A DNA stretch of 32,156 nt, taken from assembly GCA_902764875.1 (NCBI GenBank), contig CACWXP010000029.1:1-32156 (forward strand), read 5' to 3'. The translations under genes and the position numbers were made by a program. The DNA is from an uncultured Eubacteriales bacterium (GTDB lineage Bacteria; Bacillota; Clostridia; Christensenellales; Aristaeellaceae). The notes under the pieces were generated by a model. That model saw only the letters and a program-made list of their open reading frames with translations. It was not told the DNA's origin and made no database searches. The number at the start of each line of letters is the position of its first letter. Within the stretch, counting starts at the first letter, position 1. Positions 1 through 32,156 of this stretch are shown here, piece after piece.

Positions 1-5
1 ATCCC

Positions 6-28
6 GAGTTTGACACTTGGAAGGTAGC
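6..28 (+). repeat. IS left terminal inverted repeat
   Basis: It begins GAGTTTGACACTTG and ends TAGC, and matches the reverse complement of 2068-2090 at 18 of 23 positions (conserved blocks GAGTTT, ACACTTG and TAGC). It lies downstream of the transposase stop. Confidence 0.8.
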
Positions 29-29
29 G

Positions 30-70
30 AAAACCCGCTGAGCGTTACGCCATAACGCAAAGCGGGTTTT
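30..70. terminator. Bidirectional hairpin terminator inside the IS left end
   Basis: A perfect 10-bp outer stem (30-39 with 61-70, AAAACCCGCT/AGCGGGTTTT) continues into a 6-bp inner stem (42-47 with 53-58) closed by a 5-nt loop. The outer stem ends in a T-run on either strand. It lies just downstream of the transposase stop, so it should end the transposase transcript and also block transcription entering from outside. Confidence 0.8.
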
Positions 71-100
71 ACTCTTTCGAAAAAGTGTTGTATGTAAACG

Positions 101-1960
101 TTACTTCAAGAGTTTTTTCAACATCTGGTTCAGTTCCTTTGGGCGGTAGTGAAGACGATCCAAAACCATGCCAGTAAACTGTGTCAGAGCATCTAGCGCT
201 TTGCTGCCTTCATACAGCGCCATATAGTGAACGTCGTGGACATTTACCACACTCATGTTTTTCAGTGTAGAGATCAGATCATCAGTGGTAATGTGGGTTC
301 CCTGGTCGTTAAGCTTAACTTCCAGAAGGCGATACACAAGGAGGGCGGTATAGCAGATCAGGAAGTGTGCCTTAATTCGGTCGGGGGTCCGGTGGTTAAC
401 AGGACGTCCGGAGAAGTTGGTTTTCATGATCCGAAAACAATCTTCTATCTGGTAGCGTTTTTTGGAGATGGCAAGGACTTGCTTTGCATCGTCATCCAGA
501 TTGGTCGCGACAGCATAGAAACCATCGTATTTCTCTTCTTCAGCGATTTTTTCCTCGTCAATAACAAAGGAAACCGAAGCTTTTTCTCCAGACTTGGTTT
601 GAGCAATGCGCTTCATGAAACGTTTGACGTCATTGGGTCCCTTTTTTATTTCTTCGGGATCATTGGTTACGAGTAGTTTCCTGGCTCGCTCGATTTGACG
701 ATTCCTGACAGCACGTTGGTATTCCATCATCTTGCGGGAAAAAGTAACAATCAGGCGCTGCTTCAGGATACCGGATGCCTTTACGCACTTGACCTTTCCG
801 TTCTTGCATACCTTCTCCTCGTACAAACCAAGATCCACAGCATGGTCAGCTGGGATGACCATGTAAGCAAAATCATTGTAAAGCGGCAAATTCTCCTCTT
901 TGAAACGGTCAAACTCCTTCATCTGAGCGATTGATACAGGAGAATCATCGGATAAAAGTTTGTAATCTCCACCTTCAAAGATCGCTTCTTTAAGGACATC
1001 ACTCAATTTTTTAATGGACTGTGTGACAATAAAGGCTCTGCCACCAAGGCTGTTGAACTTGCGGATGTTGTAGGAACCAAGGCCAGCGTCAGCACAGTAG
1101 ACAAACTGGGCACCTTCCAGCATTTTGACGATTTCTCTCTCCAGCGGAACGGCAGTAAGTTGCTCGCTCGTGTTTCCGGGATGCAGACACATACTGACCG
1201 GTATTCCTCTTTGGTCCATGAACAGTCCCATCTCGACAATCGGATTCGGACGATGTTCCTTGCTGTATCCAAACTGCCGTAATCCTGTCAGAATCTCCCC
1301 TGTAACAGGATCAACATATTCATCGTCGGCTTTTTCTGTTTCAAAATAGAAATTAGTGCAGTCGTAGTACATGACAGAAGTTTGCCGGGGAACAACATTG
1401 CTGCTTTGCTTGTAAAGCCAGGTCAGATAATCGTTATAATGCTCCTCCAACACATCCATGAACCGCATGATATGCTGGTAGGCAAAATCAGGCTTCTCAT
1501 AATAGGAATCCAGCCGATCCCAGGTACCATACTTGGAACGAGGATCAAGAATCCTGGCGTATGTCAGGAACCGATTGATGTCATAGCAGTTAAAGGTCAT
1601 CTTCCGGTCAGCGGTGATCTTGGTAAAGAAATCTTTCAGATTCAACTGCCCCATAATGTGCTGCAGGAAAAAGTAACCGGTATTAACGGCGGTAGATTGG
1701 GAAGCTTCCCGGTCTGTCTTTTTGACTCGCTCATTAAAATCACAGGTAAGTTCAATCTGTAGCCGTCCGGACCGGTACTCGGCATTCATCTTGTCGATTT
1801 CAGCCTTAACATATGCAATCGGATCGTCTGTGATTTTCAGTAATTCTGAATGCTTTCCAAAATTCTTGACATTTCGCGTGGTTGTTTTCTTTCCGTTACG
1901 GAATCCCTGTTGCGCATAATACGTCGGATCGCTGAGTCTCTTATCATAGTAAAGCTTCAA
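101..1960 (-). CDS. IS1634-family DDE transposase
   Basis: This is a transposase of 619 aa that would cut and rejoin the ends of the element. The DDE triad is visible: Asp200 in MYYDCTNFYFE, Asp291 in YCADAGLGSYN, and Glu506 in RYQIEDCFRIMK, where Tyr503 and Lys513 give the Y-x2-E-x6-K signature of IS4-type enzymes. The N-terminal part resembles the usual IS1634 start (YYDKRLSD). The frame is open over its full length, which is normal for the family, so the enzyme could be active. The start codon is TTG, preceded by an AGGGCGG-like site. It is transcribed alone, between hairpins on both sides. Several antisense frames inside it are shadows. Confidence 0.93.
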   Translation of the reverse strand: MKLYYDKRLSDPTYYAQQGFRNGKKTTTRNVKNFGKHSELLKITDDPIAYVKAEIDKMNAEYRSGRLQIELTCDFNERVKKTDREASQSTAVNTGYFFLQHIMGQLNLKDFFTKITADRKMTFNCYDINRFLTYARILDPRSKYGTWDRLDSYYEKPDFAYQHIMRFMDVLEEHYNDYLTWLYKQSSNVVPRQTSVMYYDCTNFYFETEKADDEYVDPVTGEILTGLRQFGYSKEHRPNPIVEMGLFMDQRGIPVSMCLHPGNTSEQLTAVPLEREIVKMLEGAQFVYCADAGLGSYNIRKFNSLGGRAFIVTQSIKKLSDVLKEAIFEGGDYKLLSDDSPVSIAQMKEFDRFKEENLPLYNDFAYMVIPADHAVDLGLYEEKVCKNGKVKCVKASGILKQRLIVTFSRKMMEYQRAVRNRQIERARKLLVTNDPEEIKKGPNDVKRFMKRIAQTKSGEKASVSFVIDEEKIAEEEKYDGFYAVATNLDDDAKQVLAISKKRYQIEDCFRIMKTNFSGRPVNHRTPDRIKAHFLICYTALLVYRLLEVKLNDQGTHITTDDLISTLKNMSVVNVHDVHYMALYEGSKALDALTQFTGMVLDRLHYRPKELNQMLKKLLK

Positions 1961-1977
1961 AAAAACCGCCCTGTTCT

Positions 1978-2006
1978 ATTATACCATAAACATACAGCAC
2001 ATACAA
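1978..2006 (-). promoter_or_regulatory. Transposase promoter
   Basis: On the minus strand a perfect TATAAT (1978-1983) lies 17 bp from TTGTAT (2001-2006). The start site would fall about 10 nt before the TTG start codon, leaving a very short leader and so weak translation. The -35 box is poor, which fits low transposase expression. Confidence 0.6.
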
Positions 2007-2029
2007 CATATAAATTCAGAAAATTTGAC

Positions 2030-2056
2030 AAAAAAACAAAAGCCTGTCAAGGCTTT
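2030..2056 (-). terminator. Hairpin and U-run insulating the transposase from read-in
   Basis: On the minus strand AAAGCC (2051-2056) pairs with GGCTTT (2039-2044) and is followed by a T-rich tract (2030-2038). It lies upstream of the transposase promoter, where it would stop transcripts entering the element from the tRNA side, a common safeguard in insertion sequences. Confidence 0.6.
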
Positions 2057-2067
2057 GCGGGGGCTTG

Positions 2068-2090
2068 GCTATCAATCAAGTGTTAAACTC
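2068..2090 (-). repeat. IS right terminal inverted repeat
   Basis: This is the partner of the repeat at 6-28. The reverse complement begins GAGTTTAACACTTG and ends TAGC. It lies on the promoter side of the transposase. Confidence 0.8.
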
Positions 2091-2163
2091 CCGTGACAGA
2101 AGAAGAAATTGCCGCCCTGAAGGAAATCTGACGCAAAACCTTCCGGTTTTCAAAATCTTTCCC

Positions 2164-2191
2164 TTGACAAAATCCGTTTCGGCGGTATAAT
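2164..2191 (+). promoter_or_regulatory. Consensus promoter of tRNA-Ser
   Basis: A perfect TTGACA (2164-2169) and a perfect TATAAT (2186-2191) are 16 bp apart. The -10 box ends about 20 bp before the first base of the tRNA. A full-consensus promoter is what a stable RNA gene would be expected to have. Confidence 0.88.
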
Positions 2192-2211
2192 TCTTTGATG
2201 TGACCATTTGT

Positions 2212-2302
2212 GGAGAGTTGGCTGAGTGGTCTAAGGCGCACGACTGGAAATCGTGTGTGGGGTGATACCTCACCTAGGGTTCAAATCCCTAACTCTCCGC
2301 CA
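2212..2302 (+). tRNA. tRNA-Ser (GGA anticodon)
   Basis: A 91-nt class II tRNA. The 7-bp acceptor stem pairs GGAGAGT (2212-2218) with ACTCTCC (2292-2298), followed by discriminator G and an encoded CCA (2300-2302). The anticodon stem CACGA/TCGTG (2239-2243, 2251-2255) holds anticodon GGA at 2246-2248, reading UCC and UCU. A long variable arm (about 2256-2274) and a T-loop with GGTTCAAATCC are present. Serine identity follows from the anticodon and the long variable arm. Confidence 0.96.
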
Positions 2303-2308
2303 AAAGGC

Positions 2309-2335
2309 GGCTTGCTTCCGGGCAGGCCTTTTTTT
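2309..2335 (+). terminator. Intrinsic terminator after tRNA-Ser
   Basis: GGCTTGC (2309-2315) pairs with GCAGGCC (2322-2328) with one G-U pair and a 6-nt loop, followed at once by seven T (2329-2335). It starts 7 nt after the tRNA CCA end. Confidence 0.85.
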
Positions 2336-2387
2336 CGTCCCTCTCCGCTTTTCTTTTCTGCGTCCTCTCATGTTTGGTTCGGCGCTC

Positions 2388-2416
2388 TTGTCTGTGTCTT
2401 TCCCGTGTGGTATCAT
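2388..2416 (+). promoter_or_regulatory. Candidate promoter for the HAD-like/YdcF pair
   Basis: TTGTCT (2388-2393) and TATCAT (2411-2416) are 17 bp apart, with 4/6 and 5/6 consensus matches. It lies 46 bp before the start of the HAD-like gene and after the tRNA terminator. Confidence 0.5.
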
Positions 2417-2462
2417 TTGTGCATAGTTTACGGCTGATGCATGATGAAAGCGGTGAAGCTCA

Positions 2463-2867
2463 ATGAAGGATCAGGCCCCGGAAAAAATGCGTGTCTCCTT
2501 CGATTTGGATGAAGTTCTGTTCGTTTCCGAAAAAACGCATAAAACAGGACCGCCCCTCCGTTTTCCGCTGAATCATTTTTACAAAGAAAGGCTACGGCTC
2601 GGAACGCCGGATGTGGTGAACACCCTCCAGCGGAACAGCAAAACCGTCCTTCCCCAAAAGCTGCCGAACCGTTACCGGATCTCTCTGCATATCGACGACG
2701 AGGCCGTCATCTGTTCCCTCGGGGCCCAGTACGGCTTCAAAACCTATCAGCTCTATGCCCAGGATGATAACTGGAAGGAAAAAATCATTACCTGGGCCGA
2801 AGAAGTCCGGAAGACGGTCGTCGCTTCCGCGGCCGCAAGAGAAAGCAAAGGAGAAACCTGCAAATGA
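2463..2867 (+). CDS. HAD-like protein, probably internally shortened
   Basis: A protein of 134 aa beginning with a HAD motif I-like segment (FDLDEVLF, Asp14 and Asp16) and ending with a motif IV-like segment (HIDDE, Asp78-Asp79) followed by GFKTYQLYAQDDNW. From memory, related bacterial HAD proteins have about 40 further residues in the middle, including the helix and the motif II Ser/Thr region. Here LRLGTPDVVNTL runs almost directly into the basic stretch before motif IV, which suggests an in-frame internal deletion. Catalysis is therefore doubtful. An alternative start at Met9 (2487) places the conserved MRVSFDLD at the N-terminus. The stop overlaps the next start by 4 bp (ATGA), so translation is probably coupled to the YdcF-like gene. 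Confidence 0.72.
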   Translation: MKDQAPEKMRVSFDLDEVLFVSEKTHKTGPPLRFPLNHFYKERLRLGTPDVVNTLQRNSKTVLPQKLPNRYRISLHIDDEAVICSLGAQYGFKTYQLYAQDDNWKEKIITWAEEVRKTVVASAAARESKGETCK

Positions 2868-4315
2868 AAAAATTTTTTTCCGCCCTTCTCTGTCTCGTTC
2901 TGTTGCTTTCCGCATGTTTTTCCTTTGCCGAGAACGCCGCTGAAACCACAGATGTTGTCTTTCCGGATCTCTCGGGCATCTGCAGCGAGGAACTTTCAGC
3001 CGAAGCCACGCGTCTTTACAATGATTTCTATCTGGATGCTTCCTGGCCGGTGTTGCTGTACGGAACAGATGACCCCTCCCTGCTTCCCGTCTCCGGAAAG
3101 CAGGCCTTTGTCGTTCTCGGGCTGCAGCTGGTGGACGGAGAAATGACCGACGAGCTGAAAGCCCGCTGCAACGCGGCCGCCGCGGCCGCAAAGGCTTTCC
3201 CGGAATCCGTTCTGGTCTGTTCCGGCGGCGCCACCGGGGAAAACAATCCCGCCCGCCACACCGAGGCCGGGCTCATGAAATCCTGGCTCACAAAGCATTG
3301 CGGCATCGCCGCCGGCAGAATCCTGACCGATGAAAAAGCCATGACCACTGCGGAGAATGCCCTGAACACTTTCGAAATTCTCCGTCAGCAGGGGATCGAA
3401 AGCATCACCCTGGTCACCTCGGATTACCATCAGCGCCGCGCCAATCTGCTTTACGGATCCCTCGCCGCTTTCAACCGCCTGTTCAACGGTTTCGACGTCA
3501 CCCTCATCGGCAGTTATGCCTGCGTAACCGAAAAAGGCAGCGCCCCGGATCCGCTGGATGCAATGGTGGCCCTGATACAGACCGAGGCGATCCTCACCGA
3601 GGTCTCCTCCGGCGTCGCCGAAGCCCGGGAAATGATCGCCAATTTTGCATCCAAAGGCGATCAGGCGGATGCGCTCAACGCGCCGCTGCTAGCCCGCATC
3701 CGCGCCTTTAATCCGCCCGCCGCCGCCTGCTGGGAAGAAATCATGAATCTCTGGAAAGAACTGTCAAAAAATCCGGAAGTCAACGGGGATGTGCTCCCCG
3801 ACGGACTTCCGGACACCAATGAACTTTGCATCGTGGCCCTGGGATACCAGCTGAATCCGGACGGAACCATGCGTCCGGAACTAGTCAACCGGCTGAAGGT
3901 CGTACTCTCTGCCGCCAAAAAGTATCCGAACGCCCCGATCGTCTGCACCGGCGGCCCCACCGCCGCGAATCAGAAAGACGCCACCGAGGCCGGAAAGATG
4001 CGGGACTGGCTGATCGCCAAAGGCGTTTCACCGGAAAGGGTTTATGCGGAAGGTGATTCCCTCAGCACCGTACAGAACGCGGTCTTCACCCTGAACCTGT
4101 TGTCGCTTTATGAGCCGCAGGTCACGCAGCTTGCCCTCATCTCCAGCGATTATCATATTCCCACGGGCATTCTGCTTTTTGAGACCCGATGCATTCTCAC
4201 AGCACCGGATCCTTCGACCCGCATCCGTGTTGTTTCCAACGCCTCCTGCCACGGAACGGCCGCTCTGTCTGTCAGCTTCCAGGCCGCAGCCCTCAGCGAA
4301 ATCGCGGGGTATTGA
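2864..4315 (+). CDS. Exported protein with two YdcF-like (DUF218) domains
   Basis: A protein of 483 aa with an N-terminal export signal (MKKFFSALLCLVLLLSAC). LSAC at 15-18 is a good lipobox, but SFA at 20-22 could also be a signal peptidase I site, so it is either a lipoprotein or a secreted protein. Two DUF218 domains lie in tandem: about 80-215 (FVVLGLQL, then CSGGATGE and TSDYHQRR) and about 320-465 (CIVALGYQL, then CTGGPTAA and SSDYHIPT). Both keep the GG and SDYH blocks, which points to an internal duplication. DUF218 proteins such as YdcF and SanA are linked to envelope functions, but their substrate is not firmly known. The start is supported by an AAAGGAG site and the ATGA overlap. 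Confidence 0.88.
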   Translation: MKKFFSALLCLVLLLSACFSFAENAAETTDVVFPDLSGICSEELSAEATRLYNDFYLDASWPVLLYGTDDPSLLPVSGKQAFVVLGLQLVDGEMTDELKARCNAAAAAAKAFPESVLVCSGGATGENNPARHTEAGLMKSWLTKHCGIAAGRILTDEKAMTTAENALNTFEILRQQGIESITLVTSDYHQRRANLLYGSLAAFNRLFNGFDVTLIGSYACVTEKGSAPDPLDAMVALIQTEAILTEVSSGVAEAREMIANFASKGDQADALNAPLLARIRAFNPPAAACWEEIMNLWKELSKNPEVNGDVLPDGLPDTNELCIVALGYQLNPDGTMRPELVNRLKVVLSAAKKYPNAPIVCTGGPTAANQKDATEAGKMRDWLIAKGVSPERVYAEGDSLSTVQNAVFTLNLLSLYEPQVTQLALISSDYHIPTGILLFETRCILTAPDPSTRIRVVSNASCHGTAALSVSFQAAALSEIAGY

Positions 4316-4321
4316 TGCGCT

Positions 4322-5332
4322 TCAGCAATCGATAAACTTCCGGAATTCCGGCAGAATGCCGATCCCGTCCGGATAATGTGCCGCGAACTGTGGCACCGCG
4401 TGGCTCGGGAAGCTGTTACCCTCAATGAAGGTCGGTCCGTCCGGTGTAATCGCCACGTCCCAGGCCACAAAGCGCATTTCCGGGAATTTCTGTGCTGCCT
4501 TCAGGCACATATCCTTTGCCTCTTCCCAGAACGGAATCTGGAATCCGATAATGCTCGTGTTGGTAATGGGGTGCTTGATAAAGGTGTTTCCCGCCTTGTC
4601 CGCGCCCACCGTCAGCAGTTTCCCGCTCTCAAGGTCAATCCGTGCGGCCATGCCGCCGCAGTCCACGTTGTCCATCACCTTTCCGTTGCCGATGCGCAGA
4701 AAAGCATACACAATGCCCTTCTGTTTGTCGCCCAGCAGCGTGGCAATCCGGCAGGTGTTCACCGACGTTGGGCAGAGCGATGCCATCTTCGGGTGCTGAA
4801 TCACCACTTCTTCCAGAATGCCCGTTCCGTCCTGCAACATCCGGTTTTTGAAGGCTTCTCCGCCGTCTTTCCAGTCTTCAGGCTGATATTTACGGATACC
4901 CTGCCCGCTGGATCCTTCCAGCGGCTTCCAGATCATTTCCTTCTGGTTTCTGCAAAGGGCATACAGTTCGTCTGGATCCGTGTCTTCCTTCACCACAATC
5001 CATTTTCGCGGAATCCATTCCTTGAACTGTTCGTTGAATTCGGCTTTGTCGTCAAAATAATGCCAGTATTCCTTGTTGTTCATCCGCCGCACGATATCAT
5101 TGGAAATCCCGCGGGTGATCACGGTGCTGCGCTGCTCGTCGTTCAGCTTATACATCTGCGCAATTTTATAGTCCATGTATCCCGCGTTGTATTTCACGGC
5201 GCAGCTGAGCATGTCCTTCATCAGCCAGGCTCTGCTTTTTCCGCTTCTTTTTTTGAGAATACCGGTCGTTTTCCACATGGCTTTTTTGTCCATTTTGCCA
5301 ACCCGGTCCATAAAATACTGCATACGGGACAT
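4322..5332 (-). CDS. Sugar-transfer-associated ATP-grasp protein
   Basis: A protein of 336 aa with the layout of the ATP-grasp family found with sugar-transfer and hexapeptide-transferase genes. Lys136 in IWKPLEGSSGQG is the likely nucleotide-binding lysine with its glycine-rich loop. Near the end, Asp292 (AWDVAITPDGP) and Glu304/Asn306 (FIEGNSFPSH) form the usual metal site. The family probably ligates a carboxylate to an amine or similar group during polysaccharide or cell-surface synthesis; the substrate is unknown. It starts 21 nt after the ychF stop with an AAAGGATG ribosome site, so both are probably co-transcribed. It converges on the YdcF-like gene with only 6 bp between stops. Confidence 0.85.
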   Translation of the reverse strand: MSRMQYFMDRVGKMDKKAMWKTTGILKKRSGKSRAWLMKDMLSCAVKYNAGYMDYKIAQMYKLNDEQRSTVITRGISNDIVRRMNNKEYWHYFDDKAEFNEQFKEWIPRKWIVVKEDTDPDELYALCRNQKEMIWKPLEGSSGQGIRKYQPEDWKDGGEAFKNRMLQDGTGILEEVVIQHPKMASLCPTSVNTCRIATLLGDKQKGIVYAFLRIGNGKVMDNVDCGGMAARIDLESGKLLTVGADKAGNTFIKHPITNTSIIGFQIPFWEEAKDMCLKAAQKFPEMRFVAWDVAITPDGPTFIEGNSFPSHAVPQFAAHYPDGIGILPEFRKFIDC

Positions 5333-5353
5333 CTCAATTCATCCTTTCATTCA

Positions 5354-6451
5354 TCAGACGTTGAAGCGGAACAGGGTCACGTCCCCGTCCTTCATCACAT
5401 AGTCCTTGCCTTCGCTGCGAATCAGGCCTTTCTCACGGCATGCTGTCATGCTGCCCTGTTCAACCAGCGTTTCATAGGGCACAACCTCCGCCCGGATAAA
5501 CCCTTTTTCAAAATCGGTATGAATCTTTCCGGCGGCCTGCGGCGCCTTCGTACCGTTCTGAATGGTCCACGCCCGGCATTCATCTTCGCCCACGGTCAGG
5601 AAGGATATCAGCCCCAGCAGCCGGTAGCAGGCGGTAATCAGCCGATCCAGTCCGCTCTGTCCGATCCCCATTTCTTCCAGGAACTCCGTCTTCTCCTCCG
5701 GGCTCATCTGGGCAATGTCTTCCTCAATGGCGGCAGAGATGGTAATCATTTCCGCCTTCTCGCTTTCGGCGATCTCCCGGACCGTTTTCAGGAAAGGTAT
5801 TTCGCTCTCGTTCTTCCCGATGTCGTCTTCGGAAATGTTCGCGGCATAAATCACTGGTTTGGTCGTCAGCAGGAACCATCCGTTCAGGATTTCTTTTTCT
5901 TCGTCGTCTGCGTCATAGGTTCTGGCCGGTTTGCCGCTTTCAAGGTGCGCGTAGATCTTTCCGGCCAGTTCCATTTCTGCGCCGGCCTTCTTGTCCCCGC
6001 CCCGGAAATTCTTCTCGGCTTTCTCCTTGCGCCGCTGCACCGTTTCCATGTCCGAAAAGATCAGTTCCAGGTTGATGGTCTCGATATCCCGCCCCGGATT
6101 CACCGATCCGTCCACGTGGATGATGTTCTCATTTTCAAAGCACCGAACGACGTGAACAATCGCGTCCACTTCCCGGATATGGCTCAGAAATTTGTTGCCC
6201 AGGCCTTCACCCCGGCTTGCGCCCTTCACCAGACCGGCAATATCCACAAATTCGATCGTGGTCGGCGTCACCTTCTTCGGGTGATACATCTCCGCCAGCA
6301 CGTTCAGCCGTCCGTCCGGTACCATCACGACGCCGGTATTCGGCTCAATGGTGCAGAAGGGATAGTTCTCCGCCTGTGCGCCGGCGTTTGTAATTGCGTT
6401 AAACAGCGTGCTTTTCCCGACATTGGGTAGTCCGACAACACCGAGTTTCAT
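5354..6451 (-). CDS. ychF: Redox-responsive P-loop NTPase YchF/OLA1
   Basis: An Obg-related NTPase of 365 aa that binds ribosomes and hydrolyses ATP in studied homologues. Visible parts are the Walker [10 protein letters not shown] (7-15), a DIAGL G3 motif, a long helical insertion with [17 protein letters not shown], and the C-terminal TGS-like domain ending [10 protein letters not shown] and VMKDGDV. In place of the GTPase NKxD box it has an NISEDD stretch, as is usual in YchF. The frame extends 31 codons upstream, but the start at 6451 is right: [15 protein letters not shown] is the family N-terminus, a GGAGAAAT ribosome site precedes it, and the upstream part covers the promoter. Confidence 0.97.
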
Positions 6452-6506
6452 ATTTCTCCGTTTTCTCCTCCGTTTGCACGAAAATAGCCGATAAGCTCGG
6501 CAATTC

Positions 6507-6535
6507 ATTATATAGAAGGGATTCGGATGCGTCAA
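6507..6535 (-). promoter_or_regulatory. ychF promoter
   Basis: On the minus strand TTGACG (6530-6535) and a perfect TATAAT (6507-6512) are 17 bp apart. The start site would lie about 50 nt before the chosen ychF start codon, which rules out the longer frame. Confidence 0.88.
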
Positions 6536-6537
6536 GC

Positions 6538-6566
6538 TTTCCAAACCGCCTTTCCTGTGATAAAAT
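6538..6566 (+). promoter_or_regulatory. uppP promoter
   Basis: TTTCCA (6538-6543) and TAAAAT (6561-6566) are 17 bp apart. It is back to back with the ychF promoter: the two -35 boxes are only 2 bp apart. Confidence 0.55.
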
Positions 6567-6599
6567 AACAGGAATGGTTTTTTTAGGGAGGTATTGTGT

Positions 6600-7475
6600 A
6601 TGAACGTGTTTCAGGGAGCCTTGCTGGGTCTCATTCAGGGGCTGGGTGAATTCCTTCCGGTTTCATCCAGCGGTCATCTGCTGCTTGCCCGCTTTTTACT
6701 CGGGATTCAGAATGCAGCCCCCGATGTCCAGGCGTCCTACAAGGTGCTGGATATTCTTCTGCATGTCGGCACGCTGATTCCTCTGGTCATTGTCTTCTGG
6801 AAAGACTGGATCAATATGCTTCGCCATCCGGTCAAAAACAGGCTTCTGCTCTATCTGGTCATCGCTTCCCTGCCCACCCTGGTGATCTATCTTGCCGCAA
6901 AGGTGCTCTTTCCGAATGTCGGCGGTCCGGGCGTCAGCGGCTTTGCTGTCTTTGATTCCGGCTGGTTCCTCGGCGCTTCCTTCCTCATCACTGCCCTCTT
7001 TCTTCTGCTCTGCGATCTCATATCCACCCGTCGTCCCCGTTCCGGAAAGGGCGTCGGCCCTCTCCAGGCGGTTGTGATGGGACTGTTCCAGGGCATCGGC
7101 ATGATCCCTGGCGTCTCCCGCAGCGGTTCCACGATCTTCGGCGGCGTTCTGTCCGGCCTGGATAAGAAAAAGGCCGCTTCCTTCTCCTTTATAATGAGCG
7201 CCCCGGCCATCCTCGGCTCCCTGATCATGGAAGGCAAGGACGCGCTGGACGAAGGCTATTTCAAACATCTTGAACTGGTGCCCACCCTTGTCGGCATCCT
7301 TGTTGCCGCCGTCGCCGGTTATTTCGCTCTCCGTTTCATGCTGAAGATCATCGCAAAAGTGCCGATGAGCGTCTTCGCCGTTTATCTGGCCGTCATCGGC
7401 ATCATTTTCCTCGTGATGCAGCTTTCCGGTTCATCCCTGCTCCCCACCTTCTCCGCCGCGGCGGCCATCCCGTAA
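6600..7475 (+). CDS. uppP: Undecaprenyl-diphosphate phosphatase
   Basis: An integral membrane protein of 291 aa (BacA/UppP family) that dephosphorylates undecaprenyl diphosphate, recycling the lipid carrier of peptidoglycan synthesis and giving low-level bacitracin resistance. Both family signatures are present: GLGEFLPVSSSGH at 14-26 with the catalytic Glu17, and MIPGVSRSGST at 168-178 with the conserved Arg. There are about eight hydrophobic segments. The start is ATG at 6600, 8 nt after a full AGGGAGG site; an in-frame TTG two codons earlier is too close to that site. The D,D-carboxypeptidase follows after 42 bp, making a cell-wall pair. Confidence 0.97.
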   Translation: MNVFQGALLGLIQGLGEFLPVSSSGHLLLARFLLGIQNAAPDVQASYKVLDILLHVGTLIPLVIVFWKDWINMLRHPVKNRLLLYLVIASLPTLVIYLAAKVLFPNVGGPGVSGFAVFDSGWFLGASFLITALFLLLCDLISTRRPRSGKGVGPLQAVVMGLFQGIGMIPGVSRSGSTIFGGVLSGLDKKKAASFSFIMSAPAILGSLIMEGKDALDEGYFKHLELVPTLVGILVAAVAGYFALRFMLKIIAKVPMSVFAVYLAVIGIIFLVMQLSGSSLLPTFSAAAAIP

Positions 7476-7517
7476 CCTTCCCGTTCGCGTTCGATCATCC
7501 CGAAAGGAGGAAGCCGC

Positions 7518-9005
7518 TTGAAAAAGGTTCTGCTCTTTGCGCTGGTCCTGTGCCTTGTTTTTTCGGCGTTGTTTCCTTCTGCTCCTTTTTCTTCCGCCTT
7601 TGCGGAGCAGGCCGCCCCGACCGCCGAGCCGATCCCGGAGCCGACCCTGAATCCGAATGCGGAAAAATACGATGAAGAACATCCGGACGAGCTTTCTCCC
7701 GACCAGCTGTATGCCCTTTCCGCCATCCTGATGGTGGAGGATACCGGCGAAGTTATTTTTGAAAAGAATCCGGATGAAATCCGCTATCCGGCCTCCACCA
7801 CAAAAATGCTCACCGTTCTTCTCGGCATTCTCATGGTCGACGATGTCTATGCCTACGTCACGGTTTCCGAAACCGCCCTGGATGTTCCCGCCGATTCCTC
7901 CACCATGAAGCTAAAGGCCGGCGAGGAAATCCGTTTCATCGACGTGCTGTACGGTACGATGCTGCTCTCCGGCAACGACGGCGCAAACGTCATCGCCGAA
8001 ACGGTCTCCGGCTCCATCCCCGAATTTGTGAATCTTATGAATTCAACAGCACAGATGTACGGCTGCACCAACACCCATTTTGCAAATCCCCACGGTTATC
8101 ACGACGACAACCACTATTCAACCGCGCGGGATCTGGCGATCATCGCCCGCCAGGCCATGCAGAACGAGCAGTTCCGTGAAATTGCTTCCGCGGTCTCCTG
8201 GTCCATACCCAAAACCAATATGCAGAAAGCCCGAACCATCACCACTAAGAACGAATATATGCTCCCCGGCTCCGAAGAAAGCCCGAACAAGTATTATTAT
8301 CCCTATGCTGTGGGCATCAAAACCGGTTCTCATTCCCGTTCGGGCTACTGCTTTGCCGGCGGCGCGGAAAAAGACGGCGTCCGTCTGATCTCCGTCGTGC
8401 TTTTCACAGGCAAGCGCGCCCGCTGGGCGGATACGATCAAGCTCATGAACTATGGCTTCAGCCAGTTCGTCAGCGTAACGCCCATCGACCTTTACAACAT
8501 GAACCCCATCACCATCGAAACCAATAATTATTCAACCTCCGATTCCAACCGCGGGAAGATCCTCCTCGCCTGCCAGCTGCAGGATCCCTCCGTTGCCAAT
8601 CCCCGTATCACAACCACCGCTTCTGAAGTCAAGCGCATGGCAGCAAATCTGACGAATCTACTCATGATCCAGTACACCCGCGATTTTGCCGCCCCGATCG
8701 CTGCCGGTGAGGTCATCGGCACCATGACCTATTTCCCCCAGTATGGCGATCCCGTTGTTTATTCGCTCACCGCATCCCGTTCCGTCGCCCGGCGTGAGAA
8801 CGCTCCGAAAACCCTGGAGGAAATCGTCAACGAGACCTATGCGGATCCGAATCCTTTCCCGCCGTTTTCCGCCGAACTGCTCATGGTTTTCCTCGGGCCG
8901 GTTCTGCTTGTGGCTGCGCTTGTCATCGGATTCTTCGTCCTCCGTAAAAAGCATCGCGCCCACAGGATGAAGACGCCCCGGCCTTCCCGCCGCTATGTAA
9001 AATAA
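7518..9005 (+). CDS. D-alanyl-D-alanine carboxypeptidase (S11 family, DacF-like)
   Basis: An exported penicillin-binding protein of 495 aa that removes the terminal D-Ala from peptidoglycan pentapeptides. The signal peptide ends near AFA-EQ (28-31). The three catalytic motifs are complete: STTK (93-96), SGN (151-153) and KTG (268-270, in [13 protein letters not shown]). A C-terminal beta-rich domain is followed by a transmembrane helix at about 453-475 and a basic tail (RKKHRAHR), so the enzyme is anchored by a true helix in place of the amphipathic anchor of classical PBP5. Translation starts at TTG, 7 nt after an ideal AAAGGAGG site. It is likely co-transcribed with uppP. Confidence 0.95.
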
Positions 9006-9018
9006 CAGAAAATTATCA

Positions 9019-9047
9019 TTTACAGGCTTCTGTCCTTTTGATACAAT
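9019..9047 (+). promoter_or_regulatory. Promoter of the sugar kinase-hprK operon
   Basis: TTTACA (9019-9024) and TACAAT (9042-9047) are 17 bp apart, both 5/6 matches. It lies 13 bp after the carboxypeptidase stop and 43 bp before the FGGY kinase start. I see no clear cre-like catabolite site next to it. Confidence 0.72.
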
Positions 9048-9090
9048 AGATAGAAAGAAAAACTTCATTCGGAATTCGGGAGGGTCAGTC

Positions 9091-10692
9091 ATGAGCAGTC
9101 AGGTTTCTGGAAGCATCATTTCGGAAGGCAAAGCAATCCTCGGCATCGAGTTCGGTTCCACGCGTATCAAAAGCGTGCTGATCGACCGGGATCATAAAGT
9201 CATCGCCTCCGGCAGTCATGAATGGGAAAACGATTTTCAAAACGGCGTCTGGACCTACAGCGAGCAGGCGATTCTTTCCGGCCTCCAGGCCAGCTATGCC
9301 GATCTGAAGCAGAATGTTCTGAGGGAAACCGGCGTTCCGCTGAAAAGGATCGCCGTCTTGGGCGTCAGCGCCATGATGCACGGCTATCTTCCTTTCGATG
9401 CCGGTATGAAGCTCCTGGTTCCTTTCCGGACCTGGCGGAACACGATCACCGGCGAAGCCGCCGAAAAGCTGTCCGCGCTTTTTTCCTTTAATATGCCCCA
9501 GCGCTGGAGCCTCAGCCACCTGTATCAGGCGATCCTGAACGAGGAGCCTCATGTGAAGGATATCCGCTTCCTCACGACCCTGGCCGGCTGGATTCATTTC
9601 CTCCTCACCGGCAAAAAAGTCCTCGGCGTCGGCGATGCCAGCGGCATGATGCCCATCGACTCCGACACCTGTGATTACAACGCGAAAATGGTCGCAGCCT
9701 TCGACGCGCTGGTCGCGCCGAAGGGTTTCCCCTGGAAGCTGAAGGAAATCCTCCCCGCTGTGCTTTCCGCCGGTGAGGATGCCGGAACGCTTACGGCGGA
9801 GGGCGCAAAGCTGCTGGATCCCTCCGGCGATCTGGAGCCCGGCTGTCCCCTCTGCCCGCCGGAAGGCGACGCGGGAACCGGTATGACCGCCACCAACAGC
9901 GTCCGCCCGCGCACGGGCAACGTTTCCGCCGGGACCTCCATCTTCAGCATGATCGTTTTGGAAAAGCCCATGTCAAAGGTCTATCCGGAAATCGATATCG
10001 TCACCACCCCCGTCGGCAAACAAGTCGGCATGGTTCACTGCAATTCCTGCACCTCCGATATCAACGCCTGGGTCGCTCTCTTCCGCGAATTTGCCGAACT
10101 TATGGGCTTCAAAACCGATGCCGGTGAAGTCTTCACCCGTCTGTTCAAAAAAGCCATGGAGGGCGAAAAGGACTGCGGCGGCCTCGTCAGCTTCAACTAC
10201 TATGCGGGCGAACCGGTCACCGGTCTCAGCGAGGGTCGGCCCATGCTCATCCGCACACCCGACGCCAGAATGAACATGGCCAATTTCATGCGCACCCAGA
10301 TCTACGCCAGTCTCGAAACTCTCAAGGCCGGCATGGATATTATGGCAAAGGAAAATGTTCCGATTGATGAAGTCTACGGTCACGGCGGTCTGTTCAAAAC
10401 CGAGGGCGTCGGCCAGAATCTGCTGGCCGCTGCCATCCATGCCCCCGTTACCGTGATGGAAACCGCCGGTGAAGGCGGTGCCTGGGGGATCGCCCTGCTG
10501 GCTGAATACGCGATTCTCCGCGGTGAGGGCGAATCCCTCGAGGATTATCTCCGGGATCATGTCTTTGCCGGCATGAAGAAACTCACCGTCGCCCCCGATC
10601 CCGAGGATGAAAAGGGCTTCGACCGCTATATGGAACAGTTCATGCGCTGCATCCCGGCCCAGAAAGCCGCTGTCGAAGGTCTGAAAGCATGA
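9091..10692 (+). CDS. FGGY-family carbohydrate kinase
   Basis: A sugar kinase of 533 aa with the two-lobed actin-like fold. The N-terminal phosphate loop is [12 protein letters not shown] (18-29), the family aspartate region is [13 protein letters not shown], and the C-terminal lobe carries GTSIFSM and [18 protein letters not shown] kinases phosphorylate pentoses, pentitols or glycerol; length and general pattern resemble xylulokinase or ribulokinase types, but I cannot assign the sugar. No isomerase or transporter lies beside it. The start follows a GGGAGGG site, and the stop overlaps the HAD gene by 4 bp (ATGA). Confidence 0.88.
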
Positions 10693-11513
10693 ATGCCGTA
10701 AAAGCCGCCGCCTTCGATCTCGACGATACACTGCTCAGGGATGATCTCACCATTTCCGCGGAAACGGTGCGTGTTTTCCGTCAACTCCGCGATCAGGGGT
10801 TCGTCTTTGTGGCCGCCAGCGGCCGCACTCTGATGAGCATGAAGCCTTTCGTCGACGCGCTGGGCTGCGTTTCCCTCTGCATCGGCGCCAACGGCGCGCT
10901 CATCTGGGATCCGGCGGACGGCAGGGTTCTGCACCGCGAAACCTTTTCCGTCGACCTCTGTCACGAGATTGCCCGCTTCGGCAATGAATTCGGCTGTTAC
11001 CAGCAGACCTATTCCGACGACCGGTTTTATTTCAACGAGGTTTCAGACTATTCCCGGCGCTATGCAGCCATGGCCAGTCTGCCCGGCGAGTGCGTCGGCG
11101 ATCTTGCCCAGTTCATCCGCGAACCCCGCAGCAAGATTCTCATGATGTCGGATGAGGACACCGTCGCCCGGATGCTCGCCCTCGGGCAGCAGCGCTTTGC
11201 CGGCCGTGCCTCAGTCACCTGCTCCAAGCCCTATTTTCTGGAGTTCAATCCACTCAGGGCCACCAAGGGCATCGCTCTGGAGAAAACGGCGGCGTTGCTG
11301 GGCCTGAAGCCGGAAAACTTTGCCGTTTTCGGCGACAGTCTCAACGATCTGCCCATGCTCAGAATCGCCGGTCTCTCCGTTGCCGTAGCTAATGCCAGGC
11401 CGGAGGTCATTGCCGGGTGTGACCAGGTCTGTCTCTCCAATAATGAGGACGGCGTCGCAAGGTTCCTGGAGCAGTATTTGGCGGAAGTCCCGCAGCAGGA
11501 GGTGCAGGCATGA
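10689..11513 (+). CDS. Cof-type HAD-IIB phosphatase
   Basis: A soluble HAD hydrolase of 274 aa. Motif I is FDLDDTLL (Asp10 and Asp12), motif II is in VAASGRT, motif III is a lysine in the segment [12 protein letters not shown], and motif IV is [11 protein letters not shown] (about 214-224). The C2B-type cap between motifs II and III marks the Cof subfamily, which commonly acts on sugar phosphates, flavin or pyridoxal phosphates. Lying between a sugar kinase and hprK, it may clear sugar phosphates, but this is inferred from position. It overlaps both neighbours by 4 bp, indicating strict co-translation. Confidence 0.9.
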
Positions 11514-12418
11514 TCAACGCCCGTGCGTTTCAGGAAGCCCTGAAGCTGGATTGTCTTGTCTCTTCCCCCTTTGACGAGTGGGATCTCCGCACGCCGGACC
11601 TGAACCGTCCCGGTATGCAGTTCTGCGGTTTCTATGAGTTTTTCGCCTTCGAGCGTCCCCAGGTCATCGGCAAGGTGGAAATGAGTTATCTCGACAAACA
11701 GTCTGCCGGGAACCGCCGCAGCATCCTGGACAAATACATGTCCTACCGGATTCCCTGTATCGTAATCTGCCGGGATCTCACGCCGCCGCCCGAGCTCCTC
11801 GAACTTGCGCAAAAGCATCAGATTTTCGTCTTCCGAACCCCGGCCGTCACCAGCAAGTTCACCGTCAACGCCATCCATTATCTCAACCGCTGCCTCGCTC
11901 CGCACATCACCCGCCACGGCATTCTGCTCGATGTCTACGGGGTCGGCGTCCTGCTCACCGGGAAAAGCGGCGTCGGTAAAAGCGAAGCCGCCCTGGAGCT
12001 CATCAAGCGCGGTCACCAGCTGGTGGCCGATGATGTGGTGGATATCTGCCGGATTTCCGAGGAAAGGCTCATCGGCACCTGCCCCGAGCGCATCCGCCAT
12101 CTCATGGAAATCCGCGGCATCGGCGTCATCGATGTCCAGGCCATGTTCGGCATCGGCGCCGTCACCTTCAGTAAGACCATCGACCTCATCATGGAGTTGA
12201 CTGTCTCCGGTCCGGATGACAGCGACGAACTGGACCGCATCGGCCTGGACGACAGTTATTTCGAGATTCTCGGTGTTTCGGTTCCCTGCCAGAAAATCCC
12301 GATCAAGCCCGGCCGCAACCTTGCGATCATCGTGGAGGTTGCCGCCCGTAATTTCAGTCTCAAACGCGCCGGTATGAACGCGGCGCGGGAACTGTCTTCT
12401 GTTTTTCATGATTCATAA
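11510..12418 (+). CDS. hprK: HPr kinase/phosphorylase
   Basis: A bifunctional enzyme of 302 aa that phosphorylates Ser46 of HPr (and of Crh where present) and removes the phosphate again, setting carbon catabolite repression in Gram-positive bacteria. The N-terminal domain is followed by the catalytic domain with His136 (TRHGILLDVYG), the Walker A GKSGVGKS (151-158), VADDVVDI, and the family signature EIRGIGVIDVQAMFG (from about 200). The C-terminal helix has the expected RNFSLKRAGMNAA pattern. No HPr gene is in the window. It is joined by a 4-bp overlap to the HAD gene upstream, and the glucokinase starts 16 bp after its stop. Confidence 0.97.
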   Translation: MINARAFQEALKLDCLVSSPFDEWDLRTPDLNRPGMQFCGFYEFFAFERPQVIGKVEMSYLDKQSAGNRRSILDKYMSYRIPCIVICRDLTPPPELLELAQKHQIFVFRTPAVTSKFTVNAIHYLNRCLAPHITRHGILLDVYGVGVLLTGKSGVGKSEAALELIKRGHQLVADDVVDICRISEERLIGTCPERIRHLMEIRGIGVIDVQAMFGIGAVTFSKTIDLIMELTVSGPDDSDELDRIGLDDSYFEILGVSVPCQKIPIKPGRNLAIIVEVAARNFSLKRAGMNAARELSSVFHDS

Positions 12419-12434
12419 TATCAGGAGGTTTTGT

Positions 12435-13376
12435 ATGATTCGAATCGGTATCGATGTCGGTGGAACGGGCATCCAGTTCGGCGCAGTGGATAAGGACCTG
12501 AAGATCATCGCCGAAGAATCCATCCCCACCAACACCCATCTCTCCATCCCCGAGCAAATTGCCCAGATGGCCGCCGCCGTGGTCACCACAGCCGCCCGGG
12601 CGGGTTTCTCCCCGGACCAGATCGAAAGTGTCGGCGTCGGTATTCCCGGCATCGCCAACCCCAAAACCGGTGAAATCGACCGGTGTCCCAATATGGGTTG
12701 GTTCCACGTACCCTTTCGCGAAGAGTTCCTCAAGCATCTGTCCATCCCGCTTTTCATTGAAAACGACGCCAATGTCGCCGCCCTGGCAGAAAGCGTTGCC
12801 GGCGTCAGCGCCGGAACGTCCTCCAGCGTCTTTGTCACCATCGGCACCGGCATCGGCTCCGGCATCATCATCAACGGCAAGATCTGGAGCGGCTTCCACG
12901 GCGTCGGCAGCGAACTGGGCCATACCATTTTCGAGCTGAACGGCGTCCCCTGCACCTGCGGAAACCGCGGCTGCCTCGAACGCTATTGCTCGGCCACCGC
13001 TCTCATTCGCATGGGCCGCGAGGCTGTCGCGCTCCGTCAGGATACGGAGATCCTCCGTTCCGTCGGCAATGATATCACAAAGGTCGAAGCCCGCACCATC
13101 ATCGACGCCGCCCGTCAGAATGATCCGGTCGCTGTGGAAGTCTACACCCGCTGGATTCACCAGTTGGCTCAGGCGCTTGCCAATATCGTGAATTTCCTGG
13201 ATCCCGAAGTCATCGTGCTCGGCGGCGGCGTCAGCAAGGCCGGATCCTTCCTCCTCGAGCCGCTGCAGCGTGAATACGCCAGCTATGTGCTCTACAATGA
13301 TCTTCCCATTCCGGAGATCAAGCTGGCCGTCCTCGGTTCCGAGGCCGGCATCATCGGCGCAGCCATGCTTTCCTGA
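12435..13376 (+). CDS. ROK-family glucokinase
   Basis: A ROK-family sugar kinase of 313 aa, most likely glucose to glucose 6-phosphate. It has the ATP-binding start IGIDVGGTGIQFG (4-16), ENDANVAAL, the GTGIGSG phosphate loop, and the zinc site of His163 (ELGHTIF) with Cys173, Cys175 and Cys180 (CTCGNRGCLE). No N-terminal helix-turn-helix is present, so it is an enzyme and not a ROK repressor. The frame opens at 12408 inside hprK, but the start at 12435 is right: it follows AGGAGG by 8 nt and gives the family N-terminus. Sharing an operon with hprK fits sugar-phosphate sensing. Confidence 0.93.
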   Translation: MIRIGIDVGGTGIQFGAVDKDLKIIAEESIPTNTHLSIPEQIAQMAAAVVTTAARAGFSPDQIESVGVGIPGIANPKTGEIDRCPNMGWFHVPFREEFLKHLSIPLFIENDANVAALAESVAGVSAGTSSSVFVTIGTGIGSGIIINGKIWSGFHGVGSELGHTIFELNGVPCTCGNRGCLERYCSATALIRMGREAVALRQDTEILRSVGNDITKVEARTIIDAARQNDPVAVEVYTRWIHQLAQALANIVNFLDPEVIVLGGGVSKAGSFLLEPLQREYASYVLYNDLPIPEIKLAVLGSEAGIIGAAMLS

Positions 13377-13392
13377 ACCCTAAACCCTACAC
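13377..13392 (+). repeat. CCCTAAA-type heptamer repeat after the glucokinase stop
   Basis: The 35-bp gap to the LRR gene opens with ACCCTAAACCCTACAC, two copies of a CCCTAAA-like heptamer starting at the first base after the stop codon. The same motif, with CTGAACCCT, recurs at 28670-28718. Confidence 0.6.
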
Positions 13393-13411
13393 TCTCAGAA
13401 GGAGCATCCCC

Positions 13412-14851
13412 ATGGCAGATTATCTCTTTTCAATCCGCAGGGACGGTACCGCCCAGCTGGACAGTTACGAAGGAAAAGATTCCCAGATTGTCATACCGGA
13501 TCATTATGAAGGAAAGCCCGTAACCGTTATTGCGGACAACGCTTTTTCCTGGCTTTCCGGCATCCAGTCTGTCGTCATTCCCGAAACGGTCGTAACTCTT
13601 GGCGAGGCTGCATTCTCCTGGTGTGAATCCCTTGTCACTGTCTCCATTCCTCAAACCGTCAAGACCATCGGGGAATGGTGTTTCATCGGCTGTTCCTCTC
13701 TGAAAAGTGTGTCCGTTCCTCCTTTGGTCCGGAAAATCAATTATTCCACTTTTCAGTCCTGTTCCTCCCTTTCAACGGTCTATCTGCCGGATTCGCTGCA
13801 CCTGATTGGTCCGGAAGCCTTTGCGGAATGCCGCAGCCTCCGGTTCATCACCCTGCCGAAAAATCTGGCCGAGCTCGGGGAAAACGCTTTCGCTTCCTGT
13901 GATGCGCTCACCTCCATCAACATCCCCTCCCACCTCCAGAAAATAGGCAGCGGCGCCTTCTCCGGCTGCGTCGCCCTTTCGTCCATCACCGTGGTGCCGG
14001 ATCATCCGGTTTTCATGTCCGATGACAACGTGCTCATCAACCGAAAGGATAAGCGTCTTATCTTCTATCCCTTTGAAAAGCATGACCATGACTACATCGT
14101 GCCGGACACCGTTGCCGTCATTGATGAGGAGGCTTTTGCCAACCGGGTTCATCTGGAATCTGTCACCTTCCCGGATTCTGTCCATGTCATCGAACAGAAA
14201 GCCTTCTACGGCTGCAAAAACCTGAAATCCGTCTACATTCCGGATTCTGTCACCCGGATCTCTCCCAATGCTTTCCATGGATGTTCCGGTCTTCAGGAGG
14301 TTCGTCTCCCCGAAACCCTGACATCCATTGAGTATTCTGTTTTCTATGCCTGCGCTTCCCTCGCCTCCATCCGCCTTCCGGATTCCGTACGTTTTATTTC
14401 GTCCTGCGCCTTCTCCGGCTGCAGCAGTCTCCAGTCCCTGCGGTTGCCGGAATCCCTGGTCGAAATCGGCGAATCTGCCTTTGAAGGCTGCCGCTCCCTG
14501 GAAGAAATCACCCTTCCTCCGTCGCTGAAAACCCTGGGACCCCATATCTTCGGTTCCTGTTCTATGCTGGAAACGGTCACCTTCAACTCCGGTGTAAAAA
14601 CCATCCCGGCCATGATGTTCTCCCGATGCGAAAGCCTGAACTGTGTCAATCTTCCCGATTCCCTGGAGGAAATCGGTTCCGAAGCTTTCGTGAATTGTGA
14701 AAATCTGATTTCCCTTGTGATTCCGGAACGTGTCTCTTTCATCGAGCCGGACGCCTTCTCCGAATGCCGCCATCTGATGCTCTTTGTCTATCCGGATTCC
14801 TATGGGAAAGAGTACGCCGAGGAAAGAGATATCCTCTACTCCGAAATCTGA
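13412..14851 (+). CDS. BspA-type leucine-rich repeat protein (LRR_5)
   Basis: A protein of 479 aa built almost entirely of about 17 BspA-type repeats of some 23 residues (pattern AFxxCxxLxxVxIPxSVxxIG). After the seventh repeat a non-repeat segment of about 50 residues (VVPDHPVFMSDDNVLINRKDKRLI and on) interrupts the solenoid, followed by ten more. In this family such an insert is usual. BspA-like proteins generally bind proteins or surfaces. This one has no signal peptide, membrane helix or cell-wall anchor, so it should be cytosolic, unless exported by another route. It follows the glucokinase after 35 bp with a strong AGAAGGAG site and is closed by a terminator. Confidence 0.9.
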   Translation: MADYLFSIRRDGTAQLDSYEGKDSQIVIPDHYEGKPVTVIADNAFSWLSGIQSVVIPETVVTLGEAAFSWCESLVTVSIPQTVKTIGEWCFIGCSSLKSVSVPPLVRKINYSTFQSCSSLSTVYLPDSLHLIGPEAFAECRSLRFITLPKNLAELGENAFASCDALTSINIPSHLQKIGSGAFSGCVALSSITVVPDHPVFMSDDNVLINRKDKRLIFYPFEKHDHDYIVPDTVAVIDEEAFANRVHLESVTFPDSVHVIEQKAFYGCKNLKSVYIPDSVTRISPNAFHGCSGLQEVRLPETLTSIEYSVFYACASLASIRLPDSVRFISSCAFSGCSSLQSLRLPESLVEIGESAFEGCRSLEEITLPPSLKTLGPHIFGSCSMLETVTFNSGVKTIPAMMFSRCESLNCVNLPDSLEEIGSEAFVNCENLISLVIPERVSFIEPDAFSECRHLMLFVYPDSYGKEYAEERDILYSEI

Positions 14852-14885
14852 GGAATCTTCCGAATAAATCGTTTCTCCCTATGCG

Positions 14886-14914
14886 AAAGAGACTGCCGCT
14901 CGGCAGTCTCTTTT
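14886..14914. terminator. Bidirectional terminator between the LRR and SPFH genes
   Basis: A near-perfect 12 to 13-bp stem (14886-14898 with 14901-14913, AAAGAGACTGCC/GGCAGTCTCTTT) has a minimal loop, and the stem is A-rich on one side and T-rich on the other. It lies between two convergent genes and would serve both. Confidence 0.88.
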
Positions 14915-14932
14915 GATTATCTGTATTTGCTG

Positions 14933-15985
14933 TTACTGTTTTGCGCCACATTCGGGGCAGAATTTGGTTCCCGCGGGAATCGCCTTTCCGCAGCTTGTGC
15001 AGAATGCGCCGGCGTTCTGTTTCGCGCCGCATTCCGGGCAGAACTTTGCACCCACCGCAATGGTCGCGCCGCAGGCGGAGCAAACCGCTCCGCTCGTCTG
15101 GGGAGCCGCCGTGGGAGAGGCAGTATTGCCCAGGCTCTGCGCAAACATCTGTCCCATCGCCGCGCCCGCGCCCATGCCGACACCCATGCCGGCCATTCCG
15201 CCGCCGCCTTCGCTGTTGGCCGCTTCGCGCATCGCTTCGGCTGCCTGGTATTTCGCATACTGGTCCAGGTTGCCCAGCACGCCCATGGATGTCCGCTTGT
15301 CCATGGACTTTTCGACCTCTTCCGGCAGGGAGATGTTCTCGATAATGAAGCTGCACAGCGTCAGGCCCAGCGCCTTAATCTTCGGATTGATGCTCTGCAG
15401 GGCGAAATTGGACAGCTCGTCATAGTTGGCGGCCAGGTCCAGCGCCGGAATCTTGCTTTCCGCAATAGCGTCGCTCAGTCCGCTCACGATGGTCCGCTTG
15501 ATCTGTCCTTCAACGCCCTCCACCGTGAACAGGGAGGCGGTGCCGAACACTTCCTTCAGGAAGGTCACCGGATCGGAAACCTTGAAGCTGTAGATGCCGA
15601 AGGCCCGCAGGCGGATCATGCCGAATTCGGCGTCCCGCATCATTACGGGATTGCTCGTTCCCCACTTCATGTCCAGGAACTGTTTGGTGTTCACGAAGTA
15701 AACGTCGGATTTGAAAGGGCTGTTGAAGCCGTATTTCCAGCTCTTCAGTGCCGTCATAATCGGCATATTGCTGGTGGAAAGCTCATACCGGCCGGGTTCG
15801 AAAACGTCCGCGATCTCACCCTCGTTCACAAAGATGGCAACCTGGCTCTCCCGAACGGTCAGCTGTGCGCCCATCATAATTTCCTTGCCGTTCATGTCAT
15901 ACTTGTGAACCATTGTTTTGTTGGAACTGTCGGTCCACTCGATCACGTCGATCAGCTGGCCTTTGATCATGTTCAGAATACCCAT
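14933..15985 (-). CDS. SPFH-domain protein with two C-terminal zinc ribbons
   Basis: A protein of 350 aa whose N-terminal two thirds is an SPFH (band 7, stomatin/flotillin-like) domain of the YdjI or virion core type (GAQLTVRESQVAIFVNEGEI, then FEPGRYELST). A helical stretch and a Gly/Ala/Met-rich linker (about 255-290) lead to two zinc ribbons with CxxC pairs: Cys302 on (CSACG, FCPECG) and Cys329 on (CTSCG, FCPECG). There is no transmembrane helix. SPFH proteins form ring or cage assemblies at membranes; the exact role of this subtype is unknown. It lies 33 bp after a pseudo-receiver gene, with a GGGAGGGG ribosome site, so the two should be co-expressed. Confidence 0.9.
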   Translation of the reverse strand: MGILNMIKGQLIDVIEWTDSSNKTMVHKYDMNGKEIMMGAQLTVRESQVAIFVNEGEIADVFEPGRYELSTSNMPIMTALKSWKYGFNSPFKSDVYFVNTKQFLDMKWGTSNPVMMRDAEFGMIRLRAFGIYSFKVSDPVTFLKEVFGTASLFTVEGVEGQIKRTIVSGLSDAIAESKIPALDLAANYDELSNFALQSINPKIKALGLTLCSFIIENISLPEEVEKSMDKRTSMGVLGNLDQYAKYQAAEAMREAANSEGGGGMAGMGVGMGAGAAMGQMFAQSLGNTASPTAAPQTSGAVCSACGATIAVGAKFCPECGAKQNAGAFCTSCGKAIPAGTKFCPECGAKQ

Positions 15986-16018
15986 TTTGAACCCCTCCCT
16001 GTCTGTTTTCTCTATCCT

Positions 16019-16837
16019 TTATTCCGCCGCTTCCGTACAAAGATCGTACAGCGACGGTAAAATCCTCATTCCGGTAATATGCAGCTCCAGCCCGAAAAAC
16101 TCCTTCAGATGGTCGATGCCGTCCGCAATGCGCGAGGTCAGCAGCGCCGTCATTTGGTCCTGGGTCATTTCAATTTCGTCCGTGTCCCACAGGCGGCAGC
16201 AAAGCACAAAGATCCGCCCGTCTGTATTCACTGTCGGCAGAATATGCACGCCCTGCACGTCACCGCCGAAGGACTGCCGCAGCGTCAGTTCCAGCCGGTC
16301 CTGCCCGTAGTGCCACCGGCCTTCCAGTTTGTCCTGTTCCGTGGTTGCGGGCTGCGCCAGTTCCATGATCATGCAGGTTTCTTCCGGATCCATCCGGCTG
16401 CGAAGCAGATGCATGTTGCGAACCAGGTCGTCTTTGTTTTCAACCCTGCCCGTCAGCAGCTTCCGGAAAAACTCATGCCGACATTCCATCAGCATGTCGA
16501 TTTCCGTAAATCCGTCGTTGGAAAAATCGGCGTGTATCCGGTTCAGCAGGATGTTCAGCTCGTTCAGATACCGCAGGATCTCGTCCTCTGTCTCTCCCGC
16601 CTCAAAGATCGGAACGTTCGGATAGTTAGCCTGCAGATAGGGGTAAATCTTCTTTGCTTCTTCCGGAACCACGGCGATGCTGATTCCGTCCGCGTGATGT
16701 TTGGCCAGGCTATCCAGCATGCCTTCATAGTCGTGCCGGATGTGCGGCTTTTTGAAGCCGTGGCGTTCCCAATTTTCGATCTGGTCAAAAGCGTTCAGGA
16801 TCTCTTCCCGGTCGGAAACAAGCAGAAGTTTGTACAT
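16019..16837 (-). CDS. YesN-like pseudo-receiver protein without a DNA-binding domain
   Basis: A protein of 272 aa. The first 110 residues look like a CheY-type receiver (YKLLLVSDREEILNAF at the start), but the position of the phosphorylated Asp is replaced by a hydrophobic stretch (GISIAVVPEEAKK), and the usual Lys near the end is not evident. The rest resembles the middle region of YesN-type regulators, and the protein stops where an AraC-type helix-turn-helix would begin. It probably acts through protein contacts and not by DNA binding. The start is ATG at 16837, 10 nt after GGAGG; an in-frame TTG two codons upstream is too close to that site. It is first in a pair with the SPFH gene. Confidence 0.7.
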   Translation of the reverse strand: MYKLLLVSDREEILNAFDQIENWERHGFKKPHIRHDYEGMLDSLAKHHADGISIAVVPEEAKKIYPYLQANYPNVPIFEAGETEDEILRYLNELNILLNRIHADFSNDGFTEIDMLMECRHEFFRKLLTGRVENKDDLVRNMHLLRSRMDPEETCMIMELAQPATTEQDKLEGRWHYGQDRLELTLRQSFGGDVQGVHILPTVNTDGRIFVLCCRLWDTDEIEMTQDQMTALLTSRIADGIDHLKEFFGLELHITGMRILPSLYDLCTEAAE

Positions 16838-16878
16838 CCCCAAAAAACCTCCATCGGCGGTTTTCCTCGCCGCATGAT

Positions 16879-16907
16879 ATTATACCCTGTAACAGGTGAA
16901 TATGCAA
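16879..16907 (-). promoter_or_regulatory. Promoter of the pseudo-receiver/SPFH pair
   Basis: On the minus strand TTGCAT (16902-16907) and a perfect TATAAT (16879-16884) are 17 bp apart. It lies about 25 bp past the stop of the ABC permease gene, with no terminator between, so read-through from that operon is also possible. Confidence 0.8.
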
Positions 16908-16932
16908 CTTTTCGGCAACATTTTGTGAAAAA

Positions 16933-17679
16933 TCAGGCCGTTTTTTTCCGGATCAGCAATCCCGGTACTTCGGTGATCAGCAGCACCAGGAAAACCATGA
17001 TCAGCGCATAGGCATAAATCTCCGCGTATTCGCTGAAATAGGCGCTGGAATAAACGGCTTTCCCGAGGCTGTCTTTCGTCTGAACCAGGTATTCCGCCGA
17101 AACCACGACCTTCAGTCCCATGCCCGCCGCATTCACAAACGCCTGTTTCAGGTAGCCGGAAATCAGCGGCAGGTAAACATGCAATGCCACCTGAAAGCCA
17201 AATCCCCCGTTCATCCGGTATACGTCGATCAGTTCCGGCTCCAGGCTCCGGCATCCTTCATAAACCGCCTCGCTGAAAACGGGGATCAGAATCAGGCCGG
17301 CCGCCGTCACAGGAACGGATCGGTACTCCAGCATGGACATGATCAGAATGACCATCACGATCATCGGCATCGACCGGATCAGGATCATCATCGGCCGGAA
17401 AAAGGAATGGATCCGTCCGCTGATGCCTTCCGCCAGGCCGATCAAAATACCGATCAAAGCCGAAATCAGCAGGGCTTCCAGCACATGAATCAGCGTTGTT
17501 CCGATTTTCAGGTATGTGTTCCCGTCACCGAGCAGCCGAAACAGGGCCTGTCCGATTTCGGCCAGGCCCGGAAAAACAACGCGGTTTCCCTTCAGCGCAC
17601 CCCCCGCCTGAAGAACCGCCCCGATCAGGACGATTCCCAGGCAGAAAGCCGTTGTTGATCCTTTTTGTTTCTTCTGCAT
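16933..17679 (-). CDS. ABC transporter permease, SsuC/TauC/ThiX type
   Basis: A membrane protein of 248 aa with about six hydrophobic segments and a single binding-protein-dependent transport domain. The cytoplasmic EAA-like loop is visible around 165-185 (LHVYLPLISGYLKQAFVNAAGMG), as in permeases for sulfonates, taurine, nitrate or thiamine precursors. It follows the substrate-binding protein after 8 bp. The partner ATPase normally lies beside such permeases, but none does here, so the ATPase must be encoded elsewhere or be shared. The substrate cannot be told from the sequence. Confidence 0.9.
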   Translation of the reverse strand: MQKKQKGSTTAFCLGIVLIGAVLQAGGALKGNRVVFPGLAEIGQALFRLLGDGNTYLKIGTTLIHVLEALLISALIGILIGLAEGISGRIHSFFRPMMILIRSMPMIVMVILIMSMLEYRSVPVTAAGLILIPVFSEAVYEGCRSLEPELIDVYRMNGGFGFQVALHVYLPLISGYLKQAFVNAAGMGLKVVVSAEYLVQTKDSLGKAVYSSAYFSEYAEIYAYALIMVFLVLLITEVPGLLIRKKTA

Positions 17680-17687
17680 CTGATTTA

Positions 17688-18602
17688 TTAATCGGCGCTG
17701 AAATAGAAGTCGTCCGCCGGCAGTTGCCCGCCGAACTGTTTCAGGTCAATGCCAGCCGTGGTTTCAATCTGCTCCCGGGCCTCGCCCGCCGTCATCCAGC
17801 GGATGCTGCATCCGGGCAGCGCTTTCAGCGCCACCGGCTCCTTCGGCAGGATCTCCATCGCCACTACGTTTTTGGCAACCGCCGCCGGATCCTTTTCGCA
17901 CATTTCCACGGAAGCCTGAATCTTTTCGAGTCCTTCTTTTATCAGTTCCGGGTTCTCCGCTGCCGTTTTCTCTCGTACGAACAGGCCCGCCTGGGTGAAT
18001 CCGTCAAAGCCGGTCACCTCTTTGTACAGGTCGTTCACCGGCACAGAAGTAATCGTTTCGTCCTTCATTTTTGCCGCGGTCACGGCCGGTTCGGCGGTCA
18101 TCACAAAGGTGTCCGCGTCGCCGCTCAGCAGCAGCGCCTGGGTCTCCGCAGCCCCGGCCAGGTATTCAACCTCCGAGGGCACGATGCCCTTCTTCTCCAG
18201 CACGTACAGCGCGATGGAAGCATTGATTGTATTTTCACCGAACAGCACCAGCTTTTTGCCGCTGATCATTTCCGGTGTGAAGCCTTCGGCCTTGGAGGCG
18301 AAAACCAGGTTCCCCCAGGTCACCACCGCCGCCAGCCGGTAGGTGGATTTGCCGGCCTCGAACAGTTTTGCTCCCGCGTTGATGGGTGCAATAATGAAGT
18401 CCGCTTCCGCGCTGCCGAAGGCTTCAGCGATGGTGTCGGCGTTAATCGTCTTCACTGCGTCGTTGTTTTCCGCCCAAACGCCGGCAACTGCCATCGCTGG
18501 GGCGCCGTTCGGGGCCACGATCAGCATTCCGCCCTCCGCGCCAGCCATCGCCGCCGTCAGGGTCATCACCAGGGCAAACAGAATCGCAATCCATTTTTTC
18601 AT
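17688..18602 (-). CDS. ABC transporter substrate-binding protein (NMT1/SsuA-like)
   Basis: An exported binding protein of 304 aa with a signal peptide cut near AMA-GAEGG (about residue 20). The pattern is of the NMT1/THI5 and SsuA class: LIVAPNGAPAMAVAG near the start, ADFIIAPINAGAKLF, then LVLFGENTINASIALYVL and DTFVMTAEPAV. Such proteins bind sulfonates, nitrate, thiamine precursors or small aromatic compounds; the ligand here is unknown. No lipobox is present. It overlaps the TM1266-type regulator by 4 bp (ATGA) and is followed by the permease, so the three form one operon behind a structured leader. Confidence 0.88.
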   Translation of the reverse strand: MKKWIAILFALVMTLTAAMAGAEGGMLIVAPNGAPAMAVAGVWAENNDAVKTINADTIAEAFGSAEADFIIAPINAGAKLFEAGKSTYRLAAVVTWGNLVFASKAEGFTPEMISGKKLVLFGENTINASIALYVLEKKGIVPSEVEYLAGAAETQALLLSGDADTFVMTAEPAVTAAKMKDETITSVPVNDLYKEVTGFDGFTQAGLFVREKTAAENPELIKEGLEKIQASVEMCEKDPAAVAKNVVAMEILPKEPVALKALPGCSIRWMTAGEAREQIETTAGIDLKQFGGQLPADDFYFSAD

Positions 18603-18868
18603 TTTCTTTCTTCTCCTTTGCTTTTTGAGGGTGCAAGCGCGCTTTTCACGACGATTCCCGGGAGATTCCCAAGCTTTCCGGTCAGCGCGCCGATCTCGTC
18701 GTTGGTTCCTTCCGTAATCAGCCCGATCACCGCGGATTCATCCTCATGGTTCGGCACGCCGATCCGTCCCCGGATCAGCTTTCCGAATCGTGAAAGAATC
18801 CGGTTGACTTCTTCGATGCAGTCTTTACGGCTCACGATAATGCCGATGAATCCGAGTCTTTTTTCCAT
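18599..18868 (-). CDS. TM1266-type iron-only hydrogenase system putative regulator
   Basis: A small protein of 89 aa with the ferredoxin-like/ACT-type pattern of the TM1266 family: KRLGFIGIIVSRKD at the start, GRIGVPNHEDESAVIGLITEG in the middle, and the conserved TDEIGALTGKLGxLPGI-like segment (here NDEIGALTGKLGNLPG) near the end. The family usually sits with the [FeFe]-hydrogenase maturation genes hydEFG, and its biochemical role is unproven. Here none of those genes is present; it heads an ABC transporter operon by a 4-bp overlap. A GGAGGAAAG ribosome site precedes the ATG. It may sense the ligand or metal state of the transporter, which is inference only. Confidence 0.86.
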   Translation of the reverse strand: MEKRLGFIGIIVSRKDCIEEVNRILSRFGKLIRGRIGVPNHEDESAVIGLITEGTNDEIGALTGKLGNLPGIVVKSALAPSKSKGEERK

Positions 18869-18922
18869 TGAGCTTTCCTCCGAAACTTTTTTTCGGTCAA
18901 ATCAGTTTTCCGTCCGTGCTTG

Positions 18923-18963
18923 CAAAAATGCACGGCACAGGCCATAAAGCCTATCCCGTGCAT
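18923..18963 (-). terminator. Intrinsic terminator in the leader of the TM1266-ABC operon
   Basis: On the minus strand ATGCACGG (complement of 18956-18963) pairs with CCGTGCAT (18928-18935), with an inner AGGC/GCCT stem, and is followed by five U (18923-18927). It lies 55 nt before the start codon of the first gene, the position of a transcription attenuator. Confidence 0.82.
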
Positions 18964-19091
18964 CTTCTGACAATCATATTGATTCGCCCCCTTCCCGTCT
19001 TGCGCTTTGATGCCTCTCCGCGTTCAATCAGGTTCGCTGCGTACCGTCCCTCTGCCGCACCTTTCCGGCCTGGGGTCGGGATGGGGTACGC
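18923..19091 (-). promoter_or_regulatory. Candidate riboswitch or attenuator leader, class unidentified
   Basis: The transcript starts near 19090 and runs about 220 nt before the first start codon. It opens with a 5' stem of 7 perfect pairs (GCGTACC at 19085-19091 with GGTACGC at 19039-19045), which continues inward as TCCC/GGGA. A middle region at about 18965-19038 carries GAACCTGATT, GGCATCA, CGGGAAGGGGGCGAA and GTCAGAAGATGC. An intrinsic terminator follows. The order of some blocks recalls cobalamin riboswitches (GGGAAGG ... GTCAGAAGA near the 3' end), and GAACCTGAT recalls the thiamine class, but neither consensus is complete. GCATC (19009-19013) could pair with the terminator's 5' arm (18960-18964) as an antiterminator. 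Confidence 0.6.
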
Positions 19092-19095
19092 TTGT

Positions 19096-19124
19096 ATTGT
19101 ATCATTGCCGCTGTTTTATTTCAA
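19096..19124 (-). promoter_or_regulatory. Promoter of the TM1266-ABC operon
   Basis: On the minus strand TTGAAA (19119-19124) and TACAAT (19096-19101) are 17 bp apart, both 5/6 matches. The -35 box lies in the last codons of the S41 protease gene, and transcription would begin almost exactly at the 5' stem of the structured leader. Confidence 0.78.
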
Positions 19125-20384
19125 CTTTTCCCGTGCAATTTCCAGCGCCTTTTTCAGCTGCACGTCCTTTTCCAGGTCCGCGAAGTCGTAGCTGCCGTTG
19201 TCACCGGCCGGCAATTCCACGATCACGTCCGGCTCCAGGCCCACTTCATGAACCTTATTTCCCTTCGGCGTCAGGTATTCCGCGATGGTGATCTGGCATC
19301 CGGCGCCTTCATCGCCGACGCTGAACACCTGCTGAATAATGCCCTTGCCGAAGGATTTCGTGCCCACCACCGTGGCGCCCGCGCTTTCCCGCAGCGCCGC
19401 GGTCAGGATTTCGGAGGAGCTGGCCGAGTTTTCATTGATGATGATCGTCAGCGGGATGTCGTTCTTTCCGTCCGCTGTCCGGTATTCTTGCACCTCGTTG
19501 CCATCCCGGTAAAGCAGGTAGCACAGATCGCCCTCGTCCATGAACAGGTCGCCGATGTACCGTGCCTGTTCCACCCAGCCGCCGCCATTATCCCGCAGGT
19601 CGACGATCAGGCTCTTCACCCCCTGGGAAACCAGGCTGTTCAGCGCTGCCTCGAATTCCTTTTCGGCTTCGCCGGCAAAGGCGTACATCGCGATGTAGCC
19701 CACTTCGCCGTCCAGCATCTTGTATTCAATCTGGTTAATGTTAATCTCCCTGCGCAGAATCGTGAAGGTAATTTCCTCGTCGTTCCGCAGGAACGTCACG
19801 TCCACCGTCGTCCCGGGTTCGCCCCGCATAATCTTCACGGCCTCGTTCACATTGTCCGCGTTCACATACAGATCCTCGCCCACCCGGTAGAGGATATCCC
19901 CGCGCTGAACGCCGGCTTCTTCCGCCGGGCTGCCATCGAAAACCCGGGAAATCGTGCAGACCAGCGTCTCCATGTTGCTGGAAATCAGCACGCCGATGCC
20001 CACGTAGTTGCCTTCGTCGTCTTCCCACATCTCCTGGAATTCTTCCGGATTGTAGTAGAAGCTGTAGGGATCGTCCAGCCCGGCCATCAGGCCCTTTGCG
20101 GCATACTCGATCATTTTTTCACGATCCGGCTCCTGGTAGAAGTAGTATTCCGCCATGTCGTAAAGATCCGCCAGGTCGGCGAATTTCGCCAAGCGTTCGT
20201 ATTCAATTTTGCTGATCGTAACGGTATCGCCGCTTCCCGCCGGAAGGTTCACCGTCTGTGTGGCCGTGCTGGTGTCCTTTGTACCGAACATGCTTTCCAG
20301 ACGGTTTCCGCTCATCATCATGCATCCGCTCATCAGGCTCATCGCCGCAAGAAGCATTACCGCAAGAAATATTTTTTTCTTCAT
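19116..20384 (-). CDS. S41 C-terminal processing protease, lipoprotein
   Basis: An envelope serine protease of 422 aa of the CtpA/CtpB type. The N-terminus has a short hydrophobic signal and a lipobox-like MSGC with Cys21, so it is probably lipid-anchored outside the membrane. A PDZ domain spans about 120-212 (SRVFDGSPAEEAGVQRGDIL). The Ser/Lys catalytic pair is Ser322 in NSASSSEI and Lys347 in SFGKGIIQQ, 25 residues apart as in Prc and CtpB. It would cleave the C-termini of exported proteins; the target is unknown. It starts 19 bp after the PucR/CdaR-type gene, so both are probably in one operon. Confidence 0.94.
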   Translation of the reverse strand: MKKKIFLAVMLLAAMSLMSGCMMMSGNRLESMFGTKDTSTATQTVNLPAGSGDTVTISKIEYERLAKFADLADLYDMAEYYFYQEPDREKMIEYAAKGLMAGLDDPYSFYYNPEEFQEMWEDDEGNYVGIGVLISSNMETLVCTISRVFDGSPAEEAGVQRGDILYRVGEDLYVNADNVNEAVKIMRGEPGTTVDVTFLRNDEEITFTILRREININQIEYKMLDGEVGYIAMYAFAGEAEKEFEAALNSLVSQGVKSLIVDLRDNGGGWVEQARYIGDLFMDEGDLCYLLYRDGNEVQEYRTADGKNDIPLTIIINENSASSSEILTAALRESAGATVVGTKSFGKGIIQQVFSVGDEGAGCQITIAEYLTPKGNKVHEVGLEPDVIVELPAGDNGSYDFADLEKDVQLKKALEIAREKLK

Positions 20385-20403
20385 TTTCCCAAAGCCCTCT
20401 TTC

Positions 20404-21327
20404 TCACTGAAAATCCATCAGGATCCGGAATACTGCCGCATCCTCAAATTTCCGAAGATCCAGTCCCGTCGCCTTCCGAACCTTTTCCATCCGGTACAGC
20501 AGTGTATTCCTGTGAATGAACAGTTCTCGTGCCGTCGTGGAAAGGTTCAGATCGTTTCTGAAAAAGGCGCGAATCGTTTCGATCGTTTCTTCCGTCATCA
20601 CCTTTTCCGCTTCCGGCGGAATGATTCTTTGGCGGAAAGCCTCCGCTTTTCCGGAAGGAATCAGGTCCGCCAGCCGCTCCAGCGTCTGTGCGCCGAAGTC
20701 GTATACCGTCCCGGGAATCCGGTGCCTCATTCCGGTTTCAATCGCCGCTTCCGCGTCCCGGAAGCTCCCGGCGATGTCCGTAATACGTTCCGCGTTCCTG
20801 CCGATCCCCGCCATGCAGGAAATCCCGGCCTCGCTTTCCATGGTTTCCGTCGCCGCCGCGGCGAATTCAAACGCTTCCTCCCGCGTCCGCTTTTTCATGG
20901 AAAGAATCAGTGCCGCATCTCCGTTTGAAAACTCCAGAATCCGGTCTGTTTCTTCCGCGGGAATCATTTCTTTCTGAATACTCGTTCCGGTTTCCTGTGT
21001 CGGCCGGAAAAGGATTACGCATCGGGGTGTGTCTTCCTGAATGCCGAATCGCTCCGCTTCGTGCGGGTCCGTTGTACCGCGAATCGCCTTTCTCCAGAAG
21101 GATTCTTCCGTGTGTTCCGCCGCGCCCGATGCCAATTCTCCGGAAACGGCTTCCATCAGCCGTCGGCCCTCTGTGGTGTCTTCGGTGGAAAAAATACGGT
21201 TCCCGGCCCGCAGAAACAGGAGGCCGTCCTTCCGGATCATCCCCTCCGCGCTTTTCTCCGTCAGGCGCAGGATTTCTTCCTCCGTTTCGGAAAATGACCG
21301 CACAGTCAGCGTTGCTGTAACCTTCAT
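20404..21327 (-). CDS. PucR/CdaR-family transcriptional regulator
   Basis: A regulator of 307 aa with a C-terminal PucR/CdaR helix-turn-helix (about 261-307: NLSTTARELFIHRNTLLYR then EKVRKATGLDLRKFEDA), preceded by a GGDEF-like middle region (AGIGRNAERITDIAGSFRDAE). The N-terminal part has no recognised sensor domain. Family members usually activate purine, sugar-acid or amino-acid catabolic genes or regulate themselves. The S41 protease is the only gene behind it in the unit, so it may control that gene or a distant target. The start follows AAAGGAGGATG and a good promoter. Confidence 0.88.
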   Translation of the reverse strand: MKVTATLTVRSFSETEEEILRLTEKSAEGMIRKDGLLFLRAGNRIFSTEDTTEGRRLMEAVSGELASGAAEHTEESFWRKAIRGTTDPHEAERFGIQEDTPRCVILFRPTQETGTSIQKEMIPAEETDRILEFSNGDAALILSMKKRTREEAFEFAAAATETMESEAGISCMAGIGRNAERITDIAGSFRDAEAAIETGMRHRIPGTVYDFGAQTLERLADLIPSGKAEAFRQRIIPPEAEKVMTEETIETIRAFFRNDLNLSTTARELFIHRNTLLYRMEKVRKATGLDLRKFEDAAVFRILMDFQ

Positions 21328-21360
21328 CTGCCGATCATCCTCCTTTCACCCGTAAACACC

Positions 21361-21389
21361 ATAATAATCTAGCCGGCGCTTTCCGTCAA
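21361..21389 (-). promoter_or_regulatory. Promoter of the PucR/CdaR-S41 unit
   Basis: On the minus strand TTGACG (21384-21389) and TATTAT (21361-21366) are 17 bp apart, both 5/6 matches. It is divergent from the promoter at 21402-21431, 12 bp away. Confidence 0.8.
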
Positions 21390-21401
21390 GTTTTCGCCCC
21401 C

Positions 21402-21431
21402 TTGTCAGACGTGCGTCCACGGGCGTATAAT
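21402..21431 (+). promoter_or_regulatory. Promoter of the secreted Cys/His protein gene
   Basis: TTGTCA (21402-21407) and a perfect TATAAT (21426-21431) are 18 bp apart, 35 bp before the start codon. Back-to-back placement with the PucR/CdaR promoter leaves room for joint control by that regulator. Confidence 0.78.
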
Positions 21432-21466
21432 GGTTTCCTGATATTGGTAAAGAAAGGATCCGGCGC

Positions 21467-22183
21467 ATGAAGAAATATCAGTGGTTCTGTCTGTTGCTTG
21501 CCTCTGTCTTTCTTTGTGTTTCCCCCGCTTTCGCCGCCTTTGATTTTGAGGACACACGTTTTCAGGGCATTTTCACAACCGAAAATCTCGATCGCATCAT
21601 CAAAGAATACGAGCTGAACGACGGCTGGTTCTGGACAACCCGTCCCTATGTGACCCAGACCTTCCACGGCGTTGAAGACGCCCCCGGCTGGACGGATACC
21701 GCCGTCAACGTCTACAAACGCCCGTATTATAAGGAGGGGGTCTACGGCTGCCGCTGGGGGTGTAACGCCGTTCTGCCGGAAAATCTGTCCCTGGGCCGCG
21801 GCGAATGCTTCGGTTTCGCTTCCTTTATCGGCTATCTCCTCTCGGGAGAGGTGAATCCCCACGGCCGCTGGGTCAGGTATTACAGCCTTTCGGCCGCCGG
21901 CGGCGTCCGTGTCGGTGATATCGTTCGCACCGAGTTCACCGCCGTCGTAAAGGGAAAGGAAAAAAAATATTACCACAGCGCCGTAGTTTATTCCGTTTCG
22001 GAAGACGAAATCCTTTTTCTTCAGATTTCCGGAAGTCTCTATAACAAAATCATCCTCGGTGAAGGCTTTGCTGACGGCTATCATGAGTATCTTACAACAC
22101 TCGAGGGCCTGGCGAAACTCCCGAATATCCGGATCTGCCGTTCTCCCCTGAATCAGGATCCGGAAGAAACGGTCGTTCCCTGA
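21467..22183 (+). CDS. Secreted protein with a CHAP/NlpC-P60-like Cys-His arrangement
   Basis: A protein of 238 aa with a clear signal peptide ending SPAFA-AF (cut after residue 23). Cys114 in GRGECFGFASF, Asp151 in GDIV, and His170 in YYHSAVVYS, followed by a hydrophobic strand, match the order of catalytic residues in CHAP and NlpC/P60 amidases and peptidases, where Cys starts a helix and His starts a strand. The role is therefore perhaps cell-wall hydrolysis or peptide cleavage, but I do not recognise the family firmly. No binding domain is present. The start follows an AAAGGAT site. It is monocistronic, divergent from the PucR/CdaR gene, and ends before a terminator shared with ugpC/msmK. 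Confidence 0.72.
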   Translation: MKKYQWFCLLLASVFLCVSPAFAAFDFEDTRFQGIFTTENLDRIIKEYELNDGWFWTTRPYVTQTFHGVEDAPGWTDTAVNVYKRPYYKEGVYGCRWGCNAVLPENLSLGRGECFGFASFIGYLLSGEVNPHGRWVRYYSLSAAGGVRVGDIVRTEFTAVVKGKEKKYYHSAVVYSVSEDEILFLQISGSLYNKIILGEGFADGYHEYLTTLEGLAKLPNIRICRSPLNQDPEETVVP

Positions 22184-22247
22184 AGAAACCCTCCGCGTTT
22201 CACGTTCTGCAGGAAGAAATCGTACCCGCCAGCAAAAAAAGGTAAAA

Positions 22248-22276
22248 GAAACCCCGGACGTACAGTCCGGGGTTTC
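22248..22276. terminator. Terminator between the secreted protein gene and ugpC/msmK
   Basis: A perfect 12-bp stem (22248-22259 with 22265-22276, GAAACCCCGGAC/GTCCGGGGTTTC) with a 5-nt loop. On the minus strand it is followed by TTTTACC and a T7 run, so it mainly ends the ABC ATPase transcript; on the plus strand the tail is poor in T. Confidence 0.85.
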
Positions 22277-22292
22277 CCTGATAGTTTCCTGA

Positions 22293-23414
22293 TCACTTGT
22301 TCAGAATGGTCTTCTCCGTTTCCTTGTCGAAGAAGTGCAGCCGGTTGGTGTCAAAGGCAACCTTAATCTTGTTGCCGGCCTTGCTGCTGGTCCGGGGATC
22401 CACGCGGGCAATGATGTTGCCGTCTTTGCCTGTGGTGCTCAGGTACAGGTAGGTTTCAGAGCCCATCAGTTCTGTCACTTCAACGTCCACGTCGATCGTG
22501 GCGGTGGCGAACTGCGCCAGTGCGGCTTCGTCGTCGCTGATGTTCTCGGGACGGATGCCCATCACGACTTCCTTGCCGATGTAGCTTTCATCCGTGAACT
22601 TGGAGATCTTCTTCTCGGGAACGACGATCTTGTTGTCGCCGAACAGCGCGACCACGTCCTGGCCCTGCCGTTCAAGCTTCACGTTGAAGAAGTTCATCTG
22701 GGGGCTGCCGATGAAGCCCGCAACGAACTCATTCGCCGGATAGTCGTACAGGTTCTGGGGCGTATCCACCTGCTGCACAACGCCGTCCTTCATAACCACG
22801 ATGCGGCTCGCCATGGTCATGGCTTCGGTCTGGTCGTGGGTAACGTAGATAAAGGTGGTCTGCAGGCGCTGATGGAGCTTCGTGATTTCGGTACGCATCG
22901 CAACGCGCAGCTTGGCGTCCAGGTTGGACAGCGGTTCGTCAAACAGGAAGACCTTTGGTTCACGCACAATGGCGCGGCCCAGGGCAACACGCTGGCGCTG
23001 GCCGCCGGACAGAGCCTTCGGCTTCCGGTTCAGCAGGTGGGCGATATCCAGGATCTTCGCGGCTTCTTCCACGCGGCGCTTGATTTCATCCTTGGGGGTC
23101 TTGCGCAGCTTCAGGCCGAAAGCCATGTTGTCGTAAACCGTCATGTGGGGATAAAGAGCGTAGTTCTGGAACACCATGGCGATGTCGCGATCCTTGGGAG
23201 CGACGTCGTTCACCAGTTTGTCGCCGATGTACAGTTCGCCGTCGGAAATTTCTTCCAGGCCGGCGACCATGCGCAGCGTGGTGGATTTACCGCAGCCGGA
23301 AGGTCCAACCAGAACGATAAACTCCTTGTCTTCGATGTCCAGCGTGAAGTCGCTGACCGCGGTCACGTTACCGGTGTAAACTTTGTAGATGTGCTGAAGG
23401 GATACACTTGCCAT
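22293..23414 (-). CDS. ugpC: Sugar ABC transporter ATPase, UgpC/MsmK type
   Basis: An ATPase subunit of 373 aa of CUT1-type carbohydrate importers. Walker [10 protein letters not shown] (37-45), Q-loop FQNYALYP, signature LSGGQRQR (135-142), Walker B VFLFDEP (155-161) and the switch His193 are all intact, followed by a C-terminal TOBE/regulatory domain (about 235-373; MGIRPENI). In many Gram-positive bacteria one such MsmK-like ATPase serves several sugar importers, and its standing alone here without permeases supports that. It follows AAGGAGG by 9 nt and lies behind a palindrome in its leader that could be an operator. Confidence 0.95.
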
Positions 23415-23441
23415 ACTTGAATTTCCTCCTTGCCGAAATCA

Positions 23442-23455
23442 GGACAGTTCTGTCC
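23442..23455. promoter_or_regulatory. Palindrome in the ugpC/msmK leader, candidate operator
   Basis: GGACAG (23442-23447) and CTGTCC (23450-23455) form a 6-bp inverted repeat with a 2-bp centre, a few bases past the expected transcription start. Another CTGTCC half-site lies at 23536-23541, upstream of the promoter. Confidence 0.45.
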
Positions 23456-23465
23456 GTTTGCCATG

Positions 23466-23471
23466 ATTATA
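23466..23471 (-). promoter_or_regulatory. -10 box of ugpC/msmK
   Basis: A perfect TATAAT on the minus strand, 52 bp before the start codon. At 17 bp upstream only the weak TTCCCT is found, which suggests a promoter needing an activator or one that is intrinsically weak. Confidence 0.55.
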
Positions 23472-23482
23472 GCCCTAGGCTC

Positions 23483-23524
23483 AAAAAAAGGGAATTGCCC
23501 GTTTCTACAAGCATTTCCCCTTTT
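23483..23524. terminator. Terminator after the coiled-coil gene
   Basis: AAAAGGGAATTGC and GCATTTCCCCTTTT form an imperfect stem around a loop of about 10 nt. A T-run follows on both strands (seven T on the minus side). It would end the long murC-coaD transcript before ugpC/msmK. Confidence 0.65.
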
Positions 23525-23557
23525 GTTTGTGCAAACTGTCCAAATTCCGGCCGTTTT

Positions 23558-24196
23558 TCACCGGCGGTTCCGGATCTCGTTCCGTTCCAGGCGGATGTTG
23601 TTGATCAGTTCGCTCATCTTCCGATCCGTCTCTGCCAGCAGCGAGTCAATGTAATCCAGCGTGTTCCGGTGCAGGTTTGCGGCGTCTTCCTTCGCGCTTT
23701 CGCGCAGTTCCTCGCTTTCAACCCGAGCCCGGCGAACGATGTTTTCTTCTTCCACCAGCTCCGCGGCTTTCTTTTCCGCTTCCGCAATGATGCGCTGTGC
23801 TTCGCCCTTTGCCGCTTCCACGCATTCCTTGGCTTCCTGGCTTGCCCGGTCCATCAGCGCGTTGGCTTCCGCGTTCGCCTGTTCCATCATGGCCTGTGCC
23901 TTCTTGCTGCTTTCGTTCAGCGTGTTCTGTGCCGTCATGTTCGCGCTTTCGAGGATTTCCCTGCGTTTCTGCTCTGTCTCGCTGCGAATCGTCTCTTCTT
24001 CCGAAACGATCTTCGCCGCCATTTCAACGGTTTGGGGCAGGTTGTCCCGCAGATATTCAAGCTGGGCGGTCATGATTCCCCGGTTCACGATGCAGGTTTC
24101 GCTGTTGATCAGGGTTTTCCGTGCGCCCCGCAGCTGATCCTCCAGGGCCTGCACCGCGTTCAGGCAAAGCTCCGCGCTTTTGATATCGTTCGCCAT
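23558..24196 (-). CDS. Coiled-coil protein next to coaD
   Basis: A charged protein of 212 aa, almost wholly helical. The middle (about 60-185) has repeating Ala/Glu/Lys heptads (EAKECVEAAKGEAQRIIAEA) like the stalk of ATP synthase subunit b or DivIVA-type scaffolds. No signal peptide, membrane helix or catalytic motif is visible. Similar proteins are often labelled ATPase or F0 subunit B-like in Clostridia because of the coiled coil, but there are no ATP synthase genes here and I would not assign that role. It follows coaD after 15 bp with an AGGAGG site and ends at a terminator, so it is the last gene of the unit. Confidence 0.8.
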   Translation of the reverse strand: MANDIKSAELCLNAVQALEDQLRGARKTLINSETCIVNRGIMTAQLEYLRDNLPQTVEMAAKIVSEEETIRSETEQKRREILESANMTAQNTLNESSKKAQAMMEQANAEANALMDRASQEAKECVEAAKGEAQRIIAEAEKKAAELVEEENIVRRARVESEELRESAKEDAANLHRNTLDYIDSLLAETDRKMSELINNIRLERNEIRNRR

Positions 24197-24211
24197 GGTT
24201 CCGTCCTCCTT

Positions 24212-24706
24212 TTATTTCTTCTCTCCTGCTTCCGAAAGCTTCCGAACAATGTCCTTCCATACGTTCCCGGGCACCAGGGGGCGGATGTCTCCGCCGAAGG
24301 CGGCAATCTCCCGCACCGCCGAGCTCGAAACGTCCGCCCATTCCGGCGCTGCCGGCATCAGCAGTGTTTCGCATCCGCCATATAGCCGCTTATTTGTCTC
24401 CGCGGCGGTGATTTCCGTTTCAAATTCCGCGCAGTTCCGAACACTCCGGATCACGCAGCATCCCGGCCGCTCCCGCATGAAGTCGGCCAGCAGCCCTTTC
24501 CACAGGACGACCTCTACGTTCGTCATCTTCCCGCAGGCCTTCCGGATGATTGCCACCCGGTCCCCGTGGGAAATCGTGCCCGGCTTGCGAATGTTCACCA
24601 TCACCGCCACCGTCACCGTTTCAAACATTGCGCTGCAGCGCTCAATCAGGTTCATGTGCCCCTTTGTGATCGGATCAAACGAACCGGGAATCACGCAGCC
24701 TTTCAT
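24212..24706 (-). CDS. coaD: Phosphopantetheine adenylyltransferase
   Basis: A protein of 164 aa that adenylates 4'-phosphopantetheine, the penultimate step of coenzyme A synthesis. The N-terminus has GSFDPITKGH (8-17), where Thr14-x-Gly-His17 is the nucleotidyltransferase motif. The substrate-binding Arg lies in VIRSVRNCAEFETE (86-99), and the late motif is DVSSSAVRE (125-133). Length is usual for the family. The frame extends 23 codons upstream, but the start at 24706 gives the family N-terminus, follows GGAGG and overlaps the rsmD stop by 4 bp (ATGA). Coupling with rsmD is common in Bacillota. Confidence 0.96.
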   Translation of the reverse strand: MKGCVIPGSFDPITKGHMNLIERCSAMFETVTVAVMVNIRKPGTISHGDRVAIIRKACGKMTNVEVVLWKGLLADFMRERPGCCVIRSVRNCAEFETEITAAETNKRLYGGCETLLMPAAPEWADVSSSAVREIAAFGGDIRPLVPGNVWKDIVRKLSEAGEKK

Positions 24707-25278
24707 TCGTTTTCCTCCGTTCCTTTCGCGTCTGCCGCCGTCTTCCGGTAGAAGCTCATCCCGCAAAAGCCCCATTTCCGCTCGTCCGTTTTTTCAAATC
24801 CGTCTCCGAACCGGACGTCCGCTTTCGCTTCGTGTTCAACAATCACAAGCCCGTCTTCCGCCAGCAGCCCTTCCAGCACCGCCGCCACTTCCGAAAGGTC
24901 TGTCATCCGGTAAGGCGGGTCCAGAAAGATCAGGTCGAATGTCTCCCCCCGGTCCGAAAGCAGCCGCACCGCCTTTTTCCAGTCGCTCAGCAGGATTTCC
25001 GTCTGTCCGGAAAACCCGAGGGCTTCGGCGTTCCGGTGTTGCGTCCGGTTGGCGCTCCGGTCATTGTCGCAAAGCACGGCCTTCTCTGCGCCCCGGCTGA
25101 TGGCTTCAAGGCTCAGGGCCCCGCTTCCTGCAAAAAGATCCAGCACCGCGGCACCCCGTATTCTCATCTGCAGGATATTAAACAGGTTTTCCCGCACTCT
25201 GTCAAGTGTCGGCCGCGTATTCCTTCCTTCCGGTGCTTCGATCTGCCGTCCCCGGGCCTTCCCGGCAATAATGCGCAT
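24703..25278 (-). CDS. rsmD: 16S rRNA (guanine966-N2) methyltransferase
   Basis: A protein of 191 aa that methylates N2 of G966 in 16S rRNA using S-adenosylmethionine. The start MRIIAGKARGRQI and TRPTLDRVRENLFNIL are typical. The cofactor loop is DLFAGSG (47-53) and the catalytic motif DPPY (120-123). Length matches the family. It overlaps coaD by 4 bp, and the membrane protein gene ends 16 bp upstream of its start. Confidence 0.96.
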   Translation of the reverse strand: MRIIAGKARGRQIEAPEGRNTRPTLDRVRENLFNILQMRIRGAAVLDLFAGSGALSLEAISRGAEKAVLCDNDRSANRTQHRNAEALGFSGQTEILLSDWKKAVRLLSDRGETFDLIFLDPPYRMTDLSEVAAVLEGLLAEDGLVIVEHEAKADVRFGDGFEKTDERKWGFCGMSFYRKTAADAKGTEENE

Positions 25279-25294
25279 TCCCGTCCCCCGCTTC

Positions 25295-26098
25295 TCAGTT
25301 CAGCTGTTCCGGTTCCTTCGGTTTGATGGCGATCCGGGCTTTCCTTTCCCGCTTCTCCCGCAGCATCCGTTTCCGCCGGTTGGCGGCGATTTCCGTGTGA
25401 ACCCGTTTCCGCATCGCCGGTCCCTGAAGATATCCGATGCCGTATGCGAGCGCGGGCAGCAACACCAGCAGTGGGCTCAGCTTTTCAACGATCAGGATGA
25501 TACCCTTGTTTTCCGCGCCGCACATGCTGATGAACGGCATCAGCGCCAGCCGTACCGCGATCCGGATCCCGTCCGCAAAGGTAAAGGCCACGCCCTGGGT
25601 ATAGCTCGCCAGCGCGTCGCCGATCTCGCTCCGGCGCATATACGCTTCCGTCCACGAAGGCAGCGTACCCGATCCGGTCATCTGTCTCGTCGTCGTCAGT
25701 GCCAGCACAATCGCAAGGATCACGAAGGGAATCGTCCCCAGCAGCCCGATCACAAACCCCTTGGCCTTGTGGAAGGGAACCCGCTTTTCGCTCTCTTCGG
25801 CTTCTTCGCCCTTCTGCATGTGCTGGTAAAGGATTTCGCCCCGGGAAACGCCTTCCGTGCCCAGGCTCATCCCCCGCGTGTAGAAAATGTAAAGCACCAG
25901 CGTTTCGATGATCACGTTGATCGCAATCCGAAGTACCGGGCTGTCAAAGTTGGTCATCGAGCAAACCAGAAACGTCATAAAGGCAAACAGCAGCAGCCCT
26001 CCGAAAAACTTCAGCGCCTGTCGAGCCGTGTTCTCGTCCGTCGGCTTTCCCTGAAAAAACGGTTTGGTCGTCTCCTTCGGTTTCGCTTTGTTGGTCAT
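25295..26098 (-). CDS. Multi-pass membrane protein of unknown function
   Basis: A protein of 267 aa. Hydrophobic segments lie at about 31-48, 57-74, 113-134 and 205-224, with a weaker one around 170-190. The N-terminus and the C-terminal 40 residues (KRVHTEIAANRRKRMLREKRERKARIAI) are strongly basic, so the tail is probably cytosolic and might touch RNA, ribosomes or lipids. I recognise no family and no catalytic motif. It overlaps the alr stop by 4 bp (ATGA) and precedes rsmD by 16 bp, so it is co-translated with cell-wall genes. Confidence 0.82.
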   Translation of the reverse strand: MTNKAKPKETTKPFFQGKPTDENTARQALKFFGGLLLFAFMTFLVCSMTNFDSPVLRIAINVIIETLVLYIFYTRGMSLGTEGVSRGEILYQHMQKGEEAEESEKRVPFHKAKGFVIGLLGTIPFVILAIVLALTTTRQMTGSGTLPSWTEAYMRRSEIGDALASYTQGVAFTFADGIRIAVRLALMPFISMCGAENKGIILIVEKLSPLLVLLPALAYGIGYLQGPAMRKRVHTEIAANRRKRMLREKRERKARIAIKPKEPEQLN

Positions 26099-27231
26099 CC
26101 GTTTCTTCCTCCTTCATAGTTCTGCCGGTCCTCAAAAACCCGTTCGACCCGGCTCCCGACGCTCAGCAGAATTTCATAGCTGATCGTCCCGCTCCATGCG
26201 GCGATCTGCTCCGCGTCGATCCGGTCGTTTCCGTCTTCTCCGATCAGCACGACTTCGTCACCCTCCCGGGCTTCCGGAATGTCACTCACATCCGCCAGCA
26301 TCTGGTCCATGCAGATCCGGCCCAGCACCTTCGCCCGCTTTCCGTGAATCAGCACTTCCGCCTTCGGCCCGGCGCACCGGTGATACCCGTCGCCGTATCC
26401 GCAGGTCACCGTCGCAACACGGGTTTTGCCGCCGGTCCGGAAGGTCCGTCCGTAGCTGAGGTATGCCCCGGCCTCCGTTTCCTTGATATAGCTGATTCTG
26501 GCCGTCCACCGCATGCAGGGTTCCAGCCCGATGTTGTTTTCCGTCACCGGCGGATAGCCGAAAAGGCTGATCCCCGCCCGAACCATGTCCATGGCAAAAT
26601 CCTTCCGCCGGTGGATGGCGGCGGAATTCGAACAATGCCGAAGAATATTCTCCGGCAGCAGCCCGCTCAGTTCCCGAAACTTCGCAAACTGTTTTTCCGT
26701 GTAGGCCATGCCGTTCCCGTCGCCGTCCGCGTCCGAAAAGTGTGTGAACGCCCCGGTCAGTGTCACGTGGGGACTCCGGTCAATTTCCCCGGCAACGGCT
26801 TCCAGCTCTTCCCGGTTCCGGACGCCGATCCGCCCCATTCCCGTGTCGATCTTCAAGTGCACTTCGGCCGTTTTCCCGGCTGCCGCCCCGGCTTCTTCGC
26901 AAAGGCGTACCATCTCCGGTGAACAGACCGTCTGAATCAGGCTGCTGTCCACGCCTTCAAATACGTCCCATGGGCAGACGGCCCCCAGCACCAGGATCGG
27001 CGCTGAGATGCCGCTTTTTCGCAGCGCTGTGCCTTCGGCCACCGAGGCCACCGCCAGGTATTCCGCCCCGCCTTCCAGGGCTGCCCGCGCGGTTTCGGCC
27101 GCTCCGTGTCCGTATCCGTCGGCTTTCACCACGGCCATCACCTTCGCGCTTTCCGGAACGGAGGCCCGGATCTTGCGCATATTCTCCCGCAGCCGGTCAA
27201 TCCGGATGGTCCGCAGGTTCCGTGCCCGCAT
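26095..27231 (-). CDS. alr: Alanine racemase
   Basis: A pyridoxal-phosphate enzyme of 378 aa that makes D-alanine for peptidoglycan. Lys36 in AVVKADGYGHG binds the cofactor, and Tyr260 in LSYGRTF is the second catalytic base. HLKIDTGMGRIGV and the C-terminal beta domain (VLGRICMDQMLADVS) are as expected, and length is normal. It starts 6 bp after the murC stop, and its ribosome site (GGGAAG) reaches into the last murC codons. Supply of D-Ala beside murC fits a wall-precursor group. Confidence 0.97.
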   Translation of the reverse strand: MRARNLRTIRIDRLRENMRKIRASVPESAKVMAVVKADGYGHGAAETARAALEGGAEYLAVASVAEGTALRKSGISAPILVLGAVCPWDVFEGVDSSLIQTVCSPEMVRLCEEAGAAAGKTAEVHLKIDTGMGRIGVRNREELEAVAGEIDRSPHVTLTGAFTHFSDADGDGNGMAYTEKQFAKFRELSGLLPENILRHCSNSAAIHRRKDFAMDMVRAGISLFGYPPVTENNIGLEPCMRWTARISYIKETEAGAYLSYGRTFRTGGKTRVATVTCGYGDGYHRCAGPKAEVLIHGKRAKVLGRICMDQMLADVSDIPEAREGDEVVLIGEDGNDRIDAEQIAAWSGTISYEILLSVGSRVERVFEDRQNYEGGRNG

Positions 27232-27237
27232 GGTCTG

Positions 27238-28650
27238 TCACTTCCCTTCCGGATGCCGTTCCGCTTCGTGCCGGTGAATCTGGTCGTTCAGCAGGTTGAT
27301 GTCCCCGCACCCCATGGTCAGCACCAGGTCCCCTGCCTTCCACCGCGCCCGCAGATAGTTTTCTGTGTCGTCAAAACTGGGAGTCCACACAGCGTTGATC
27401 CCGTGCGCTTTCATGCCTTCCACAAGCATCCCGCTGTTCAGGTCGCCCGGATCCTTCTCCCGCGCCGCGCAGATATCCGTCACCAGCGTGATGTCCGCCT
27501 CCTCCGTGCACGTCAGGTATTGGTCAAACAGCGTCCGCACCCGGCTGAAGGTGTGCGGCTGCATTACGGCCCACAGGGTCCCCTTGCAGCGTTTCCGCGC
27601 GATGGAAATCGCGTTGCGCATTTCTGTCGGGTTGTGGCCGTAGTCGTGGAAGATCTCCACCCCGTCGATCACATCCGTCCGCTCAAACCGCCGGTGCGCC
27701 CCGGTAAAGTGCCGCAGGCTCTCCGCCGCGTCCTCAGGTGCAACGCCCAGCTCCGCCGCCGTCGCGATGGCAGCCAGCGCGTTCATCCGGTTGAAGCTTC
27801 CGGGCACGCTCATCCGGACAGGAGTCCGTTTCCCGTCCGGTCCCCGCAAAATGAACCGCCCGCAGCCCAGTTCGTCTTCTTCCACTTCTTCCGGCAGCCA
27901 GTCGTTTTCCTTCCCGAAGCCGAAATACTGCTTCCGGCAGGAAAGTTTCCCGATCTGCCGCCGCACCCGCACATCGTCGCCGTTGCCGATGGCGATGCCG
28001 TCCGCCGGCACCCGCCGCAGGTATTCCCCGAAAGTTTCCTCAATCTCGTCGATGTCCCGGTAGCAGTCCAGGTGGTCCGCGTCGATGTTCAGCACCACGG
28101 CCACCGTCGGGTGCAGCTGCAGGAACGACCGGTTGAATTCACAGGCTTCCGCCACAAAGATTCCGCTGTGGCCGATTCGCGTGCTGCCGCCGATGGCGTC
28201 CAGCCGCCCGCCGATGTGAATGCTCGGGTCCTTGCCGTTGTCCATCAGGATCTGGCTCACCATGCTGGTCACGGTGGTTTTTCCGTGGGCGCCGCAAATC
28301 CCGACGGCCTTCGGAAATCCTTCCATCAGCTGACCCAGCAGCACCGCCCGTTCAATGCTCGGAATCCCAAGCCGCTCGGCCTCTGCCCGCTCCGGGTTCT
28401 CCCGGGAAATCGCCGCGGAATACACCACAAAGTCAGCCCCGTGAACGTTCTCCGCCCGGTGACCGATCATCACCTCTCCGCCCTTTTCGCGAACATGATG
28501 AATCAGGTATCCCTCGTCCCGGTCGCTTCCGGAAACGATAAATCCCTGGTCGATCAGCATTTCCGCCAGACCGCTCATGCTGCTCCCGCCGATGCCGATC
28601 AAGTGAATCCGTTTCCCCGAAAAATCCCGGATTTGCGGATAATTCGCCAT
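27238..28650 (-). CDS. murC: UDP-N-acetylmuramate-L-alanine ligase
   Basis: A cytosolic ligase of 470 aa adding the first residue, L-Ala, to UDP-MurNAc with ATP. It has the Rossmann start IHLIGIGGSSMSGLAE (15-30), the P-loop GAHGKTT (120-126), the central DADHLD metal region, the NALAAIATA segment and the HDYGHNPTE block near 345. Length is normal for MurC. The start follows AAGAGG. The gap of 90 bp upstream to yhbY is filled by degenerate heptamer repeats and is the largest inside this series. Confidence 0.97.
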   Translation of the reverse strand: MANYPQIRDFSGKRIHLIGIGGSSMSGLAEMLIDQGFIVSGSDRDEGYLIHHVREKGGEVMIGHRAENVHGADFVVYSAAISRENPERAEAERLGIPSIERAVLLGQLMEGFPKAVGICGAHGKTTVTSMVSQILMDNGKDPSIHIGGRLDAIGGSTRIGHSGIFVAEACEFNRSFLQLHPTVAVVLNIDADHLDCYRDIDEIEETFGEYLRRVPADGIAIGNGDDVRVRRQIGKLSCRKQYFGFGKENDWLPEEVEEDELGCGRFILRGPDGKRTPVRMSVPGSFNRMNALAAIATAAELGVAPEDAAESLRHFTGAHRRFERTDVIDGVEIFHDYGHNPTEMRNAISIARKRCKGTLWAVMQPHTFSRVRTLFDQYLTCTEEADITLVTDICAAREKDPGDLNSGMLVEGMKAHGINAVWTPSFDDTENYLRARWKAGDLVLTMGCGDINLLNDQIHRHEAERHPEGK

Positions 28651-28669
28651 AAATCGAACGCCTCTTTTC

Positions 28670-28740
28670 TGAACCCTTTACCCAAAAACCTAAACCCTAT
28701 ATCTAAATCCTAAACCTTCTATCCACTATTCACTATCCAC
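28670..28740. repeat. Degenerate heptanucleotide array between yhbY and murC
   Basis: The plus strand reads CTGAACCCT, then CCTAAACCCTA, CTAAATCC and TAAACC (CCCTAAA-like units), then CTATCCACTATTCACTATCCAC (as units of seven: TATCCAC, TATTCAC, TATCCAC). It begins right at the yhbY stop and takes up most of the gap. The segment 28719-28734 is identical over 16 nt to 30348-30363, and the CCCTAAA-like part resembles 13377-13392. Confidence 0.7.
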
Positions 28741-29028
28741 TCATTCCACGACAATCCTCGGATTCTCCCGACTCGGCCGGTACATCACAAACCGCCGCCC
28801 GATCTGCTGAATCGGTTCCGCCCCGGTCTTTTCGCAAAGCTCGGTCAGTGCTTCCCGGGCGCCGATGGGCGCGCCCTGCTGCACGCATCCTTTGATCAGC
28901 TCCCGCGCTTCAAGCGCGTCGTAGCATTCCTTCACCGTGTGGTCCGTAATCCCGACTTTCCCGATGTAAAGAATGGTGTCAATCGTGTTCGCCATGGCTC
29001 TCAGTTTCGCCCGCTGCTTTCCGGTCAT
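28741..29028 (-). CDS. yhbY: CRM-domain ribosome assembly protein YhbY
   Basis: A small RNA-binding protein of 95 aa that associates with the large ribosomal subunit precursor. The family pattern is complete: LTGKQR-like start (here MTGKQRAKLRAMAN), the IGKVGITDHTV loop with the GxxG element, ALEARELIKG, and IGRRFVMYRPS near the end. It lies 20 bp after obgE, a common pairing in Bacillota, since both work on 50S maturation. An AAAGGGAAAG site precedes the ATG. Confidence 0.94.
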   Translation of the reverse strand: MTGKQRAKLRAMANTIDTILYIGKVGITDHTVKECYDALEARELIKGCVQQGAPIGAREALTELCEKTGAEPIQQIGRRFVMYRPSRENPRIVVE

Positions 29029-29048
29029 ATGTTTTCTTTCCCTTTCCG

Positions 29049-30320
29049 TTATTCAACAAAGTCAAATTCCATGTCCGCAATCCGAACCGTGCTGCCTTCC
29101 CCGGCGCCTTTTTCCCGAAGCGCGTCGATTACACCCATCTTCCGCAGCATCCGGTGGAACCAGTTCATGCTTTCCAGGTCGTCAAAGTTCACGCTGTCGA
29201 TCAGACGTTCCATCCCGGGTCCGACCACTTCGAACACCGGTCCGTCCATCACGATCTCAAAGGTATTCGGCGCCGGTGCTGCCTCGTCCGGTTCTTCTTC
29301 GGCTTCGTAGTGCAGAATCGGCGGCAGCGTCTCCAGCATTTTCGCCGTTTCGTCAAGCACCGCGTCAAAGCCCTCGTGCGTCGCTGCGCTCACGCCGAAA
29401 ACCGGGCAGCCCATGCCCTCGCCCAGGGTCTGCATCCGCCGGAAGTTTTCCTCCGCCCCGGGCAGGTCCATCTTGTTGCATACGATGATCTGCGGAAGCT
29501 CGCTCAGTGTCCCGTAGTGGTCTAGTTCCGTGTTGATCTGGTCCAGATCGTCGATGGGATCCCGCCCTTCGCTGCCGGAAATGTCGACCACGTGCAGCAG
29601 CAGCCGCGTCCGCTCCACGTGCCGCAGGAAGTCGTGCCCAAGCCCCGCGCCGTCCGCCGCGCCTTCAATCAGCCCCGGAATGTCCGCAAGAACGATGTCT
29701 TTTCCGTATCTCCGCACGATTCCAAGGTTCGGCGTCAGCGTCGTAAAGTGATAGTTCCCGACCTTCGGCTTCGCGCTGGTCACAACCCTCAGTATCGAGC
29801 TTTTCCCCACGTTCGGATACCCGATCAGCCCCACGTCCGCAATGGTCTTCAGTTCCATCCGCAGCGTCCGCACCGCCGTCTTGATCCCGGGCTTGGCAAA
29901 GTTCGGCGCCTGCCGTGTCGGCGTGGCGAAATGCTTGTTGCCCCAACCGCCTTTGCCGCCCTTCAGCAGAATCTTTTCCATCCCCGGCTCGTCCATATCC
30001 GCCAGGATCCTGCCGCTCTCATCGTCCCGGATCACCGTGCCCACCGGCACTTTGATCACAAGGTTCGCGCCGTTCTTCCCGTTGCAAAGGTTGGCCGCGC
30101 CGTCCCCGCCGTTTTCGGCGGTGTACTTGCTTTTATAGCGGAAGTCCAGCAGCGTGTGGCTGTTTTCGTCGGCGAAGAAAACAATGTCTCCGCCCTTGCC
30201 GCCGTCCCCGCCGTCCGGACCGCCGTTCATCACATACTTCTCCCGGTGAAAGGAGGTGCTTCCGTTGCCCCCGTTGCCCGCCTTCGCGGTAATCCGGACC
30301 GAATCCACAAAATTACTCAT
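29049..30320 (-). CDS. obgE: GTPase Obg
   Basis: An essential GTPase of 423 aa acting in 50S subunit assembly and stress signalling. It has the glycine-rich Obg fold (about 1-158), the G domain with GYPNVGKSS (167-175), a DIPG switch II motif and NKMD, and a C-terminal OCT domain (from about 345) as in many Gram-positive Obg proteins. The frame begins at a TTG (30332), but ATG at 30320 is the better start: MSNFVDSVRI is the family N-terminus, and GGAG lies 6 nt before it. The gap upstream has a copy of the heptamer repeat. The usual rplU-rpmA neighbours are absent; DUF711 precedes it. Confidence 0.96.
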   Translation of the reverse strand: MSNFVDSVRITAKAGNGGNGSTSFHREKYVMNGGPDGGDGGKGGDIVFFADENSHTLLDFRYKSKYTAENGGDGAANLCNGKNGANLVIKVPVGTVIRDDESGRILADMDEPGMEKILLKGGKGGWGNKHFATPTRQAPNFAKPGIKTAVRTLRMELKTIADVGLIGYPNVGKSSILRVVTSAKPKVGNYHFTTLTPNLGIVRRYGKDIVLADIPGLIEGAADGAGLGHDFLRHVERTRLLLHVVDISGSEGRDPIDDLDQINTELDHYGTLSELPQIIVCNKMDLPGAEENFRRMQTLGEGMGCPVFGVSAATHEGFDAVLDETAKMLETLPPILHYEAEEEPDEAAPAPNTFEIVMDGPVFEVVGPGMERLIDSVNFDDLESMNWFHRMLRKMGVIDALREKGAGEGSTVRIADMEFDFVE

Positions 30321-30345
30321 AAATTGCTCCAAAACTCCCGATAAC

Positions 30346-30363
30346 TGCTATCCACTATTCACT
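30346..30363. repeat. Copy of the heptamer repeat between DUF711 gene and obgE
   Basis: CTATCCACTATTCACT at 30348-30363 is identical to 28719-28734. On the minus strand it begins at the stop codon of the DUF711 gene (TGA then GTGAATAGTGGATAG), the same placement as after yhbY. Confidence 0.7.
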
Positions 30364-31709
30364 CAATTCCGCAGCGAGTGCAAAGGCGCCGGAATCCGCC
30401 CGCCCCGGGCGATGAAAGCTTCGTTGCCCGTCGTGTTCACCGGCATCACCGGCGCAAACCCCAGCAGCCCGCCGAATTCAACCCGGTCGCCGGCTTTCTT
30501 CCCGACCGCCGGAATCACGCGCACCGCTGTCGTCTTGTTATTCACCACGCCGATGGCCGCCTCGTCGGCAATAATCCCGCTGATGGCCGCCGCGCTGGTG
30601 TCCCCCGGAATGGCAATCATGTCCAGTCCCACGGAGCAAACGCAGGTCATCGCTTCCAGCTTTTCAAGCGTCAGCGCGCCTGCCGCCGCCGCTTCAATCA
30701 TCCCAATGTCTTCGCTCACGGGGATGAAAGCGCCGCTCAGCCCGCCTACGTGGTTGCTGGCCATCACGCCGCCTTTTTTCACCGCGTCGTTCAGCAGTGC
30801 CAATGCCGCCGTGGTCCCCGGCGCCCCGGCCATTTCCAGCCCCATCTCGGTCAGGATGTGGGCCACCGAGTCTCCCCGTGCCGGCGTCGGTGCCAGGCTC
30901 AGGTCCACGATGCCGAAAGGAATCTGCAGCCGGTTGCTGGCCTCCCGGGCCACCAGCTGTCCGACCCGCGTAATCTTGAAGGCCGTCCGCTTGATGGTCT
31001 CTGCGATCACATCGAAGGGCTCACCCCGCACAGCTTCCAGTGCGACTTTCACAACCCCGGGCCCCGAAACACCTACGTTGATCGCGCATTCCGGCTCCCC
31101 GATGCCGCAGAAAGCGCCTGCCATAAACGGGTTGTCTTCTACTGCGTTGGCAAAAACCACCAGCTTCGCGCAGCCCAGGCCGTCCTGCTCCGCCGTCATC
31201 TCCGCGGTCTTTTTGATAATCTCGCCCATCTCCCGGACGGCGTTCATGTTGATGCCCGTCCGCGTGGAGGCCACGTTTACGCTGCTGCAAAGCAGTTTCG
31301 TCTCGCTCAGCACTTCAGGAATCGATGCCAGCAGCCGTTCGTCGGCCTCCGTCGCCCCCTTGTGCATCAGCGCCGAATACCCGCCCAGAAAGTTCACGCC
31401 CACGGTTTCCGCGGCCCTGTCCAGGGCCCGTGCGATCGGCCGCGGATCCGCCTGGCAGATCAGGCTCACCGGCGTCACGCTGATCCGCTTGTTCACAATC
31501 GGAATGCCGAATTCCGTTTCAATCTCTTCCCCGGTCTTCACCAGGCGCTCCGCCTTCCGGCAGATTTTTTCGTAAACCCGCTCCGCGCATTTTTCCGCGT
31601 CCGGGTCGCTGCAGTCCAGCAGGTTGATGCCCAGCGTGATCGTCCGGATGTCGAAGTTTTCCTCCTGGATCATCCGCATCGTCTGGAGGATTTCCCCTGT
31701 TTCAATCAT
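30363..31709 (-). CDS. PFL-family protein DUF711/UPF0210
   Basis: A cytosolic protein of 448 aa matching the DUF711 family: [17 protein letters not shown] near the start, [26 protein letters not shown], and ending with GFAPVMPVN and a [17 protein letters not shown]-type tail. The fold is related to glycyl-radical enzymes, but no glycyl-radical motif is needed and its reaction is unknown. It is nearly always paired with an ACT-domain protein, as here (17 bp upstream), which suggests control by a small ligand such as an amino acid. A GGGGAGG site precedes the ATG. Confidence 0.94.
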
Positions 31710-31726
31710 CGCAAAAATCCTCCCCG

Positions 31727-31999
31727 TCAGATCCTGTGCATCGCGTCAAAAATGTCCATCCGCTGCATGTGGATCGCCAGTTTCTTTTCGTCCCGAACCG
31801 GCTGAAGCCGCCGGTCAATTTCCCCGAAGTCCAGTCCGGCGCCGTCCAGATCCACCACCATCATCATCGTAAAATACCCGTCCAGGATCGTCTGTGTGAT
31901 GTCCAGAATATTAATGTTCATCTCGCTCAGTTTCGTGGCCACGCCGGCGATAATGCCCGTGGTGTCCAGTCCTGTAACAGAAATCAAAGCCTTTGTCAT
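31727..31999 (-). CDS. ACT-domain protein UPF0237
   Basis: A single ACT domain of 90 aa ([20 protein letters not shown] at the start, then [21 protein letters not shown]). ACT domains bind amino acids or other small ligands as dimers. It forms a two-gene unit with the DUF711 gene and is probably its regulatory partner. It is first after a strong promoter; a GGAGG lies somewhat far (about 14 nt) from the ATG, so translation may be moderate. Confidence 0.94.
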
Positions 32000-32038
32000 G
32001 ATGCTTAATCAAACCTCCGGCACATAAATATTCAGTAT

Positions 32039-32068
32039 ATTATATTTCCCTGTCCCTCGCTTTGTCAA
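32039..32068 (-). promoter_or_regulatory. Promoter of the ACT-DUF711-obgE series
   Basis: On the minus strand a perfect TTGACA (32063-32068) and a perfect TATAAT (32039-32044) are 18 bp apart, 40 bp before the ACT start codon. No other clear promoter is seen down to 23.5 kb, so it may drive the whole series. Confidence 0.85.
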
Positions 32069-32080
32069 AGAGAATCCGGC

Positions 32081-32092
32081 TTTGTATACAAA
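32081..32092. promoter_or_regulatory. 12-bp palindrome between divergent promoters
   Basis: TTTGTATACAAA is a perfect palindrome ending 4 bp before the plus-strand -35 box and 12 bp behind the minus-strand -35 box. It is a candidate operator acting on either promoter. Confidence 0.4.
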
Positions 32093-32096
32093 AAAC

Positions 32097-32125
32097 TTTC
32101 ACTAAACCGCGGTTTATGATATACT
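32097..32125 (+). promoter_or_regulatory. Promoter of a gene starting just beyond the window
   Basis: TTTCAC (32097-32102) and TATACT (32120-32125) are 17 bp apart. The window ends in GGAAGGAAGG (32147-32156), a strong ribosome binding site, so a plus-strand gene should start within about 10 nt after the edge. Confidence 0.6.
32103..32116. promoter_or_regulatory. 14-bp palindrome inside the promoter spacer, candidate operator
   Basis: TAAACCGCGGTTTA is a perfect palindrome that begins right after the -35 box and ends 3 bp before the -10 box. A repressor bound here would block RNA polymerase. Confidence 0.5.
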
Positions 32126-32156
32126 ATATTAGTTCATCTTGTATCCGGAAGGAAGG

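Follow-up and report, generated by a model that had tools for sequence, protein, structure and literature searches.

Introduction

The NMT1 motif, a xanthine riboswitch that is present in Rfam, precedes genes for NMT1-domain binding proteins, whereas the leader described here shows no match to any Rfam riboswitch up to E = 10. uORF candidates that carry terminators, most notably the fthC motif, are already known, as are riboswitches with uORFs. As far as its description in PMC11109978 goes, the fthC motif (uORFC-39-1) of Streptococcus resembles the present leader in having a hairpin, a purine-rich Shine-Dalgarno-like stretch, the AUG of a uORF, a later hairpin with an in-frame stop and an intrinsic terminator. 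It belongs to other genes and to another taxon, however, and in the present leader the ribosome site follows two hairpins whose purine loops are conserved, the stop lies within the terminator itself and UAG is favoured. The ilvB-II uORF attenuator likewise combines a micro-ORF with an intrinsic terminator and leaves the decision to the ribosome, but according to the portion of the same article that deals with it, it has an antiterminator and Ile, Leu and Val codons, whereas in the present leaders regulatory codons are not shared and no partner for antitermination stands out.

The B12 riboswitches of M. tuberculosis metE and ppe2 also join a structured sensor RNA to a translated uORF; in the relevant part of that report (PMC11260477), no intrinsic terminator was found for metE, and ppe2 works by termination-reinitiation. 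Their aptamer is a known one, whereas the present RNA contains no known aptamer and its uORF extends into a terminator. The NAD+-I riboswitch, as presented in the corresponding part of PMC10043782, contains two similar tandem aptamers, the second of them at the ribosome site; it is associated with other genes, whereas here Rfam provides no match and the ribosome site is that of a micro-ORF. What is new in the present leader is that a conserved domain of two hairpins, a ribosome site adjoining it and a frame lying inside the terminator and usually ending with UAG occur together.

Organization of the leader and its operon

The window, that is, the whole stretch of 32,156 nucleotides that was analysed, corresponds to positions 1-32,156 of contig CACWXP010000029.1 (assembly GCA_902764875.1, forward strand) from a member of the Aristaeellaceae (Clostridia). 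The leader and its operon consist of the following features.

19096-19124, minus strand: promoter TTGAAA-17-TACAAT, with TG before the -10 element (motif scan)
19039-19091, minus strand: hairpin 1 including its closing stem P1, 19091-19085 with 19045-19039 (sequence and own-leader pairing test)
19048-19080, minus strand: core of hairpin 1, comprising P1b, a 3x3 purine-rich loop, P2, a purine-rich loop, P3 and a variable loop (covariation)
18994-19032, minus strand: hairpin 2, comprising CC/GG, a mismatch, P4, a GA/AA loop, P5, a purine loop and P6 (covariation)
18987-18993, minus strand: Shine-Dalgarno sequence AAGGGGG, immediately 3' of hairpin 2 (sequence; relatives)
18951-18977, minus strand: micro-ORF MIVRRCTG*, with its UAG stop (18953-18951) within the terminator 5' arm (sequence)
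18924-18964, minus strand: intrinsic terminator, hairpin 18964-18928 and U run 18928-18924 (sequence and fold)
18599-18868, minus strand: TM1266-family gene (TIGR03959, PF21699), first gene of the operon (family-model match)
17688-18602, minus strand: NMT1/SsuA-like substrate-binding protein (domain match and predicted structure)
16933-17679, minus strand: ABC permease, BPD_transp_1 (domain match)

A preliminary description of this DNA had proposed a minus-strand promoter, a 7-bp stem, a terminator with five U residues and, behind it, a TM1266-transporter operon, and these elements hold. The TTGAAA-17-TACAAT promoter (19124-19096) was found once, compared with a mean of 0.2 in shuffled sequences, and transcription is expected to start near 19090. 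The stem pairs GCGTACC with GGTACGC. The terminator hairpin folds at -27.7 kcal/mol and is followed by its U5 run; a simple terminator scan is by itself at chance level (one found, mean of 0.7 in shuffles). Family-model matches identify the TM1266, NMT1-like binding protein and permease genes. As a whole, the 223-nt leader is more stable than its shuffled counterparts (z = -3.38; none of 200 shuffles equally stable). The preliminary description contained neither hairpin 2, which is more conserved than hairpin 1, nor the Shine-Dalgarno sequence, nor the micro-ORF running into the terminator (ATG ATT GTC AGA AGA TGC ACG GGA TAG, 18977-18951), and its block GTCAGAAGATGC is part of this micro-ORF.

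The TM1266 family model is labelled only as a putative regulator of iron-only hydrogenase systems. The structure model of the binding protein (pLDDT 93.6) is closest to 3hn0, which is named only as an ABC transporter/nitrate transport protein and for which no ligand is named there, and then to many NMT1-fold proteins with PQQ, thiamin or sulfonate ligands. Because the ligands of these relatives are diverse, no ligand is proposed from the binding protein, whose cargo the preliminary description had put forward as the putative ligand of the leader.

Elsewhere in the window, a 274-residue protein without Pfam or NCBIfam match is encoded 3' of the permease gene (16019-16843, minus strand), and a 619-residue ORF, transposase-like by eye (101-1960, minus strand), lies near a tRNA gene (2212-2299, plus strand).

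Conservation and covariation of two hairpins

Two hairpins with internal loops of purines recur in 41 leaders, all of which precede a TM1266-family gene. In alignment A2 (16 rows, made with MAFFT without structure, its ends chosen by eye and its structure written after single-sequence folds), 88.4% of cells are paired, compared with 30.5-45.7% for slid structures, and 11 of the 20 pairs show two-sided changes. RNAalifold, run on a longer 17-row alignment, recovers hairpin 2 unaided with nine pairs; hairpin 1 was not recovered. Covariation is also seen in alignment A4, whose 38 rows include a false match (L117), a misplaced hairpin 1 (L113) and a motif identical to that of L115 (L116). Alignment A5 (39 rows) is without these three and without L009, which, its hairpin 1 being poorly aligned, lies outside both A2/R1 and A5/R2.

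In A5, 91.7% of cells pair, two-sided changes occur in 15 of 20 pairs and both sides change in 99 cells, against 30.0 in shuffles; as A4 and A5 were fitted to a model, their pair counts are biased towards it, and as the rows of the alignments are related, such counts are not independent. Conservation and covariation of the leader in relatives, on which the preliminary description had made its proposal depend, are nonetheless evident in the covariation score of A5 (0.436, compared with 0.046-0.090 for slid structures). The weakest pairs are the outer ones, column pair 1-44 failing in 18 and 70-125 in 14 of the 39 rows. Invariant in all 39 are U76-A121, U77-G120 (always a wobble), G87-C110, C3-G42, A41, A128 and G130. 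P4 of hairpin 2 is of an AUU/GAU type that includes the invariant U-G pair, and P6 is of a GG/CC type. The loop of hairpin 1 varies, with GNRA in many leaders and UACG in L097 (by eye). Many relatives are also predicted to form an outer P1 helix. In a test of 40 leaders (L113 omitted), the closing helix P1 matches the leader it comes from slightly better than it matches other leaders (mean rank 0.289, with ranks ≤0.05 in 9/40).

The A5 consensus is two separate hairpins. A conserved structured RNA domain ahead of a coherent gene set, as is characteristic of riboswitches, is found here, and the two-hairpin RNA probably serves as aptamer in a riboswitch not described before.

Association with a TM1266-importer operon

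A search of 61 genomes at the DNA level detected portions of the leader in five, one of them the genome of origin. Covariance model R1 matches 17 of the 45 genomes of the genus at E ≤ 0.1, each with the TM1266 operon; two of the 17 have one extra weak match, taken as false. The binding protein is present in 41 of the 45 genomes and the leader in only 17. Eighteen other genomes of the genus have a TM1266 gene of a different lineage and no R1 match, and the leader is likewise absent from four genomes that lack TM1266 and have the binding-protein gene directly behind an S41 gene (L008, L018, L026 and L036). In wider samples, R1 matched eight of 396 genomes of the order at E ≤ 0.01, one of them falsely, and 36 of 300 genomes sampled from the family, which is larger, again with one false (G443/L117), so that the true matches lie in five genera of this sample. 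Among the false model matches are L094, L095, L099 and L117. Model R2 found only the genome of origin among 391 genomes of the class and three others among 299 of the phylum, all three within long reading frames without TM1266 and taken as false; because these large searches score about 10-14 candidates per genome under strict filters, absence in them is weak evidence.

The gene order at the relatives' loci is leader, TM1266, binding protein and permease, preceded by an S41 peptidase gene within the sequence stretch in 28 of 39 motif loci. In two other genera (L198 and L199) the operon is extended by a short ABC ATPase, which occupies the position of the 274-residue protein of the window. R1 matches at E ≤ 0.0012 were obtained for 39 of 80 named TM1266 loci. 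The binding protein lies downstream in 37 of them; in the other two (L146 and L152) the sequence ends soon after TM1266. Four loci outside the 39 also have the binding protein: L172, L173, L176 (R1 E = 0.052) and L178. R2 recovers three of them, L172 (51.8 bits), L176 and L178; L173 looks nearly identical to L178, yet is unmatched. The remaining 37 TM1266 loci, without match to two binding-protein queries, show no R1 match at E ≤ 1, some of the stretches being short (for example, L188). The distribution of the RNA thus follows the TM1266-importer operon and not the TM1266 family as a whole.

As the RNA is found with one operon only, a protein-binding site fits too. The hairpins would then be bound by a protein, for example TM1266, which would repress or activate its own operon via the ribosome site of the micro-ORF. 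Every true match precedes a gene of this TM1266 lineage, a pair of similar hairpins would be well matched to a symmetric protein oligomer, and protein-binding leaders are a common category in the part of PMC11109978 that treats them. We regard this alternative as unlikely, though to be taken seriously: the 37 of 80 TM1266 loci that lack the RNA, some on short stretches, indicate that the family does not need it, and a basic RNA-binding tail on TM1266, considered as a candidate feature, was discarded as weak, since the C-terminal tails (defined by a crude cut) are only slightly more basic with the motif (mean charge 1.8, n = 44) than otherwise (1.3, n = 56). For the putative aptamer, the presence of an importer and of conserved purine loops makes a small molecule our first choice of signal and a protein the second.

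Comparison with known RNA classes

Searched against Rfam 15 at gathering scores, the whole window yields only a tRNA, without any match in the leader; with the threshold relaxed to E = 10, the leader matches no riboswitch and a single unrelated sRNA model (E = 8.1). The sequence blocks previously likened to cobalamin riboswitches correspond to no match with RF00174, RF01482 or RF01689 up to E = 10, and the parallel drawn with the thiamine class fares no better with RF00059 at the same threshold. Short word parallels and the NMT1/THI5-like fold of the binding protein, which includes thiamine-precursor binders, would speak for a diverged cobalamin or TPP riboswitch. Such an origin is very improbable given these results, the absence of any leader match at gathering score in 18 motif-bearing loci (5 + 13, among 40 loci scanned) and a consensus of two separate hairpins. 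Cobalamin, TPP and other known classes were accordingly rejected, with no Rfam support in the window or its relatives. The 40 scanned loci contain three FMN riboswitches and one T-box, all in loci without the motif. Up to E = 10, L096 and L007 match no riboswitch; their best match, a human lncRNA model (E = 0.021; 22.2 of the 45 bits of its gathering score), is taken as chance.

Searches of the open-licence literature, by titles and abstract starts, returned no paper linking TM1266 with a riboswitch and none on this RNA. Its absence from Rfam 15 and from these searches supports the view that the leader RNA is undescribed. Strong covariation, the lack of an Rfam match and a single fixed gene context support the other option of the preliminary description, an undescribed structured leader with an attenuator.

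A micro-ORF that runs into the terminator

The Shine-Dalgarno sequences of the relatives are mostly AAGGRGG-like, and 39 of the 41 tabulated leaders have a suitably placed ATG (a later one was chosen by hand for L029, L096, L106 and L107). An in-frame stop follows within 11 codons in 36 of these 39 (36/41 overall), compared with 14/39 and 7/39 in the other frames. The micro-ORFs are 5-11 codons long, mostly 7-9, and in most leaders the stop falls within the terminator 5' arm or loop (by eye). UAG is the stop in 31 of the 36, UGA in three (L015, L027 and L037) and UAA in two (L031 and L105), whereas UAG accounts for 3 of 127 stops in neighbouring genes of the same loci (TM1266 3/40, binding protein 0/38, permease 0/19, S41 0/30). 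Since UAG is sometimes unpaired in the loop (for example, in L042), hairpin pairing alone cannot explain this bias. The short ORF is absent from five leaders: L023, L038 and L109 read through the terminator, and L133 and L167 have no well-placed ATG. The much diverged L176 again has a UAG-ended short frame, with no clear U tract behind its hairpin (by eye); L172 has none with a good start.

A short ORF overlapping an intrinsic terminator is, at the sequence level, what a leader-peptide attenuator has, and a ligand-free attenuator, in which the micro-ORF senses translation itself, be it through one codon, through release at UAG or through the general supply of ribosomes, and the role of the hairpins is limited to preserving access to the ribosome site or slowing RNA polymerase, has to be considered. 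The frame is maintained and its UAG bias is strong, an early Cys codon occurs in 7 of 17 peptides of the genus (by eye), and there is a precedent in ilvB-II, once a riboswitch candidate, which proved to be a uORF attenuator and to which the fthC motif is similar, according to the sections of PMC11109978 on these motifs. Neither a codon run nor a peptide sequence common across genera was seen by eye in the micro-ORFs, whose peptides differ between genera, so that conserved regulatory codons or an arrest peptide are not apparent. Moreover, the conserved internal loops and the invariant U-G pair (39/39) exceed what a spacer needs, and no clear antiterminator partner emerges (mean rank 0.417). We therefore consider this explanation doubtful, and a little less likely than a protein-binding site.

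The UAG bias (31/36) might also point to a read-through switch, for example with pyrrolysine, in place of terminator masking. This possibility was rejected as highly improbable: none of the 45 genomes of the genus has a pyrrolysyl-tRNA synthetase above cut-off, the weak sub-cut-off matches in 30 of them occurring likewise in most control genomes, and the frame beyond UAG has no common end.

The early Cys codons are those within the first ten codons in L006, L007, L010, L020, L023, L029 and L037. In genus g29, the micro-peptides often have Pro just before UAG. Both patterns may come from the sequence of the terminator arm.

Base pairing between leader segments

Both a terminator and a ribosome site are present, yet no clear base-pair switch links either to the hairpins. 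Pairing of the terminator arm with upstream RNA shows no clear preference for its own leader (the mean rank of 0.417 compares with 0.5 for none), nor does pairing of the Shine-Dalgarno sequence with the 5' leader (mean rank 0.466). Strong own pairing is seen in a few leaders (L009, L101, L102, L105 and L154), and an antiterminator that is weak or confined to single lineages may exist. For the Shine-Dalgarno sequence, ranks below 0.1 occur in 7 of 41 leaders, at no common place by eye, and no conserved anti-Shine-Dalgarno sequence was found in the leaders. The two hairpins are conserved and the terminator arms vary in sequence; these varying arms, together with the lack of own-leader preference, make a classical aptamer-antiterminator switch unlikely as a common rule. 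The lack of arm preference leaves the ribosome site and the micro-ORF as the conserved link between hairpins and terminator.

Proposed regulation through a ribosome

The RNA structure, the succession of Shine-Dalgarno sequence, ATG and short frame, and the overlap of frame and terminator are established as features of the sequences. A ribosome on such a short terminator-overlapping frame can prevent hairpin formation. On these grounds we favour, with a chance slightly better than even, a model in which the two-hairpin RNA, a candidate riboswitch aptamer, would gate access of a ribosome to the micro-ORF, and the ribosome would mask the terminator and turn the operon on. The two hairpins, which lie at the predicted transcript start and run directly up to the Shine-Dalgarno sequence, would decide ribosome loading. 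An initiating ribosome would reach the stop, usually UAG, and cover the terminator hairpin, so that termination would fail and the operon be transcribed; the folded, ligand-bound RNA would keep ribosomes off, allowing the terminator to form and the importer operon to be silenced. That the ligand acts in the off direction is a guess from the feedback logic expected of an importer. The preference for UAG might, speculatively, prolong the dwell of the ribosome on the hairpin.

A stricter form of this model, which we hold tentatively and at somewhat less than an even chance, is that of a new riboswitch class with the micro-ORF as its expression platform, in which the aptamer would admit or exclude one ribosome, and this ribosome, parked at UAG, would itself be the antiterminator of the overlapping terminator. 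It would amount to a three-part relay from ligand to ribosome to RNA polymerase, without a base-pair switch between aptamer and terminator. The 5 of 41 leaders without a short ORF and the five of 36 frames that end in UGA or UAA argue against ribosome gating, as do the lack of a good start in L172, of a clear U tract in L176 and of a conserved anti-Shine-Dalgarno sequence. If true, the proposal would add to the orphan riboswitch candidates one whose gene context is already at hand, namely TM1266 together with an importer of the NMT1 type, and would offer a testable route by which a ribosome couples an aptamer to intrinsic termination and a physiological link for TM1266.

Leaders of other TM1266 genes

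Two further leaders were noticed, neither with an Rfam match. TM1266 genes of Sporomusa and similar genomes (L156, L158, L159 and L170), without binding-protein match, share by eye another common leader, built around CTGCAAGCAAGGGC ... GCCTGCGC ... AGGATGGCGAA, of which L156 has a variant form. Three genomes of the genus carry a paralogous TM1266-binding protein-permease operon (L012, L013 and L014; also L058, L062 and L060) with a different leader, which reads by eye TCCGACCG(C/T)AAAG ... TTCTGAGCGG ..., followed by a terminator. The 5' arm of this terminator, GTCGGA, is complementary to the start of the leader, TCCGAC, a classical antiterminator layout (by eye).
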